Below, piece after piece: positions 1-64,000 of a DNA stretch of 64,000 nucleotides; within the stretch, counting starts at the first letter, position 1; each line of letters opens with the position of its first letter. Under the pieces are notes generated by a model, which ran no database searches, was not told where the DNA came from, and saw only the letters and a program-made list of their open reading frames with translations. Made by a program: the position numbers and the translations under genes. Location: assembly GCA_040388625.1 (NCBI GenBank), contig JAZKBK010000004.1, positions 372,001 to 436,000 of the forward strand, written 5' to 3'. Source of the DNA: Gemmatimonadota bacterium (GTDB taxonomy: Bacteria; Gemmatimonadota; Gemmatimonadetes; Gemmatimonadales; Gemmatimonadaceae).

Positions 1-312
1 ATTACCGAGAGAATTCTCCGCCGCGCCGTCGACGACGAGAATTACCTCGAAACGCGGATAGTCGAGCCCGAGCAGCATCGCCGCGATCTCGACCGGCGGC
101 AGCGGCGAATGTTGCAGCGAAGCTATGACGGAAATCGGAGGGAGCGCGTCGGTCCCGACCAGTGCATGGAAATATTCGTCGTCGGCCAGCTGCCAGTGCG
201 ACCACAGTTCCGGAACCGCACACATCAGCAGAATGGAATGAAACGAGTTGATGACGAGAAAGAAAATCATGATTGTCATCATCACCACGAACAGAATGCC
301 GGCTATCGTCAT
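1..312 (-). CDS. Glycosyltransferase family 2, N-terminal part (cut by window edge)
   Basis: The first 104 codons are visible; the gene continues past base 1. A membrane segment spans residues 3-30, rich in Ile, Leu, Val and Met. It is followed by PPISVIAS (58-65) and DYPRFEVILVVDGA (84-97). These match the start of a GT-A fold in membrane-anchored GT2 enzymes, where the first beta strand is followed by 'D-Y-P-x-F-E-V-I-V-V-D-G'. Such enzymes move a sugar from a nucleotide-sugar to a glycan or lipid acceptor on the cytoplasmic face of the membrane. The ATG at 310-312 overlaps the TGA of the HEAT-repeat gene, so the two are probably translationally coupled. The substrate cannot be inferred. 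Confidence 0.75.
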   Translation of the reverse strand, partial: MTIAGILFVVMMTIMIFFLVINSFHSILLMCAVPELWSHWQLADDEYFHALVGTDALPPISVIASLQHSPLPPVEIAAMLLGLDYPRFEVILVVDGAAENSLGN

Positions 313-1367
313 CCCGCTGACAACTCCGCGACGCTGGCTTCCGACAGTCCGATCACCAGCATCGCCATGTCGCGCGCATACCTGTCGGCATTGTCGAGCG
401 CTTCTGAAAGCGCCTGCGTCCCGGGAGTGCCCATCGAAGCCAGTGAAAGCCCGGCACGGAATCGGACCCACCAGTTGCTGTCGGTAAGCGCGCGAGACAG
501 CTCCTGCACCGTGCGCTCGTCGGTCGACCCTGACAGCGCACGCGCTGCCTGCGCGCGTACCCGCCAATCCGAGTCGCGAAGCATCGAGAGCAACTTCACC
601 TGAACCGTGTCTCCGGCTCTGCGACGCAGCACGCGCGCCACGGCAACCCGCACTTCGGGATGCGGATGCGTCGAAAGAGTCGCGATGCGCGCCATGCAGT
701 CGGCGTCATCAAGCACGGCCGCAGCGTGGATATACGCATACAGCTTGTGCGGCGGCGCGTCTGCGCGAATCCGCGCGAGCAGCATCGGGCCTGCCAGCGA
801 CTGGTAGCCCCGCAGTACGCTGAGCTGATATGCACGCACCGCTGAAGATGCCGACGAGAGGCCGTCGATGACGGCAGTGAGCAGCTCATCATCGGCGTAG
901 CGATTCAGGCACGTGGTCGCCGCGCTCTGTACTGCAGGGTGGGAATCCGACAGCAACTGCAGGATCGTAGCACGATCTTGCGCGCTCGCGAGAAGCGAGA
1001 GCGTGCGTGCCGCAGCCAGTCGTTTCCACCACATCAGCGAGCGAGCCCCGTCGATCGCCTGACGCACCCACGGCTCCCGGCGCAGCATCTCCACCAGCGC
1101 GTCACGCTCGGCCGGATGTACGCGCTCCAGTCCGAGCCAGACCAGAGCCTGCGCGGTGTCGGCGTTCGATGCACTTCGAAGCGCGGCGAGGACTTCGGGC
1201 GCGCCGAATTCGCCCGACAGCAGCCGTCGTGCATTGCCAGCGCCTTCGTGAGCACCGGTGCCGGCCATGCTAGCGCGCGATCGCCGCGCATAGTCCAACG
1301 CACCCGCCAGCGTGGCCAAACCGACCTGCGAGAGGCCGATCACGACTCCAACGAAGCCGTAGCTCAA
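309..1367 (-). CDS. HEAT-repeat protein with N-terminal membrane segment
   Basis: This 352-residue protein has a hydrophobic N-terminus (about residues 5-24), then alpha-helical HEAT-like repeats from about residue 80 to the end. Repeated patterns such as 'D-S-D-W-R-V-R-A-Q-A-A-R-A-L' and 'D-S-N-W-W-V-R-F-R-A' are visible. HEAT repeats form a protein-binding solenoid, so a scaffold role at the membrane next to the following glycosyltransferase is likely; the partner is unknown. The first in-frame start codon is a TTG at 1367. The in-frame codons above it (to a TGA) look protein-like but contain no ATG, GTG or TTG, so the true start is uncertain. The stop overlaps the glycosyltransferase ATG (ATGA). 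Confidence 0.8.
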   Translation of the reverse strand: MSYGFVGVVIGLSQVGLATLAGALDYARRSRASMAGTGAHEGAGNARRLLSGEFGAPEVLAALRSASNADTAQALVWLGLERVHPAERDALVEMLRREPWVRQAIDGARSLMWWKRLAAARTLSLLASAQDRATILQLLSDSHPAVQSAATTCLNRYADDELLTAVIDGLSSASSAVRAYQLSVLRGYQSLAGPMLLARIRADAPPHKLYAYIHAAAVLDDADCMARIATLSTHPHPEVRVAVARVLRRRAGDTVQVKLLSMLRDSDWRVRAQAARALSGSTDERTVQELSRALTDSNWWVRFRAGLSLASMGTPGTQALSEALDNADRYARDMAMLVIGLSEASVAELSAG

Positions 1368-1479
1368 TTCGAACGACCGTTCGATGAAGTGTTTGAAAAG
1401 AGGCGCTGACCACGCTTTGACATCGGCTCAAATATGCCAGTCGGGGGCAACGGGCGTTACCCCGCGGGGTGACGGAATC

Positions 1480-2685
1480 CTAGTAGCGCGGTAACGACTG
1501 ATCGACGTCGTTGGTCCAGCTTACAATCCCGCCCGCAACGTTGGTCACGTGCGTGAATCCATGCCGTACCAGTTCCTCGGCGGCGCGCATGCTGCGGACG
1601 CCCGCCTTGCAGTACAACACGACTTCGCGCGACCGATCCCAGTCGCGGCTCGCGGCGCCGATAGTTGCGAGGGGTACCAGACGTGCTCCCTCGATACGCG
1701 CGATCGCCCATTCGGCTGGTTCTCTGACATCGACGAGGTCGAAGTCGTCGCCACGCGTGATTCGCGCAGCGAGCTCGGTGGCAGATATCTCTCGAATCAT
1801 CGCTGCTCCATTATTGGAATCGGCGCTTGCGGCTGGCGCGGCGCACGATACGTCGTCGTAGTCGAATGCACGGTCGTCGAGGCTCCGAATCGTCGCGCCG
1901 CCAGCTGCCGCTTCACCGCAGGCGGGACATGCAGGATCGCGGCGGACGGTAATCGAGCGAAATGTCATCCCGAGAGTCTCGATCAGGAGCAGACGTCCCA
2001 CCAGAGAATCACCGACGCCGAGAATCAGCTTGAGCGTTTCCACTGCCTGAATGGTTCCGACCAGGCCGGGCAACACGCCGAGCACTCCCGCTTCGGCACA
2101 ATTCGGAACGAGACCGGCGGGCGGCGGATCACGGAAGAGGCAACGGTAGCATGGTCCGTTCTGCGCTCCGAAGACCGAGGCCTGGCCCTCGAAGCGAAAG
2201 ATGCACCCGAACGCGTTCGGCTTGCCGAGCAATACCGCAGCGTCATTGGTCAGATAGCGCGTTGCGAAGTTGTCAGTTCCATCGACGACGATGTCGAAGT
2301 CGCGTAGAATCTCGAGCGCGTTCATGGCGTCGAATCGCGTATCGAACGGCTCTACATGCACGTGCGGATTCACATCGTGAATACGATCGCGCGCGGAGTC
2401 GAGCTTGGAGCGTCCGACGTCGGACGTACCGTGAAGAATCTGGCGATGAAGATTGGACGCGTCCACGACGTCGAAGTCGACCATGCCGAGTGTGCCGACG
2501 CCCGCCGCGGCGAGATACAGTGCACTGGGCGAGCCCAGACCGCCGGCGCCGATCAGCAGAACACGAGCGTTCTTGATGCGGCGCTGTCCCTCCACGCCGA
2601 TCTCGTCCAGGATGAGATGGCGCGAATAGCGCAGAATCTCTTCCGACCCCAGCGTCGGCAGTGCGTCGTTGCTTGTCATTTCCAC
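1480..2685 (-). CDS. moeZ: MoeB/ThiF-type adenylyltransferase with C-terminal rhodanese domain
   Basis: The E1-like domain (about residues 15-260) has the ATP-binding loop GAGGLGSP (46-53), the acidic DGTDNF segment (135-140) and paired zinc cysteines (C179/C182 and C253/C256). A rhodanese domain (about 297-400) has a persulfide-carrying Cys in YCKAGVRS (C359). Proteins of this MoeZ/MoeBR type adenylate the C-terminal glycine of a MoaD/ThiS-like carrier and sulfurate it for molybdopterin, thiamin or cysteine synthesis. No MoaD or ThiS gene is in the window. The start is GTG at 2685 or ATG at 2679. It lies 23 bases downstream of thrB on the same strand, so co-transcription is likely. Which carrier it serves is open. 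Confidence 0.9.
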   Translation of the reverse strand: MEMTSNDALPTLGSEEILRYSRHLILDEIGVEGQRRIKNARVLLIGAGGLGSPSALYLAAAGVGTLGMVDFDVVDASNLHRQILHGTSDVGRSKLDSARDRIHDVNPHVHVEPFDTRFDAMNALEILRDFDIVVDGTDNFATRYLTNDAAVLLGKPNAFGCIFRFEGQASVFGAQNGPCYRCLFRDPPPAGLVPNCAEAGVLGVLPGLVGTIQAVETLKLILGVGDSLVGRLLLIETLGMTFRSITVRRDPACPACGEAAAGGATIRSLDDRAFDYDDVSCAAPAASADSNNGAAMIREISATELAARITRGDDFDLVDVREPAEWAIARIEGARLVPLATIGAASRDWDRSREVVLYCKAGVRSMRAAEELVRHGFTHVTNVAGGIVSWTNDVDQSLPRY

Positions 2686-2708
2686 GATGACATCCCCGGC
2701 AGTGGTGA

Positions 2709-3683
2709 TCAGGTGCGCACCCTCTCATTGTACAGCTGCGCCGCGCCAATTGTTGCGCCGCGCGGCTCAGCTGCCGTCACAAAGGCATCGGCAATCACGC
2801 CCGCCGATCGCCACGCATGCCGCGCAGCATCGCGAACCTTTTCTGCTACATCGCGGCGCGCAACGGCGACGATCGCCGAGCCGGATCCGCTGAGTGTGGC
2901 GCCGATCGCACCCGCCTCGATCGCCGCGGTCGTGACTACATCGTATCCACCAATCAGCGAACGCCTGAACGGAACGTGCAGCACGTCGTCAAGCGCCGGA
3001 CGAAGGATCGCAGCGTCGGCCGTCTGGAGTCCCGCAATCAACGCAGCTGCGCGGCCGGCGGCGTTCACCGCCACATCGTATGGTACCGTCGCTGGAAGTA
3101 CAGCACGTGCAACCGACGTCCGGACTTCAAAATCGGGTACCAGAAAAACGAACCGCAGCGACGGATGCACCGCAATCGGCGTCGAGCGGTAGCGATGCGG
3201 AGCGGTACGCACGCTGAGCACCGCGCCGCCAAGCGTCGACGGCGCCACGTTGTCCGGGTGACCCTCCAGCGATGCCGCAATATCGATGATTACGGCATGG
3301 TCGAGATCGCCGTCTAGAACCGCATTCGCGAGCAACGCGCCGGAGACCACGGCCGCGGCCGACGATCCCAATCCGCGTGCAACAGGTATGTCGGAGCTCG
3401 CGAATATCTCGACGCCATTCGGCACCGGGCGATCCAGCGCACCGCACGTCGCAACGAACCCGCGCCAGATGAGATCGTCCGTGTCCGCACAATTCAATCG
3501 CGCGAGAGTACCTTCGCGCGTGACCACGACGGGCGACTCGTCCGAGTGGATACGCGCGCCTACTGTCAGCCATCTATCGATTGCCATCCCGACCGCGTCG
3601 AAGCCGGAGCCGAGATTCGAAGTCGATGCGGGAACTCGCACGCTGAATTCGCGTACGCTGAATTCACGCACACGATTCGTCAC
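2709..3683 (-). CDS. thrB: Homoserine kinase
   Basis: This GHMP-family kinase phosphorylates L-homoserine with ATP in threonine synthesis. Visible motifs are VPASTSNLGSGFD near the N-terminus (substrate/fold motif), VARGLGSSAAAVVSG (the glycine/serine-rich phosphate loop) and TLSGSGSAIVAVA near the C-terminus (GHMP motif 3). I place the start at the GTG 3681-3683, which overlaps the TGA of the amidase (GTGA). This gives 324 residues, normal for ThrB; a longer reading frame would run far into the amidase gene. Residues 5-15 contain a duplicated EFSVR caused by a 15-bp tandem repeat. The downstream neighbour is the MoeB-rhodanese gene. Confidence 0.92.
   Translation of the reverse strand: MTNRVREFSVREFSVRVPASTSNLGSGFDAVGMAIDRWLTVGARIHSDESPVVVTREGTLARLNCADTDDLIWRGFVATCGALDRPVPNGVEIFASSDIPVARGLGSSAAAVVSGALLANAVLDGDLDHAVIIDIAASLEGHPDNVAPSTLGGAVLSVRTAPHRYRSTPIAVHPSLRFVFLVPDFEVRTSVARAVLPATVPYDVAVNAAGRAAALIAGLQTADAAILRPALDDVLHVPFRRSLIGGYDVVTTAAIEAGAIGATLSGSGSAIVAVARRDVAEKVRDAARHAWRSAGVIADAFVTAAEPRGATIGAAQLYNERVRT
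3640..3669 (-). repeat. 15-bp tandem duplication inside thrB start region
   Basis: Two copies of a 15-bp unit lie head to tail (3640-3654 and 3655-3669), differing only at their last bases. On the coding strand they give the in-frame duplication REFSV-REFSV just before the conserved VPASTSN motif. The duplication adds five residues to the first beta strand region without breaking the frame. Confidence 0.8.
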
Positions 3684-5335
3684 GTCAATTCGGCAGTAGC
3701 AAGGAATCGTGGAGCACGCCGCACCTTGCTCCTTTGCTCGAATGCATAAGCCAGCTTGAGCAGCATGGGCTCGCTCCACGCGGGACCAAAGAACGAGAGG
3801 CCCACGGGAAGTCCGAACGAATATCCCGCTGGCACGGTGATGTGTGGATAGCCGGCAACGGCCGGAAGCCCGGTCGCGCTGCCACCACCGCGTGGATCTC
3901 CCTTCACCAGGTCGATGAGGTTGGGCGGTCCCTGAGTGGGTGCGGCTATGGCGTCGAGCCGGTATCTGGCGACCGCCGCGTCGATCCCCTGAGCACGCGA
4001 ATGCTCGTGCCCCGATGCAAGTGCGTCGAGATACTTTTTCTCGGTCAGCGGACCGCGTGCCTCGGCGGTCTCGAAGATCTCCTGACCGAAGTACGGCATT
4101 TCCTCCGCACGATGGGCGTTGTTGAAGGCGATGAGATCGGCGAGCGTCTTCATCGGCGATGACGGTCCAAGCGATGCGAGGTACGCGTTGACGTCCGCCT
4201 TGAATTCGTACGACAGAACATCGCCCTCACCGTCACCCGAATTGCCGAGCTCGATCGGATCGATGATGATTGCGCCGGCCGATCGCATGAGCTCTATCGC
4301 TTCGTTCACGATCGCGTCCGTTGCAACGCTGTACCCGAAGTAACGCTTGCGTGGAATTCCGATTCGCGCACCCTTCAAACCGTTCACATCGAGAAACGTC
4401 GTGTAATCGCTGTGGGCGCGACCCGCACTGGGGGCGGTCGCGCTGTCTGCGGAGTCCACTCCGGTAAGTGCGCCGAGCAGGATCGCTGCATCTGTCACGG
4501 TGCGCGCCATCGGCCCCGCGGTGTCCTGCGAATGCGAGATCGGTATTATGCCGGAGCGACTGACCAGGCCCACTGTCGGCTTGAGTCCGACGAGTGATTG
4601 CACGGACGATGGCGACGTTATCGACCCATCGGTCTCCGTGCCGACAGCGACCGCGCACAAACTGGCTGCCGCCGCCGCGCCGGAGCCTGAGCTGGATCCG
4701 GACGGGGTGCGGTCGAGGGCGTACGGATTGTGAGTCTGGCCGCCCATGCCGCTCCAGCCGCTGGACGAATGAGTGGAACGATAATTCGCCCACTCACTCA
4801 GATTCGTCTTGCCCAGTATCACCGCTCCGACAGCGCGGAGCCGCGCCGCGACGAACGAATCACGCAACGGAATCGAGTGCGCAAGCGCGAGCGAGCCGGC
4901 CGCAGTCGTCATGCGGTCGTGCGTTCCGATGTTGTCCTTGATGAGCACTGGAATACCGTGCATCGGACCGCGCACGTGCCCCGATTTACGCTCCGCATCG
5001 AGCGCGGCTGCGATTTCGAGCGCATCCGGATTGAGCTGGAGGACGCTTCGGAGCGCCGGTCCGGTTCGATCGATCTCCGAGATTCGCTTGATGTACATCT
5101 CGCACAGCGCACGAGAAGTGTATCGGCCGGACGTCATCCAACCCTGCAGCTGCGCGATGGTTGCTTCGTCCAGCTCGAACGACGGCGGCGTCTGATGGCG
5201 CGTAAGTACACCGTCGACTACCGGAGAAGCATCCGCGCCAGTGGCCGCGGCAAGTGCGCCGGCGATCCCAACGCCGACGAACGCCCGCCGGCTGAGTTTG
5301 GAGGAAACGCCGTCGTCGGATGATGATGCAGTCAT
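3680..5335 (-). CDS. Tat-exported amidase (amidase signature family)
   Basis: This 551-residue protein has a twin-arginine signal (SRRAFVG at 15-21, then a hydrophobic Ala/Gly stretch to about 37). The amidase-signature domain follows, with a Ser-cisSer-Lys triad: Lys133 in VLIKDN, the cis-Ser in GSSSGSG (about 214) and the nucleophile Ser238 in TETDGSI. Family members hydrolyse amides. The cell-surface location and stand-alone gene argue against a role as the GatA subunit of Glu-tRNA amidotransferase. The TGA overlaps the thrB GTG start, so both are likely on one transcript. No good Shine-Dalgarno precedes the ATG. The substrate is unknown. Confidence 0.88.
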   Translation of the reverse strand: MTASSSDDGVSSKLSRRAFVGVGIAGALAAATGADASPVVDGVLTRHQTPPSFELDEATIAQLQGWMTSGRYTSRALCEMYIKRISEIDRTGPALRSVLQLNPDALEIAAALDAERKSGHVRGPMHGIPVLIKDNIGTHDRMTTAAGSLALAHSIPLRDSFVAARLRAVGAVILGKTNLSEWANYRSTHSSSGWSGMGGQTHNPYALDRTPSGSSSGSGAAAAASLCAVAVGTETDGSITSPSSVQSLVGLKPTVGLVSRSGIIPISHSQDTAGPMARTVTDAAILLGALTGVDSADSATAPSAGRAHSDYTTFLDVNGLKGARIGIPRKRYFGYSVATDAIVNEAIELMRSAGAIIIDPIELGNSGDGEGDVLSYEFKADVNAYLASLGPSSPMKTLADLIAFNNAHRAEEMPYFGQEIFETAEARGPLTEKKYLDALASGHEHSRAQGIDAAVARYRLDAIAAPTQGPPNLIDLVKGDPRGGGSATGLPAVAGYPHITVPAGYSFGLPVGLSFFGPAWSEPMLLKLAYAFEQRSKVRRAPRFLATAELT

Positions 5336-5433
5336 GGGTCGCTATTGAGGAAGCGCAAGCCACATCCCGAGCGCGGGCACGATGGATGCGGTTTTCGGAT
5401 ACTACTATTCTGCCCAAATTCCCGGAGGATGCA

Positions 5434-5661
5434 ATGGCGGACAAGGACAAAGGCGGCAAGGTGAGTCAGGCCGACTCGAGCAAGGAAAACCGTACCGACA
5501 AGGTCAGCGGCCGAAGCTTCGGCCGCGGGATGACATCGCCCGATTCAACGGAAGCTGTCCTCGACGCAAGCACAGGCGAAGTCGATCCCAGAGCGGCAGG
5601 AAGGGGCGCACTACCGCCGGGCGAGAGCGAGCCGAATCGAAAGGACAAGAAGAAAAGCTAG
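5434..5661 (+). CDS. Small hydrophilic protein, unknown function
   Basis: The 75-residue product is rich in Lys, Asp, Glu, Ser and Gly and ends in a KDKKKS tail. There is no hydrophobic segment and it is probably disordered. The ATG at 5434 follows a strong GGAGG ribosome-binding site; the frame is open further upstream to 5320 but that part overlaps the start of the divergent amidase. I recognise no domain. The gene stands alone on the plus strand, with 219 bases of unassigned sequence after it. Confidence 0.6.
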   Translation: MADKDKGGKVSQADSSKENRTDKVSGRSFGRGMTSPDSTEAVLDASTGEVDPRAAGRGALPPGESEPNRKDKKKS

Positions 5662-5880
5662 GGACGAAACCGCACGGGGGACCCGGGCGACATTATACCG
5701 CCAGGTCCTCCAGGGATCCGACGCGGCAGTGACAGCAGCGTCGCGAATGCCGACTCACGAACGCGAGTCGCGGGGTTCATGAAATCGGCGGAGCGTACCT
5801 GCCGTCGGCATCATGGCAACAGTGGTACGCTCCTGGTATGTACGTCCTGTGCGCGCGAAACCACGCGCGCCGCGGCGCGA

Positions 5881-6096
5881 TCAGAATTCGCGCTTGCGCA
5901 TTTCCTTGAAGAACATCTCGCCACGCTCGCGTTCCTTGAGACTCGCCTCGTCGATGGGATCGTCCGCGAGGTTCACGTCGTACTTCTTGCCGAAGCCCTT
6001 GCGCGTTGAAGTCGCTGACGCCGCCTTCGCAGCGTTCTTCTTCACCAGAGCTTCCAGCTGCCGCTTGTCCATTTTCCCGCCGTGTTGAGGAGTCAT
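5881..6096 (-). CDS. Small basic/charged protein, unknown function
   Basis: The product is up to 71 residues, starting either at the ATG 6096 or at an internal ATG at 6072 (MDKRQLEAL). It is dominated by Lys, Arg, Glu and Ala and predicted mostly helical, with the ending EMFFKEMRKREF. There is no signal peptide or known motif. Neither start has a clear Shine-Dalgarno sequence. A GC-rich inverted repeat just downstream of the stop (about 5850-5880) could end the transcript but lacks a T-run. No plausible alternative coding frame covers this stretch. Confidence 0.5.
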   Translation of the reverse strand: MTPQHGGKMDKRQLEALVKKNAAKAASATSTRKGFGKKYDVNLADDPIDEASLKERERGEMFFKEMRKREF

Positions 6097-6229
6097 AGAT
6101 CGATCAGGTCCATCGTCCCATATGACTCATAAATCTAGACGCGGGCAACGCGCAAGGGAGCGCCCCGATACGAGTCCCCGGATGTGACTCGGCCCGGCGA
6201 GCAAGGGGTCACCATGGTATGAGCGAAGG

Positions 6230-7411
6230 TTACTGCACCACCAGGATTCCCACGCTGCCGCCGAACTCATCGGCCGCCACCGGAAGCCCTGGTGCTGGAA
6301 CCCAGCTGCCTGAATCGGCCCGCACCTCCAGACGGTGGCTCCCCTCGTTCAGAGGAATGCGAATCTGCCACTTCCCGGTCGCGGCACGCGTCATCGGGAC
6401 GGGGAGCCATGATGTGAAGTCGCCCATTATGTCCACGGTCCGGGCATTTTCGAGTACGACGCTGATCATGCGCCGGCCATCGTCAGCCACGGCGCTCACC
6501 GACGTCCCCTCCGGCACGGCCGATATCACCGGGGACGCGCGAGCCGCGCCCGACGGTCCCAGCGCGACCCGCAATCCGATGGAAGTGAAAGCAGCACCCA
6601 ACGTACCTCGCGTTGGATCCGCTGGCTGCGCACCTGCGTATCCAACCATCGACACCGGGCCGACGAGCTGTACCGTGGCGACACCCATCGCCCACGCACG
6701 CCGGCCTTTCGACTCGGCCGCGGAGCGAATTCCGCCATCCCCGCCGATCACAACTCTGGCAATGCCGGACCCATCGCTTCCAAATGGTGCGATCTGAGCA
6801 TGAACCGCCGCCTCGCTGTACCTGGTCGACCCGCTCGCGAGCACGGCTGCGTCGGCGCCGATCATCGCCCACCCCGATCGTATGGATGCACCGATCCGTG
6901 CGTGCGAGGTGTTCCGCGTCGAGGCCGCATCCACCCGTCCGACACCCGCGTCGAGCCATCCGGCCGCCGCTCCTGTCGCAGAGGATCTTCCGAGCGTCAA
7001 AGAAGCCTCGCCATATCGGGACGACGCCTCGCCGCGATAGGCGCCGCCGCCTGCATCGGCCCGGATCACCGAGATGTTGCGGCGGTCCGACGACAGCGCG
7101 AACGATCCGTGCATCTCGCCGTAGCCCGACGTGCTGCCCGTCTCGAACCGCGCGAGGTTGGCGGTACCGGCGCCGGCAAACCGGCCGGTCTCACCCCACA
7201 GGGACGAGGCGAGATTCGCGAGTGTCGCGAGTGCATAACCATCAATTTTTATTGATGCGATTCCTCCCTCGAGCACCGCGCCGTTGCTGGCGGGCCGAGG
7301 CGTCAGTTGTGCGGCGAGCGGTTCCGGCGCGCTGACGCCTGCGAGCAATGCAAGCAGCGCAGCCGCGTAAACGCAGCTGCGCACTCCCGCCCGGTTACGC
7401 CGGACGAACAC
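6230..7411 (-). CDS. Exported protein with C-terminal CBM48/AMPK-type glycogen-binding domain
   Basis: The product is 393 residues from a GTG start. It has a signal peptide (about 1-34, ending in EPLAAQ) and a long middle part (about 60-300) rich in Gly, Ser and Ala that looks like beta-strand or barrel material. The C-terminal domain (about 315-393) is of the early-set/CBM48 type; its 'V-D-I-M-G-D-F-T-S-W' resembles the carbohydrate-contact strand 'F-x-G-x-F-N-x-W'. The protein probably sits in the periplasm or outer membrane. It is the last gene of the sigma-factor operon, 20 bases after the 227-residue secreted protein. The bound glycan is unknown. Confidence 0.7.
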   Translation of the reverse strand: MFVRRNRAGVRSCVYAAALLALLAGVSAPEPLAAQLTPRPASNGAVLEGGIASIKIDGYALATLANLASSLWGETGRFAGAGTANLARFETGSTSGYGEMHGSFALSSDRRNISVIRADAGGGAYRGEASSRYGEASLTLGRSSATGAAAGWLDAGVGRVDAASTRNTSHARIGASIRSGWAMIGADAAVLASGSTRYSEAAVHAQIAPFGSDGSGIARVVIGGDGGIRSAAESKGRRAWAMGVATVQLVGPVSMVGYAGAQPADPTRGTLGAAFTSIGLRVALGPSGAARASPVISAVPEGTSVSAVADDGRRMISVVLENARTVDIMGDFTSWLPVPMTRAATGKWQIRIPLNEGSHRLEVRADSGSWVPAPGLPVAADEFGGSVGILVVQ

Positions 7412-7431
7412 AGGCCGGATGGATCGATGTT

Positions 7432-8115
7432 TTATGGCTTCGGCTTGGGCGGCGCGGGTAGGGGCGCAGTCTTGCCGCCAGTGAAGGCCGGCTTGAATGT
7501 GCTCATGGCGTGTGGAGCTGCCTGCGTGCCAGTAATCGCTGTCAACGGTGCAACCCCACCGGCAATATCATGCGATACACTGCGACCGTATGCAAGCAGA
7601 CCGGAATCATCCCGTTGCCTGGCGTTGGCAACGACAGCAACGATCGCCGATTGCGCGGGTGCCCCGTCAACTATCAGCGAGGCCAGCACGGACAGTGGAA
7701 CAACGAGCTGGCGGCCCGGCAACTCCTTGCGCAGCCGAGTGAGGCCGGCCGGCGTCGAGCCCGCACGCAGCGCCGCAACTGCCGCCGCGAGCTCGTTATC
7801 GGATGAAGGGCCGAGAGCGCGACGCGCAATGCCGAGATCGTTCGCAACTCCGCGAACAGCAATCATGATTCTGTTGTCGTCAGCGCCCTTGCTGATCCCT
7901 TCGAGCGCCTTGTCCACGAGTGGCGCAACGGGCAGACCTGCGTGCGCAACCGAGTCAGCGACGGAAGTCATCTGAGCCTTGAGAGAAGCCGACGCTCGGC
8001 CATCGAGCTGTTGCAGCGCAGCAACACCCTGCGCGCCAGCGACGTCGCCAATGCAAACCGCCAGCGCCACGACCGAGAGCGATGCGACAACCGTATCAAT
8101 GAATCTGCTCATCAT
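7432..8115 (-). CDS. Secreted protein of unknown function in the sigma-factor operon
   Basis: The product is 227 residues with a signal peptide (about 1-29, ending AGAQ) and a mature region that is Ala-rich, mostly helical and ends in a Pro/Lys tail (APPKPKP). No known motif was seen. Its ATG overlaps the stop of the CBM48 membrane protein (ATGA at 8112-8115). The stop is 20 bases before the next CBM48 gene, so it is very probably co-expressed with both. The repeated 'A-V-R-G-V-A-N-D-L-G-I-A-R-R-A-L' type helices suggest a structural or binding role rather than an enzyme. Confidence 0.6.
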   Translation of the reverse strand: MMSRFIDTVVASLSVVALAVCIGDVAGAQGVAALQQLDGRASASLKAQMTSVADSVAHAGLPVAPLVDKALEGISKGADDNRIMIAVRGVANDLGIARRALGPSSDNELAAAVAALRAGSTPAGLTRLRKELPGRQLVVPLSVLASLIVDGAPAQSAIVAVVANARQRDDSGLLAYGRSVSHDIAGGVAPLTAITGTQAAPHAMSTFKPAFTGGKTAPLPAPPKPKP

Positions 8116-8678
8116 GCCGATCCCGATCCGGCTACTGTCACCACGGAATTAGTCGCGCCGAAGTCATCACCGGGATCGCGTGGCGCCTGTGGATCCGGAA
8201 CCCAGCGGTGCCCATCAATTACAAATTGATACACATATCGTCCAGCGCCGAGCGGAATGTCGGCGGCCCAGGTGATCTTGTCGATGCGGCGGAGAGGCGT
8301 CGCCGTCGCATTCCATCCGTTGAAGCTTCCAGCGACTGCCACCTGCGACGCACCCGCTGCGACAAGTGTGAAGCGAACCGTGCTGAACGCGGAATGTACG
8401 ACCTTCGCCGGGTGCGCCGGCACCGTGCGATTGACACCGCCGCCGATCATGACGAACGCGATCACTGCGGCGAGTGAGACACCCGCGACCGTGATCGCCG
8501 CAACCGCACGATGGCGTGCGCGACGGTCCGGCCGACCGAATGCACGCTCCCGCTGCACCGCAGCCATCACGCGCGCATCGAATGCATCGGTGTCCACGGC
8601 GATCGGCGTACGAAGCTGAGCAACGAATTGCTGCTCCGCTGCATCCAGCGCCTCTGTGTCGTCCATATCTTCAGCCAT
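8112..8678 (-). CDS. Single-pass membrane protein with CBM48 domain, in the anti-sigma position
   Basis: This 188-residue protein has a cytoplasmic acidic/basic N-terminus (1-58), one transmembrane helix (about 59-82: AVAAITVAGVSLAAVIAFVMI) and an outer CBM48/early-set domain (about 95-188). That domain includes VAVAGSFNGWN, the typical glycan-binding strand. It lies immediately after the ECF sigma gene, where an anti-sigma factor is usual. Its N-terminus lacks the HxxxCxxC zinc motif of common anti-sigma factors. A strong AGGAGG precedes the ATG, and the gene overlaps the sigma stop by 8 bases. I infer a sensor or anti-sigma role; only the domains are directly visible. Confidence 0.75.
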   Translation of the reverse strand: MAEDMDDTEALDAAEQQFVAQLRTPIAVDTDAFDARVMAAVQRERAFGRPDRRARHRAVAAITVAGVSLAAVIAFVMIGGGVNRTVPAHPAKVVHSAFSTVRFTLVAAGASQVAVAGSFNGWNATATPLRRIDKITWAADIPLGAGRYVYQFVIDGHRWVPDPQAPRDPGDDFGATNSVVTVAGSGSA

Positions 8679-9252
8679 CCGTTGCCTCCTGCAGAGCCGC
8701 GCGCAGAAACTCCCGCGCCCTGCTCACGCGCATCTTCAATGCGGAGACGCCAGCGCCAGTGAGCACGGCGATCTCGTCATAGCTCAGGTCCTCGACGTAC
8801 TTGAGAACGAATGCTTCGCGATGCGCCGCATTCAAACCCATCAATGCCTGCTCGACCCGCTCCATCGACGGGGTCGTCGTATCCACACTATCGGACTCCG
8901 AATAGTCCGGCCAGTCGTTCACGTCCATCCCCGTCGAAACGAACACCGCCTCCCGTCTTGCGCGACGGGCGCCGGCAGTGCGGCAGCGATTCGCGAGAAT
9001 GCTGAAGATCCATCCTCCGAAGCGTGACGGATCGTCGCACGTCGCGAGCGAGCGGTACGCACGCACGAACGTTTCCTGTGTCACGTCATCAGCCTCGTCC
9101 GCGTCACACAACATTCGCATCGCATACCGCAGGAGTCTGTCCCGGTGTCGCGCCACCAGCTCGGCGTACGCCGCCACGTCACCACGCAGCACCCGCGCGA
9201 CTGTCGCAGCGTGCCACGCACGATCCTGGGCGGTTTCAGCAGTTATCGGCAT
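8671..9252 (-). CDS. ECF-type RNA polymerase sigma factor
   Basis: The protein has sigma region 2 (about residues 25-95, with 'D-A-D-E-A-D-D-V-T-Q-E-T-F-V-R-A-Y') and region 4 (about 130-185, with 'L-S-Y-D-E-I-A-V-L-T-G' and VSALKMRVSRAREFLR, the helix-turn-helix that reads the -35 box). No region 3 is present, as in ECF sigma factors. The frame is open to a TTG at 9267; I prefer the ATG at 9252, though no clear Shine-Dalgarno is present at either. It heads an operon with three downstream genes for a CBM48 membrane protein and two exported proteins. It probably directs expression of this surface system, perhaps including itself. Confidence 0.92.
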   Translation of the reverse strand: MPITAETAQDRAWHAATVARVLRGDVAAYAELVARHRDRLLRYAMRMLCDADEADDVTQETFVRAYRSLATCDDPSRFGGWIFSILANRCRTAGARRARREAVFVSTGMDVNDWPDYSESDSVDTTTPSMERVEQALMGLNAAHREAFVLKYVEDLSYDEIAVLTGAGVSALKMRVSRAREFLRAALQEATDG

Positions 9253-9341
9253 CGGCACGGGATTCAAAGATAAGACCCGGGCGCCGGCTCAGGCGTCACA
9301 TTGCCCACACGGGTGTTTGGATCGTCGTTCCCGCTTTCGCT

Positions 9342-11288
9342 CTATCGGCCACCGCCGCGCAGGAGATCGCGCACCAGGTCGAGGAGCGCGAGGGGTAGTT
9401 GTTCCGGATTACGCAGTATCGTGTGTCCCGCCGCACCGAACACTCGTGCGAGGTATGGATCCGGATCGTTGCCGTCGACGGTCAGGCAGAAGGGATAGAT
9501 CCCGTCGGCGCGCGCCTCGAATATCGCCTGTCGCGAATCCTCTACCGCGTACGTCGTGAAGTATCGATCCACGTCATTCGGCTTCCCATCCGAGAGGATC
9601 AACAGCAGACGATGACCAGCCGGTTGCGCCGCGAGCTGGGTTGTCGCGTGACGAATCGCGGCGCCGAGCCGAGTATTTCCGCCCGCTTCGATCCCGGCAA
9701 TGCGCCGTCGCACCGTTTCGCTGTTCGATTCGCTGAATGCCTTCAATATCGAGATGCGTACGTCGGGCGCCCCAACACCGGAAAAACTGAGAATTGAATA
9801 CGAATCACCAAGCGCGTCGAATGCCTCGCTCGCGATGAGCAGAGTCGTCTTCTCGATATCGATCACCGTGCGTCCGTCGGCGACTACATCCCTCGTGGAT
9901 GCGCTCACGTCGACAAGAATAGTGATCGCAATCGCACGTCGAGCAGCGCGAACCGACATGTACAAACGGTCACCGGGCGAATCGCCAGCGGCGGCATCCG
10001 CGAGTGCACGCACGCATGCAGCGAGATCGAGATCATCACCCTCGCGCTGCCGAAGCATGCGCTCCCGGCGCGCTCTGAGCCGCTCGAACTCCCGTCGTAC
10101 GCGCCGCACCAGTGCCGGATGTTCGCCAAGGACGCGGTCCGCCCACGCTACGTCGCCTTGCACGGCACGCCGCGCATGTACCACGGCTCCGAGCTCGCGG
10201 TACGCCGACGCGTTGCAATCCCACTCCGGGTACAGGACTCCATCGCCCGATCGTGATGCCTCGAATATCGCAGCGTCCGTAACGTTCAACGTGCCGGTGC
10301 GTCTCGCGCTGCCACTGTCGCCATCGGGGTCGGAATCGCCGCTCGTCGACGCATCATCCAGAGCCAGCGCGTGATCGGGGTCGTCCTGATCCGCGCTATT
10401 ATCCGGCAAATTGGCTGCACTGTCGCCAGTTGGTGTGAGCTCCTGAAGCGTATCGTCGGCACCTGCCGCGGGAGCAGCGCTTTCTCCGGAACCGTAGCCT
10501 GGACTTGGTGGCACGAGCGCCCCGTATTGCGGGCCTTGGGTCGTCCCCGGGTCGGCGCCGTCGAGCGTCTGTCCCCAAACCGCTATCGGTTGGAGCGGGC
10601 GATACTGACCGGTCAACGATTCGACGGCCAGCGTACGTGCGCGCGCCCACGCAAGTGAATCTTCGGGAGACGCGCCGGCGCGAATTTCTTGGGGAATTAC
10701 TGCCGGATCGGATCTGAGTACAGTCTCCACGAGCTGCTCGACTGCCCGCTCGCGCGCAGTCAACCGGGAAAGTCCCGGGCGCGCAACAAAGGCGCGCGCG
10801 CGTTCTTCGGCGATCAGCGATGCGACACCGGGTGCGCTGATCGCGATGGATGCATCGATCTCCGCAGCTTCGCGCAGATTGTAGAGGTCACGCGTGATGG
10901 CGTTCTTGCCGGTCGGCGCGAGCGCGGCGCTTCGGCGCATGATGCGCACTGCCTGTTCGATCGCCAGCAACCGGTAACGCGCGACAGCGGCAGCCGCGCC
11001 ATCGGACGCGTCCATCGTTGCGGGCAGCTTGATCGACACTCCATCATGTCGCGCAATTGGACGCCGCCGTCCCACGTGAAACGTGTTGCGCGGCGTCTCA
11101 TCTACGACTGGCGCAATCTCGAACCGCACGCCATAAGTTGCGGCGAGCAACAGCTCCAGACGGCGCCGCACCGTGTCGAGCGCAACCTCGGGAGTCGTGC
11201 GCATCGCTCGCACCCAATTTGCGGCGCGCACAACGGGTCGCCCCAGCTTGCGGGACGACTTGATCATCAATGCGCGCATGCGATTCAC
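9342..11288 (-). CDS. VWA-domain protein of the NorD/CbbO type
   Basis: About 648 residues. The C-terminal third is a von Willebrand A domain with a MIDAS metal site: DVSAST (DxSxS) and LLLILSDGKPND. A long Arg-rich helical region precedes it, with an acidic low-complexity stretch in the middle. NorD and CbbO proteins pair with an AAA+ ATPase (NorQ/CbbQ) to activate or remodel a metalloenzyme such as nitric-oxide reductase or Rubisco. The paired ATPase is the upstream gene, 8 bases away. I chose the GTG at 11288 because it has an AGGTG element 5 bases upstream; a longer frame would enter the ATPase gene. No norCB or Rubisco gene is in the window, so the target is unknown. Confidence 0.82.
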   Translation of the reverse strand: MNRMRALMIKSSRKLGRPVVRAANWVRAMRTTPEVALDTVRRRLELLLAATYGVRFEIAPVVDETPRNTFHVGRRRPIARHDGVSIKLPATMDASDGAAAAVARYRLLAIEQAVRIMRRSAALAPTGKNAITRDLYNLREAAEIDASIAISAPGVASLIAEERARAFVARPGLSRLTARERAVEQLVETVLRSDPAVIPQEIRAGASPEDSLAWARARTLAVESLTGQYRPLQPIAVWGQTLDGADPGTTQGPQYGALVPPSPGYGSGESAAPAAGADDTLQELTPTGDSAANLPDNSADQDDPDHALALDDASTSGDSDPDGDSGSARRTGTLNVTDAAIFEASRSGDGVLYPEWDCNASAYRELGAVVHARRAVQGDVAWADRVLGEHPALVRRVRREFERLRARRERMLRQREGDDLDLAACVRALADAAAGDSPGDRLYMSVRAARRAIAITILVDVSASTRDVVADGRTVIDIEKTTLLIASEAFDALGDSYSILSFSGVGAPDVRISILKAFSESNSETVRRRIAGIEAGGNTRLGAAIRHATTQLAAQPAGHRLLLILSDGKPNDVDRYFTTYAVEDSRQAIFEARADGIYPFCLTVDGNDPDPYLARVFGAAGHTILRNPEQLPLALLDLVRDLLRGGGR

Positions 11289-11296
11289 AGTCGCAC

Positions 11297-12118
<822 letters not shown>

Positions 12119-12155
12119 GGTGCCATCAAGGTATTGGGGCGCCGTGGGTTACGGA

Positions 12156-12168
12156 ACACGCGGCGTGT
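12156..12168. promoter_or_regulatory. Short perfect palindrome between divergent genes
   Basis: ACACGC-G-GCGTGT has 6-bp arms and lies in the 87-bp gap between the CbbQ-type ATPase (minus) and clcA (plus). Its position suits an operator for one or both promoters. No convincing -35/-10 pair was found, so this is only a candidate. Confidence 0.3.
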
Positions 12169-12205
12169 AAACAGAATATTTGCTGCGCGTGTTACATTGC
12201 GGATC

Positions 12206-14068
12206 ATGTCCGATCGACCGCCCCGCCCTGCAGTGATTCTCGCGGAACGAGCCATTCTCACAGTCGAGCGGACTTGGGTCGCGATCACCGCGTGGTTCAA
12301 TGGAAAGGCGCTGAGCGAGAATGCAGTCCTGCTCATCTTCGCCGTCGTTACTGGCCTTCTGAGCGCACTCGGCGTCGTCGCCTTCTACAAGAGCATCGAT
12401 CTCGCGTATTGGGTCTTCTATCGTCTTCCAACGGCTGAATTCCCCCGCTTTGCGCTGCTCACGTATCGCCCGGTAATCACCGCGGCCGGCCTCGCCGTAG
12501 CGTGGTGGGTCATGCGGCACATCGGCCGCGGTCACGAAGGAATGAACGTCCCCGACGTGCAGCTCGCCGTCGTACGGCGTGGCGGAGACATCGAGGCCAG
12601 ACCGGCGCTTGCACGAACCGCCGCGAGCGCGATCACGATCGGCGCCGGCGGCTCGGCGGGTAACGAGGGCCCGGTCGTCGTGCTCGGCGCGATGATCGGA
12701 TCGTGGCTCGGACGAACCTTCCGCTTCGCTCCGTCGAGAGTCGTGGTGCTGGTGGGCTGCGCAACAGGCGCCGCTATCAGTGCCGCGTTCAACGCGCCAC
12801 TCGCCGGCGCCTTCTTCGCGCTCGAAGAAGTCGTCGGTACTCTCGCCGCCGGCTCCTTTGCACCGGTCGTGGTCGCAAGCGTCGTGGCGGCCGTAGTGTC
12901 GCGCTCAGTATTCGGAAATCATCCGGCCTTCGCAATTCCGGCTCAATACGGATACGCGCATCCGAGCGAGCTGTTGCTGCTCTATCCACTGCTCGGAATC
13001 GTTTGTGGACTGATGGCCGCTCTCTACGTACGCACGTACTTTGGCGCCGGGGATCTGCAGAAGAAGATTCCGCTTCCGCCGTCGTTTATCCCGTGGGTTG
13101 GCGGTGCGACGGTCGGCATTCTCGTCTTTCTGTCAGGAGGCCGACTGGTAGGGTACGGCCACCTCGCCATGCACAGCGATGTATTCGGTCACATGGCGTG
13201 GTACGGGTTGCTCGCACTCGCGGTCGGCAAGATCGTCGCAACAGCGATTACGCTCAACATGGGCGGGTCGGGCGGCGTGTTCACGCCGTCGTTGTATATC
13301 GGCGCTGCGACGGGTGGCGCATTTGGCGTCGCGTTGTCCGGAGCGCTTCCGGCGCTTGGATTGCACCCCGAGGCATACGCCCTCGTAGGCATGGGCGCAC
13401 TCATCGCCGGTGCGACCGACGCTCCGATCACCGGAATACTGCTCGTGTTCGAGATGACGAACGACTACGCGATAGTGATTCCATTGATGTTGACCGTCGT
13501 CATCACGCACACCATCGCGCGCAGGCTCAGTGCCGATTCGCTCTACAGTGGCTGGTTGCGCCGCCGGGGCGAGTCGATCGAGCAGGGCGCAGATCGCGAC
13601 GTACTCGCCGGATTGCACGTGTCCGACGCGTATGAATCAGCACCGCAGGTAATCTTCGAGGGAGCCGCCGTCGATGAGCTGCTCGCACATCTCGGCAACA
13701 CGCGTCAGCTATACTTTCCCGTCGTCGACGCGTCGTACGGGCTCGTCGGCGTAATAACAGTTGCGGATCTGGGTCAGCTCGCGCGCGACGACGAGTACCT
13801 CGGACCGCTGCTGGTCGCGAGCGACATCGCACAGCAATCCGAGATCGTTTCACCGGGCGACTCACTGCTCGAGGCGATCCGCAAGATGGGAGTCCGCGGT
13901 GCGGAATCAATTCCGGTCGTCGACCGGCACACGAATCGACTGCTCGGAATCATCAACCGAAGTCATGTACTCAATCTCTACGAGCGCACCGTGTCATCGA
14001 TGCGCCGGCATCCGCATCAGCCGGCCAGCAGCGCCAACGCCTCGTCGGGCGGTATGTCGCCGAAGTAG
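12206..14068 (+). CDS. clcA: ClC-family chloride channel/antiporter with CBS pair
   Basis: About 620 residues, with roughly 10-12 membrane helices (about 35-440) and two CBS domains at the C-terminus (about 470-610). Conserved pieces include GSAGNEGPVVVLG, where Glu154 is the gating glutamate; FNAPLAGAFFALEE, where the inner glutamate of H+/Cl- exchangers is kept (about 207); GSGGVFTPSLYIG; and TGILLVFEMTNDY. The usual GSGIP selectivity motif is replaced by GMNVPDV at 112-118. Retention of both glutamates argues for H+-coupled exchange rather than passive flow. CBS domains usually sense nucleotides. I chose the ATG at 12206. The last 52 bases overlap the end of convergent lplA. Confidence 0.92.
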   Translation: MSDRPPRPAVILAERAILTVERTWVAITAWFNGKALSENAVLLIFAVVTGLLSALGVVAFYKSIDLAYWVFYRLPTAEFPRFALLTYRPVITAAGLAVAWWVMRHIGRGHEGMNVPDVQLAVVRRGGDIEARPALARTAASAITIGAGGSAGNEGPVVVLGAMIGSWLGRTFRFAPSRVVVLVGCATGAAISAAFNAPLAGAFFALEEVVGTLAAGSFAPVVVASVVAAVVSRSVFGNHPAFAIPAQYGYAHPSELLLLYPLLGIVCGLMAALYVRTYFGAGDLQKKIPLPPSFIPWVGGATVGILVFLSGGRLVGYGHLAMHSDVFGHMAWYGLLALAVGKIVATAITLNMGGSGGVFTPSLYIGAATGGAFGVALSGALPALGLHPEAYALVGMGALIAGATDAPITGILLVFEMTNDYAIVIPLMLTVVITHTIARRLSADSLYSGWLRRRGESIEQGADRDVLAGLHVSDAYESAPQVIFEGAAVDELLAHLGNTRQLYFPVVDASYGLVGVITVADLGQLARDDEYLGPLLVASDIAQQSEIVSPGDSLLEAIRKMGVRGAESIPVVDRHTNRLLGIINRSHVLNLYERTVSSMRRHPHQPASSANASSGGMSPK

Positions 14069-15015
14069 CTGTCCAGATCCACGCCCGATAGCGCTCCGGA
14101 GATCGATGCGTAGTCGTACGGAACTCCGAGCAGCAGTGCCTCCAGTTCCGTGACGTCCTCTCTGCCCATGAAATCGCCGAAGATGCGTACCGCGGCGACT
14201 CGCCCTGCCTCCACGTTCACGCGCACGTCGATCTCTCCCGCCGTAAACCGGTGCGTGCGCTGGACATTGCAGGGCGGATTCTCACCGTAATTCCAGTCCC
14301 AGGATCCGTACTTCCGCTTCACCAGCGCGTCCACCTCAGCCCAGTCAGCAGCGTCGAGCTCGAGCGTCGGGACCTTGCTTCTGTCGCGCGTGCCGAAGAT
14401 TCGCTCGATGATTCGCTCCCGCAACTCGATGACCGTAATCGGGTGGTCGAGAAATTCACTTATGTTCGCGACACGGCTGCGAATCGACTTCACTCCCTTG
14501 GATTCGACCTTGCCGGGCTTTGGAACGAGCGCCGCGGTAACGTCGTCGAGATTCGAATCGAACAGCAGAGTGCCGTGACTGAACATCCGGTCCGGGCGGG
14601 CAAACTGCGCGTTACCGGAAATCTTTCGACCACCAGCGAGAATGTCGTTTCGCCCGCCCAGCTCCGCCGGAACGCCAAGTTCGTGCAGCACGTCGATGAC
14701 CGGACGCGTGAACAGCTCGTATCGATTGAAGCGGCCGTGCACCGACGGCGTCATGAAACTGAAGTTCAAATTACCGAGATCGTGATACACCGCCCCGCCG
14801 CCCGAAATGCGGCGCACGACGGTAATCCCGCGCGCCGCAACGACCGATGGACTTACCTCCTCGATCGTGTTCTGGTTCCGTCCGATGATGATGGACGGTG
14901 CGTTGATGTAGAACAGCAGGTAATCGTCGCTGCCCATCCGGTTGCGGAGCACGTGCTCTTCCAGTGCCAGATTGACACGGGCGTCGTTGATATCACGGTT
15001 ATCGATGAACAGCAT
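14017..15015 (-). CDS. lplA: Lipoate-protein ligase A
   Basis: This 332-residue enzyme carries the LplA core motif RRISGGGAVYHDLGNLN (near residue 95) and IIIGRNQNTIEE upstream of it, plus a C-terminal accessory domain. It activates free lipoate with ATP and attaches it to E2 or H-protein lysines. The start is the ATG at 15013-15015. It lies inside the last codons of the arsM fusion, so lplA is probably translated by coupling from the ars transcript. Trivalent arsenic attacks the dithiol of lipoyl groups, which may explain the company; that is inference. The 3' end overlaps clcA by 52 bases. Confidence 0.92.
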   Translation of the reverse strand: MLFIDNRDINDARVNLALEEHVLRNRMGSDDYLLFYINAPSIIIGRNQNTIEEVSPSVVAARGITVVRRISGGGAVYHDLGNLNFSFMTPSVHGRFNRYELFTRPVIDVLHELGVPAELGGRNDILAGGRKISGNAQFARPDRMFSHGTLLFDSNLDDVTAALVPKPGKVESKGVKSIRSRVANISEFLDHPITVIELRERIIERIFGTRDRSKVPTLELDAADWAEVDALVKRKYGSWDWNYGENPPCNVQRTHRFTAGEIDVRVNVEAGRVAAVRIFGDFMGREDVTELEALLLGVPYDYASISGALSGVDLDSYFGDIPPDEALALLAG

Positions 15016-16393
15016 CAAGTTGGTCGAAGAGGTCGAGCTTCATCAGCGTAGTTGATTTGGCGCACGCACCCTGAAATTCCGAAGTGGCAGTGAGCGCTTC
15101 CGGAATGTCCGCGCGTGACGTTTCCACGAAGCCCCAGCGTGCAAAATATTTCTCGGCGGACGGCGTAAGAAGATATACACTGCGTATGTTCATGCTGCGC
15201 GCGTCATCGATCGCCAGTGCGACGAGTCGCCGTGCGACGCCGTTGTTCCGATGCGCCGGATGAACCCCGACCGAGCGCAGCAGAACAGCGTTCGAATCAG
15301 CGAGCTCGAGCCCCGTCACACCGATGACGTCGCCATTGTGCGTTGCGACGATGAAGTTGCGCAGGTCCTCGGGAACACCGGCGACCGGAAGTCCGAGATC
15401 ATCGAGCAGGCTCGCCACCGCGGCTCTGTCCCCTGCTTCGGCCGAGCGATATACGACTGTCCTGGTCGATTTCGATGTCATTGCAATTGGCGCCTCTTCA
15501 TCTGTCCCGCAGCAGTCTGGGCCGCAGCACGATGTGGCCTTTGCGTCGAGCAGCGGCTTTGTCGCGCGTACGAATCCACTGAAGAATTTACCATCTATCT
15601 CACGCGCGAACGACTGCGCATCCAGTCCGCTTCCCGCCAGAAAGGCCATCGCGTCTTCGGAGCTGTAGAATCGCGTTGGCTCGATGCTCGGATTCTCGAA
15701 ACCGGAGTCGCGCAGCAGCGTCAGAAATTCCTGCTCGCCGAGTGCGCCGGCGACGCAACCGATCCAAAGCTCCATGTTCCGCCTCACCGCGGCCGGAACA
15801 TCGCCGCGGACCACGACGTCGGAGACGGCAAGCCGTCCGCCTGGCTTGAGCACGCGATACGCCTCGGCGAGCACCCGCCGTTTGTCCGCCGAGAGATTGA
15901 TCACACAGTTGGAGATGATGACGTCGACAGTGTTGTCGGGGAGCGGGATCTGCTCGATCTCGCCTCGCAGGAACTCGACGTTCTCCGCACCGGACTTGCG
16001 CTTGTTCTCATTTGCCAGCGCCAGCATCTCGTCGGTCATGTCGAGCCCGTACGCCTTGCCGGTCGATCCCACGCGTTTGGCCGAGAGCAGAACGTCGATG
16101 CCACCGCCGGAACCGAGGTCCAGGACCGTCTCCCCGGGGTTCAGCTGTGCCAGCGCCGTCGGATTGCCGCATCCAAGCGATGCGAGGAGCGCTTCCGGCG
16201 GTATTCCCGCAGTCTGTCCTTCATCGTAGAGATCGGCCGTTATCGGATCCCATGCATCGGTCGTCGCGCCGCAGCACGCGCTCGAGCCGCAGCATGAGCC
16301 GGACGTGCTTCCAGCCGCGACTCGCGACGCGGCGGCGCCGTACTTCTCCTGGACGCTCGCCTTGAGCAGCTCGCGATCAGTCACCGTGTCCAT
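14999..16393 (-). CDS. arsM: Arsenite methyltransferase fused to an ArsN2-type acetyltransferase
   Basis: The 464-residue product has two enzymes in one chain. Residues 1-280 are ArsM: SAM loop VLDLGSGGGIDV (90-101) and three arsenic-binding cysteines, C75 in SLGCGNP, C163 in SNCVINL and C213 in WIGCVAG. These correspond to the conserved trio of known ArsM enzymes; they carry As(III) while methyl groups are added. A cysteine-rich linker (289-295, CCGPDCC) follows. Residues 312-460 are a GNAT domain with VGVHPAHRNNGVARRLV (acetyl-CoA loop) and the ArsN2-like ending YFARWGFVETSR...C. The ATG has GAGG nearby. The gene follows arsR with an operator in between and overlaps lplA. Confidence 0.92.
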   Translation of the reverse strand: MDTVTDRELLKASVQEKYGAAASRVAAGSTSGSCCGSSACCGATTDAWDPITADLYDEGQTAGIPPEALLASLGCGNPTALAQLNPGETVLDLGSGGGIDVLLSAKRVGSTGKAYGLDMTDEMLALANENKRKSGAENVEFLRGEIEQIPLPDNTVDVIISNCVINLSADKRRVLAEAYRVLKPGGRLAVSDVVVRGDVPAAVRRNMELWIGCVAGALGEQEFLTLLRDSGFENPSIEPTRFYSSEDAMAFLAGSGLDAQSFAREIDGKFFSGFVRATKPLLDAKATSCCGPDCCGTDEEAPIAMTSKSTRTVVYRSAEAGDRAAVASLLDDLGLPVAGVPEDLRNFIVATHNGDVIGVTGLELADSNAVLLRSVGVHPAHRNNGVARRLVALAIDDARSMNIRSVYLLTPSAEKYFARWGFVETSRADIPEALTATSEFQGACAKSTTLMKLDLFDQLDAVHR

Positions 16394-16407
16394 GTGTTTA
16401 TCCTCAT

Positions 16408-16423
16408 ATCAATAAATGTTGAT
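16408..16423. promoter_or_regulatory. ArsR-type operator before arsM
   Basis: ATCAA-TAAATG-TTGAT lies in the 47-bp gap between arsR and arsM. It has the same 5-6-5 layout as the site before arsR (16800-16815). On the minus strand a TTGACC box lies just upstream, so the operator falls inside a possible promoter for arsM. It suggests that arsM-lplA has its own arsenic-released promoter besides read-through from arsR. Confidence 0.75.
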
Positions 16424-16440
16424 GGATTGGTCAAAAAAAC

Positions 16441-16788
16441 TCAATCACAGCACTCACCCTGCCGGCCGTTGGCCGCGACTCGAACGGAGAGCCGCCGTCC
16501 GCGGGGGCGAAGCTCGCGGACCATCTCCTCGGCCTCCTCGAATGCTTCGCGGTTCAGCTCGTAGTACGACCAGCGTCCTTCACGCCGATCATTCACGATG
16601 CCGGCATCCTTGAGCACCTTGAGGTGGAACGACAGCCGCGACTGCGCCGCATCGAGGGTATCCTGCAGCTCGCAGACGCATCGCTCGCCGCCCACCAGCA
16701 GCTCGACTATGCCGATGCGGGTCTCGTCCGAAAGCGCATGGAATATCTGCGCTGCGCGTGCACTGAAGTGTGGGGCCTGAGCGGGCAT
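16441..16788 (-). CDS. arsR: ArsR-family metalloregulatory repressor
   Basis: This 115-residue winged-helix repressor has the metal-binding ERCVCEL (C37 and C39) in the DNA-recognition region and the helix-turn-helix SRLSFHLKVLKDAGIV. A further CC pair occurs at the C-terminus (113-114), which could give the third thiolate ligand. Proteins of this family bind the operator until As(III) or Sb(III) releases them. Two matching operators lie immediately before arsR and before arsM, so it probably regulates itself and the methyltransferase-lplA unit. The start ATG at 16788 is preceded by a promoter that overlaps the operator. Confidence 0.93.
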   Translation of the reverse strand: MPAQAPHFSARAAQIFHALSDETRIGIVELLVGGERCVCELQDTLDAAQSRLSFHLKVLKDAGIVNDRREGRWSYYELNREAFEEAEEMVRELRPRGRRLSVRVAANGRQGECCD

Positions 16789-16799
16789 GTCATTAACGT

Positions 16800-16822
16800 A
16801 TCAATATTTATTGATATGTCAA
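16800..16822 (-). promoter_or_regulatory. arsR promoter with overlapping ArsR operator
   Basis: On the minus strand a perfect TTGACA -35 box (16817-16822) is followed at once by the operator ATCAATAAATATTGAT (16800-16815), which fills the spacer; GTTAAT further down is a weak -10. A repressor bound there would block polymerase directly, the usual layout for arsenic-regulated promoters. The dyad is a 5-6-5 ATCAA/TTGAT repeat. Confidence 0.8.
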
Positions 16823-16855
16823 GAACCGGCGTTTTCGGACAGCCGCGGATCGAGG

Positions 16856-17584
16856 TCAGCCGCGCGGCGGCGGGATTGGTGGGGCCAGATAGTCCGTGAA
16901 CCACCGGCGCGCGAGATCCGCGACGACATCGAGGGCGCCGCGCTCCTCGAACAGGTGAGTCGCGCCAGGGACGATCTCGAGCCGTACCACGCCACGCATG
17001 TGTCTCATCGCCACGCGGTTGAGACCGATTACCTGTTCGTCGTTCCCGCCGACGATCAGCAGTGTCGGAGCGCGGACGGCGGTGAGTGCATCACCGGCCA
17101 GGTCGGGACGTCCACCACGTGACACGACCGCGTCCACCCTGTCAGGACGCCGTGCGGCGGCAATCAACGCAGCGCCGGCGCCGGTGCTCGCACCGAAGAG
17201 TCCAACGGGCAGATCTTTCGTCAGCTCCTGATGCGACAGCCAGTCGATCGAGTCCACCAGCCGGCGCGCCAGCAGCTGAAGATCGAAGCGGAGCTCGCGG
17301 GTGCGCAGATCCACGGCTTCCTCGGCTGGCGTCAGCAGGTCGAGCAACAACGTTGCGAGGCCGGCTTCGCGCAGGGCATCAGCAACGAATCTGTTGCGAG
17401 GGCTGAACCGGCTGGATCCGCTGCCGTGCGCGAAAAGGACAACACCGCTCGGCAGAGTTCCCGCTGGCGTCGGAATCCCCAGCGTTCCGCCGAGCGTGAC
17501 GCCGCTTGCGGCTACATGAACCGCAAGGTCGTCAGGCGACTCATCCGTGCGCACGCCCATACCCGGATCCGTATGCAGGTCCAT
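16856..17584 (-). CDS. Alpha/beta hydrolase of the dienelactone-hydrolase type
   Basis: This 242-residue enzyme has an alpha/beta-hydrolase fold. The nucleophile elbow is GASTGAGAAL (Ser in the middle), the acid is in VGGNDEQV and the histidine in GATHLFEE. An early HGSGSSRFSPRN forms the oxyanion loop. Related proteins hydrolyse small esters or lactones and are sometimes fused to phosphoribosyltransferases; here it stands alone and ends in a proline tail. It is upstream of arsR on the same strand, separated by the arsR promoter, so it is probably an independent gene. The substrate is unknown. Confidence 0.85.
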   Translation of the reverse strand: MDLHTDPGMGVRTDESPDDLAVHVAASGVTLGGTLGIPTPAGTLPSGVVLFAHGSGSSRFSPRNRFVADALREAGLATLLLDLLTPAEEAVDLRTRELRFDLQLLARRLVDSIDWLSHQELTKDLPVGLFGASTGAGAALIAAARRPDRVDAVVSRGGRPDLAGDALTAVRAPTLLIVGGNDEQVIGLNRVAMRHMRGVVRLEIVPGATHLFEERGALDVVADLARRWFTDYLAPPIPPPRG

Positions 17585-17748
17585 ATGCCCGCGTATCGCG
17601 GTTCGCCTGTTTGCTGGCCGCAGTCCTGTCTGGCATCCGTCCTCCGCTGAAAATCGAGAATCGGCGAGGGTATCGATATTGGCCGGATCAGCACCAGTGT
17701 CTGAATCAGGGCATGGCGCGGGCCAAACGGATCAGCACGGCGAGATAG

Positions 17749-20700
17749 CTACGCTGCTGATTTCGCCATCTCGTCCCCGGCAGTTGCGCCATCGGGCCCG
17801 TCAGCATCTGGCAGTCCGCGCTTCAGCGTAAGAGTGAAAACCGACCCGATCCCGACATTGCTCTCGACCGTAATGTCGCCACCCATTGCGCGGGCGAGCG
17901 ACCGGCTGATCGCGAGACCGAGCCCGACTCCTTCCGCGCTGCGCGTAAGCGACGTATCGACCTGGACGAACGGTTCGAAGATCGCTGTCCGTTGAGCAGC
18001 GGGAACCCCGACGCCAGTATCACCCACATGTATGGCGACGCCATCGTCGGTCATGTCGCAGGTCACTTCGACGCTGCCGCCTGGCCTCGTGAACTTGAGT
18101 GCGTTGCCCAAGAGGTTGAGAAGAATCTGCCGAATCTTGTCAACGTCGCCGCGCACGGTCAGCACCTGACCATCCCTGCGACGCAACTGGCACACTTCGT
18201 AGTGCAGCCCTCCGCGCTCCATCTGCAGCGCCATCATCTCCCGAACACCGAGCAGCAATTCGTTGACGTCCACGTCGGTATGTGCGATGGAGACCGCGCC
18301 AGCCTCGAGCTTGGCAAAGTTCAGGATCTCATTGATGAGCCCCATGAGATGTTCCTGACTGCGTGTGATCCGGACGAGATCGGCGTGTTGCGCCGAAGTC
18401 ACCGGACCGCGAATACCCATGTCGATGAGCTGCGCATAACCTGCGATCGCATTGAGCGGCGTTCGCAGCTCGTGGCTCATCGTGGCGAGGAAGTCGGCTT
18501 TCGCGCGATTGCTCGCAAGGGCCTCGAGTGTCTTTCCGCGCAGCTCGACGCTCGTCGCCTCCAGCTCGTCGGCTCTCGCAACGAGCTCGGCGTTGACGCG
18601 CGTCAACTGCACGCCGGCGGTCTTGCGCTCGGTTATGTCCTCGATGGCCATGAGGATCAGCGGCGGTCCGTTGTCAGGTGAGCCGATGCGGCGTGCATTC
18701 AGCAGCATCGTTCGATGGCCGCGGGCCGCGAAGTCGTGCTCGACTTCAACGTCATCGAATGGCTCGCCGGTACGCAGCACGCCGTCCAGCAGAATTCGGA
18801 GACTCGGAATGTTCCAGTCACCGCCCGCGAACTCGAACAGACTGTGCGTCGTCGTGTCGCCGGCTGAAACGCCAAAGCTATGGTAGAAAGCATGGTTCGC
18901 GCTGACAACGCAGAGATTCCCGTCCAGCACGAGCAATGGCTCGCGCACGGTCTGCACAATCGCCTCGGCGAATCTTCGCGCATCGTCCAGTTGCTCCGCG
19001 GCGCGCTTGCGGGCGTCTATGTCGTGGTAGATGATGACAGCTCCGTCGATCCTGTTGTCCACGGTGCGATACGGACGGATGTGCATCATGTACCAGTGAC
19101 CGGAGCGGTCGCGTACTTCCCGCTCCGTCACCTCCAGAGTGTCGATCACGTGAGTGATGAGCTCTTCGATGTTCCCGACGTCTATGTTGGATTTCATGTC
19201 GCCGATGGGACGCCCGATATCGGTCGGAATGACGTTCATCATGCGCTCGGCGCCAGCGGTGAATCGCCGGATGTGCAGATCGGTTCCAACCATGATCACC
19301 GGGACGTGCATCGCGCTCAGCAGGTTCGTGAGATCGTCGTTGAGATGGTCGGCTTCGGTATTGCGGCCGCGCAGCTCGTCGTTGAGCGTGATCAGTTCTT
19401 CGTTGAGCGACTGCAGCTCCTCCTTGGAGGTTTCGATCTCTTCGTTCGTGCTCTGGAGCTCTTCGTTGCTGGACTGGATCTCCTCATTCGCCGCCTGGAA
19501 TTCCTCGACGACTGACGCATGCTCTTCGGCGACGGTCTGGAGGTGCCGCTTTGCGGCCTCGAGTTCCTGGCGCAGATCTCCGAGGTCGGTTGCGTTGTCC
19601 GCCAATTTCCGTTCAGCGATACTTGCGCGGGCGCCGCGCCTGGCGCTCCTGCCGCTGTGAGTCGCACCGGGCTGCCCAGCGTGATCATCGGCCGATGGAC
19701 GCGTTTCCCCGGCACGGCTTTCCTCAAACGAAATGATGAAGAACTTGGCATCGGATCCCGTGACGCGAAACGGCCGCACGTCGAGACTGACGTATTCGAT
19801 GTGCTTTCCGTCGTGGAACGAAACGCCTTCCACGCGCGCCGGCCGGGCTTCGTTTCGCGCAATCTCCAGCACTCTGCGCAGCTCGGTTGCGAGTTCGGAC
19901 TTTACCATGTTCAGCAACAGAAAACTCGCAGTGCCGGCGACTGGCTCGATGTACTTCCCGGTTCGACCACGGAACTGCAGGATGTGCAATTGATCGTCCA
20001 CCACGACGGCGGCGGGCGCATAGCTCCCGAGTACGATCTGATCTGCGGCCCGCTGAATGTCGGGAGACTGCGCATTCGCGGATGCGCCAGCCGAGTCTAC
20101 CACGTTCTGCAATCGCCTGATACCGACGGCGGTTTCGGTGGCGCGATCCTGAATCAATGATCGGCTCGGATGTGCCGGACGAACGGCCAGGCGCAACGCG
20201 TGCCCCGGGCCGGGAATACGTGTATAGATGCGGCGCTTCTTGTCGATCGCCGTAAACAGGGTTGCAGCAGTGCTCACCGATTCCGAAGTTCCGAGCACGA
20301 GTATGCCACCGGGCCGGAGCGCATAATGGAAGACCGACAGCAATCTGGTGTGTGCGTTCGGCTGCAGATAGATGAGGACGTTGCGGCAACTGACGATGTC
20401 CAGGTGAGAGAACGGCGGATCCGCGGTGATATTCTGTACCGCGAAGACACAGCAATCCCGCACGGCCTTCGTGACGCAATAGCCAGTATCTTCCTTCCTG
20501 AAAAAGCGACTCAGCCGCTCGGGCGTGACATCGGCCTCGATGCCTCGCGTATACATCCCCGTGCGCGCGGCAGCGATTGCGGCAGCATTCAGGTCGGTTG
20601 CAAAGATCTGGATCGGGGTGTCGAGCGAATGGGCTTCCAGCAGCTCGAGAAGGCAGATGGCAAATGAATATGCTTCCTCACCCGTCGAACATCCTGCTAT

Positions 20701-21813
20701 CCACACACGTATCGCCGCGTCGTCGCGAACGGAATCCGCCCGCGCATGGTGGCCGACCGCCTCTCGGCGCGCGATGAAGTCCGGAAGAACCTTATCGGTC
20801 AGCGCACCGAACAAATCCGGATCGCGGAAGAAACGCGTCACTCCAATGAGGAGATCGCTGTACAACGTGCTCAACTCCTCGCCATCTTCGCGTAGCAGGT
20901 CTGCGTAGCGTCCCAGCGTGTCGGTTCTGCGAAGCGCCATGCGTCGCTGAATTCGCCGCTCGACAGTTCCCATCTTGTAGAGGTCGAAATCGACGCCGAA
21001 CTGACTCCTGAGCGCCGCGCAGATGGCCGCCAGGGCGTCGCTATTCGTTCCGGTGTCCGCGCCACTACCGGCCACGCCGCGGTCGTGCGGCTGGGTGTCC
21101 GAGTCGCGATTCCTGTCGGACGTGTCATCCGATGAGCCGTCGCCGGAGTGCGGACGCAAGTATGGATCGAGCCCCAGCCGCGCGATTTGCGCCGCGATCT
21201 CCGCTGGCGCGGCAATGATGTCGATACAGGCTGTTGCGATAGCCGATCGCGGCATACCCTCGGCAGTCGCCGTTGCGGGGTCCTGCGCAAACGCTATCCC
21301 GCCCGCTCCTCGTATTGCGCGAACACCCAGTGCGCCGTCGGAGCCCGTGCCGGAAAGGATCACGCCGATGGTCCTGCGTTCCTGTACTTCGGCGAGCGAG
21401 CGGAAGAATGCGTCGATCGGCAACGGCGGGCGGTCGTCCGGATCTCTCGGCACCAACTTCAGATGGCCGTCCGTCAACGTCATCTTGGTATCGGGCGCGA
21501 TCACGTACGCGTGATTGAGTTCCACGCGATCGCCGTTAGCCGCCTGATGTACCGGCATCGTGGCTTGCCGCGCGAGCAGCTCGGCGAGGATGCTTCCGTG
21601 CGTCGGACTGAGGTGCTGTACCACTACATACGCAAGCCCGGTATCTGCTGGAACGTTCCGAAAGAACTCGGACAGGGCTTCGAGTCCGCCCGCGGACGCA
21701 CCAATTCCGACAACCGTTACGGGCGAATCGCGCCCTGATTCACGGTCGGTCAATTCAGGCGATGCCGATTCGGTCGAGTCAGCCGACGGAATCGGCACGC
21801 GCCCGGAGGCCAT
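17749..21813 (-). CDS. CheB-CheR-PAS-histidine kinase fusion
   Basis: The 1354-residue protein joins four modules. Residues 30-215 are CheB methylesterase with the triad Ser40 (GASAGG), His67 (VVQHLSP) and Asp159 (SGTGSDGA). About 265-530 is CheR methyltransferase (VWIAGCSTGEEAYSFAI binds SAM). A long coiled coil (about 700-800, with repeated 'N-E-E-I-Q-S-S-N-E-E-L-Q-S') leads to two PAS domains. The last part is a HisKA/HATPase core with MSHELRTP and GVGLGLAISR. Such fusions couple protein methylation to a kinase. No receiver or chemoreceptor gene is adjacent. A second histidine kinase follows upstream on the same strand. Confidence 0.92.
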   Translation of the reverse strand: MASGRVPIPSADSTESASPELTDRESGRDSPVTVVGIGASAGGLEALSEFFRNVPADTGLAYVVVQHLSPTHGSILAELLARQATMPVHQAANGDRVELNHAYVIAPDTKMTLTDGHLKLVPRDPDDRPPLPIDAFFRSLAEVQERRTIGVILSGTGSDGALGVRAIRGAGGIAFAQDPATATAEGMPRSAIATACIDIIAAPAEIAAQIARLGLDPYLRPHSGDGSSDDTSDRNRDSDTQPHDRGVAGSGADTGTNSDALAAICAALRSQFGVDFDLYKMGTVERRIQRRMALRRTDTLGRYADLLREDGEELSTLYSDLLIGVTRFFRDPDLFGALTDKVLPDFIARREAVGHHARADSVRDDAAIRVWIAGCSTGEEAYSFAICLLELLEAHSLDTPIQIFATDLNAAAIAAARTGMYTRGIEADVTPERLSRFFRKEDTGYCVTKAVRDCCVFAVQNITADPPFSHLDIVSCRNVLIYLQPNAHTRLLSVFHYALRPGGILVLGTSESVSTAATLFTAIDKKRRIYTRIPGPGHALRLAVRPAHPSRSLIQDRATETAVGIRRLQNVVDSAGASANAQSPDIQRAADQIVLGSYAPAAVVVDDQLHILQFRGRTGKYIEPVAGTASFLLLNMVKSELATELRRVLEIARNEARPARVEGVSFHDGKHIEYVSLDVRPFRVTGSDAKFFIISFEESRAGETRPSADDHAGQPGATHSGRSARRGARASIAERKLADNATDLGDLRQELEAAKRHLQTVAEEHASVVEEFQAANEEIQSSNEELQSTNEEIETSKEELQSLNEELITLNDELRGRNTEADHLNDDLTNLLSAMHVPVIMVGTDLHIRRFTAGAERMMNVIPTDIGRPIGDMKSNIDVGNIEELITHVIDTLEVTEREVRDRSGHWYMMHIRPYRTVDNRIDGAVIIYHDIDARKRAAEQLDDARRFAEAIVQTVREPLLVLDGNLCVVSANHAFYHSFGVSAGDTTTHSLFEFAGGDWNIPSLRILLDGVLRTGEPFDDVEVEHDFAARGHRTMLLNARRIGSPDNGPPLILMAIEDITERKTAGVQLTRVNAELVARADELEATSVELRGKTLEALASNRAKADFLATMSHELRTPLNAIAGYAQLIDMGIRGPVTSAQHADLVRITRSQEHLMGLINEILNFAKLEAGAVSIAHTDVDVNELLLGVREMMALQMERGGLHYEVCQLRRRDGQVLTVRGDVDKIRQILLNLLGNALKFTRPGGSVEVTCDMTDDGVAIHVGDTGVGVPAAQRTAIFEPFVQVDTSLTRSAEGVGLGLAISRSLARAMGGDITVESNVGIGSVFTLTLKRGLPDADGPDGATAGDEMAKSAA

Positions 21814-21935
21814 TACAGCTCGGTCATTACGTCGCAGTGGTGCTCAACCAAACGTTCATAAACCTCTCAAAGCGCAAGAATCGCGCTACATGGCGCTTTT
21901 CGCTCCTCAGGGCACCCCGATCATACCGTCTTAAT

Positions 21936-23804
21936 CTAGCTATCCAGTCCTTCTGGATGCGCCGAAGGAGTGATCTCGGAGCTATTCGCGTGGTGGGTCC
22001 CAGTTCCCGCCGCACCCGGCTCGCGGGCCTCGCGGCCGGCATCGACGGCCTCTCGGGTGCCTTGGCTCTCGATTGCGGCAACATCTGGCAAGGAATCGAC
22101 GGGAATCCCGCGCGGCAGCGTGAGCGTGAAGACAGATCCCTGCTCCACAATGCTTTCCGCAGTAATATCGCCTCCCATCGCGCGCGCAAGCTCCCGGCTT
22201 ATGGCGAGACCGAGGCCAATACCTCGCTGGCTGTACGGAACGGTATCGGTCGCGAGATGCCTGTCCACCTGGACGAACGGTTCGAAGATACTCTCCAGCT
22301 TGTCCGCCGGGATTCCGCGTCCCGTGTCACTGACGGCGATGCTGACGACGTCATCGGCAGCAGCACAGGTGATACCGATTCTGCCACCGGCGGGAGTGAA
22401 CTTCTGCGCGTTGGTAAGCAAGTTCAGCAGTATCTGCTGAACTTTCTCCGCGTCGGCACGCGTCGCAATGTCGGGCTCGCACCGCTCGTACACGACGCGA
22501 ATTCCCTTGGCGTGCATCTGCGGCGAGACGAGCGCCTCCACACCGCCGACGAGATCGAGCAGTGAGGTGTCGGCAATGTTGAAGTCCACCTTCCCTGCTT
22601 CCAGTTTCGCAAAGTTCAGAATGTCGTTGATCAGCGCGAGAAGATGACGGCCGCTCTTCTTGATGCGAGCGAGATCGTCGAGCTGTTCCGGCGTGACCGC
22701 GCCGCGAATGCCGAGCTGCATCAGATCGACGTAGCCGCCGATTGCATTCAGTGGAGTGCGGAGCTCGTGCGACATCGTCGCGAGAAATTCGGCCTTGGCT
22801 CGGTTGGCCGACTCCGCGACCAGCTGCGCCTGCTCGGCTGCGACCCGCGCGCGCTCGGACTCCCTTGTGCGACCTTCCAGCGCTTCGGTTACTACGTGAA
22901 GTTCTTCGGTCTGACTCTCGAGCTCTGTCGTCTGTTGCTGCAATTGTTCGTTCTGCGCCTCGAGCTCGGTTGCCTGTTCATGCAGATGCTGTTGCTGCAG
23001 CTCCAGCTCGGACGCCTGTTCCTGGAGCTGCTGGTTCTGCAGCTCCAACTCGAGCGTCTGTGATTCCAGGCGCGTGTTCTGCAGCGTGAGCGCACGAGCG
23101 GCGGCGGACTGTGCGTCGGCATAGCGAGTCAGCAAACCGTTGAGAACTATCGCGAACAGAACCGCCGCGATCGTGCCGCCGATCAGAACGAGCGTCACGA
23201 TCTCGGAGTGGTACTCCTCGGTCGTCGACCTGCTGGCGAGAAGAGACCGCTCGGAGGCCTCGATCGTGGCCACGTGCGCGCGAAGGGAATCCATGATCTG
23301 CTTGCCGCGGTTGGTACGCAGCCTGGCGACGGCCGCCGCCAAACCCTGAGTGCGTCGCAGAGCAATGGAGTAATCGAGCTCGGCGAGTCGCGCGGTTACC
23401 AGGGGCGCGAGCTCGTCGAGGTACCGCTGCTGGACCAGGTTGTCGGCCGTCAGCAGTCGCAATGCACTCGTATCGGCCGCCAGCGCCGTGAGTGCGTTGG
23501 TGTACGGGTCCAGATATGCTTCGTCACCAGTCAGGATGAAGCCGCGTTGGCCTGTTTCGGCATCCTTGAGATCCGAGAGGACCGCGCGCGTACGATCGAT
23601 CGTCCGGTGGGTGTGCTCGACCCACGCACCTGCCTCACGCGCGCGAACGATCCCGCTATAGGTGATCACGCCAATAACCAGAACTACGACGGCGACACCA
23701 CTGCACGCGACTACACGTTGCCACCGCGACATGGGCATGGCGAACAGGTCTTCTGACGGATATATCGGAATGCCGTCAACCTCGGGTATGGTGGGATCCG
23801 CCAT
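21936..23804 (-). CDS. CHASE3 sensor histidine kinase with long coiled coil
   Basis: The 622-residue kinase has a membrane helix at about 29-52, a CHASE3 sensor in the periplasm (about 55-195, with DAETGQRGFILTG) and a second helix (about 201-226). A coiled coil (230-330) follows, made of repeated 'L-Q-E-Q-A-S-E-L-E' blocks of about 14 residues. The HisKA phospho-acceptor is His346 in MSHELRTP, and the ATPase domain has GIPADKLESIFEPF and IGLGLAISR. It senses an unknown signal and phosphorylates an unknown receiver, since none is nearby. The kinase core is close to that of the downstream CheB-CheR fusion, pointing to duplication. Confidence 0.92.
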   Translation of the reverse strand: MADPTIPEVDGIPIYPSEDLFAMPMSRWQRVVACSGVAVVVLVIGVITYSGIVRAREAGAWVEHTHRTIDRTRAVLSDLKDAETGQRGFILTGDEAYLDPYTNALTALAADTSALRLLTADNLVQQRYLDELAPLVTARLAELDYSIALRRTQGLAAAVARLRTNRGKQIMDSLRAHVATIEASERSLLASRSTTEEYHSEIVTLVLIGGTIAAVLFAIVLNGLLTRYADAQSAAARALTLQNTRLESQTLELELQNQQLQEQASELELQQQHLHEQATELEAQNEQLQQQTTELESQTEELHVVTEALEGRTRESERARVAAEQAQLVAESANRAKAEFLATMSHELRTPLNAIGGYVDLMQLGIRGAVTPEQLDDLARIKKSGRHLLALINDILNFAKLEAGKVDFNIADTSLLDLVGGVEALVSPQMHAKGIRVVYERCEPDIATRADAEKVQQILLNLLTNAQKFTPAGGRIGITCAAADDVVSIAVSDTGRGIPADKLESIFEPFVQVDRHLATDTVPYSQRGIGLGLAISRELARAMGGDITAESIVEQGSVFTLTLPRGIPVDSLPDVAAIESQGTREAVDAGREAREPGAAGTGTHHANSSEITPSAHPEGLDS

Positions 23805-23866
23805 CAGGGCGTCAATCAGCGGTGCTCGGGGTCATATTATCCAAATGTATTGGCTAGGTGAGCGCG

Positions 23867-24069
23867 ATGCAGGCGTGCGGCATCGAACACACGCCAGTGC
23901 CCGACGAGGCTCACGACGTGAGCGCATCTACGACGCACACCGATCACCATGGAATGCAAGGTGACCACGCGGCGCACGTCGGCCGCATGGATAGCGCGCT
24001 CGGGATCTTGCTCCGGTTTCGCGGCTCTGCAAGACAGGAACGCTCGATGGCAGCCGTTGGCTGGCCTGC
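23867..24069 (+). other. Possible remnant or short His-rich gene in the gap between the HK and DUF1259 genes
   Basis: The 265-base gap holds an open plus-strand frame starting at the ATG 23867 (GTG alternative at 23858). The frame is rich in His and Asp early on, with HTDHHGMQGDHAAHV. That last motif is familiar from the N-termini of copper/heavy-metal P-type ATPases. The frame then runs on with no recognisable ATPase sequence and overlaps the convergent DUF1259 gene as far as 24187. A decayed start of a metal ATPase gene is possible; a chance reading frame is just as likely. Confidence 0.2.
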
Positions 24070-25041
24070 TCAGTGTCGGGCGCCAGTTGCGTCGAGTGCC
24101 GCACGCAGTCCGTGCGCAAGTGTCACCGCATTGTCGTCGGCCCAGAAGTGCATGAAGAATAGGCGCGGCTCTTCCGTGAGCATGTGACTGTGCACGGCCG
24201 TCACTGCAATGCCGTGACTCCGAAGCGCTCGAATGACGGGATTGACTTCCGTCCCGAGTAATACAAAGTCGCCAGTGACAGCTGCTCGCCCGGTTCCTGT
24301 AGGCTGGAAGTTGATGCCCGTCGCGACGCCCATCGCCGGCGGAATTACCTCTCCATGTTCGCGAATCGTTTCCGCGCGCGGAACACTGACCTGGTAGACA
24401 CCACCGTTCGTCTTGCCGGAGTAGCCGAGCGCATGCGCAATTCCCGCGGTATCGATAGCCGTATCGAGTTCGACCGATGCGGCGGCGGTCGGTGTTTCTG
24501 GCGTTCCGAGCGGCGTCTTGCTGCGAGCGAGCGCTGCGTGGATGGACCGAGCGATCTTCGCCGCATCGCCCATCGCCATGATGTGCATGTACATCACACG
24601 CGGATTCTCATGCAGGAGATGATTGTGCAATGCTGTTTGAGTGATGCCACTATCCTGGAGTGTCTGCATCACGGCGGCAACCTCTGCCTCAGCCAGTACC
24701 AGATCCCCCATGACCATCGTCCTGCCGGAAGCCATCGGCTTGAACGCCACCCACGAACCGAGGGCGAGTGCAGGCTTGAGCTGCACGTCGTCGACTGTTA
24801 CGTGCATGTCGGAGCGTGGAAATCCAAACTTGTAGACACCGCCATCGTTCATCGTGCCGTGGCGTCCGAGCGCTGCATCCAGGGAGGCCGTCCACGATGG
24901 CAACGAAGCCGTCGCCTGCGCCATGCAAGGAAGCGCCGCTGCCGATGCTACTATTGCCATGACATAACCCGCCAGCACCTGGTACGAACTGTGGTACGCA
25001 CCGTGGTACGCACCGTGGTACGACCCTCTGGTCAACTGCAC
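24070..25041 (-). CDS. Exported protein with two DUF1259 (LppY/LpqO-type) domains
   Basis: The 323-residue product has a signal peptide (about 22-43) after a short tail with HGAYHGAYHSSY. Two copies of a DUF1259 domain follow (about 45-180 and 200-320). Each copy has HxHxLxxExPRxxxMH: HNHLLHENPRVMYMH and HSHMLTEEPRLFFMH. The conserved His pairs suggest metal binding. Start is the GTG at 25041, with a strong GAGGAGG 4 bases upstream. It is divergent from chrB across a palindrome, which suggests joint control. The function of DUF1259 is not established; a role in chromate stress is inferred from chrB only. Confidence 0.85.
   Translation of the reverse strand: MQLTRGSYHGAYHGAYHSSYQVLAGYVMAIVASAAALPCMAQATASLPSWTASLDAALGRHGTMNDGGVYKFGFPRSDMHVTVDDVQLKPALALGSWVAFKPMASGRTMVMGDLVLAEAEVAAVMQTLQDSGITQTALHNHLLHENPRVMYMHIMAMGDAAKIARSIHAALARSKTPLGTPETPTAAASVELDTAIDTAGIAHALGYSGKTNGGVYQVSVPRAETIREHGEVIPPAMGVATGINFQPTGTGRAAVTGDFVLLGTEVNPVIRALRSHGIAVTAVHSHMLTEEPRLFFMHFWADDNAVTLAHGLRAALDATGARH
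24981..25022 (-). repeat. 12-bp tandem repeat in the signal-peptide region
   Basis: Three 12-bp units and part of a fourth begin with GGTACG. They are GGTACGAACTGT followed by two copies of GGTACGCACCGT, and they encode the AYHG/SSYQ repeats of the DUF1259 protein. The repeats keep the frame, so copy-number change would alter only the n-region length. Confidence 0.8.
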
Positions 25042-25075
25042 GTTTCCTCCTCGCGCAAGGGACGTTATGTTTAGT

Positions 25076-25093
25076 ATGATACAGTTGTATCAT
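25076..25093. promoter_or_regulatory. Near-perfect palindrome between DUF1259 gene and chrB
   Basis: ATGATACA-GT-TGTATCAT has 8-bp arms and sits in the middle of the 87-bp gap between the two divergent genes. Its symmetry and AT content differ from the surrounding GC-rich DNA, as expected of an operator. ChrB, encoded right after it, contains an N-terminal DNA-binding domain and is a likely binder; that is inference. Confidence 0.7.
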
Positions 25094-25128
25094 ATTACCT
25101 ACCGAACCAATCCGCCAGCCGCCCCTCC

Positions 25129-25854
25129 GTGACGTCTCGACCTCGCTGGCTACTCCTCATCCACCAGCTACCGCCGCACCCGGACTACTTCCGGGTCAAG
25201 GTGTGGCGACGGCTCAAGCGAATGGGGGCGGTGGCACTCAAGAACTCGGTCTATGTTCTGCCGAATGGGGCGGAGGAGCGCGAGGACTTCGAGTGGCTGG
25301 CGCGGGAGATCGTTGCGGGTGGGGGCGAGGCCACGCTGTGCGAAGCAAATTTTCTCGCTACGGTGAGTCAGCCCGAGCTGCCGGTGTCATCGATCGAGCG
25401 CCGAAACGGTCGCCGTCGCAGACATAGGCCGCGCGGCGCACTCTGGGTCACGAGACGAGGCGTTCACGTTGACCGAATAGCGAGTGCATGGCTCATTCGG
25501 CGCTTCATCGATCCAGCCGCTGACTTCAAGGTCGTCGATCCAACCGTGTATGAACCACACGACGGCGAACTACGGTTTGATATGTTCGACGCCGAGTACA
25601 CACACATCGGCGCCGCATGCACTTTCGAGGTGCTGCTGGATGCATTCGAGCTTCGGAATGACGTTGGCCTGAGCGCGATTGCGGAGATAGTGCATGATAT
25701 CGACTGTAAGGACGACCTGTTCGGACGGGGTGAAACAGCCGACGTTGCCCGTGTATTGGATGAGATGTATGCGCGCCATCGCTCTGACGAGGAACGGCTG
25801 GATCAAGGCGGCTTCTTGTTCGAGAACCTTTACTGGATGCTACAACCTGGTTGA
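25129..25854 (+). CDS. chrB: ChrB-family chromate-resistance protein/regulator
   Basis: The 241-residue protein joins a short ChrB N-terminal winged-helix-like domain (about 1-85, with VWRRLKRMGAVALKNSVYVLP) to a ChrB catalytic/sensor-like domain (about 100-240). Motifs in the latter include RGVHVDRIASAWLIRRFIDP and FDMFDAEYTHIGAACTFE. ChrB proteins regulate chromate-efflux genes in response to chromate. The start is a GTG at 25129. No ChrA transporter is in the window, so this is a regulator-like protein next to a DUF1259 gene. It is somewhat shorter than classical ChrB (about 300 residues). Confidence 0.88.
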   Translation: MTSRPRWLLLIHQLPPHPDYFRVKVWRRLKRMGAVALKNSVYVLPNGAEEREDFEWLAREIVAGGGEATLCEANFLATVSQPELPVSSIERRNGRRRRHRPRGALWVTRRGVHVDRIASAWLIRRFIDPAADFKVVDPTVYEPHDGELRFDMFDAEYTHIGAACTFEVLLDAFELRNDVGLSAIAEIVHDIDCKDDLFGRGETADVARVLDEMYARHRSDEERLDQGGFLFENLYWMLQPG

Positions 25855-25873
25855 TGACATCTGATAAGGTGTG

Positions 25874-28800
25874 TCAGTTCCCTGATACGCTCCGTTCCTT
25901 CCAAAGGGAGTAAATCGCTGGAATCACCACCAGCGTGAGGATCGTGCTCGTAACCATTCCGCCTACCATTGGCGCAGCGATCCGTTTCATCACGTCAGCT
26001 CCAGTCCCCTGACTCCATAAAATGGGGACGAGGCCAGCGGTAATCGCTGTTACCGTCATCATCTTGGGTCGGACACGTTCGACCGCACCATGCTCGACTG
26101 CCGCGTCCACATCGCCCCGGTTCGCCAGCTCACCCCGCGCGTCGCGTTCGTGATACGCCTGATCCAGGTAGATGAGCATGATCACCCCGGTCTCGGCCGC
26201 CACACCTGCGAGCGCGATGAAGCCGATCGCTACAGCGACGCTCATGTTGTAGTGCAGCAGCCACATTAGCCAAACACCGCCCACGAGCGCGAAAGGAAGA
26301 GAGAGCATGACAATCGCACTCTCCGTTACGCTCCTGAAATTGAAGTACAGGAGCCCGAAGATGATGGCGAGCGTGATCGGTACCACAACGCGAAGTTTCT
26401 TCGACGCGCGCTCCAGTGATTCATACTGTCCGGACCATTCGAGCCGGTAGCCTGGCGGAAGCCTCAACTTCTCGGCGAGCAACTTTTTTGCATCGCCAAC
26501 ATAGCTACCGATGTCACGACCCTCGACATCGACGTAGACGATGTTGTTGAGATACGCATTCTCGGACTTGATTAGGGTTGGACCTTTGACTACTGCAATT
26601 CTCGCCAGCTCTCTGAGCGCCACCTGAGCTCCTGACGGCGTGGCGACCAGCACGTTCCCCACTTGTTCAGGATTGTCACGCAACGCGCGCGGATACCGTA
26701 CGAGTACGCTGTATCTCTCACGCCCTTCGATCACCTGTCCCGCGTCCATACCGCCTACGGCTGCGCTCAACGCCAACTGCACGTCGTCACCGGTCAGCCC
26801 ATATCGCGCCACTGCATCACGGTTGATCGTTACGTCCAGGTACTTTCCGCCTATCGCACGCTCCGCAAAGACGGTGTTGGTTCCCGGTACCGCCGGTAAA
26901 ATTCCCTCGATCTTCTGGCCGATCTCATCCAGTGTATCAAGACTCGGTCCGAATATCTTGATGCCGACAGGAGTCTTGATCCCGCTCGCCAGCATGTCGA
27001 GCCTGTTCTTGATTGGCAGCGACCACATATTACCAACACCCGGTGTCTTCACCGTTGCATTCGCCTGAGCGACGATCGAGTCGTACGTCACCCCCGGACG
27101 CCAGTAACTCTTGTCCTTGAGGATCGCGATCGTCTCGATCATCGACAGCGGTGCCATGTCGGTCGCGGTCTCCGCACGACCGATCTTGCCCAATACCATC
27201 TGTACTTCGGGGATCTTTGCAAGAACCGCATCACGCTGCGTGAGGATCTCCTTGGCCTGTTCACTTCCGACACCGGGGAAGAGCGATGGCATGTCCATGA
27301 TGGCCCCTTCGTTCAGGGGCGGCATGAATTCACTGCCGATGCGCGACCATGGGAAGATGGTCACGAGCAGCACCGCTACTGCCGCGATGATCGTAGGCCA
27401 CCGATGCCTGAGCACAAACGCGATGACCGGTCGGTAGACGCTGGTCAGGACCCGACTGACTGGGTTGGCGGATTCAGGCTTCACCTTGCCACGAATGAAG
27501 AGTCCCATCATCACGGGCACGAGCGTGATTGATAGAAGCGATGCCGACGCCATTGACAGCGTCTTGGTCCATGCGAGCGGCTTGAACAGCCTGCCTTCCT
27601 GATCCTGAAACGCAAAGACCGGAATGAACGACACGGTGATGATCAGAAGAGAGATGAAGAGCGACGGACCAACCTCCTTGGCCGAATCGATCACCACCTC
27701 CCAGTGCGTTCGCGGGTTTCCATCGCGCGCATTGTGCTCGATGTGCTTGTGCATGTTCTCCACCATCACGATCGCCGCATCTATCATTGCACCGATCGCG
27801 ATCGCGATCCCACCCAGGCTCATGACGTTGGCACTCAGACCCAGGAGATGCATCGCCAGCAGCGCCATGAGAATGCCGATCGGTAGAGTCAGGATTGCGA
27901 CTAGGGCGCTCGATCCGTGCAACAGGAAAAGCAGCGTTACGGCGGCAACAATCAACGACTCCTCTACGAGTTTGCTGCGGAGCGTTTCAATTGCGCTCTC
28001 GATCAGTCCAGACCGATCGTACCCGTCGACGAAGACCACGCCGTTGGGCAGTGCCTTCTGCAGTTCCCCCATCTTGGCCTTGACACCGTTGATGACCGCC
28101 AACGGGTTCTCGCCATACCGCATCACAACCCAACCAGTGACGATCTCGCCTTTCCCGTTCAGATCTGCTATCCCACGCCGGATTTCCGGGCCGATCTGCA
28201 CGTTGGCGACATCTCCAACCGTGACGGGCGCACTTCCGGCGCCTGTGCCTATCGCGACGTTGCGAATATCAGCAAGACTGTTGAACCGTCCCCGCCCGCG
28301 TACCACGTACTCCGACCCGCCCATCTCGAGCACGCGGCCACCAACGTCCTGATTCGAGGCGCGGACGGCATCGCTCACTTTCTGGATCGGAATGTTGTAC
28401 GCGAGCAGTTTGGCTGGATCGACATCAACTTGATACTGCTTCTCATAGCCGCCGAAGGACGCGATCTCGGCGACGCCAGGTACCGCTGTGAGCGCGGGCC
28501 GGACGGTCCAGTCTTGCAGTGCGCGCAACTGCGCCAGGTTGAGCGTCCCACTCGTATCTGCCAGGATGTACTGCATAACCCAACCGACGCCTGTCGCATC
28601 GGGTCCCATCATCGGCAATGCGTCAGGAGGAAGTTTGCCTCGTGCACTACTCAGATACTCCAGCACGCGGCTGCGTGCCCAATACAGATCCGTGCCGTCC
28701 TCAAACACCACGTACACCGCCGAAAGACCGAACTGGCTCATGCCGCGCACGAACTTGATGTGGGGTACCTTGAGCATCTCGGTCGACAGCGGATACGTAA

Positions 28801-28993
28801 CCTGATCCTCCACAGTCTGCGGTGCCTGTCCGGGCCACTCGGTCATGACGATTACCTGCACATCGGATAGATCCGGGATCGCATCCACCGGCGTCCTGAA
28901 CATCGCCCACGTGCCTGCGAGGACGACCACCAGCGTACCCAGAAGCACCATGAGCTTGTGGTTCACTGACCACTCGATGACTCGCTTGAGCAT
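25874..28993 (-). CDS. cusA: CusA-type heavy-metal RND efflux pump
   Basis: This 1039-residue inner-membrane pump of the RND family exports metal ions using the proton gradient. Typical features are the CusA start MLKRVIEWSVN, two large periplasmic loops, EFMPPLNEGAIMDMPSLFPG and IKNRLDMLASGIKTPVGIKI. The last is the CusA-like segment that carries a key Met of the Cu(I)/Ag(I) path. It is preceded by WSLPIK, where CusA proteins often have another residue. Two sets of six helices fit the length. It is the third gene of the cusCBA operon (minus-strand order outer-membrane factor, adaptor, pump), 4 bases after cusB. Confidence 0.93.
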   Translation of the reverse strand: MLKRVIEWSVNHKLMVLLGTLVVVLAGTWAMFRTPVDAIPDLSDVQVIVMTEWPGQAPQTVEDQVTYPLSTEMLKVPHIKFVRGMSQFGLSAVYVVFEDGTDLYWARSRVLEYLSSARGKLPPDALPMMGPDATGVGWVMQYILADTSGTLNLAQLRALQDWTVRPALTAVPGVAEIASFGGYEKQYQVDVDPAKLLAYNIPIQKVSDAVRASNQDVGGRVLEMGGSEYVVRGRGRFNSLADIRNVAIGTGAGSAPVTVGDVANVQIGPEIRRGIADLNGKGEIVTGWVVMRYGENPLAVINGVKAKMGELQKALPNGVVFVDGYDRSGLIESAIETLRSKLVEESLIVAAVTLLFLLHGSSALVAILTLPIGILMALLAMHLLGLSANVMSLGGIAIAIGAMIDAAIVMVENMHKHIEHNARDGNPRTHWEVVIDSAKEVGPSLFISLLIITVSFIPVFAFQDQEGRLFKPLAWTKTLSMASASLLSITLVPVMMGLFIRGKVKPESANPVSRVLTSVYRPVIAFVLRHRWPTIIAAVAVLLVTIFPWSRIGSEFMPPLNEGAIMDMPSLFPGVGSEQAKEILTQRDAVLAKIPEVQMVLGKIGRAETATDMAPLSMIETIAILKDKSYWRPGVTYDSIVAQANATVKTPGVGNMWSLPIKNRLDMLASGIKTPVGIKIFGPSLDTLDEIGQKIEGILPAVPGTNTVFAERAIGGKYLDVTINRDAVARYGLTGDDVQLALSAAVGGMDAGQVIEGRERYSVLVRYPRALRDNPEQVGNVLVATPSGAQVALRELARIAVVKGPTLIKSENAYLNNIVYVDVEGRDIGSYVGDAKKLLAEKLRLPPGYRLEWSGQYESLERASKKLRVVVPITLAIIFGLLYFNFRSVTESAIVMLSLPFALVGGVWLMWLLHYNMSVAVAIGFIALAGVAAETGVIMLIYLDQAYHERDARGELANRGDVDAAVEHGAVERVRPKMMTVTAITAGLVPILWSQGTGADVMKRIAAPMVGGMVTSTILTLVVIPAIYSLWKERSVSGN

Positions 28994-28997
28994 TGGT

Positions 28998-30380
28998 CTA
29001 ACCCCGCGGCCTTGGTGGGTCCGGAGGCATCTGCAACCCAGGCGTGCCGTTCACATTGGCGCCCTTGTCGTTAAGACCTGGCATGTTCTGCATGGCCTTG
29101 TCGCCCGAGCCCATGTTTCCGATCATGCTCTTGATTACGTCACCTAGATTGGATTCGGAGTCGAGGAGGAACTGCGCCGATGTCACTACGCGTTGTCCGG
29201 CTTCGAGACCGGAGAGAATCTCGGTATGCTCGCCCGCAACTCGTCCGAGCTCTACATCGTGCGGCATGAGAATGCCATTCCCCATATCAATGAAGACGAT
29301 ATTCCGATCACCCGTCTGGAGAATGGCCGAGTTGGGAACAGTCAGCGCGGAGCGACTGGGGGTGGAGAGTCGTACGGTCGCATACATGCCGGGCTTGAGC
29401 ACACCGGCGGTGTTTGGCACCACAATGCGCGCCGTTATCGTGCGTGCCTCTGGCTGGAGCGTCGGATACACGTAAGCCACGCGGCCTTTGTACGAATGAC
29501 GGGGAAGCCCCGTGAACACGATGTCAGCAGGTGAGCCCACGCGTACGTTGGCCGCGTCCACCTCACGCAATTGAGCGTCGACCCAGACGTCCGACAGGTC
29601 GGCGATGGTGTAAAGCTCTTCGCCAGACGTCACCGCTTGTCCCTGTAGCACCTTCTTCTCTACAACGATGCCCGACACTGGAGCATAGAGCGTGAGTGTG
29701 CGACGCACGCGACCCGTGCGCAGGATCTGATCTATCTGCGCATCAGAGATGTCCCAGAGCTGCAACCGCCGGCGGGACGCGTCCGCCAGATCAGTTTGCC
29801 CTGTCGGTATTCCCGGAACGCTGCTCTTGCCGATGCTGCGATCTACCTGGCCGGCCAACAGAAGCTCCTGTTCTGCAGCCAGCAACTCGGGGGAATAGAT
29901 GTCGAGCACGGGCTGCCCGCGCCGCACCTGCTGGCCGGTTGAATTGACGTAGAGTCGGTCTACAAAACCGCCGAACTTGGGCGCGATTTGCGCCATCTTC
30001 GTCTCGTCAAACGTGACGGTGCCGGTGGTGCGTGTCTCACTGGTCAGTGGACGAACTTCCGCAGTGCCGAAAGTCACACCGAACTGGTGGATCTGCGACG
30101 CGGTCAGGGTCACGGATCCGTTTGCTGTGACATTCATTCTGGCCGCGCCCGCCATACTTCCGCCCCTCGCGCCACTGACACTTGCATCGCTACTCGTATT
30201 GCTACTCATGCCAGGCATCCCTGCCATGTTGCTTCTGGAGGAGGTGGCCACGCCAGACGCTTTATGGCGCGACACCAGATACCACGCGGTTCCCGCGACG
30301 AGAACAGTCACGATACCTGCAACGGCGAAGCGCATCGTGCGATTGCGGCCGTAGTTGGATAGTTCGTTCATTGGTGTCAT
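28998..30380 (-). CDS. cusB: CusB-type periplasmic adaptor of the RND efflux system
   Basis: The 460-residue membrane-fusion protein has a single N-terminal helix (about 15-36), then a Met-rich segment (SNMAGMPGMSSN, 50-60) that may pick up Cu(I)/Ag(I). The barrel-sandwich, beta-barrel and helical-hairpin modules follow, with IAPKFGGFVDRLYVNSTG and DIYSPELLAAEQELLLAG as diagnostic pieces. It links CusA to the outer-membrane channel. The ATG overlaps the TGA of the upstream outer-membrane gene (ATGA at 30377-30380). Confidence 0.93.
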   Translation of the reverse strand: MTPMNELSNYGRNRTMRFAVAGIVTVLVAGTAWYLVSRHKASGVATSSRSNMAGMPGMSSNTSSDASVSGARGGSMAGAARMNVTANGSVTLTASQIHQFGVTFGTAEVRPLTSETRTTGTVTFDETKMAQIAPKFGGFVDRLYVNSTGQQVRRGQPVLDIYSPELLAAEQELLLAGQVDRSIGKSSVPGIPTGQTDLADASRRRLQLWDISDAQIDQILRTGRVRRTLTLYAPVSGIVVEKKVLQGQAVTSGEELYTIADLSDVWVDAQLREVDAANVRVGSPADIVFTGLPRHSYKGRVAYVYPTLQPEARTITARIVVPNTAGVLKPGMYATVRLSTPSRSALTVPNSAILQTGDRNIVFIDMGNGILMPHDVELGRVAGEHTEILSGLEAGQRVVTSAQFLLDSESNLGDVIKSMIGNMGSGDKAMQNMPGLNDKGANVNGTPGLQMPPDPPRPRG

Positions 30381-31858
30381 CGAAGCACCTCAGTACCTAC
30401 TGTTCGTTGGAGTTCGGCGGTTGCCTTCGCGAAATCAGTGAGCGACCGCCAGTAAGCGGTCTCGTAGTTGAACACCGCCGCCTGGGCATCGACTAGTGAA
30501 GCAAAGTCGACACGTCCGACCTGATAGCTTGCTGTCGTCGAGGTAAACGTCGCCCGTGCCTGCGGCAGAACTGCCCTGAGCGACAGAGCGAGAATGGTGC
30601 GCTCGCGCTCGACGTCGCTCACGCGCGTCGCGACTTCCTGTCGGATGGAATTGACATCGGCCATACGCTCTGCGGCCAACGCGCTTAGCTCCGCCGCGGC
30701 GCCCACCACTTCCTGGTCCTGCTTCCGACGCTTCTGTAACCGGAGCGGGACCGAGATGAAGAACGAGACGTAATCATTGAAATGCGGTCGCTGATCGTAC
30801 TCGAGCGAGATATCGAAGTCCGGCAAGTGTGCTTTGCGTGCGAGCGCGAGTCTCTGCTCCTGAGCGCCGATGCGCGCCTCACGCGCCCGGAGCATGGGGC
30901 TGTGTGTCATCGCCAGTGCTACGAGCGAGTCGAGCGGGAGAAGAGGCAAATCGGACGCAGCGCCCCCAAGTGCATTCGAGGAGAAATGCACGTGTGATCC
31001 AGAGTCGACGCCCGCAAGACGTGCGATCTCGTTGGGGATAACAGCCACACCGACAGGCGTGGTGCTCGGACGGTCGAGCACTGCGTTGAGACGCGCCAAC
31101 GCGGTGCGTTCCTGGGCGTCCAGCGATGCTGCTTCATCGCCCAAGCGTGCCACCTCGACGCGAGCCCGGAGTACGTCAGCCTGCGCACTGTTACCCACGG
31201 TGTACTGGGTCTCGGTGATCCGGCCCAGGCTCCCCATGACCTCTGCATTGTGCTGCACGATCTCCCGCGCACGTCGTACAAAAGCCAACTCGTAGTACGC
31301 ATCACGAACATCGCGCGCGACATCGAGCCGCTGCTGCGCGAGTGTGGCGCGAGCAGCAGCCTCGTCTTCCTCGGCCGCGCGTGTCGCAAGCGACAGTTTT
31401 CCGGGAAACGGGAATGTCTGTGTTATGCGTAGCACGTTCATGGTAAAGTCGTCGGAATAGCCCGGCTGCCCATACGGGAAATCCAGCACGCCGGCCATGA
31501 GCATTGGGTCGGGCCTGGCTCCGGCCGGACCTATTGTGGCGTGCGCTACGACAACCCGAAACTTGGCAGCACGCGCCGCCGGATTAGCCGCCCGGGCCAG
31601 CGCGACGAGCGAGTCGAGCGCTGCCGCGCCTGAGTCTGGCTCGCTCGCGCGCCGCACAACCTGCACCGAAGCCGACGAGTTGTAATTGGATACCGGTATG
31701 GCTGTCGCCGTTTGCCCATTGGCAGAATGGGAGACCGTGACAAGGACCACGAGAACGCCGGTGCTTACGACACTAGATGGAATGCCGAGCCTACGAGACC
31801 CGACACGTTGCACGCGTCGCTGCCGACGCAAAGTGCGCCCGCAAATTTTGGGATACAT
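30377..31858 (-). CDS. cusC: CusC/TolC-type outer-membrane efflux protein
   Basis: This 493-residue outer-membrane factor (two OEP domains) begins with a long basic n-region and a signal peptide (about 30-48, ending in SANGQ). The helical barrel has repeated 'A-R-E-A-R-I-G-A-Q-E-Q-R-L' type hairpins, and FPFPGKLSLATRAAEEDEAAARA is split by the usual loop. It is first in the operon; cusB starts at its stop codon. A leader of 147 bases between this start and the next upstream gene shows no obvious regulator site. Confidence 0.9.
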   Translation of the reverse strand: MYPKICGRTLRRQRRVQRVGSRRLGIPSSVVSTGVLVVLVTVSHSANGQTATAIPVSNYNSSASVQVVRRASEPDSGAAALDSLVALARAANPAARAAKFRVVVAHATIGPAGARPDPMLMAGVLDFPYGQPGYSDDFTMNVLRITQTFPFPGKLSLATRAAEEDEAAARATLAQQRLDVARDVRDAYYELAFVRRAREIVQHNAEVMGSLGRITETQYTVGNSAQADVLRARVEVARLGDEAASLDAQERTALARLNAVLDRPSTTPVGVAVIPNEIARLAGVDSGSHVHFSSNALGGAASDLPLLPLDSLVALAMTHSPMLRAREARIGAQEQRLALARKAHLPDFDISLEYDQRPHFNDYVSFFISVPLRLQKRRKQDQEVVGAAAELSALAAERMADVNSIRQEVATRVSDVERERTILALSLRAVLPQARATFTSTTASYQVGRVDFASLVDAQAAVFNYETAYWRSLTDFAKATAELQRTVGTEVLR

Positions 31859-32005
31859 GAATCCTTCGATTGAAGTCCGGGATCACCATCCGGGCCGTCG
31901 TTTGTGGCGACGCGGCATGATTGATCCTGTCCGGCGCATCCGACGTATGCGTATGCTGCCGAGCGGCTTACGGGCGGCTACGAGATGTAGCCGATGCAGG
32001 CTGGA

Positions 32006-32413
32006 CTACGCCCGCGGAGGGGGGAGCTCGGGCGCTGAGGTCTGCGAGATAGGAACGATCGTAGGCGCGGACGCGACGACAGCGGGTACTCTGGGCGTCG
32101 TGCGCGTGACAGCACTAGCGACCGGAATTGCGCTCGGTGCACAGGCGGTCATCGTCACGCATTGAGCAGGCTGACTCTGGCCATCACATGGCTGATCAGT
32201 TGGGCTTCCCTGGCCGGTGCGCTGCAGGGTGAGCCCGGCGGCCATCTGTGAGCTGGCCTGCATGGGCTGCATCGACGACATGGCACCATTATGCGGCATG
32301 AGGCACAGAATTCCACCGCTCGCCAGCGTGAGCTGCAAGGCCAGTACGGCCGACAGCAGTGGGCCGACGAACGAAGCGAGCCCGGTGGAACGGCGCCTGG
32401 AAACTGTTGCCAT
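32006..32413 (-). CDS. Small exported Cys/Met-rich protein
   Basis: About 135 residues from the ATG 32413; the frame is open further back but a shorter start suits the signal peptide. A hydrophobic stretch (about 12-33) precedes a Met-rich segment (MPHNGAMSSMQPMQ). Four cysteines (CLM, QPCDGQ, AQCVTM, TACAPS) and a Pro/Ala tail follow. It lies just before the cusCBA operon on the same strand and divergent from the HMA-like gene, so a periplasmic copper-handling role is plausible. No known domain was recognised. Confidence 0.55.
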   Translation of the reverse strand: MATVSRRRSTGLASFVGPLLSAVLALQLTLASGGILCLMPHNGAMSSMQPMQASSQMAAGLTLQRTGQGSPTDQPCDGQSQPAQCVTMTACAPSAIPVASAVTRTTPRVPAVVASAPTIVPISQTSAPELPPPRA

Positions 32414-32460
32414 GACACTGGATAGTACCACCCCGGGAACCGAAGTTCTAGAGGTCGCGT

Positions 32461-32793
32461 ATGGCAAACCGGGAACTGCATAGGCTCGAGGTCACAGGCA
32501 GGGCCTGCGGCACCTGTGGGTTTGGCGTGTGCAAGGTGCTCGAGCGTGTACCAGATCTGACTAAGGCCGACGTAAAGTACAACGCGGATTATGAACTTGG
32601 TGCTATCGTCATCTTTGGTTCAACAGAGACCGGTGTCGAAGCGCTGACCAACGCAGTCTTCTGGACGATCGCTCTGAGGCTCGACAACACGGCCGCCTAC
32701 CTCAGCCGCACTCCGAGAACCCGCACACGTGACACTTGGCGCATCCTTCCGCCAACTCCAGCTGCGAGCCACAGTCAGGACACGTCTGCATGA
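32461..32793 (+). CDS. Small HMA-like metal-binding protein (C-terminus uncertain)
   Basis: The 110-residue frame starts at an ATG with GAGG 6 bases upstream. Residues 8-70 resemble a heavy-metal-associated domain: GRACGTCGFGVCKVLERVPDL has CxxC (CGTC) followed by another Cys, then an alternating beta/alpha pattern. The last 40 residues overlap the 3' end of nrdJ and look like read-through rather than protein. It is divergent from the small exported protein by 47 bases, suggesting shared control with the cus genes. It could be a metallochaperone-like protein; the fold is inferred. Confidence 0.6.
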   Translation: MANRELHRLEVTGRACGTCGFGVCKVLERVPDLTKADVKYNADYELGAIVIFGSTETGVEALTNAVFWTIALRLDNTAAYLSRTPRTRTRDTWRILPPTPAASHSQDTSA

Positions 32794-35206
32794 AGCCGTC
32801 GCTGTTGCTGTAGGTATCGAAACCCATCTGCATCTGAGCCTGCGCCGCAGCAACGTCCGACGCGGCCTTGATCGTTTCCGGTGTCGCGCGCGGCGCCTGT
32901 GCGGCCGCGTTCGCTGCGGAGAGCAGCTCCTGCTGGACACCTTGCTTCTCGCGCGTCCATTCCTCGAGCGCGATTCCGATCGCGTCGGGAACCGACAACA
33001 CCTTGTTCGGACCTAGTCCAACTGCGCGATCCGAGCTGATGCCGCGCAACTGCTTGTGCACTTCGCGCAGCGGAATTCCCGACCGGAGCGCGAGCGAGAT
33101 CATGCGACCCATCGCTTCGGCGTCGGCCATCGCCGCGCCGCCCGCCTTGCCAAGATTGATGAAGACCTCGAACGGCTGACCCTTCTCGTCTTCGGTGATG
33201 TTGACGAACATGGTGCCGAGGGGCGTCTCTTTGCGAATGGTCGTACCGCGCAGGCGATCCGGGCGCGAGCGCTTGACGCGGCGCTGAAGATTCTCGGCCT
33301 CCGCGTCGTACAACGATTGCTTCAACCGCTCCATCTCAGCCGTCAACTCGGCGATCGTTCCCTGCAGCTCGCCCATCTCGCGGCGGTCGGTCTTCTCGTC
33401 ACGCGACGCGCTGGCCTGAGCCGTTGCGCCGGTCGAGAGAACCTGGTTGTCACGCGAGCCGTCGCGATACACGGTAACGCCCTTGCACTTGAGATCGTAC
33501 GCAAGCTCGTAGATCGCGCGAACGTCGTCACGCGTTGCAGCGTGTGGGAAGTTGGTCGTCTTGGAGATCGCGGAATCGCAGTGCTCCTGGAAACCGGCTT
33601 GCATGCGAACGTGCCACTCGGGCGTGATGTCGTGCGCCGTGACGAATACGCGACGCCACTTCTCCGGCACTTCGTCGAAGTGGATATGCCCTTCCTTCGC
33701 GATGCGCTCGATGAGGTTCTCGGAGTACCACCCTTCCCGCTTCGCAACCGCAACGAAATCCTCGTTCACGTCCGGCATCATCACGCCGGCCTGATTGCGC
33801 ATGAACGCAACGGCGAACAGCGGCTCGATTCCGGACGAGCAACCGGCGATGATCGATATCGTCCCGGTCGGTGCAACCGTGGTAACGTTGCAGTTGCGCA
33901 GCAGCTGCTTGGGCCGAAGGCGCTCGCCATTTTCGTCCCGTGCGCACGTTTCATCGGGTCCGAAGATCGAGCGTGCCCATTCCGGGAACGGCCCGCGCTC
34001 GTTGGCGAGACGCTCGCTCTCGCGCTTGGCTTCGGTGTCGACGAATTCCTGCAGCGTGCGACCGAACTCCACGCCTTCCGGCGAATCGTACGGAATGCCA
34101 AGCCGCACGAGCGCGTCGGCGAAACCCATCACACCGAATCCGATGCGACGAATGCGCTTGGACAGCGCGTCGATCTCCGGCAGCGGATACTTGTTGACGT
34201 CGATGATGTTGTCCAGAAATCGCGTCGCGAGATAGATGTCGCGCTTCATCGAATCCCAGTCCATCACACCGTCCTTCACGTAGAAGCCGATGTTGATGGA
34301 GCCGAGGTTGCAGACGTCGTATGGCAGCAGCGGCTGCTCGCCACACGGGTTGGTAGCCTCGTACGCACCGAGATGGGGAACCGGGTTGTAACGCTCGGCC
34401 TCATCGATGAAGAAGCAGCCGGGCTCTCCCGTACGCCACGCACCGTCGAGCATCTTGTCCCAAACCAGCTTGGCGTCGAGCCGGCCGGCGACGTGACCGG
34501 TGGAGGGCTCGATCAGATCGTACATCTCGCCCGCCTTGAGCGCCTTCATGAATGCCGTCGTTATGCCGACGGAGATGTTGAAGTTGGTGATCTGGGAGAG
34601 ATCTTCCTTGCACGTGATGAAGTCCAACACGTCCGGATGATCCACCCGCAGGATTCCCATGTTGGCACCGCGACGCGTGCCGCCCTGCTTCACCGCGTCG
34701 GTCGAGGCATCATACAGCTTCATGAACGAGACGGGCCCCGAGGCGACGCCGGTCGTCGAGCGCACCATCGAGCCCTTGCCGCGCAGACGCGAGAAGGAGA
34801 ACCCCGTTCCGCCGCCACTCTGGTGAATGAGTGCCATCGATCGCAGCGTGTCGTAGATGCCGTTGTGGCCGTTGGACAGCGCATCCTCGACCGGCAACAC
34901 GAAACAGGCCGAAAGCTGGCCCAGCGGGCGCCCTGCGTTCATCAGCGTGGGCGAATTAGGCTCGAAGCGACGCTCCGTCATCAGGCGATAGAACTGCTCT
35001 GCCAGAGCATGGACGGCTCCGGCGCTCGCCCCGTACCGGCGGTCTGCTTCCGCAACGGTCGTGGCCACACGCCAGAACATGTCCTCGGGACGCTCCGTCG
35101 GAGTACCCGATCTGTCCTTGATCAGATACCGCTTGGACAGGACCGTCCGGGCGTTCTGATTCAGCTGCGCGTCGGGCAGCGACTCCTGATTATTCGCGTC
35201 GGCCAT
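32702..35206 (-). CDS. nrdJ: Class II (adenosylcobalamin-dependent) ribonucleotide reductase
   Basis: The 834-residue enzyme makes deoxyribonucleotides using B12. [22 protein letters not shown] carries the active-site cysteine region, and the C-terminus has a zinc-type tail (CPDCGSQL...[13 protein letters not shown]) used for redox exchange in class II enzymes. No ATP-cone domain is visible at the N-terminus. The final zinc finger lies over the end of the convergent HMA-like gene. A 455-base intergenic stretch precedes it. B12 dependence fits a bacterium that lives in variable oxygen. Confidence 0.95.
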
Positions 35207-35661
35207 CTCTACTCTCTCTGAAACTGTGCTGATTGGTTCGCAAGGTGGAATGTACCACCAAGCGTGACTTCATTGACTGCCATGGGGAGACCATCCGGCG
35301 CGGTGTATTTGCGCCGTCAGGTCAGGGGTCGTGATACTACGTCCGTACGTGTTTGCGCGCCAGTGCATTGTTAACCCGTTGGGCCACAACGACTTGGAGA
35401 TTGACAGTCACGAACATCTGTGACTGTTCGCTTTTTTCATCGCCTGTCAACATTGACGGCTCGGGCGAACAATTGTGATGCCATCCTTCATACCCCACTG
35501 CTAACACTCTGGTGCACAATCACTTACCTAGTTCTGGCGCGCGCCGAGAGCTGTTTTGTGATCACCCAGCCACCCCTCCAATATCCGGCAACACGCGGAG
35601 CGTTGCTCGGAAACACGTGGCTGCAGACGATATGCCCCAAACGGCTATCCAAGCGAAATGA
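35207..35661. other. 455-base intergenic region upstream of nrdJ
   Basis: No supported gene was found here. It is the only gap over 300 bases. Near 35404-35430 lie overlapping palindromes (separate entry) and GTCAACATTGAC at about 35447-35458. A GGTGG/CCACC hairpin lies near 35260-35275 close to nrdJ. It probably contains the nrdJ promoter on the minus strand, but no confident -35/-10 pair was found. The rest looks like plain spacer between nrdJ and the 3' end of the next gene. Confidence 0.5.
35404..35430. promoter_or_regulatory. Compound palindrome (possible operator or terminator) in nrdJ upstream region
   Basis: ACAGTCAC and GTGACTGT form 8-bp arms separated by 8 bases, and CGAACA/TGTTCG forms a second overlapping pair. 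On the plus strand CTTTTTTC follows the stem within a few bases, so it could be a terminator. But no plus-strand gene is being ended here. An operator of the nrdJ promoter or of an unknown unit is the alternative. Confidence 0.5.
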
Positions 35662-38661
35662 TCAGAAGGCCAGGCCGAGTGTAGCGTAGGCAGTCAGGCT
35701 CGACGCACCGGCGTACGCAGCCCCGCTCACAGGGTGTGCAAGCCCGAATCGGAACCGGTAAGGGACGTCGAACTGGAGCGCCGAATCCAGGTTCAGCTCC
35801 GCGCCCACCGACCCGAGCGTTGGCCCGGCATTGGACGAGGGTGAGCACGCAGGCGTCGCACGTGATGGGCAGAACGCGCGCGCTGCGTCGCCAAAAAAAG
35901 CCAGCGACGCACGGTCCAGGAAGAACGGAAACAGGCCCAGGGAGCGCGACGGCGCGGTCAGCGGCAGGCGGTACTCCGCGCTGAACGAAGACGCGTCGAT
36001 TCCGGTCTCGCTGCCGGCGGCAAAACCACGCGCCGGAAAGGTGCGCGTGCTGCTGCCGAACGTTATTCCGGGCACGATCTCGAAAGACTCGCCACTCACA
36101 CCACCGGCCGAATAAACGCTCGGCGACCTGTGATCGGCGGAGCCCACGGCCGCCCGAATCGCGATCACATGATGCGCGAAGCCCGGCAGATCCAGCGACT
36201 TGTACGCGGCGCCGACCGCAACCGCGCTCCGGCCTGCGACGCCCGTCGAAGCCTCCCAGCGCTGTCGCACGGAGCTCGAGAACGTCACACCATCCTCGGG
36301 CGAGATGCTCAACGCCGGCGACTGCGTGTTGGAGAACACGAAGCCGGCGACGAGCGACGGATAGTTGTGCGTCGCCGAGAAAAAGGAATCCAGCCTGGGC
36401 AGCAGATCACCCGGGCTGGATGCGTACCGATCACTCTCCAGCTCGGCGCCCACAGTGATGGCGGAGTAGGTCCTCACGCGTGGACGCGAGAAGGTCGCGT
36501 GCACGTTGACGAAGCGACTGCGCTCGCCCAAGTCGCCGACCTTGTGCCCGCTACCGGTGATGTTCGCGTACGTCCACGATTGCTCCAGTGACAGGGCGAG
36601 CCCCGGGTTGGTCCATCGATTGTAGGCGTAATCGAGCGACGCATCGATGTTGCTGTTGTGCGTGTTGACCGATACCTGCGCCACGTACGAGTGACGTCCG
36701 ATCACGTCCGATCCACCCGTCAGCGCACCGATCAGCGCGCCGCGGCCCGCGCCTACCTGTGCAAATGTCGGCGACCAGTACGCCGGAGCGAGTGTGCGCC
36801 ACGGCGAATAGGACCGCGCGCGGCTCGTATCGTCAGTCACGCGCCAGCGCGGATCGGTGGTTGGCTTCACATCCGGGATACGGGGCTGGGCCTGCCCAGT
36901 GCCGGCGCCGGACGATGACAGATCTGCATTGTTCACGGTCCACACGAGAATGTGGAATCCGTCGCCACGCAGCGCCGTCGTCGCAACACGTGCGGAATCC
37001 GTGCCTGCATTCACGACATCGACGCCATACACACCGCCGGGCTCCGCCGTGAGACGGACTGGTGCCACGCTCGCGAATTCCCCATCGCCAGGAACGATGC
37101 AAAGCTGTGATGCGCCGCTCAAGTCGGACGTGAAGAGAATCGATCGGCCGTCATTCGTCCACGCCGGCGACCGGAGCACTGCACTTTCTCTAACAGGAAC
37201 GTGCTCCACGCGACCGGTGCTGTCCATGACCACTATCTCGTTAGGCGCACCCATGATTCGCACTGCGACGATGTGCGCTCCGTCGGGAGACCAGCGCGGT
37301 GCGGCCCATTGCGTATCGAGCGAGGCCGTTGTGATCGGTGTGATGCGCGTGCCGTCGCGCGACACTCGCACGAGTCGTGTCGCACCGGGCACGGTCTGAA
37401 CCGCCACGATCTCGCCATCACCCCGCACACTCGGCGCGCTCAGACGCTTGCCGTGAGTGAGCCGCGTCTCCACGCCGGCGCGCGTTGCATACAGATCACC
37501 GCGCACGTGATAGCGATCGATGTAATCATCCTGCGAAAATACCGTCACGCCGTGGTGCGACGGATCGTTGACGTCCAGTGAATTGCGCCGAGAGAGACGG
37601 ACCGGTGTTTCACCGAGGCGCGCCCGATACAGCCCTGGGGTTTCGCGGCCGTCGTTCGCCGCAAACACCAGCGCCGAATCGCCGACCCAGCGCGGCTCGA
37701 CGATGTAGCGGCCGCCATCGGGGATCACGACCGCGCGCGACGAGGCGAAGGCCGCCGGAGTCGCTGCCGATTGCTGGCGCAGCGCTGCTGAATCGTCCAC
37801 CGCTCTCAGAACCGAATCGCGCCACTGGTTCCAGGAATGCGTGAAGGTCTCGCCGAATGCCCGCTTCGCTTCACGATCGAGCAAGAAAGGAATCATCGTC
37901 TCGCTCGAACGCTCGACGAACGCAGGGATCGCGGATGCGCCGTGGTCACGCGCGATGTCATCCCACAGGAACGATCCGTAAACGTACACCGACTGCCCGT
38001 ACGGAAAGCGCGAAGTTGCGAGCGACAGCTCGCTCAGCGACGGCGCAATGTGGTCGATCGCGGCCGACCGCACGACGGCGCTCTCGAAGCTCCCGTTCAA
38101 ACGGCCGCCGCTCGTGAATCGTGATTCGTAATAGACAGCGAGACCTTCAGTCAGCCATGAAGGAGTGTAATAGTTCGGAAAGAGAACGGGATTGCGCCCA
38201 AACACGGACTGAGCGGCGCGCCACCAGCCGCGGCTGCGATCGAGATGGAAGATATGCGTCAGCTCGTGCTGCAATACGAGCACCGTCCAGTCGTCGTAGC
38301 TCTCCAGCGTCGGGTCGTCGACTGGCGGACGCGCGTACATGATCACGCGAGGACGCGGGACCACGGTGGCCGATCCGTTGGATGCGTCGGTGCCATCGCT
38401 CACGACTATGTCGACGGGGCCGCGCGGCTTGACTAGCTCCGTCGCCAGATTCGCGTACGCGCGCTCGGCGACCGCCGCAGCGTGGCGCGCTTCGGCTTCG
38501 AGCGGAGGCGTGAAGTGAACTCTGAAGTGCGGCGTCTCGATCGTCCGCCACCGCTCGTTCACGGGCAGCTGCGCCGAAAGGCGGCTCACGGCGAATACGG
38601 AAATCGCCAATGCCGAGATTACGCGGACGACAATCTTTCGCCATCCAGCGATGAACGGCAT
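35662..38661 (-). CDS. Exported HExxH metallopeptidase with TolB-like propeller and barrel-like C-terminus
   Basis: The 999-residue protein has a signal peptide (about 11-31, ending LSAQ), a gluzincin peptidase domain (about 40-290) with VLQHELTHIFHL as the zinc site and LTEGLAVYYESR carrying the third ligand. A TolB-type repeat region (about 315-590) follows, with patterns such as 'A-P-R-W-S-P-D-G-A-H-I-V-A-V-R'. The C-terminal part (about 620-999) is rich in alternating polar/nonpolar residues and ends in a final Phe, typical of outer-membrane barrels. It starts one base after the amidase stop. The substrate is unknown. Confidence 0.85.
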   Translation of the reverse strand: MPFIAGWRKIVVRVISALAISVFAVSRLSAQLPVNERWRTIETPHFRVHFTPPLEAEARHAAAVAERAYANLATELVKPRGPVDIVVSDGTDASNGSATVVPRPRVIMYARPPVDDPTLESYDDWTVLVLQHELTHIFHLDRSRGWWRAAQSVFGRNPVLFPNYYTPSWLTEGLAVYYESRFTSGGRLNGSFESAVVRSAAIDHIAPSLSELSLATSRFPYGQSVYVYGSFLWDDIARDHGASAIPAFVERSSETMIPFLLDREAKRAFGETFTHSWNQWRDSVLRAVDDSAALRQQSAATPAAFASSRAVVIPDGGRYIVEPRWVGDSALVFAANDGRETPGLYRARLGETPVRLSRRNSLDVNDPSHHGVTVFSQDDYIDRYHVRGDLYATRAGVETRLTHGKRLSAPSVRGDGEIVAVQTVPGATRLVRVSRDGTRITPITTASLDTQWAAPRWSPDGAHIVAVRIMGAPNEIVVMDSTGRVEHVPVRESAVLRSPAWTNDGRSILFTSDLSGASQLCIVPGDGEFASVAPVRLTAEPGGVYGVDVVNAGTDSARVATTALRGDGFHILVWTVNNADLSSSGAGTGQAQPRIPDVKPTTDPRWRVTDDTSRARSYSPWRTLAPAYWSPTFAQVGAGRGALIGALTGGSDVIGRHSYVAQVSVNTHNSNIDASLDYAYNRWTNPGLALSLEQSWTYANITGSGHKVGDLGERSRFVNVHATFSRPRVRTYSAITVGAELESDRYASSPGDLLPRLDSFFSATHNYPSLVAGFVFSNTQSPALSISPEDGVTFSSSVRQRWEASTGVAGRSAVAVGAAYKSLDLPGFAHHVIAIRAAVGSADHRSPSVYSAGGVSGESFEIVPGITFGSSTRTFPARGFAAGSETGIDASSFSAEYRLPLTAPSRSLGLFPFFLDRASLAFFGDAARAFCPSRATPACSPSSNAGPTLGSVGAELNLDSALQFDVPYRFRFGLAHPVSGAAYAGASSLTAYATLGLAF

Positions 38662-38662
38662 T

Positions 38663-40294
38663 CTAGCGTTCGAAGGTTGCGAAGAACTTCTCCAATCCCC
38701 CTACGACGCCACGTGCGTAGGCTTCCTGATATTCCGGCGTTTTGATCGCTGATTCCTGATCGGGCATGATGATGAACAGTCCCTCTGCGAGTACGGCGGG
38801 AAACCACGTCGGACGACACACCGCAAGGTTCTGATAGAAAATGCCCCGGTCGCGCAATCCCAGCTCCGGTACCAGAGAATCCTGGACCGAGCGCGCGAGC
38901 AATCGGGAATGCGGATGAAAGTAATACGTCCCCGTGCCGTTGTCGCGGAACGGGTTCTGACCGTCCGCATCGGCGTTCAGGTGGATGGAGACGAACGCGT
39001 TGGCATTCGCCCGTCGCGCGAAGATGGGCCGATCGCCCAGTGCCACGGGGCCCGCGCCGGTGCGGGTCATGACGACGTGGGCGCCACGTGCTTGCAGGAG
39101 ATCGCGTACGCGAAGGCCTACCGCCAGCGTTGGTACCGGCTCCCAGAGACCGGTGGGACCTGTCGCACCGATCGGCGGATGGCCCGGGTCGACGACGATG
39201 GTCATTCCGCGCAGAGGCTCCGATGGATCGACCACCGGCGGCCGCCTGATGCGGAACTTGAGAATACCCTTCTCGTACAGTACTTCGTACCCGTAAACCG
39301 GACGCGTGAGCGTGAAGTGGTAGACAGTGCGAGTCCGCTCGGGAGACTGCATGGCTGCGGCTATGAGCGAGTCGGGAACCTGCCTCAGCTTCGTCGATGT
39401 AGTGGTATTGTAGAGTGTAAGAGTCAGCCCGCGTTCATCTTCGGCGACCACATACGCCGGAGGTGACGCGACACGCAGCTCGAGGTTCACGCTCGCGCGT
39501 CCCGGTGCGAGTGACGCGTGCGTCACGCGGAGCGGCTTCGCCGACGTGGATCGCCGACGCGGTTTGACATCGCGCCGGTCTACCCAGACGTCCTGTCCCC
39601 TGTCCAGCTGCACGCGGGCCATGTCGTCGCGATATTCCAGAACTCGCACTATGGTTCCCGGGAGTAGGAACCACTTGTAGTCACCCGTCGGAGTCGGGCG
39701 TCCGATGATGACGTTGTCGGTGTCACTCACGGTTCTGTCCAGCGAGTCATCGTGCAGCACCGCGACAATTGGATGCGCGAGCTCGGTGATCTCCGGAGTT
39801 ACAGGGGGTCGCGGCCCGATACCTTCTCGCGTGCGTGCGGGGAAACGGAGACGCACGGTGTCGCGGAGCGTGTAGGCTTCAAGATCGTACCACTGCGAAT
39901 CGGCAGGCGGGTTTGGAACCCAGCCGAGAAAGGCGCCATTTGGCCACACCGGCACGAGGTCGCCGTTGATGGTCAGCCCCGCGTTGCCGTTCCCCACCGA
40001 TCCGAACACGAAATTCGAATCGCGGGACCCGATGACGGCGTTCCGCGGCGGATAGACGACCTTGATCGCGAGCGGGCCGTCGACGTCGGGAACTGGGGGG
40101 AGCTTGGGATTGGGAGCGGGCAGTGGCGCTCTCGCGATCGTCAACGCGGCCGGCGCGGCGTGGCGCTCTGGCGGCGTCGGAACCGGCGCGGGTGCGGTAG
40201 ATGGCGGCGACTTGGCGCACGCCAGTCCCAAGGCCGCGGCGGCCAGCACCGCCCCGGGGGAAAAACGTCCTGGTGTGACGTGACAGCGGGGCAT
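38663..40294 (-). CDS. N-acetylmuramoyl-L-alanine amidase lipoprotein (Amidase_3)
   Basis: About 543 residues from the ATG 40294, where a lipobox LGLAC follows a signal peptide; the frame is open upstream but would overlap the PP2C gene. A Pro-rich linker, beta-rich middle domains (about 55-330, possibly SH3-like/AMIN-like) and the zinc amidase at the C-terminus (about 345-540) are visible. Zinc-site residues occur in VVDPGHPP, LWEPVPTL and SIHLNADAD, and the catalytic Glu in AEGLFI. It cleaves the bond between MurNAc and the stem peptide. The next gene starts one base after its stop codon. Confidence 0.9.
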   Translation of the reverse strand: MPRCHVTPGRFSPGAVLAAAALGLACAKSPPSTAPAPVPTPPERHAAPAALTIARAPLPAPNPKLPPVPDVDGPLAIKVVYPPRNAVIGSRDSNFVFGSVGNGNAGLTINGDLVPVWPNGAFLGWVPNPPADSQWYDLEAYTLRDTVRLRFPARTREGIGPRPPVTPEITELAHPIVAVLHDDSLDRTVSDTDNVIIGRPTPTGDYKWFLLPGTIVRVLEYRDDMARVQLDRGQDVWVDRRDVKPRRRSTSAKPLRVTHASLAPGRASVNLELRVASPPAYVVAEDERGLTLTLYNTTTSTKLRQVPDSLIAAAMQSPERTRTVYHFTLTRPVYGYEVLYEKGILKFRIRRPPVVDPSEPLRGMTIVVDPGHPPIGATGPTGLWEPVPTLAVGLRVRDLLQARGAHVVMTRTGAGPVALGDRPIFARRANANAFVSIHLNADADGQNPFRDNGTGTYYFHPHSRLLARSVQDSLVPELGLRDRGIFYQNLAVCRPTWFPAVLAEGLFIIMPDQESAIKTPEYQEAYARGVVGGLEKFFATFER

Positions 40295-40352
40295 GTGACA
40301 AAGGTAGTGGGACAGACAGTGACGGTCAGCATCCGTGGGTGTATTCTTCCCC

Positions 40353-41288
40353 ATGCCTGTTCGTGAAATTCCTGATCCACCGGCGGCGCCGCGCGGCCTC
40401 GTTGTCGTCGCGGGCGGCCGCACCGACGTCGGGCGGGTTCGGAACCTCAACGAAGATTCCTATCTCGTCGCTGCGCTGGGACGGGATGCGGTGGTAATGA
40501 AAGGGGCCACCACCACGCTGACAGTTCCTCACACGCCCGCGCTGCTGGTGGTAGCGGACGGCGTGGGTGGCGCCGCGTCCGGCGAGATCGCGAGTCTCAT
40601 GGCGACAGACACGATGTTCATCGAGCTGCGCCGCAGATACGAGTCGGAGTGGCCTCGCACGCCGGCTGGGGTCGAGTCCGCGCTGCGCTCCGCGATGTCT
40701 GCGGCCAACCACGTGATCTTCACCTACGCGTCCGGCAATCCACAACATCGCGGCATGGCCACTACCGCGACGCTTGCGCTGGTACATCAGTCGATCATCA
40801 CGATTGCGCAGGTCGGCGACAGTCGCGCATATCTGGTTCGCGGCGGCGAGGCGAGGCAGATCACCAAGGATCAATCGCTGATTCAGCGGCTGATCGATGC
40901 TGGTGAGATGACCGAAGGCGAGGCCGCGCACAGCGACCGTCGCAACATAATCCTGCAGGCACTCGGCTCCGAGGCGACTGTCATTCCCGACATGTATCGC
41001 GAGCAGGCGGAAGTTGGTGACGTTCTTGTGTTATGCAGCGATGGGCTGTCCAATCTTGTCGGCGCGAACGACATAGCGCGCATCGCGCTCGCAGACGACA
41101 ACATGGAAACCGTGTGCGAGCGACTCGTGTCCTGTGCCAATTCGCGCGGCGGCCACGACAATATTACAGTCGTGGCGGCGCGGTTCGAGCCCGCAGATCC
41201 GAACGAGCCACCACCGCCACCGCCGCCAACTACGCGGGAGTCAACTTCCCCAGGACTCTCGGACCGCGTGCGCCGGTGGCTCCGCTGA
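40353..41288 (+). CDS. PP2C-family Ser/Thr protein phosphatase
   Basis: About 311 residues, with the PP2C metal-site signature: VRNLNEDSYLV, VADGVGGAASGE (the two Asp residues bind Mn/Mg), GDSRAYLVRGGEARQITKDQS, LCSDGLSNLV and HDNITVVAARFEP. It ends in a Pro-rich and Arg-rich tail. Such phosphatases reverse Hanks-type kinases; a kinase gene is at 51203-52210. The start is ATG 40353 (GTG 40335 is an alternative). It is divergent from the amidase, and its 3' end overlaps the convergent anmK by 59 bases. Confidence 0.93.
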   Translation: MPVREIPDPPAAPRGLVVVAGGRTDVGRVRNLNEDSYLVAALGRDAVVMKGATTTLTVPHTPALLVVADGVGGAASGEIASLMATDTMFIELRRRYESEWPRTPAGVESALRSAMSAANHVIFTYASGNPQHRGMATTATLALVHQSIITIAQVGDSRAYLVRGGEARQITKDQSLIQRLIDAGEMTEGEAAHSDRRNIILQALGSEATVIPDMYREQAEVGDVLVLCSDGLSNLVGANDIARIALADDNMETVCERLVSCANSRGGHDNITVVAARFEPADPNEPPPPPPPTTRESTSPGLSDRVRRWLR

Positions 41289-42387
41289 CGTTCCCGGGCA
41301 CCCGCGCGAGATGCAGATATCCGAGCAGCGCGAACGCCACAGCCTCCTTTGCCTCGCCATCGTAGTACAGATCATCGAATGATGTAACACGTGCTGGCTG
41401 CATGGCGCCCCGCAGCGCATCCATCAATGAATCGTTGCGCGCACCGCCGCCGGACACGACCATCTCTGCATACGGCTCGTGGACGTAGCGTCGCACCGCA
41501 TCCGCGATCGACCCAGCTGTGAATGCCACCGCGGTTGCGATCACATCCGCGCTCGGACCATTCACGAGCGGTTGCAGCCGATCGGCGAACGGCGCACCGA
41601 AGTATTCGCGGCCGGTTGATTTGGGCGGTGCCTGTAAGAAGTACGGATCACGCAGAAGGGTTGCGACCACGTCGGCGTGCGCATTTCCGGATCGCGCGAT
41701 AGCGCCGCCCTCGTCAAAGCGAACGCCGGGATACAACTTGCGCACGAGATGATCGATCAACACCACCCCTGGTCCGGTGTCGAACGCGCGCACGCCCGCG
41801 ACGTCCCCGCCTGGCGGGACAACCGTCACGTTGCCGATGCCGCCAATGTTCTGGAGCAGGCGGAACTCGTTGCTGCTCGAGTACAGCAACGCGTCGGCAA
41901 TTGGAACGAGCGGCGCACCCTCGCCGCCTGCGGCAACGTCGCGAACACGAAAATCCGATACGACGTCAACGCCCGTTCGCTCCGCGATTACCGCGGATTC
42001 ACCAACCTGCCACGTTGCGCGACGCGGTGAGTGCCAGAGCGTCTGCCCATGCGAGGCGATCGCACGAACCTGACGCGAGTCGATGCGGGCACTCTCGATT
42101 GCGGAGAGCGCCGCAGCCGCAAGCCACTCTCCCAGATCGAATGCCAGCGCGCAATATTCCTCGGCGGTTCCGTGATTCATCGCCGACGCTAATCGCTCGC
42201 GCTGTTCTCCACTGTATGCGCTGCCGCTGAACGCCAACAGCTGGTGCTCGATTCGTTCGCCGGCGCTGGCGAAGCGCACGACGGCCGCAGAAATTCCGTC
42301 CAGCGACGTGCCGGACATCAGGCCGACGTAGATACCGTCCGCAGCCCCGTAGGCGGCTCCGTCAGCCGCCAAGTCCTCGTCACTCAT
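41230..42387 (-). CDS. anmK: Anhydro-N-acetylmuramic acid kinase
   Basis: The 385-residue kinase converts anhydroMurNAc from cell-wall turnover to MurNAc-6-phosphate. GLMSGTSLDGISAAVV (about 25-40) is the family ATP-binding signature; ASHGQTLWHSP and QNIGGIGNVTVVP are also typical. I use the ATG 42387, six bases inside a longer TTG frame. The gene overlaps murQ by eight bases, so the two recycling steps are made together. The 3' end overlaps the end of the PP2C gene by 59 bases. Confidence 0.95.
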   Translation of the reverse strand: MSDEDLAADGAAYGAADGIYVGLMSGTSLDGISAAVVRFASAGERIEHQLLAFSGSAYSGEQRERLASAMNHGTAEEYCALAFDLGEWLAAAALSAIESARIDSRQVRAIASHGQTLWHSPRRATWQVGESAVIAERTGVDVVSDFRVRDVAAGGEGAPLVPIADALLYSSSNEFRLLQNIGGIGNVTVVPPGGDVAGVRAFDTGPGVVLIDHLVRKLYPGVRFDEGGAIARSGNAHADVVATLLRDPYFLQAPPKSTGREYFGAPFADRLQPLVNGPSADVIATAVAFTAGSIADAVRRYVHEPYAEMVVSGGGARNDSLMDALRGAMQPARVTSFDDLYYDGEAKEAVAFALLGYLHLARVPGNVSGATGARGPRVLGKLTPA

Positions 42388-43297
42388 CTGCAACGGGCGG
42401 CGGCGCTCCGGGAACGACGCGCCGTATCACTCCACCGTGTTCCGCCAACATGCGCTCCGCTGCGAGGCGATCGACGCTCATCATCTGCATCACTATCGCT
42501 GTCTTCACGAGTCCGCCCGCCGCGGCCAGCAGCTCTCGCGCACGCTCGCGCGAGACGCCCGTCACCTCGATCATGATTCGCTCGGCACGATCGGTGAGCT
42601 TGGCATTCGTCGCGCGCATGTCGACCATCAGGTTGCCGTACGTCTTCCCAAGCAGAATCATCGCGCCGGTCGTGATCGTGTTGAGCACGAGCTTCGTCGC
42701 AGTTCCGGCCTTGAGGCGCGTGGATCCCGTAACGACTTCGGGGCCGACAACTGGCACAATCGCGATGTCGCAATCCACAAGCAGTGAATCTGGCGGTTGA
42801 GTGCAGGCAACGATTGCCGTGTGCGCACCCAGCTCGCGCGCGCGGTGAATCGCGCCGTGCACGAATGGCGTGGTTCCCGACGCTGCGATGCCGACCACGA
42901 AATCGAGTGGGCCCACGTTCCGCGTGTCCATCTCCTTCGCGCCCGCTGCAGGACTGTCCTCGGCGCCCTCCTGCGAGCGCGTGAGGGCCGGCGCACCGCC
43001 CGCAATGATTCCCTGCACCATCTCGGGATCGGTTCCGAAGGTCGGCGGACATTCGCTCGCGTCCAGCACGCCGAGCCTGCCCGATGTCCCCGCGCCGACG
43101 TAGAAGAGACGACCGCCAGCACGAAAAGTGGATGCGGCGGTGTCGACCGCACGCGCGATCGCCTCGCTCTGGCCTGCCACCACGCCGGCGATCGTGGCGT
43201 CTTCGTGATTCATGAGCGCAACTATCTCTTCCGCTGGCGCGAGGTCGATGTTCGCGGTTCGCGGGTTGCGCCGCTCGGTTGCTCTGTGATCTAGCAC
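42380..43297 (-). CDS. murQ: N-acetylmuramic acid 6-phosphate etherase
   Basis: The 305-residue SIS-domain enzyme splits MurNAc-6-phosphate into GlcNAc-6-phosphate and D-lactate. LFYVGAGTSGRLGVLDASECPPTFG (split here) is the sugar-binding loop, with GTDPEMVQGIIAGG and the C-terminal helical domain also present. Start GTG at 43297. It is the first gene of the anmK-murQ pair and is preceded by a strong terminator that separates it from the lipoprotein gene, so it is likely read from its own promoter in the 45 bases after the terminator. Confidence 0.95.
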   Translation of the reverse strand: MLDHRATERRNPRTANIDLAPAEEIVALMNHEDATIAGVVAGQSEAIARAVDTAASTFRAGGRLFYVGAGTSGRLGVLDASECPPTFGTDPEMVQGIIAGGAPALTRSQEGAEDSPAAGAKEMDTRNVGPLDFVVGIAASGTTPFVHGAIHRARELGAHTAIVACTQPPDSLLVDCDIAIVPVVGPEVVTGSTRLKAGTATKLVLNTITTGAMILLGKTYGNLMVDMRATNAKLTDRAERIMIEVTGVSRERARELLAAAGGLVKTAIVMQMMSVDRLAAERMLAEHGGVIRRVVPGAPPPVADE

Positions 43298-43341
43298 GAC
43301 GGGAAAGTTACCGCACCGGGACGGCGGTAACCATGTATGAA

Positions 43342-43371
43342 AAAAGCCCCGCTCGGGGGAGCGGGGCTTTT
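43342..43371 (-). terminator. Strong hairpin terminator after the glycine-zipper lipoprotein gene
   Basis: GCCCCGCT and AGCGGGGC form an 8-bp GC-rich stem with a 6-base loop, flanked by A-runs and T-runs on both sides. On the minus strand it is followed by TTTTTT, so it ends the 43400-44275 transcript. The symmetry could also stop plus-strand reading. Confidence 0.92.
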
Positions 43372-43399
43372 CATGGTGTTGCTCGGACCGAGCAGCCGA

Positions 43400-44275
43400 T
43401 CAGCTGGTGTGGACCTGAATCGGATCCTGCAACGCGATGGTGATGTTGCCGCCGTTCGGGACGCAACCTTCGTAATTGGCCGTGGTGGCAGCCGCTCCGG
43501 CACCCGCAGCCGCGCCCACCGCACCGCCGATGATGGTCGACTTGGTGCTGTGACCGAGTATCTGTCCGACCACCGCGCCAACAGCGGCGCCGGTTCCGAC
43601 TTTCTGCACGTCCTTGCTGGTCGGCTGATTCTTGACGCGATCAACCTGCGCGGAGCTGACCGACGCAGTCACCGGATACGTGTGTCCCCCGAAGCTGATG
43701 GACGTCACGCGGAAGCTCATCACGATCTTGTCGTTGATATTCTCGCTGCGCTTGAGCTGGGTGATCTCGAGCGAAGCCTTTGCGCCGGCCGGGATCGTTG
43801 CACCGTTGGAACCGGTGACCGAGTTTGCAACGGTTGCCGTTACAGTCTCACCCACGTGATTCGTATTGGTGCAGATGCGCGAGTTGGACGTGAGCGCGAT
43901 GGACGTACCGGCGGCGATCGTACCGAGCGGTGTTTCAGCGGCGCCGGGCGTGCGCGTTACCGTATTGCCGCTCGCGGTCGTCGACCTTGTTGGAGTGGTT
44001 GAATTCGCTCGTGTGGGTGCTGACTTTGTCGGTGTCCTGCGCGGCGCCGTGGCGCTTGCGGACGGAGCGGGAGCGGGCGTCTTTGCGGCGGGCACATCGT
44101 TCAGTGCCGGCTTTGCCGCGGTGTCCGCGTTGGCAAGCTGCATGTCGCGATTGAGCGTCGAGTCTTGTGCGAGTGTGTCGTTCTTTTTCTCACCGCTGCA
44201 TGCGGCAACAGCGACCAGCATCAGCACTGCCGGGACCGCGACTAACGCACGCGCACGCTGCATATATTTTGACAT
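43400..44275 (-). CDS. Glycine-zipper lipoprotein
   Basis: The 291-residue protein has a lipobox (AVAACSG near residue 27), then a Thr/Ser/Ala/Pro-rich low-complexity linker (about 50-110). A beta-rich domain (about 115-220) follows, with an SH3-like look, and then a glycine-zipper pair in GAAVGAVVGQILG and IGGAVGAAAGAGAAAT. Glycine-zipper lipoproteins sit in the outer membrane and affect envelope integrity. A good AGAGGAG precedes the ATG. It is transcribed alone and ends at the hairpin terminator. Confidence 0.8.
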   Translation of the reverse strand: MSKYMQRARALVAVPAVLMLVAVAACSGEKKNDTLAQDSTLNRDMQLANADTAAKPALNDVPAAKTPAPAPSASATAPRRTPTKSAPTRANSTTPTRSTTASGNTVTRTPGAAETPLGTIAAGTSIALTSNSRICTNTNHVGETVTATVANSVTGSNGATIPAGAKASLEITQLKRSENINDKIVMSFRVTSISFGGHTYPVTASVSSAQVDRVKNQPTSKDVQKVGTGAAVGAVVGQILGHSTKSTIIGGAVGAAAGAGAAATTANYEGCVPNGGNITIALQDPIQVHTS

Positions 44276-44331
44276 GGGGCTCCTCTAAAAATGGCTTTGT
44301 CAGGCTCAGTCCCGTTCAAAGCGCAATCGGT

Positions 44332-46113
44332 GTGCCATACTTGCTTCCAAATCTTCGCCGCCTGATCCCGTACTTTCGGCCATACAGGACGCAACTCGTT
44401 ACAGGGCTTGCGTTTGTAGTCCTGGCGGCTGGCATCACATCTGTGATACCATGGATCCTGCAGCGCGCGATCGACGCGATTCGGGCGGGCGTTGCGGTCA
44501 GTTCGGTCTGGGCGCTGGCAGGGGCCCTCGTCGGGACTGCCCTGGTTGGCGGCGCCTTGCGCTACGGGATGCGCGAGTGGATGAACGGATTGAGCAGATG
44601 GGTCGAGTACGACCTTAGGAATCGACTGTTCGAGCATCTCGAAGCGCTGGACGCGTCGTACTTCACGCGCACGCGGACCGGCGACATAATGGCACGCCTG
44701 ACCAACGATCTGGGCGCGGTGCGGATGACGGCCGGACCGGCCATCATGTATCTCACCAATACCATATTCGGCGGGATCTTCGCGCTGTACTTCATGTCGC
44801 GCATCGACGTGAGGCTGACGCTGCTCGCGCTGTGCCCGATGATTCTGTTGCCGATCATCAGCGTGCGGCTCGCCAAGCTGATCCACACGCGGTTCGAATC
44901 GGTGCAGGAACACTTCTCATCGCTCACCACACACGCTCAGGAAAACCTGACGGGCGTCCGGATCGTGCGCGCGTATCGCCAGGAAGACTCCGAGATTGCA
45001 CACTTCGGCGAGTTGAATGAGGAGTACCTCACACGCAACATGGCGCTCGTGCGCCTGTGGGGAGTCATGCATCCGCTGTTCGCGATGCTGGCTGGCGTGG
45101 GCGCCGTAATCGTGCTCGGCGCTGGCGGCGTGCTGGCGCTGCGCGGCGTCATTTCCATCGGTGCGTTCGTCGCATTCGGCATGTATCTCACCATGCTGAC
45201 GTGGCCTCTCATCGCACTCGGCTGGGTAATCAATCTCTTCCAGCGCGGCGATGCATCCATGGGCCGGCTGCTTCAAATAATGGACGAGCAACCCCGCATC
45301 GTAACGCACGATCCGGTGCTGCATCTTCCACCGGCGAGCGATGGAAGGGCGATCGAATTCCGCAACGTGAGCTTCCACTTTCCCACTACCGGGACCGACG
45401 AGCCGCGCTGGGTGCTCGATGACGTGAGCTTCGTCATACCGTCAGGCGCAACCGCAGGCATCGTCGGAGCGACCGGAAGCGGCAAGAGTGCGCTCATCGA
45501 TCTGATCGCTCGTGTGTACGACCCTCAACGCGGTCAGGTTCTGATCGACGGTGTTCCGATCGACCGCATCCCACTGGATGAGCTGCGTCGCGAGATCGGC
45601 TACGTTCCGCAGGAAAGTCTGCTCTTCAGCGATACCATCGCTGCAAATCTCGCATACGGACTTGGCCCCGGGGACAACCCGGAAGCCTGGCGCGACGCCG
45701 CGAAGATCGCGCAGCTGGACGAGGCTATCGCGGCCTTCCCCGACGGCTACGAAACCGTCCTCGGCGAGCGCGGAATCAATCTCTCCGGCGGACAGAAGCA
45801 ACGAGCTACACTCGCTCGCGCGCTTGCGAGGCGGCCCGCGATCGTGCTGCTTGACGACGCGCTGTCCGCGGTCGACACCCACACCGAAGCTCAGATCCTG
45901 GCCGGATTGCGCTCGGCGCTTTCGCGACGCACCGCGGTGATCGCGTCGCACCGGGCCAGCGCGCTGCGCGACGCGGCGATGATCCTGGTGCTGGACGACG
46001 GCAGGATCGTCGAGCGCGGTACGCATGCTGAGCTGCTGGCCGCGGAGGGCCGCTACTGGGCGCTGCTCCGCCGCCAGCAGCTGGTGGAAGAGGTCGAGAC
46101 GGCTGTTGGTTGA
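44332..46113 (+). CDS. ABC-type multidrug/lipid exporter (half-transporter)
   Basis: About 593 residues: a six-helix membrane domain (about 10-320) and an ATPase domain with Walker A GATGSGKSAL (about 379), LSGGQKQR (about 483) and Walker B IVLLDDALSAVD (about 505). Asp follows the Walker B Asp where most exporters have the catalytic Glu, as in MdlA/MdlB-like proteins. It probably works with a partner half or as a slow homodimer. The best start is GTG 44332, with no strong Shine-Dalgarno; the frame upstream overlaps the divergent lipoprotein gene. A histidine kinase follows 33 bases later. Confidence 0.9.
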   Translation: MPYLLPNLRRLIPYFRPYRTQLVTGLAFVVLAAGITSVIPWILQRAIDAIRAGVAVSSVWALAGALVGTALVGGALRYGMREWMNGLSRWVEYDLRNRLFEHLEALDASYFTRTRTGDIMARLTNDLGAVRMTAGPAIMYLTNTIFGGIFALYFMSRIDVRLTLLALCPMILLPIISVRLAKLIHTRFESVQEHFSSLTTHAQENLTGVRIVRAYRQEDSEIAHFGELNEEYLTRNMALVRLWGVMHPLFAMLAGVGAVIVLGAGGVLALRGVISIGAFVAFGMYLTMLTWPLIALGWVINLFQRGDASMGRLLQIMDEQPRIVTHDPVLHLPPASDGRAIEFRNVSFHFPTTGTDEPRWVLDDVSFVIPSGATAGIVGATGSGKSALIDLIARVYDPQRGQVLIDGVPIDRIPLDELRREIGYVPQESLLFSDTIAANLAYGLGPGDNPEAWRDAAKIAQLDEAIAAFPDGYETVLGERGINLSGGQKQRATLARALARRPAIVLLDDALSAVDTHTEAQILAGLRSALSRRTAVIASHRASALRDAAMILVLDDGRIVERGTHAELLAAEGRYWALLRRQQLVEEVETAVG

Positions 46114-46146
46114 GGCAATTGCGCCGGTGTTGTACCTTTCCGGCAT

Positions 46147-46968
46147 ATGCACGTGACAGACCCCGCGGCAGCCCTCGATCCCCGTGCCGCGGCGCTCGAG
46201 GCCGAGCTCCAGGCGGCCCGCCGAGAACTCGCCGAGCTGCGCTCGCGCGACGCCCTCAAGACGCAGTTTTTATCCAACATCTCGCACGATCTGCGCACAC
46301 CCCTCACCGCGATCATAACGCACGCGGAAATTCTGCGCGACGGAATATTGGGACCGATGTCGCCACGCCAGCTCGAGAGCGTAGGCGGAATCATCTCGGG
46401 TGGCCGACAACTGCTGGACATGGTCAGCGAGATTCTCACCTACGCGAAGGCGACGGCGAACAGATTGCGACTCGTGGCGACCGATTTCGACCTTGGAGAT
46501 GTGGTGCGGCAGGCGAGTGCCATCAACGAGGCGATCGCGCGACGACGCAACCTCTCGGTCGCGACCGAGATACCGGAGTCACTTCCCACTCTGACGGCAG
46601 ATCGCGAGAAGCTCACGCACGTGCTCAACAACCTGATCGGCAACGCGATCGACTTCACGCCGGATGGCGGACACGTATGGGTTCGCGCGTGGTATGGCGA
46701 GGATAGCAATCAGGCCGCGCATTTCGTGGAGGTTGGGGATACGGGAATCGGAATCGCGCCGGAGCATCAGGAGCTCGTGTTCGACGAATTCGCTCAAGTC
46801 GACTCGTCAGCGTCGCGACTGCACCACGGAACCGGACTCGGACTAACGATCGCGCGCAGGCTGGTGGAGTTGCACGGCGGACGCATCTGGGTGGAGAGCA
46901 AGCCCGGCGAGGGCGCTCGCTTCACGCTTACTATTCCCAGTGCCACGAACGCGTCTGCTCATCGTTGA
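46147..46968 (+). CDS. Soluble sensor histidine kinase
   Basis: The 273-residue kinase lacks membrane helices. A short coiled coil (about 8-35) precedes HisKA with FLSNISHDLRTPLTAII (phospho-acceptor His near 48). The HATPase domain has VLNNLIGNAIDFTPDGG, VGDTGIGIAPEHQELVF and GTGLGLTIARRLVELHGGRIW. It most likely phosphorylates the response regulator whose GTG start overlaps its last 29 bases. Together they form a small two-component pair following the ABC exporter. Confidence 0.92.
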   Translation: MHVTDPAAALDPRAAALEAELQAARRELAELRSRDALKTQFLSNISHDLRTPLTAIITHAEILRDGILGPMSPRQLESVGGIISGGRQLLDMVSEILTYAKATANRLRLVATDFDLGDVVRQASAINEAIARRRNLSVATEIPESLPTLTADREKLTHVLNNLIGNAIDFTPDGGHVWVRAWYGEDSNQAAHFVEVGDTGIGIAPEHQELVFDEFAQVDSSASRLHHGTGLGLTIARRLVELHGGRIWVESKPGEGARFTLTIPSATNASAHR

Positions 46969-47299
46969 AGACAGCGCGATCGTCGCATCGGCGCTGAGAC
47001 TGCTATTCGAGGAGAGCGGCTACGACGTGGATGTCGCCTCGACCGTCAAGGATGCAATAGCGACGGCGACTGCGCGCGCGCCAGAAGTGATGCTGCTCGA
47101 TCTCACACTACCTGACGGCGACGGTCTCACGATTCTCGAGCGTTTGCGCGCGGACGGTCACGCACCGCGCAGCACAATTGCGCTTACTGGCCACGACGAC
47201 GACGAGCTTCGGGAGCGCTGCATCGAGGCTGGTTGCGTCGACGTGCTGCTCAAGCCGGTTCCGATTGCGCGACTTGTGGAGCTGGTACGATCGCTCTGA
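46940..47299 (+). CDS. Single-domain response regulator
   Basis: The 119-residue receiver domain has IVEDSAIV (acidic pair), LLDLTLPDGDG (phospho-acceptor Asp) and LTGHDDDE, then LLKPVP with the conserved Lys. There is no output domain, so it acts by protein contact or as part of a phosphorelay, perhaps with the adjacent kinase and the large kinases elsewhere in the window. It starts at a GTG inside the kinase gene, and its last 50 bases overlap the convergent hypothetical gene. Confidence 0.92.
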   Translation: MPRTRLLIVEDSAIVASALRLLFEESGYDVDVASTVKDAIATATARAPEVMLLDLTLPDGDGLTILERLRADGHAPRSTIALTGHDDDELRERCIEAGCVDVLLKPVPIARLVELVRSL

Positions 47300-47645
47300 A
47301 TTCCGCGCCGGTGAACTGCTCGGGTTGGAACTGCTCGCCACTTCGCTGAACGACTCCGCGAACTACTTCCTCTATAGTCACGAGCGGCGCGTCCGCCTCT
47401 GCGACGATGTCGACCGTCCATTTTCCACGGTCTGTTCCCTTGACCGTCGAACGATAGCTCGCGGAATAGACGACATGGCGTGGCTCGTGTGACTCGACAG
47501 AAGGATCCGGGTACGCCGCGACGACGGCGACCGCCGCCTCGACGCCTGACTGACGGATGACGGGAAAGAGGTACAGCTCCGCGACCTGGTCATAGCCGAC
47601 GCGATCGGAGATCTCGCGGAAGAAACGTTCTGTGGTTTCGTTCAT
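47250..47645 (-). CDS. Conserved-looking hypothetical protein, unknown function
   Basis: The 131-residue product starts at the ATG 47645 (a longer frame begins 36 bases earlier). It begins MNETTERFFREISDRVG and has a beta-rich body with HVVYSASYRSTVKGTDRGKW and VDIVAEADAPLVTIEEVV, ending with FRAIVPAP. The beta/alpha pattern suggests a compact domain but I recognise no family. It is convergent with the response regulator, overlapping its last 50 bases, and stands apart from priA by 248 bases with no clear feature. Confidence 0.55.
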   Translation of the reverse strand: MNETTERFFREISDRVGYDQVAELYLFPVIRQSGVEAAVAVVAAYPDPSVESHEPRHVVYSASYRSTVKGTDRGKWTVDIVAEADAPLVTIEEVVRGVVQRSGEQFQPEQFTGAEFRAIVPAPQVAQSEPA

Positions 47646-47893
47646 GGATAGAAAGGTGGCGTACGGGCGCGCCAGTAGCAATCGCTCCGTGAAGCCATGA
47701 TGAATGTGAGGCGAACGGGATCACGGAATACCTGAGCCTCGGTTGACAGGCACCTTCGAGCGCGGAATCGATTCCCCTGCAGCGGTCACGCGACCCACGG
47801 AGTAGCGCGACTCGCATAGTTGGCGGCACCAAACGAATCTCGTCCGATATCGCAAAGCTTCCCGGCTCGTCTGGCTCACCGATGTTCGCGCGG

Positions 47894-50167
47894 TCACAGC
47901 AGGGTTACCGGATCGCGATCGAACGTCACTCGCAGCCCGTCTCTGGCCGGCACGGGAAATCGCTCCAGGAAATATCGGCCGACCCGCGTGAGCTCGTGCG
48001 GGTGCTCACTCTTGAGCAATACGTGCCAGCGCCAGCGCGTCTTGATGCGCTCGACCGCGCATGGCGCTGGCCCGATTATCGTGAGCCCGGGACTTTCCCG
48101 CACGCGAATCAGCCGCCGCAGCCACCCCGCGCCAGCAATGGCAAGATCCGCGACGCCCGACTCGACGCTGCCGCTGAACACGATGTTCGCGAGTCTATTG
48201 TTCGGCGGATACACAGGCTGTATTCGTCCCGCCAACTCTTCCGTGACGAACGACCGGTAATCGTGGGTCACGGCACACTTGACTGCATGATGGCTCGGCA
48301 CTCGCGTCTGAATAAGCACTTCACCGCCGCGTGCGCCGCGCCCCGCCCGTCCGGCCACCTGGCTCAGAAGCTGGAAACACCGCTCGCTCGCACGGAAGTC
48401 CGGCAGGTTGATACCGACATCGGCATCGATCACTCCGACAAGCGTAACGTTCGGGAAATCCAGTCCCTTCGCGATCATCTGCGTGCCAAGCAGGATGTCG
48501 ACCTCACCTGCGCCTACGCGATCGAGGATCTCCGCGTGCGCCCACTTTCCCGACGTCGTGTCGACATCCATGCGCGCAACACGCGCCGACGGAAAGCGCT
48601 CGCAGATCAGGCGTTCCACCTGCTGTGTGCCAAGTCCACGGCGCCGCAGCGTCGCTCCGCCGCACCGATTGCACACACGCTGCGGCTCCTCCTGATGCAT
48701 GCAGTAATGACAGACCAACCGTTCGGGAGAGCGATGATACGTGAGAGTTATGCTGCAGTTGGGGCACGTCGCGACGTTGCCGCAGTTCTCGCACTGCACG
48801 AACGCCGAGTAGCCGCGCCGGTTGAGCAGCAGGATGCTCTGCTCTCCGCGATCGAGTCTCGCTCTAATCGCGGCGTCTAGCGGCCCGGTTACGACTCGCT
48901 GGTAGTCATCCTCGCCCGCCGTGGCAGCCGAGTCGACCACCGCCTTGCGCAGATCCACGACAGCGACAGGGGGCAGCGTCGCGCCACCTACACGATCGGG
49001 CAGCGACAGCAATGTAAACTTGGCCGCGGCCGCGTTGGTCCAGCTCTCCAGCGAAGGAGTCGCGCTCCCGAGCACGACCACCGCGCCTTCCTGCGTGGCT
49101 CGCACGATCGCGGCTTCGCGCGCATGATAGCGCGGCGTCTCTCCCTGCTTGTAGCTGGACTCGTGCTCCTCGTCGACGATGATCGCACCGATATTCGTGA
49201 GGGGCGCGAACACGGCCGACCGCGCGCCTACGGCTATTCGCTTCTCACCGCGCTTGAGCGCGAGCCATGCGTCATATCGCTCGCCATCGCTCAGCGCGCT
49301 GTGCAGCACTGCGACATCGTCGCCGAATACGGCACGGAACCGATCGACGGTCTGCGGAGTCAGTGCAATCTCCGGCACCAGCACGATGGCCGTCTTGCCG
49401 CGGCGCTCGACTATCTCGCGCAACAGCTCGATGTACACCAGCGTCTTGCCGCTGCCGGTCACGCCGTGCAACAGGAACACCTCGCCCGGCCGCGCCGTTC
49501 CCATCCGATTTATCACCGCCAGCTGCTCTGGCGTGGGCACGTGCCGTGGCTCGCTTCGCCCGACGCGCGCTGCGAACGGATCTCGCTCGACACGCTCGCG
49601 ATCGATGCTGATGAGCGCACGTTTCTCCAGCGCCTTGAGCACCGACGGAGAAAACTTGAGCTGCTGCAGGAGGTGCTCCACGCTCGTTGCGCCGCCGAGC
49701 GATTCGATGAGCTCGAACAGTGCGCGCTGCTGCGGCGCGCGCGCGAACGCCTTCTCCCTCTGAAGCAGCGTCGGTATGTCGTCCCGGATGCGCACGATGC
49801 GCCGCGTCTTCACGTTGGGGTGCGGTTGCGCGGCGCCAGTCAGTAACGCCGGCAGAACCGTTCGCATCACGATCCCCAGCGGGACGACGTAATACTCCGA
49901 GATCCAGCGCGATAGTGCGAGCAGCCCTTCGTCCAGCGCAGGGCCGGCATCAGGCACGGCGGACACAGCCTTGATGACGCCGCGAGCCGGTGGCGCAGCG
50001 TCAAATGCGACGACTATCCCGATCTCCTGACGCTTGCGGAATGGAACGAGGACGCGGCTGCCGATTCGCGCCTCGTGCTCGTATTCACCGTCGAGTGAAT
50101 AGACGAACGTCTGGAAGAGCGGCACGGGCAGCGCGACCTCCACCAGACGGCGCGCCTGATCCGTCAC
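47894..50167 (-). CDS. priA: Primosomal replication protein N' (PriA helicase)
   Basis: About 757 residues from the GTG 50167, which overlaps the TGA of the epimerase (GTGA). A longer open frame would cover much of that gene and is unlikely. Features are an N-terminal DNA-binding domain (LVEVALPVPLFQTFVYSL), Walker A GVTGSGKT, the DEEH helicase motif (IIVDEEHESSYK), and a cysteine cluster with CENCGNVATCPNC and CHYCM...CNRCG for zinc. PriA restarts stalled replication forks by loading DnaB. The C-terminal helicase domain runs to the end near 47894. Confidence 0.95.
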   Translation of the reverse strand: MTDQARRLVEVALPVPLFQTFVYSLDGEYEHEARIGSRVLVPFRKRQEIGIVVAFDAAPPARGVIKAVSAVPDAGPALDEGLLALSRWISEYYVVPLGIVMRTVLPALLTGAAQPHPNVKTRRIVRIRDDIPTLLQREKAFARAPQQRALFELIESLGGATSVEHLLQQLKFSPSVLKALEKRALISIDRERVERDPFAARVGRSEPRHVPTPEQLAVINRMGTARPGEVFLLHGVTGSGKTLVYIELLREIVERRGKTAIVLVPEIALTPQTVDRFRAVFGDDVAVLHSALSDGERYDAWLALKRGEKRIAVGARSAVFAPLTNIGAIIVDEEHESSYKQGETPRYHAREAAIVRATQEGAVVVLGSATPSLESWTNAAAAKFTLLSLPDRVGGATLPPVAVVDLRKAVVDSAATAGEDDYQRVVTGPLDAAIRARLDRGEQSILLLNRRGYSAFVQCENCGNVATCPNCSITLTYHRSPERLVCHYCMHQEEPQRVCNRCGGATLRRRGLGTQQVERLICERFPSARVARMDVDTTSGKWAHAEILDRVGAGEVDILLGTQMIAKGLDFPNVTLVGVIDADVGINLPDFRASERCFQLLSQVAGRAGRGARGGEVLIQTRVPSHHAVKCAVTHDYRSFVTEELAGRIQPVYPPNNRLANIVFSGSVESGVADLAIAGAGWLRRLIRVRESPGLTIIGPAPCAVERIKTRWRWHVLLKSEHPHELTRVGRYFLERFPVPARDGLRVTFDRDPVTLL

Positions 50168-51192
50168 GCCGATCGCCGCCGGGTAACGCCGAGGCCCGGC
50201 GAGTCCACAAGCCCCACTCGGCCGTCCGCAATCGTCACGCCTTCGAACGGATCTTCTGCAAGCAGTGCAGCGCCGTCGAAATCGGCAGTGTCGAGAAGCG
50301 GTGCTATCTGCGCTATGGCCGATATCCCGAGCGACGTTTCGATCATGCATCCGGCCATCACGCCGAGGTTGTGCGCGCGCGCGACGTGAACGAGCCGGAT
50401 CGCTTCGCGAAGACTGCCACACTTTGCGAGCTTGATATTGATCGCGTCACACGATCCAGCCAGACGCGGGACGTCGGCGGCGACGAGGCAGGATTCGTCA
50501 GCGATCACAGGCAGCCCGCAACGCTCGCGTACGAAGCGCATGCCCTCGACATCTGCGGCAGCGACGGGCTGCTCGAGTGATTCGACGCCATTATCGCGCA
50601 ACATCGCGGCGCGCTCGATCGCCTGCTGCGGGGTCCACGCCGCATTGGCATCCACGCGCAATACCTTGTCGGGAGCTGCGTCGCGCACCGTGCGCACGAT
50701 CTCCTCGTCGCGATCGGTTCCGAGCTTGATCTTGAGAATCGGATATTCCGTCGCGTCGCTCACTCGCCGGCGCAACCCCTCGACATCGTCGATCGCGATC
50801 GTAAAGCTCGAAAGCGGACTGGCGTCCGCGCTCAATCCCCACAACTTGTGCAGCGGGAGTCCAGCCTTGCGCGCATGAAGGTCGTGCATCGCGGAGCTGA
50901 CAGCGGCACGAGCGGAGGCATTGCCGCGCAGCGCGGTCGTGAGCGCGACGTCAGTTGCTTCCAGCGACCACGATTGCGCGGACTCGATTATGGGCTTGTA
51001 CCGCTCCAAGGCAGCGACGACTGTATCGGGTGATTCGCCGTAGTAGCGATTGGGTGCAGCTTCGCCCATACCGCTCACGCCGTCATCATCGGTGATGGTG
51101 ACGATCACGTTCTCGTGGCCGGCATATCCCCAGCGAGCGATCACGAACGGACGCCTGGTGCGGAGGGAGACTCGCTCCCACGTGAGGTTCAT
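50164..51192 (-). CDS. Dipeptide epimerase of the enolase superfamily
   Basis: The 342-residue protein matches the L-Ala-D/L-Glu epimerase type (MLE subgroup). Visible catalytic pieces are LKIKLGT (KxK pair), RVDANAAW and VIADESC (metal ligands) with a final KxK-like Lys in NIKLAKCG. Such enzymes swap the stereochemistry of Ala-Glu from peptidoglycan so that the peptide can be recycled. It stands with anmK-murQ and the amidase as part of cell-wall turnover in the window. The stop overlaps the priA start. Confidence 0.88.
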   Translation of the reverse strand: MNLTWERVSLRTRRPFVIARWGYAGHENVIVTITDDDGVSGMGEAAPNRYYGESPDTVVAALERYKPIIESAQSWSLEATDVALTTALRGNASARAAVSSAMHDLHARKAGLPLHKLWGLSADASPLSSFTIAIDDVEGLRRRVSDATEYPILKIKLGTDRDEEIVRTVRDAAPDKVLRVDANAAWTPQQAIERAAMLRDNGVESLEQPVAAADVEGMRFVRERCGLPVIADESCLVAADVPRLAGSCDAINIKLAKCGSLREAIRLVHVARAHNLGVMAGCMIETSLGISAIAQIAPLLDTADFDGAALLAEDPFEGVTIADGRVGLVDSPGLGVTRRRSA

Positions 51193-51202
51193 CGCGCGAC
51201 GT

Positions 51203-52210
51203 TCAGGACGTGAAAACGAAAGACGGCAACGTGCGTGCGAACCAGCCGTTCCGCTTCTCCGGATTGGGGGCGCCAGTCTGCGCGAGATACTGGATCAACG
51301 CGTCAGCCACATCGTTGCCGCGTTGATACCGCGCAGACGGATCCTTGGCGAGGCAACGCATCACGACCGCTGCAAGCGCGGGCGGCACACGCGAGTCGAC
51401 GATGTCAGGTGATACCGGAACCTCTTCCAGGTGCTTCGACGTTATCGAATAGATGTCCGCGCCGTCGAATGGCACGAATCCAACCAGCGTCTCGTACATG
51501 ACGATACCGAGCGTGTAGAGATCGCTTCGGCCATCGAGCAGACGACCACGCGCCTGCTCCGGCGACATGTAGTGCGGCGTGCCCATCACGTGTCCCGTTC
51601 CCGTCATGCGACCGCGGAAGTGCGCGGTCGCGATCCCGAAGTCGGTGACCACCGCATGCTCGTCCTCGTCGAACAGGACGTTGTCAGGCTTGATGTCGCG
51701 GTGCACCACGCCATGCCGATGCGCGTAGTCGAGCGCACTCGAAACCTGCGCACACACCGCCGCGACGCGCTCCGGCGGGAGCGAGCGCCGCCCGGAGATA
51801 CGATCACCCAGCGTGCCGCGCGACAGATACGGCATCACCGTGTACACGTGCCGTTCCGTCATGCCGAAGTCGATGATGTTGCAGATGTGCGGATGCACCA
51901 GTTGCGCGGCGGTTTCCGCCTCGCGTCTGAACCGCTCCCGCATGTCCGCGTCGCGCGCCAGATGCGGATGCAGCACCTTGAGCACCACTGGCCTGTCCAG
52001 CGCGTTGTGCATCGCGTAGTACACCGTCGCCATTCCGCCGTCGCCGATGCGGTGCGAGACGCTGTACCGTCCACCGATCACGTGCCTGAGTGACGTGATG
52101 TCGGCGTCCGGCCGTTCCTCTCGCGCCGCTACGGCAGGAAGCGCCGCATCGCAACGAGTGCAGCGCGCCGCAGTACCGCGGTTCCATGATCCGCACCCGG
52201 GACAGAACAC
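51203..52210 (-). CDS. Hanks-type Ser/Thr protein kinase with N-terminal zinc ribbon
   Basis: The 335-residue kinase starts with a zinc ribbon (Cys3, Cys6, Cys17, Cys20), then a kinase domain (about 45-310). Visible are the glycine-rich loop, VVLKVLHPHL (ATP Lys), HRDIKPDNVLFDE (catalytic loop), VVTDFGIA (DFG) and YMSPEQARGR. There is no extracellular sensor and no transmembrane segment, so it acts in the cytoplasm. Start is the GTG 52210, immediately after the TAG of the GvpF/L-like gene, so both are probably co-translated. The PP2C gene at 40353-41288 may reverse its action. Confidence 0.93.
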   Translation of the reverse strand: MFCPGCGSWNRGTAARCTRCDAALPAVAAREERPDADITSLRHVIGGRYSVSHRIGDGGMATVYYAMHNALDRPVVLKVLHPHLARDADMRERFRREAETAAQLVHPHICNIIDFGMTERHVYTVMPYLSRGTLGDRISGRRSLPPERVAAVCAQVSSALDYAHRHGVVHRDIKPDNVLFDEDEHAVVTDFGIATAHFRGRMTGTGHVMGTPHYMSPEQARGRLLDGRSDLYTLGIVMYETLVGFVPFDGADIYSITSKHLEEVPVSPDIVDSRVPPALAAVVMRCLAKDPSARYQRGNDVADALIQYLAQTGAPNPEKRNGWFARTLPSFVFTS

Positions 52211-52591
52211 CTAGGCGCCCAGTTCCATGCGGACGTAATCGTAGGGAGGACGATCGTCTTCGCGTTGCTCTATGATGGCCATCGCCTCGTGCAACTTGGC
52301 GTAGTGAACATCGAGCCAGCGAGCCAGCACCACTTCATCGCGGAATATCGTCCCCGGTGGCGCGGGAACGATCGTGCCCTTCGCGCTGAACGCATCCACC
52401 ACGCGGACATAATCCGAAAGATCGGCATCACTGGGCTCGCTGCGAACGTACGGAGAAATCGCAACGACTGCAGCGAGATCGCGATACTTGACGAGCTGCA
52501 CATTCTGCTGCTCGAGCAGCGCCGGATCGCCCGCGTCGGTGTCGATCACGCCGTAGAAGCGCAGACCGGACTTGCCGCTGGCGCTAGCCAT
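52211..52591 (-). CDS. Orphan GvpF/GvpL-type domain protein
   Basis: The 126-residue product resembles only the N-terminal half of GvpF/GvpL gas-vesicle proteins. YGVIDTD near the start, YRDLAAVVA (compare RADVAALVT in the real GvpF/L at 63001-63783), AKGTIVPAPPGTIFRDE (compare DRGAVVPFSMWAMFSDE) and a following helix with LARWLDVHYAKLHEAM all align in order. The C-terminal half of the family is missing. It sits between a methyltransferase (8-base overlap) and a Ser/Thr kinase (no gap). The role is unknown; binding to a GvpA-like surface or a regulatory contact is possible. Confidence 0.75.
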   Translation of the reverse strand: MASASGKSGLRFYGVIDTDAGDPALLEQQNVQLVKYRDLAAVVAISPYVRSEPSDADLSDYVRVVDAFSAKGTIVPAPPGTIFRDEVVLARWLDVHYAKLHEAMAIIEQREDDRPPYDYVRMELGA

Positions 52592-53405
52592 GCGCGATCG
52601 CCGGCATGGCGTGCGGCCACTTCACTCCCTTGATGATGGAGAAGTTCATCGACCGCTCGCGCGAGAGATCGCGCAGCAATTCAGTTTCGCGAACGAGCGC
52701 CTGGCGCGCTTCGGCCCAACCCGACCTGCGCAGCGCCCGACCCATGATCTGAACCTTCGCCTGCCAGTTGAGGCGCGGAGATGCATCAGCGCCGTCCGGT
52801 ACCAACTCGTCGTCGCACTCGTTGGTCCAGTCCTTCACCTGAATGTCCACGACGCCAGCCTCGCGCAGCATCTGCTTCCACTCGACCACCATGCGCGGGC
52901 GAAGCCCCAGACGCTCGACGACCAGCTCCCGGCGCGCCGCCGAAAGGTCGGAGCTCCATGTCAGCTGGAGCAGTACAACCGCGCCCATGGGCTTCGTGAC
53001 GCGCGCGAGCTCAGCGACTGCCCTTCCAGTGCTCGCGGCAGCGGCGATTTCCGGCTCGCCGATGGCTGCGTCGAATACGCCCGTCTCGTACGGCAGGTCA
53101 TCCAGCTCTGCATGCTGGTAGCTGAGGCCCAAGCCGGTCTCGCGCGCGTGCTCCTCGGCCTGCGTGATGTCCTCGTCGTCCGGATCGACGCCGGTTACCG
53201 ATGCGCCCGTGCGGAGCGCCAGCCATTCCGTGGTGACGCCACGCCCGCAACCGGACACGACGACGTCCTGACCCTTCTCGAGGTCGGCGAGCCGGGCGAC
53301 CTCACGGTAGAGATCCTCTCCCGTCGCTCGCCAGCGGTCGATGATCGCCATTTGCACCAGCCGCAACACCGCCGGCGCCGGGGTCGTTCTGTTCCCTTCG
53401 GGCAT
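52584..53405 (-). CDS. Class I SAM-dependent methyltransferase
   Basis: The 273-residue protein has a Rossmann-like methyltransferase fold, with a variant SAM loop VVVSGCGRGVTTEWLA (motif I), VTGVDPDDEDI (motif II, acid for the ribose) and FDAAIGEPEI near motif IV. The C-terminal part includes VEWKQMLREAGVVDIQVKDW, typical of small-molecule O/C-methyltransferases. The closest relatives cannot be named, and the substrate is unknown. It overlaps the GvpF/L-like gene by 8 bases and follows the HDAC-family gene by 10, so all four genes in this stretch form one transcript. Confidence 0.85.
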   Translation of the reverse strand: MPEGNRTTPAPAVLRLVQMAIIDRWRATGEDLYREVARLADLEKGQDVVVSGCGRGVTTEWLALRTGASVTGVDPDDEDITQAEEHARETGLGLSYQHAELDDLPYETGVFDAAIGEPEIAAAASTGRAVAELARVTKPMGAVVLLQLTWSSDLSAARRELVVERLGLRPRMVVEWKQMLREAGVVDIQVKDWTNECDDELVPDGADASPRLNWQAKVQIMGRALRRSGWAEARQALVRETELLRDLSRERSMNFSIIKGVKWPHAMPAIAHG

Positions 53406-53415
53406 CTATCGAAAG

Positions 53416-54363
53416 CTATCCGGCTGGCGGCAGGCCGGCGAGTGCACGCATGTGAACAACCACCGCCTCAGCCAGTCGAAGCGGCGTGTAACCGCCTTCC
53501 AGCGCGCTCACGACCCTTCCCCCACAGGCAGCGTCTGCGCGGGCAGTAACAAATCGCGTCAGCCGATCTATATGCTCCATTTCCAGTGTAAAGCCACCGA
53601 TCGCGTCGCCCGCAAGACAGTCGAAACCAGCAGAGATGAGGATAAGCTCGGGCTGAAAATCGTCTGTTAGTGTGTCGAACGATCGTTCGAATGTCTCGAC
53701 ATACTGCATTGGATCGAGGCCGGCGGCCATGGGAGCGTTCAGCACGGTTCCGTGCGGCCCGTGATCGGACGCCGCGCCGGTGCCCGGATAGAATGGCCAC
53801 TGATGCATGGACAGAAACCGAATCGCCGGATCGTCCTGCACCAGCGCCTGGGTGCCGTTGCCATGATGGACGTCCCAGTCGACGATCAGGACGCGCTCGA
53901 GTCTGTGGACCTTGCGGGCGTAGTGCGCACCGAGCGCGACCGTTCCGAAGATGCAGAAACCCATCGCGCGGTCGCGGACTGCGTGGTGGCCGGGGGGGCG
54001 TATGCCGGAGAAGCTGCGGGTGGCGCGTCCATCCATCGCCATGTCGACCGCGTCGAGCACGCAGCCGGCAGCTGCAGTCGCCGCGTCCCATGAGCCCTCG
54101 CTGGCGACCGTGTCGATGTCGAGCCGTCCCCCGCCTGCGGCGCAGAGTGCGCGGACAGATTCGACATAGCCGCGCTCGTGTACGAGTGACAGCTCATCGA
54201 CGGTTGCGTGACGTCCTTCGACGTGCTCCAGTTGCTGGAACAGCTCGAAGTCGTTCCGCACCGCGCGCATGATCGCGACGAGGCGCCCGACGTGTTCCGG
54301 ATGTCCCCATCCGGTGTCGTGACGTCCGCAATCGGAGTGGGAGATGAACGCGGTGCGATGCAT
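53416..54363 (-). CDS. Histone-deacetylase-family (AcuC-like) amidohydrolase
   Basis: The 315-residue enzyme has the HDAC-fold signature: RPPGHHAVRDRAMGFCIFG (paired catalytic His), VDWDVHHGNGTQ (Asp and His zinc ligands) and ISAGFDCLAGD (Asp ligand), with ALEGGY before the C-terminus. Bacterial members deacetylate small molecules such as acetylpolyamines or acetoin-related compounds, or protein lysines. The gene is first of the methyltransferase/GvpF/L-like/kinase string and begins just after a REP-like palindrome that may insulate it. Confidence 0.9.
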   Translation of the reverse strand: MHRTAFISHSDCGRHDTGWGHPEHVGRLVAIMRAVRNDFELFQQLEHVEGRHATVDELSLVHERGYVESVRALCAAGGGRLDIDTVASEGSWDAATAAAGCVLDAVDMAMDGRATRSFSGIRPPGHHAVRDRAMGFCIFGTVALGAHYARKVHRLERVLIVDWDVHHGNGTQALVQDDPAIRFLSMHQWPFYPGTGAASDHGPHGTVLNAPMAAGLDPMQYVETFERSFDTLTDDFQPELILISAGFDCLAGDAIGGFTLEMEHIDRLTRFVTARADAACGGRVVSALEGGYTPLRLAEAVVVHMRALAGLPPAG

Positions 54364-54390
54364 ATGGCCCGTGTGCGTGGATGGTGTAAG

Positions 54391-54446
54391 GGCAGGCCCC
54401 CGTGCCTGCCGGCCGTAGGGGCGGGCACGGAGGCCCGCCCCTACGG
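54391..54446. repeat. REP-like double palindrome
   Basis: Two palindromes lie back to back. GGCAGGC/GCCTGCC has 7-bp arms (54391-54397 and 54404-54410). The larger CCGTAGGGGCGGGC/GCCCGCCCCTACGG has perfect 14-bp arms with a 6-base loop (54413-54426 and 54433-54446). Palindromes with this GTAGGGGCGGGC core are spread through many high-GC genomes as intergenic repeats. It sits in the gap between the HDAC gene and the ubiquitin-like gene and may act as a transcription stopper or mobile repeat. Only one copy was seen in this window. Confidence 0.85.
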
Positions 54447-54496
54447 ATCGATGCGCGCCGGGACGCGTCGACGCCCGATCCGCACCATCGTCACAC

Positions 54497-54829
54497 CTAC
54501 GACCTTACCGGACGGCGCCTCCGGCGCGCGACCAACAACGTCGATCCGTCCAGCACTCCGGCTCTGGACAGCGAAATCGACTCGTCGAATATCTCGCAGC
54601 CGTTCAGCTTGACCGAGAACTCATCGGGGAACAGCGCGTCGGGGATGAGAGTGTTCAGCGCGTACATCTTGGCCGTGCGAATCGACTCCGAGGGGCGCGC
54701 GTCGATGCGGACAACGTCCCATACTTCCTGCGCCTGCACGCGGAAGCTGAGTACGTTACCGGCGGTGAGCTCTCCGATCGAAATCACACCGTCCCGCGCG
54801 CGCAACGAGTTCGCAAACGTCGCGCTCAT
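54497..54829 (-). CDS. Small protein with a ubiquitin-like (beta-grasp) fold
   Basis: The 110-residue product resembles ubiquitin across residues 35-102. VVRIDARPSESIRTAKMY matches the strand 2/helix start (V-x-P-S-x-T-I-x-x-V-K), and VKLNGCEIFDESISLSRAGV followed by DGSTLLVARR matches the second half (I-x-A-G-x-x-L-x-D-x-x-T-L-x-D-x-N-I plus the final beta strand). It ends in RRRRRPVRS, with no Gly-Gly tail. The ATG overlaps the stop of the unknown gene (ATGA). The repeat lies just downstream. A role as a carrier or binding adaptor is possible; it may also be a YukD/EsaB-like protein. Confidence 0.65.
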   Translation of the reverse strand: MSATFANSLRARDGVISIGELTAGNVLSFRVQAQEVWDVVRIDARPSESIRTAKMYALNTLIPDALFPDEFSVKLNGCEIFDESISLSRAGVLDGSTLLVARRRRRPVRS

Positions 54830-55161
54830 GCCGTCACCGTCGACGATTCGGGGAGTTCGAGGGGTATCGCCCCGACTCCTGGTGGATCGGCGGTCGGCAG
54901 CGAGGAAAGAAACCGCGCTACCTGTCCATCGAGCATGTAAGACGATCCCGATACAGCGGTGAGTCCGTCTTTCTGCATCACACCGATGACGAGCTCTTCG
55001 CCACCCATGCCTCGCATCGAAACGAACGTCGGTCCTTCCATGTCGAGGAAGGCGGTATAGATCGAATTGCGTCGCGAAAAGAAGTGCTTGGCTGCATCAA
55101 GCACCTCTGCCGGGGAGAGCGGAGTGAGCGTCTCCTGAAGAGTCCTGTCTGTCTGCGCCAT
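54826..55161 (-). CDS. Unknown protein coupled to the ubiquitin-like gene
   Basis: The 111-residue protein has a short helical start (about 15-30, SPAEVLDAAKHFFSRRNS), then beta strands in FLDMEGPTFVSMRGMGGEELVIGV and TAVSGSSYMLDGQVARFLSSL, ending in a Pro/Thr-rich tail. There is no catalytic motif or signal peptide. Its TGA overlaps the ATG of the ubiquitin-like gene, so the two are likely made in equal amount and may form a complex. I recognise no family. It follows the peptidase gene by 39 bases. Confidence 0.6.
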   Translation of the reverse strand: MAQTDRTLQETLTPLSPAEVLDAAKHFFSRRNSIYTAFLDMEGPTFVSMRGMGGEELVIGVMQKDGLTAVSGSSYMLDGQVARFLSSLPTADPPGVGAIPLELPESSTVTA

Positions 55162-55200
55162 GGGCGAAATCTAACCAGCGACGCCCGTGGGCTGCCAGAC

Positions 55201-56709
55201 TCAGGACTCCAGCAGCGACTCGATCTTTCGCGTGAGCGGGGCGAAGCTGATTTGACCGCCCGCAGCACGCCGTCCGACCTCGCTCGCGCTCTCGCGCTGC
55301 CCTTCGGCGAACAGCTCGGCGACTATCCAGGGCCCCGCCGCGGGATTGCGCCACCAGTCTTCATCGAACCGATCGACCAGTCCTTCATCCAGCAGCGACT
55401 GGAGTTGCCACGCGCGCAGATACCGCGTGGAATAGAAACGCGAATCGAGGTCGATGAACGCATCGGCCGGCCGATACTGGAATCCCGTCGCGGCGGCGAG
55501 TATCTCGACGTAGATGTCCGGTAGCGCTTTCCAGTCCACGGCACCGCTGTAGACCTGTATCTCGTAAAGCAGCTTCGCGCAGTAGCGCCTGACGAAATGC
55601 AATTCCTCGAAGCCTGCAAGTCGCAGGAAAGCCGCTGCGCGGTTTCTATCCAGGCCTGTGTAGCGTCGCAGCCACGCGCGCTGTTGCATCCGGTGATCGA
55701 ACAGCATTGCGTAGCTCTCGGTAACTGAATTGTCGCCAATCCAGCGATACTCGAACGGGTAATCCGCGCGCGTGTTTCCGAAATGGAGGGCGTGTCCGAG
55801 CTCGTGCAGAAAAGTGCCGTAGTCGGATTGTCCGCCGTGCGGGCGCAGCACGAGATACACCTCATCCGGAATGCGTACCGGTGAACAGAATGCGCGCGGT
55901 CGCTTGCCGGGACGATCGCCTATGTCAAACGTGATGCGTCCGGTGGCGGTCGCATCGAGGCCCAACTCCGCGCAATTGCGCCGGATGATGCTCTCCATGG
56001 CCGATTCGGGAAATGCATCGTCGAACTCGCGCAGCCTGAACAGCGCGAGCGAATCTGCCCGCGTCGCTTCGCCGCGCGGAACACCGAATGCCCTGAGCCG
56101 CTCGTCCAGCACCGAAGTCCACATCGCCTCGGTGTCGTGGAGGAAAGTCTCGCACTCTGCCGCGAGCCTGGTGAGCGATATGCCGCTCAGTGCCTCGAAC
56201 GTCGAGTTGTATCCGGCGGCAATGCCGAGGGACTCGACCGCATCGCGCTCGCGCTGAAGCCGCTCGAGTCGCAGCGGTGCGAATGACTCCTCGACAGTCC
56301 GCGCGCGCGCCGCATCGATCGCTCTCCGATCCGCCGCGTCGCCGCTGTTCGCAATGTCGATCGCCACGCGCTGGTATGGGATGACGCGCCCGTCGGCCAC
56401 TCGAATGACGGCGGCATGCTCGAGTGCGACTTCACGCTCGTCCAGCGCGGCAAGCTGCCGCCCGACGCGCGACTCCACCTGCCACTCGAGCATCATGCGT
56501 GCTGCTCGTGCGTCTTCCGAATCGGCCGGAGCACCACGAAATCGCTCGATGCACTCCGACAGAGCGTCCTCGCTCAGTATGTCGTCGTACCTCTCGTAGA
56601 TTGTCTGCAGCGCTGCTTCCGCCTTGAGACCCGAATAGGCGAGATAACTCTCGCGTGCGACATCCTGGGTGAACGATTGCGCGCGAGCCCGCAACCGTTC
56701 CAGGTTCAT
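55201..56709 (-). CDS. HExxH metallopeptidase, related to M3/carboxypeptidase-like oligopeptidases
   Basis: The 502-residue soluble protein is largely helical, with the zinc site FLHELGHALHFG at about residue 310 and a downstream Glu in SVTESYAMLFD as third ligand. The helical N-terminal half resembles the M3-type oligopeptidase fold. There is no signal peptide, so it acts inside the cell on short peptides. The start ATG overlaps the glycyl-tRNA synthetase TGA (ATGA). It precedes the unknown protein and the ubiquitin-like gene, and the three may belong to one operon. The exact peptidase family needs a profile search. Confidence 0.8.
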   Translation of the reverse strand: MNLERLRARAQSFTQDVARESYLAYSGLKAEAALQTIYERYDDILSEDALSECIERFRGAPADSEDARAARMMLEWQVESRVGRQLAALDEREVALEHAAVIRVADGRVIPYQRVAIDIANSGDAADRRAIDAARARTVEESFAPLRLERLQRERDAVESLGIAAGYNSTFEALSGISLTRLAAECETFLHDTEAMWTSVLDERLRAFGVPRGEATRADSLALFRLREFDDAFPESAMESIIRRNCAELGLDATATGRITFDIGDRPGKRPRAFCSPVRIPDEVYLVLRPHGGQSDYGTFLHELGHALHFGNTRADYPFEYRWIGDNSVTESYAMLFDHRMQQRAWLRRYTGLDRNRAAAFLRLAGFEELHFVRRYCAKLLYEIQVYSGAVDWKALPDIYVEILAAATGFQYRPADAFIDLDSRFYSTRYLRAWQLQSLLDEGLVDRFDEDWWRNPAAGPWIVAELFAEGQRESASEVGRRAAGGQISFAPLTRKIESLLES

Positions 56710-58049
56710 CGCGCGAGCCTGTCGCCGAGGTATCGCGCGATCTCGCCGGTGCTCACGCGATCCTGCGCAAGCGTGTCACGGTCGCGTACGGTAACCGAAT
56801 TGTCAGCCGCTGACTCGCTGTCGACGGTTATGCAGAACGGAGTTCCGACTTCGTCCTGCCTGCGATAACGCTTGCCGATGCTGCCCGATTCGTCGTAATC
56901 GACCGGGAACTGCGGCCGCAGACCATCCGCGATTGCGTGCGCCATGTCCGGCTGGCCGTCCTTCTTGGTGAGCGGAAATACAGCGGCCTTGATAGGTGCG
57001 AGAGCGGGGTCAATGCCAAGAACGACGCGCCCCTCGTCCTCCCCGGGAACACTTTCCTCACGGTATGCGTTGACGAGCACTGCGAGCGTGACGCGATCCG
57101 CACCGACCGACGTTTCCACTACCCACGGGATGTAGCGGCGATTGGCCGCCTGGTCGAAGTATTCCAGCTTCTTCCCGGAAAATTCAGTGTGCTGTTTGAG
57201 ATCGAAATCACCCCGATTGTGCACGCCTTCGATTTCCTGGAAGCCGAGCGTGCCACCGAAGTCGAACTGCACGTCGAACGCAGCCTTGGCGTAGTGCGCC
57301 AGCTCTGCCGGAGTATGCTGATGGAATTCCAGCCGCGCTTCGGTGAGACCCAGCGAACGATGCCACGCCATGCGTTCGCCCTTCCAGTAGTCGAACCACT
57401 CGGACGACTTCTCTGGATCGACGAAGAACTGCATCTCCATCTGCTCGAACTCACGCGTGCGGAATATGAAATTCCCAGGCGTGATCTCGTTGCGGAACGC
57501 CTTGCCGATCTGCGCGATTCCGAACGGAACCTTCTGGCGCATCGACTGCTGCACGTTCAGAAAATTCACGAAGATTCCCTGCGCCGTTTCAGGGCGCAGA
57601 TAAACCGTCGCTGCCGTCTCCTCGACCGCGCCCATGAACGTCTTGAACATCAGGTTGAACTGACGCGGCTCCGTAAGCTCGCAATCCGCGAACTCGCCAG
57701 GATGCTTGCTCGGCTTGCGCAGACAGCGCGCGTCCTCGAGCTTGTCGGCGCGAAAGCGGCCCTTGCAGGCGCGGCAATCGACCAGCGGATCGACAAAGCC
57801 GGCGACGTGGCCACTTGCTTCCCACACGCGCGGATTCATTAGAATCGCTGCATCCAGGCCTTCGACGTCGTCGCGCGAGCGGACCATCGCGTGCCACCAG
57901 CGGTCCTTGATGTTCTTCTTGAGCTCGACGCCCAGCGGACCGTAATCCCATACGGATCCGGTACCGCCATATATCTCGGATGACTGGAAGATGTAGCCGC
58001 GCCGCTTGCACAGCGATACGAGCTTCTCCATCACGTCCGGGTAATTCAT
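56706..58049 (-). CDS. glyS: Glycyl-tRNA synthetase, dimeric class II type
   Basis: The 447-residue enzyme of the alpha2 bacterial/archaeal type charges tRNA-Gly. Typical are FQSSEIYGGTGSVWDYGPLGVELKKNIKDRWW (split here by length), CRACKGRFRADKLEDA (zinc-like insert), RPETAQGIFVNFLNV and the class II motif 3 GADRVTLAVLVNAY. It lies downstream of purA by 3 bases and overlaps the peptidase start by 4. Together they form a housekeeping operon with the peptidase. Confidence 0.96.
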   Translation of the reverse strand: MNYPDVMEKLVSLCKRRGYIFQSSEIYGGTGSVWDYGPLGVELKKNIKDRWWHAMVRSRDDVEGLDAAILMNPRVWEASGHVAGFVDPLVDCRACKGRFRADKLEDARCLRKPSKHPGEFADCELTEPRQFNLMFKTFMGAVEETAATVYLRPETAQGIFVNFLNVQQSMRQKVPFGIAQIGKAFRNEITPGNFIFRTREFEQMEMQFFVDPEKSSEWFDYWKGERMAWHRSLGLTEARLEFHQHTPAELAHYAKAAFDVQFDFGGTLGFQEIEGVHNRGDFDLKQHTEFSGKKLEYFDQAANRRYIPWVVETSVGADRVTLAVLVNAYREESVPGEDEGRVVLGIDPALAPIKAAVFPLTKKDGQPDMAHAIADGLRPQFPVDYDESGSIGKRYRRQDEVGTPFCITVDSESAADNSVTVRDRDTLAQDRVSTGEIARYLGDRLAR

Positions 58050-58052
58050 TCT

Positions 58053-59333
58053 TTACAGTCCGATGATCTGGTCGCGTCGCGTTCCGACGCTGACATAGGT
58101 TATTGGCGCTTCGACAAGCTGCTCGATTCTGTCGAGATACGCACGCGCAGCGGCTGGAAGATCTTCCAGCGTGCGCGCGTCAGCCGTCGACGTGCGCCAG
58201 CCGGCGAACGTTTCGTAAACGGGCTCGGCGTGACTCAGCATGGTGAGATCGCCGGGAAATTCGGTGAACACGTCCTCGCCCACGCGATACGCGGTGCAGA
58301 GCCTGACCTCGTCCAGGGTATCCAGCACGTCGAGCTTGGTAACTGCAAGGTCCGTGAGTCCGTTGACGCGCACCGCGTAGCGCACGACTACTGCGTCGAA
58401 CCAGCCGCAGCGTCGCGCACGTCCCGTAGTCGCTCCGAATTCATTCCCGAGCTTGCGCATCTCCGACTGAAGCGGCTCGGCGAATTCCGTTGGCAACGGC
58501 CCCTGTCCCACACGCGTCGTATACGCCTTGACGACTCCGAGGCAGCTGTCCAGCGAACTCGGCGCGATGCCGACTCCGACAGCCGCGCCGCCCGATGTGG
58601 TAGTGCTGGACGTGACGAACGGATATGTCCCGTGATCGACGTCCAGCAGCGAACCCTGCGCTCCCTCGAGCAGAACCGCCGCACCGCTGCGTTGTGCGCG
58701 ATGGATTGCGAGCCCGACGTCATCCGCGAGAGAAAGCAGCCGCGGCGCCAGACGCTCCACCAGCGTCATCGTATCCGCAACTGAAGCCCGCTCGGTGACT
58801 CCCCACGCGGCAAGTTGCGCATTGGCGTGGGCGACGGCGGCTTCGACAATCGGGAGCAGAGAATCCGGATGGCGCAGATCGAGTACGCGTACGCCGCGGC
58901 GCGCGATCTTGTCCTCGTATGCAGGCCCGATTCCCCGCCCCGTGGTGCCGATCGCGCGACTCGCGGCGCTGCTGGAATCGACCAGCTTGTGATACGGCAG
59001 CACCAGATGCGCGCGCTCGCTGACGTACAGCCTGCCCTCGACGTCCACACCGTCGGCGACGAGCTCGTCTATCTCTGTAAAGAGAGTCTCGGGATCCAGC
59101 ACGACACCGTTCCCGATGGCGCAGCGAACGCCCGCGTGCAGGATCCCGCTCGGAATCTGGTGCAGTACGAAGGACGTCTCGCCCAGGTCCACTGTGTGGC
59201 CGGCGTTGGCGCCTCCCTGATATCGGACGACCCAGTCGGCGCGCTCCGAGAGCACGTCCACGAGCTTGCCCTTTCCCTCATCTCCCCATTGCGCCCCGAC
59301 GACTACGACGGTGCGTGTATTCGCATCAAACAT
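58053..59333 (-). CDS. purA: Adenylosuccinate synthetase
   Basis: The 426-residue enzyme makes adenylosuccinate from IMP, aspartate and GTP. VVVVGAQWGDEGKGKLVD (GTP loop with the catalytic Asp), QGGANAGHTV, GTTGRGIGPAYEDK and GVVKAYTTRVGQGPLPTE are all present. It starts at the ATG 59333, and the strong terminator upstream (59360-59387) ends the gas-vesicle/HK transcript. It is probably first of the purA-glyS-peptidase operon. Confidence 0.97.
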   Translation of the reverse strand: MFDANTRTVVVVGAQWGDEGKGKLVDVLSERADWVVRYQGGANAGHTVDLGETSFVLHQIPSGILHAGVRCAIGNGVVLDPETLFTEIDELVADGVDVEGRLYVSERAHLVLPYHKLVDSSSAASRAIGTTGRGIGPAYEDKIARRGVRVLDLRHPDSLLPIVEAAVAHANAQLAAWGVTERASVADTMTLVERLAPRLLSLADDVGLAIHRAQRSGAAVLLEGAQGSLLDVDHGTYPFVTSSTTTSGGAAVGVGIAPSSLDSCLGVVKAYTTRVGQGPLPTEFAEPLQSEMRKLGNEFGATTGRARRCGWFDAVVVRYAVRVNGLTDLAVTKLDVLDTLDEVRLCTAYRVGEDVFTEFPGDLTMLSHAEPVYETFAGWRTSTADARTLEDLPAAARAYLDRIEQLVEAPITYVSVGTRRDQIIGL

Positions 59334-59359
59334 GTCAACCCCGGCGACCCCATAAACAC

Positions 59360-59387
59360 AAAAAAGCCCCGTCTGGCGCGGCGGGGC
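59360..59387 (-). terminator. Terminator after the gas-vesicle operon kinase
   Basis: GCCCCG/CGGGGC arms (59366-59371 and 59382-59387) with a 10-base loop are followed on the minus strand by TTTTTT. It lies 58 bases after the end of the HK gene and before purA, so it closes the gvp-HK transcript. Confidence 0.9.
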
Positions 59388-59444
59388 GTGTTGTTAATCT
59401 ACGTGTCGGGACGGGCATGTCAACGTGAGGAATCCATCCGGATC

Positions 59445-61727
59445 TCAGCCATCCCGCTCACTGTGCGGCTCGGAACGGATCGGCAGAAAAATGGTAAACG
59501 TCGATCCCTTCCCGTACTCGCTGCTGAGAGTCACGCGGCCTCCGAGCGCCCCGGACAGCTTTCGCGTGATACTGAGACCCAGCCCCGTCCCGCCAAACTC
59601 GCGGGTACGCGACTGGTCCACCTGCCGGAAGTCGTCCCATATGGCAGAGAGGTCTTCCCTGCGTATGCCGATCCCGGTATCCGCCACGTCCAACCGAACC
59701 AGATCGTCCTCCTGCCGCGCCGTGAGGATGACGCTTCCGGAGTGGGTGAATTTCACGGCGTTGGAGAGCAGGTTCAACATGATCTGCTTGACCTTGGTAC
59801 GATCGGTCATCATGTGCAGCGGCTCATCGGGGCCGATCCAGCGGTACGTCAGTCCCTTCTTCTTGATGAGCGGATCGATCTGCACCGACGCCTCACGTAT
59901 CAGCTCCTGCAGCACCGTGTCTTCCAGATGCAGCGGCATGCGGCCCGCTTCGATCTTCGCGAGGTCGAGGATGTCATTGATGAGCGCGAGCAGATGCTGC
60001 GCGGCCGCACGGATGCGAACGAGACCTTCTTCCTGCCGGTCATTCAGATCGCCATAGATCCGGTCCAGCATGAGCGCAGTGTAACCGATCAGTGCGTTGA
60101 TAGGCGTGCGCAGCTCGTGCGACATGCTCGCAAGAAATTCCGACTTGAGCCTGTTGGCTTTCTCCAGCTCGCGTGACTGCCATTGCAGACGGACGTTCTG
60201 CTCGCCGAGATCGGCGGTTGCCGCACGCACGCGCGCTTCGAGCTCGTTGCTGAAATTCTTGAGCTCTTCATACAGCCGCTCGTTCTCCGCCTGTTCCGTG
60301 AGGTCGTGCAGCACGGATACGATCGCGAGCGGCTCACCGCGCCGGTCGAGGATCTTGCCAGCGACGACTTCCATTGGAATCGTCACCGGTTCATTGCCGG
60401 GCTGGAGCAGCTCCATGTCCTCCCGTCGCGCAGACTCGGGGCTCAGACTGAAATCGGAGATGAACGTCGTGAACCTGGTATCGTTGGCACGAACCGCCGC
60501 GGAACGGTCCCCGGTCGCGTAGCCGATGTTGGGGGTCGCAGACCCGAACAGCAGCTCGGCCTGCCGGTTCATGAGGATGATGTTGGCGCGATCGTCGGTG
60601 ACCAGGATCGGATCGGCAACATTCGTGAGAATCAGATTGAGACGATCACTCTCGCGCTTTGCCTCGTACTCCGCGAGTCGTACACGCTGCACCTGCAGCT
60701 CGAGCTCGTTGGCTGCGCGCCGGAGATCCGTCACATCGCGCAGCACCGACACTATCGCATTGTCGTCCTCGTCGAGCGGTTGCGTGAGAACTTCGAACAG
60801 CAGATCTGTCCCGTCGTCCGGATCGACCATGTTCAGCTCGCGCGCTTCCGCAGCGACATTGGTACCAGAGGGCGCGGCGTCCTTGGAGAGGTGGGACGTG
60901 AGCAGCAGGTTGTTGATTTCCACTGCGCGGCGGCGCCCCTCGGAATCGCGCTCGCGCATGCTCAACAGATGCTCGGCGCGCTGATTCTGCACCACGATCT
61001 GCCGCTCGCCGTCGATGATGACGATCGGATCAGGCAGAGAATTGACGATCGATGTGAGCACTGCGCGCTGGTCCACCAACTCCTCGGCGCGACCGCGATG
61101 CGCGTCGGAGGCGGCGAGCCGGGACAGCATCGGACCGGCGAGCTGCGCCGCGCATACAATCCGATCCAGAGTAGCCGGAAGCGACTCCATTTCCAGCACG
61201 AACACCCCATAAGGCGAGAGCGCCGCGTGGTCCGGCCGCGCGTGCCACTCGCGGGATGAGTCTACGGCAGCTATCGAACATGGACTCGACAATCGCCGAT
61301 CGGCATCTGCACAATCGATGAAACGCGGTGCGTCGACGATGCGAGACTGCGGAAACGGCACGGCCATGAGCCGCGTCCGGCGCGAAATACCCGAGCGCGG
61401 GACGCCGTGCGAGCATGCTACGACCTGCATGCCGAGCAGCGCAACCACGAACGGATCGTTCGGATCGTCCATCGTGCGCGCGGTCGGCGGGTCGAGCGTT
61501 TCGTAGCCGAGCGAGACAGATGGCACGAGCTGACTCGCCGCAACGTCACGTACCAGAACGTATCCGCGACTCGATCCAACGAGGCCGCAGAACCGCGCCA
61601 GCAACAATCCAGCTGCCGATGCGAAATCGGGAGACGTTGCGACATCCGCGAGGAGTGATTCCAGCCACGTGGCGGAATCACTCTCGCGTGCATCTACCGT
61701 CGTACGGTCACGCGCCGAGCTGGTCAA
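59445..61727 (-). CDS. PAS-containing histidine kinase at the end of the gas-vesicle operon
   Basis: The 760-residue kinase has an N-terminal GAF-like region (about 20-200), two PAS domains (about 225-340 and 365-490), a coiled coil, HisKA with His537 in [16 protein letters not shown] and a HATPase domain ending in [20 protein letters not shown]. There is no membrane segment, so it senses internal signals such as redox or light-related ones (inferred from PAS). The TTG start at 61727 overlaps the final bases of gvpA, so it is probably translated with the gas-vesicle genes. No receiver protein lies next to it. Confidence 0.92.
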
Positions 61728-62004
61728 GGCGACGCCGTAGCTCTGCGTTCTCGATTTGTACGCGTTCGAGCTCGTCGGCCTGCGCCAGCTCGCGCGGACG
61801 CGACATTGGCTGGGTAATGCCGACTGCTTCCGAATATTTCAAATACGTCTCGATCGATGCGACCACGATTCGCGCTTCCACGGTTACGAGGTCGATTCCA
61901 ACGAGCGAGACGCGTACCCACGCGTCGATTACGATTCCCTTGTCGAGAACGCGGTCGAGAATGTCGATAAGTGAGCTTCCGCTCGGTGACCGCTCAACGG
62001 CCAT
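61708..62004 (-). CDS. gvpA: Gas-vesicle major structural protein GvpA
   Basis: The 98-residue protein holds the near-invariant GvpA core: [30 protein letters not shown] (split) and [21 protein letters not shown]. It is longer than cyanobacterial GvpA (about 70), with an extra C-terminal helix rich in Gln, Glu and Leu ([21 protein letters not shown]). GvpA forms the ribbed wall of the gas vesicle. A strong AGGAGG precedes the ATG. It is the last gvp gene before the histidine kinase, whose TTG start overlaps its stop. Confidence 0.95.
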
Positions 62005-62012
62005 GACTCCTC

Positions 62013-62315
62013 CTAGTCAGATGAAGACAGCTTGGCGAGCTGACGCTCGATGCGGTCGAGCCGATCGTTGAGATCGGTCGCCGCGACGGCAGACGCCGTC
62101 TGGCTCGTCAGACGCGGGTCGTACCGCCACCAGTTCATACCTATCTGTTCCGCCTTGTCGATGGAGCAGACGAGCAGACGGATCTGTATCGTGAGCAGCT
62201 CGACGTTGGCGAGATTGATTTTGATGTCGCCTGCGATCACCAGTCCCTTGTCGAGAACGCGGTCGAGAATCTCGACCAGCCCGGTGCTGCGTGATGGGGA
62301 GACTAGTTCAGGCAC
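62013..62315 (-). CDS. gvpJ: GvpJ-type minor gas-vesicle structural protein
   Basis: The 100-residue protein is a GvpA paralogue, with [38 protein letters not shown] (split here) and [11 protein letters not shown]. The INWW-DP signature and the first-domain sequence match GvpJ/GvpS rather than GvpA. Such proteins act in vesicle initiation or tip shape. GTG start at 62315 with GAGG upstream. It lies 8 bases before gvpA and follows the fusion gene by 9 bases, so it belongs to one operon. Confidence 0.88.
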
Positions 62316-62324
62316 TTTGCAGCC

Positions 62325-63050
62325 TCATCGCACACGCCCCAGTGGACCAAGGTCAATTTGCAAATCTTCCTCCGAAAGGCCGAAAACGCGTTTGAGCTCA
62401 CTCATTCTATCATTCAACTTCGCAAGAGCCAGTCCCAACCGCTCCACTTCCTCATCTGTCAGCCGTCCACCTTCCATGCGCCGGACAGCCTGATGTTCCA
62501 GAACCTTCCTGAGCACCTCGATCAGGGTCAACACCAGTCGTGCGAGCCCGGTTTCAGGACCGGCCGCATCGGCGTTGATCCGCTCGGGTAAGCCTTGAGC
62601 CACGCTGTTGAGTGATTGCCCGGTCGGCTGCTCCCTCTCGACCAGCGCCGGCGGCTCCCTGTCCCCCCGCTCTGCTCTCGCAAGTATCGGCGCAGCAGTT
62701 CGCGGAATCGACCCAAAACTACCAGCGATCGACCGTGACGGCTCGGGCGGAGCCCGCATCCTCTGCTCAGCGGTCGCAACGGCCTGGAGCAGCAACCCGA
62801 TGTTTAGCTTGATCAAATCTACGTCCGCGACGGCGATCGTGACCTCGCCGTGCACTACCGCACCACGGTCAAGAACCGTATTGAGCAGGTCGCTGAGGTC
62901 CAGCGGCTCGTCGCCCAGCAGAGTCGCCGGCTGGCCTACCCGCAACTCCTCGAAAGACCCCTCCAGCGGGCCGTCGCGCAGCTTGTCGCGCGGGTCGGAG
63001 TCAGCGACCACGGACGAAGTGGTAGGGCGGCCACGGTCCGGTGAAATCAA
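62325..63050 (-). CDS. gvpK: GvpS/M-like domain fused to GvpK
   Basis: The 241-residue product joins two gas-vesicle proteins. Residues 49-96 are a GvpA-superfamily domain of the GvpS/M type (LDLSDLLNTVLDRGAVVHGEVTI, with LIKLNIGLLLQAV). A Pro/Arg-rich linker (97-150) leads to residues 155-240, which are GvpK: RINADAAGPETGLARLVLTLIEVLRKVLEHQAVRRMEGG (split) and FGLSEEDLQIDLGPLG. The frame is open from a TTG at 63050; a GTG at 63011 is an alternative start that fits the overlap better. It overlaps gvpF/L by 11-50 bases. Gene order S-K is known in other gvp clusters, so the fusion follows existing neighbours. Confidence 0.9.
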   Translation of the reverse strand: MISPDRGRPTTSSVVADSDPRDKLRDGPLEGSFEELRVGQPATLLGDEPLDLSDLLNTVLDRGAVVHGEVTIAVADVDLIKLNIGLLLQAVATAEQRMRAPPEPSRSIAGSFGSIPRTAAPILARAERGDREPPALVEREQPTGQSLNSVAQGLPERINADAAGPETGLARLVLTLIEVLRKVLEHQAVRRMEGGRLTDEEVERLGLALAKLNDRMSELKRVFGLSEEDLQIDLGPLGRVR

Positions 63051-63783
63051 AACTCAATCCAGCCCGCCCGTATGTCGCGATGAGTTCGGTCAGGGCAGAT
63101 CTGAACGAATCGTAGTGCTCGTTGTCGACCAGATACGCGCCGTCCAGGAGCACCCCTGCCTCGTTCGATACCGAGCCGCCGCGCGCCACGCTTTCGCGCG
63201 AGCAATCGGACAGCGCGGCGTGTGCAAGCTCCGCTATTCGCGACCCCGCATCGCGGGTCGCGGATCGGCGCAGCTCCGTGAGTTTCCTGCGCAGAAGGTA
63301 CGCCTGGCCCGGCGAGGCGACGTCGGCCTGACGCTCGAGCTCGCCCAGCCTGTCATCCATCTGCTCAGCGGCATTCGCGAGCGCGGCCTGATCGGCGGAG
63401 ATGCGCACGCATAGCTCGCGTGCACCACTCACTCGATCCAGCATCGCACGAAACTCATCATGCCTGTCGTCCAGCATCTCCGACACGGCGCGCTCATCGC
63501 TGAACATCGCCCACATCGAAAAAGGCACGACGGCGCCGCGGTCCGCGGCCCACGTGATGACCGCGTCGTGCGCGACGGCCCGGGGCGTGAGCCATTCCGG
63601 ATCCCCCATACGCTCCGACGGCGCATCGCCGGAGTACTCGTCTGCGTCAAGCGCCGTCACGAGCGCGGCGACATCGGCGCGCACGATGCTTCGAACCGGA
63701 GCGCGATCGATCCCACGCGGTGCGTTACTCAGCACGAACGTCGCCGGAACGACGCAGTAGACATACTCGACCGTCCCCGTCAA
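63001..63783 (-). CDS. GvpF/GvpL-family gas-vesicle protein
   Basis: The 260-residue protein has the family start EYVYCVVPAT and RADVAALVTALD, GAVVPFSMWAMFSDERAVSEML and a C-terminal half with LLDGAYLVDNEHYDSF and LSFDFTGPWPPYHFV. The latter is the typical 'F-T-G-P-W-P-P-Y-x-F' end. GvpF/L proteins are accessory wall or nucleation proteins. The TTG start (63783) overlaps the TGA of gvpG (TTGA). Assigning F versus L needs phylogeny. The 126-residue protein at 52211-52591 is a short relative. Confidence 0.9.
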   Translation of the reverse strand: MTGTVEYVYCVVPATFVLSNAPRGIDRAPVRSIVRADVAALVTALDADEYSGDAPSERMGDPEWLTPRAVAHDAVITWAADRGAVVPFSMWAMFSDERAVSEMLDDRHDEFRAMLDRVSGARELCVRISADQAALANAAEQMDDRLGELERQADVASPGQAYLLRRKLTELRRSATRDAGSRIAELAHAALSDCSRESVARGGSVSNEAGVLLDGAYLVDNEHYDSFRSALTELIATYGRAGLSFDFTGPWPPYHFVRGR

Positions 63784-64000
63784 CGCGCGTTGTCGTCGTC
63801 ACGCGCGACGCGCACGGGGCCACCACCGACTGACATTCCCAACTGCTCGCGCCACGCACGCACCTCGCGCAGGCGCAGCATTATCGCCTTCTCGCGCTCC
63901 AGATATTCATCCTCGTCGATGTCACCAGCCTCGAGCTCCAGTTGCAGGCGCATCAGGTCTTCCTTGATCGTGGAGTCGTCCGTCAGCTCGTCCTCGACCG
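63780..64000 (-). CDS. gvpG: GvpG gas-vesicle protein, C-terminal part (cut by window edge)
   Basis: The last 73 codons are visible, ending DDDNAR. The sequence (STIKEDLMRLQLELEAGDIDEDEYLEREKAIMLRLREVRAW, split) matches GvpG: short charged helices with an ELEAGDI-D-E-D-E-Y pattern. It ends at the TTGA that also starts the GvpF/L gene. The start lies beyond the window. GvpG is a small accessory protein of vesicle assembly. Confidence 0.85.
   Translation of the reverse strand, partial: VEDELTDDSTIKEDLMRLQLELEAGDIDEDEYLEREKAIMLRLREVRAWREQLGMSVGGGPVRVARDDDNAR

Follow-up and report, generated by a model that had tools for sequence, protein, structure and literature searches.

A conserved gene pair of Gemmatimonadota encoding a predicted ubiquitin-fold protein with a non-glycine tail and a predicted helix-grip/KA1-like partner

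Among described systems, RatA-RnfH of beta- and gamma-proteobacteria (also ratA-ratB/yfjF and pasT-pasI) resembles the gene pair analysed here in its layout: a START/SRPBCC-type gene, in our pair one for a predicted helix-grip/KA1-like protein, lies upstream, a glycine-less ubiquitin-like (UBL) gene lies downstream, and the two overlap. In E. coli, the START-type gene ratA comes first and overlaps yfjF (PMC1779556, PMC4131195); in strain K-12, we found this overlap to be 11 bp. RatA has since been described as a lipid chaperone of the Coq10 type, and its toxicity has been put down to an artefact, namely a wrong start codon (PMC11988751). A C-terminal tail is also the working end of the beta-grasp protein in MoaD-MoaE. 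The YukD/EsaB proteins are small and glycine-less, and have been reported as not conjugated (PMC1779556). Bil-type Ubl proteins and ubiquitin/ISG15, in contrast, have a conjugation tail and E1/E2/DUB genes, neither of which occurs at the pair described below.

We examined a 64,000-nucleotide stretch of Gemmatimonadota DNA (hereafter, the window), in which two small genes overlap on the minus strand. The upstream gene (positions 54826–55161) encodes a partner protein of 111 aa, with a conserved core of about 90 aa and a variable C-terminus, and the downstream gene (54497–54829) encodes a UBL protein of 110 aa, with a ubiquitin-like beta-grasp region, a short N-terminal extension (PFVxxLRxR), and an RRRRPVR tail; both assignments draw on the ORF, an AlphaFold2 model, and homologues. 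The stop codon of the partner and the start codon of the UBL share the tetranucleotide ATGA at 54826–54829 on the minus strand, so the overlap of a 110-residue and a 111-residue ORF reported in the original prediction is indeed present, and both ORFs scored as coding by codon usage. Translational coupling through this overlap would hold the partner and the UBL near a 1:1 ratio.

The UBL protein is predicted with high confidence to adopt the ubiquitin fold. Its single-chain AlphaFold2 model, built with 51 aligned homologues, had a mean pLDDT of 90 and the element order E E E H E E h E, and contained the beta-beta-alpha-beta-beta topology of the ubiquitin-fold superfamily. In a Foldseek search against the PDB, ubiquitin, ISG15, and bacterial Ubl chains ranked at the top (E of about 1e−5), and the bacterial Ubl-deubiquitinase complex 8tyx matched with a target-normalised TM of 0.83 and an rmsd of 1.5, so that Bil-type Ubl and ubiquitin/ISG15 were its best structural matches; VIA-align gave Z of about 11 and rmsd of 1.5–2 against SUMO, ISG15, and ubiquitin. 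The beta-grasp pattern first read from the sequence was therefore borne out by structure prediction and structural search, in which ubiquitin-family matches dominated. Pfam sees the family only weakly, through YukD, DUF2604, and UBL matches across its members. The closest Pfam family by score was YukD (PF08817), which matched 33 of 51 members weakly (best E 1.4e−5) and the window protein with 13.3 bits, below the gathering threshold of 27; EccD matched 14 of the 51. No member matched PF02597 (ThiS/MoaD), and a profile comparison of UBL with MoaD gave 1%; with sequence homology undetectable in this way, we rejected the idea that the UBL is a derived MoaD. It further differs from MoaD in lacking Gly-Gly, and the moaD-moaE-moaA genes of Gemmatimonadales are located elsewhere.

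For the partner, the single-chain AlphaFold2 model (pLDDT 85) showed the order beta-alpha-beta-beta-beta-beta-alpha at residues 8–87, followed by a disordered, variable C-terminus. Structural alignment gave Z of 9–10 with an rmsd of 2.3 against KA1 domains and Z of 7–10 against SRPBCC/Aha1/CoxG-type proteins (rmsd range 2.3–6 over KA1 and SRPBCC/Aha1), and Foldseek reached E of 1e−3 at best; a full SRPBCC domain would be larger than this protein. Because these scores are middling, we call the partner a predicted minimal helix-grip/KA1-like protein and assign it to neither the SRPBCC/START nor the KA1 family. Pfam and NCBIfam searches with the partner returned chance matches only and no family. 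The motif R-G-[QM]-G-G-E-E (residues 50–56; codons at 54994–55014, minus strand), which maps to the beta3-beta4 turn in the predicted structure, hardly varied in any of the Gemmatimonadales partners, even where no UBL is present. A search of PDB sequences with the partner profile hit the polyubiquitin junction (LRLRGG-MQIF against LRGQGGEE), which we judged to be a repeat-summed chance match because no single stretch passed alone.

Based on the fold predictions and the comparison with E. coli, the pair has the RatA-RnfH gene order, in which the UBL gene directly follows a gene of START or, as predicted here, helix-grip/KA1-like type. Nevertheless, PF03658 (Ub-RnfH) was not found in any of 61 genomes from the class, and hhalign comparisons of the UBL and the partner with RnfH and RatA gave 0.3% and 0.1%, respectively, that is, no profile-level homology, and RnfH membership was rejected on these grounds. 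RatA also has 158 aa, compared with about 90 aa in the partner, the UBL tail differs from that of RnfH, and no smpB neighbour was seen at the pair. Since sequence homology is not detectable, the pair is not counted as a member; by its architecture, RatA-RnfH appears to be the closest known analogue of a pair that is built alike.

Homologues of the UBL and of the partner were each found in 56 of 60 relatives. Both genes occurred together in 55 of the 60, and in all 55 they lay on the same contig, adjacent and on the same strand with the partner first; the 4-bp overlap was kept in 60 of 76 further loci holding both genes (gene calls in related loci were made with a simple codon-usage script). 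This adjacency and overlap indicate that the pairing is not due to chance, and the UBL–partner pair is ancient; the association suspected from a single genome thus recurs in others. In a profile search of 298 genomes of the phylum, the UBL was detected in 182, covering all three families of the order and, outside it, families f4 and f10 (f4, f8, and f10 label families outside Gemmatimonadales, and g13 labels a genus). Among the 80 loci kept from a genome-wide pattern scan with the partner profile, nearly all had Gemmatimonadota titles, a few were titled only "bacterium", and one had a Candidatus Kuenenia title; the named relatives recovered were nearly all Gemmatimonadota or Gemmatimonadaceae. 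MAG-based genomes of relatives are incomplete in places, so some gene absences may be assembly gaps. In genus g13, the UBL was absent from 8/8 sampled genomes and the partner was retained; six of its loci (L146, L147, L151, L160, L214, and L215) showed a clean UBL gap, with the partner 350 bp closer to the HDAC gene and RGQGGEE intact. This means that the motif is not maintained by UBL binding only, and that the partner has some UBL-independent role rather than acting as a toxin for which the UBL would be the required antidote. Searching the literature for a Gemmatimonadota ubiquitin-like protein brought up no account of this system, and the partner family has no Pfam or NCBIfam entry.

The C-terminus RRRRPVR is the most conserved part of the UBL. 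Across 119 distinct UBLs from Gemmatimonadales, the seven C-terminal columns (residues 103–109 here; codons at 54503–54523, minus strand) had a mean entropy of 0.62 bits, compared with 1.85 bits for the whole protein, and 110 of the 119 stopped exactly at the conserved last position, the remaining 9, including the window protein, extending one residue beyond it. These tails (type I) end in PV followed by R, K, E, S, Q, or H, and none of the 119 sequences ended in the glycine, usually Gly-Gly, of conjugated modifiers. The original prediction had noted the missing Gly-Gly in the window tail RRRRRPVRS, which holds across these 119 sequences, but it undervalued how strongly this segment is conserved. 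Other positions vary while R, P, V, and the end point are kept, which suggests that a specific C-terminal peptide, and not bulk charge, is what is recognised.

Outside the order, in f4 and f10, the pair was again adjacent with the partner upstream, and the flanks lacked purA, glyS, HDAC, and priA. The adjacency is therefore not merely frozen synteny, and the pair has moved or been re-placed as a unit. The UBL of these families (type II) was homologous to type I over the fold (profile comparison 98.7%, E 1.8e−16) but not over the tail, which is a different fixed sequence, RxYDLxHxxxFxG (e.g., YDLGHYPRFEG), with a single invariant terminal Gly. At some f4 loci (L209, L210, and L212), an E1-like gene lay near the type II pair, at 2–3 kb, and L212 also had a JAMM-like gene within a few kb; this arrangement was not conserved in f10. 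A second partner paralog was found in f4, f8, and f10, directly upstream of moaD-moaE(-moaA) and after an HU-like gene (L203, L204, and L216–L232). The three partner groups were mutually homologous (97.7–99.7% in profile comparisons) and, in a tree with an arbitrary root and few columns, the MoaD-linked and Gemmatimonadales partners stood apart from the long-branch type II partners. The Gemmatimonadales carA-HU-moaD-moaE-moaA-mdh locus had no partner gene (L233, L235, L236, L238–L240, and L242), so MoaD needs none there. With one paralog upstream of moaD and another member upstream of the UBL, the partner family repeatedly precedes ubiquitin-like genes and, mainly because the two beta-grasp families that it precedes are unrelated in sequence, it appears to be specialised for beta-grasp proteins as such.

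The immediate surroundings of the pair in Gemmatimonadales varied. A GAF/histidine-kinase-like gene lay immediately upstream in 65 of 99 loci; it is missing beside the pair of the window. This GAF and histidine-kinase-like protein (e.g., L214:6009–7331) has degenerate ATP-binding motifs. Directly downstream of the pair, 53 of 96 loci had an HDAC-like gene, and in the window it encodes a class II-type histone deacetylase-like protein (53416–54363, minus strand; PF00850, E = 1.7e−83), which we regard as associated and do not claim as a member of the pair. When evolutionary rates were compared with glyS removed, the UBL–partner correlation was 0.44, compared with 0.32 and 0.34 for the correlations with HDAC (n = 32); with both glyS and priA removed, it was 0.28, compared with −0.04 and 0.07 (n = 19). 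The mirror-tree signal within the pair is thus weakly above the HDAC controls and only suggestive.

The nearly invariant tail and the constant partner suggest a dedicated two-protein docking module. We lean, with slightly better than even confidence, towards a non-covalent module of UBL and partner in which the UBL tail is the docking peptide. The upstream gene would supply the small helix-grip/KA1-like protein and the downstream gene the ubiquitin-fold protein, which would not be a conjugated modifier; its fixed-length tail, with a free -PVR carboxylate, would dock on the partner or on some third component brought in via the pair. The high-confidence predicted UBL fold, the conserved and coupled pairing, the conservation of the tail and its two types, and the partner next to moaD are results of the analysis; we infer physical binding between the two proteins, the docking role of the tail, and any role in signalling, to which the GAF/histidine-kinase-like neighbour upstream in approximately two-thirds of loci might point. 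The original suggestion of a binding adaptor or a new small beta-grasp system holds up in this form, with the pair found to be conserved, the fold predicted, and the binding put forward as probable. More tentatively, and with more doubt than conviction, the partners may constitute a family of beta-grasp-tail receptors, paired separately with MoaD and with two non-conjugable UBL tail types, such that the non-glycine -RRxPVR peptide would be the read-out of a ubiquitin-fold signalling module and not an attachment point. If true, the pair would be a nearly universal core module, without a name so far, of a major soil and freshwater phylum, using the ubiquitin fold without conjugation; an invariant non-glycine tail and a partner family beside two unrelated beta-grasp families would provide a sharp test of how UBL tails are read outside conjugation.

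It is also conceivable, although unlikely, that the two proteins share an operon or pathway without binding each other, in which case the UBL would act with another component, such as the GAF/histidine-kinase-like sensor or a target on the ribosome or membrane, and the partner would bind ligands independently. That one genus has kept the partner but lost the UBL, and that sensor-like and HDAC neighbours are frequent, would fit such an arrangement; however, in other orders the pair stays together without those neighbours, and partner paralogs also adjoin moaD. The small, coupled genes and the architecture shared with ratA-ratB recall the toxin–antitoxin pair once proposed for RatA-RatB, but the genes here are single-copy, chromosomal, and near-universal, the reading is weakened by the genus g13, which as a whole has the partner without the UBL, and the toxicity of RatA is itself the reported start-codon artefact (PMC11988751), which makes a toxin–antitoxin role highly improbable. 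The reading in which the peptidase encoded upstream trims the tail of a UBL precursor fared worst. As originally noted, a peptidase gene does lie just upstream, 39 bp away and outside the pair (55201–56709, minus strand), and encodes a divergent M3-like metallopeptidase with a HELGH motif (M3_fam_3, E = 6e−7; Pfam match of 17.7 bits against a cut-off of 27, below all family cut-offs), and the window UBL runs one residue past the usual end. However, of 99 related loci, just one, from a member of the window's own genus, has the peptidase next to the pair, and elsewhere it travels with glyS across the order, with other genes between glyS-peptidase and the pair. Most UBL genes already stop at the conserved residue and so leave no extra residues to be removed; with this fixed end and the missing linkage, peptidase processing was rejected and its probability is close to negligible.

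A conjugation or sulfur-carrier system, in which an E1 would adenylate the UBL for attachment to a target or for carriage of sulfur, is very unlikely, in line with the doubt voiced originally. Speaking for it are the ubiquitin fold, the presence of ThiF-type E1 genes in this genome, including one within the window itself, and, for type II, the invariant terminal glycine and the f4 E1-like gene 2–3 kb away. On the other side, type I lacks a terminal glycine throughout, no E1, E2, JAMM, or other deconjugase gene was found beside the pair in Gemmatimonadales, the E1-like genes lying elsewhere in the genome, and the same genomes have separate ThiS/MoaD proteins. The weak YukD and EccD matches might instead point to type VII secretion, with the UBL as a component resembling YukD/EsaB; in contrast to such a component, however, the UBL has no secretion genes around the pair, a dedicated partner, and an invariant tail, and the window protein scores below the YukD threshold. 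A search for WXG100 (PF06013) was positive in the B. subtilis control but in none of 21 genomes from the order, and this absence led us to reject a type VII component as extremely improbable.

Other genes of the window are recorded as minor observations. About 52 kb from the UBL, at 1480–2685, lies a gene for an E1-like protein of the MoeB/ThiF type whose C-terminal region is rhodanese-like. At 52211–52591, with no other gas-vesicle gene noted nearby, a GvpL/F-like gene encodes 126 aa that cover positions 5–111 of the 245 of the Pfam model, its first half; its relatives are often longer.
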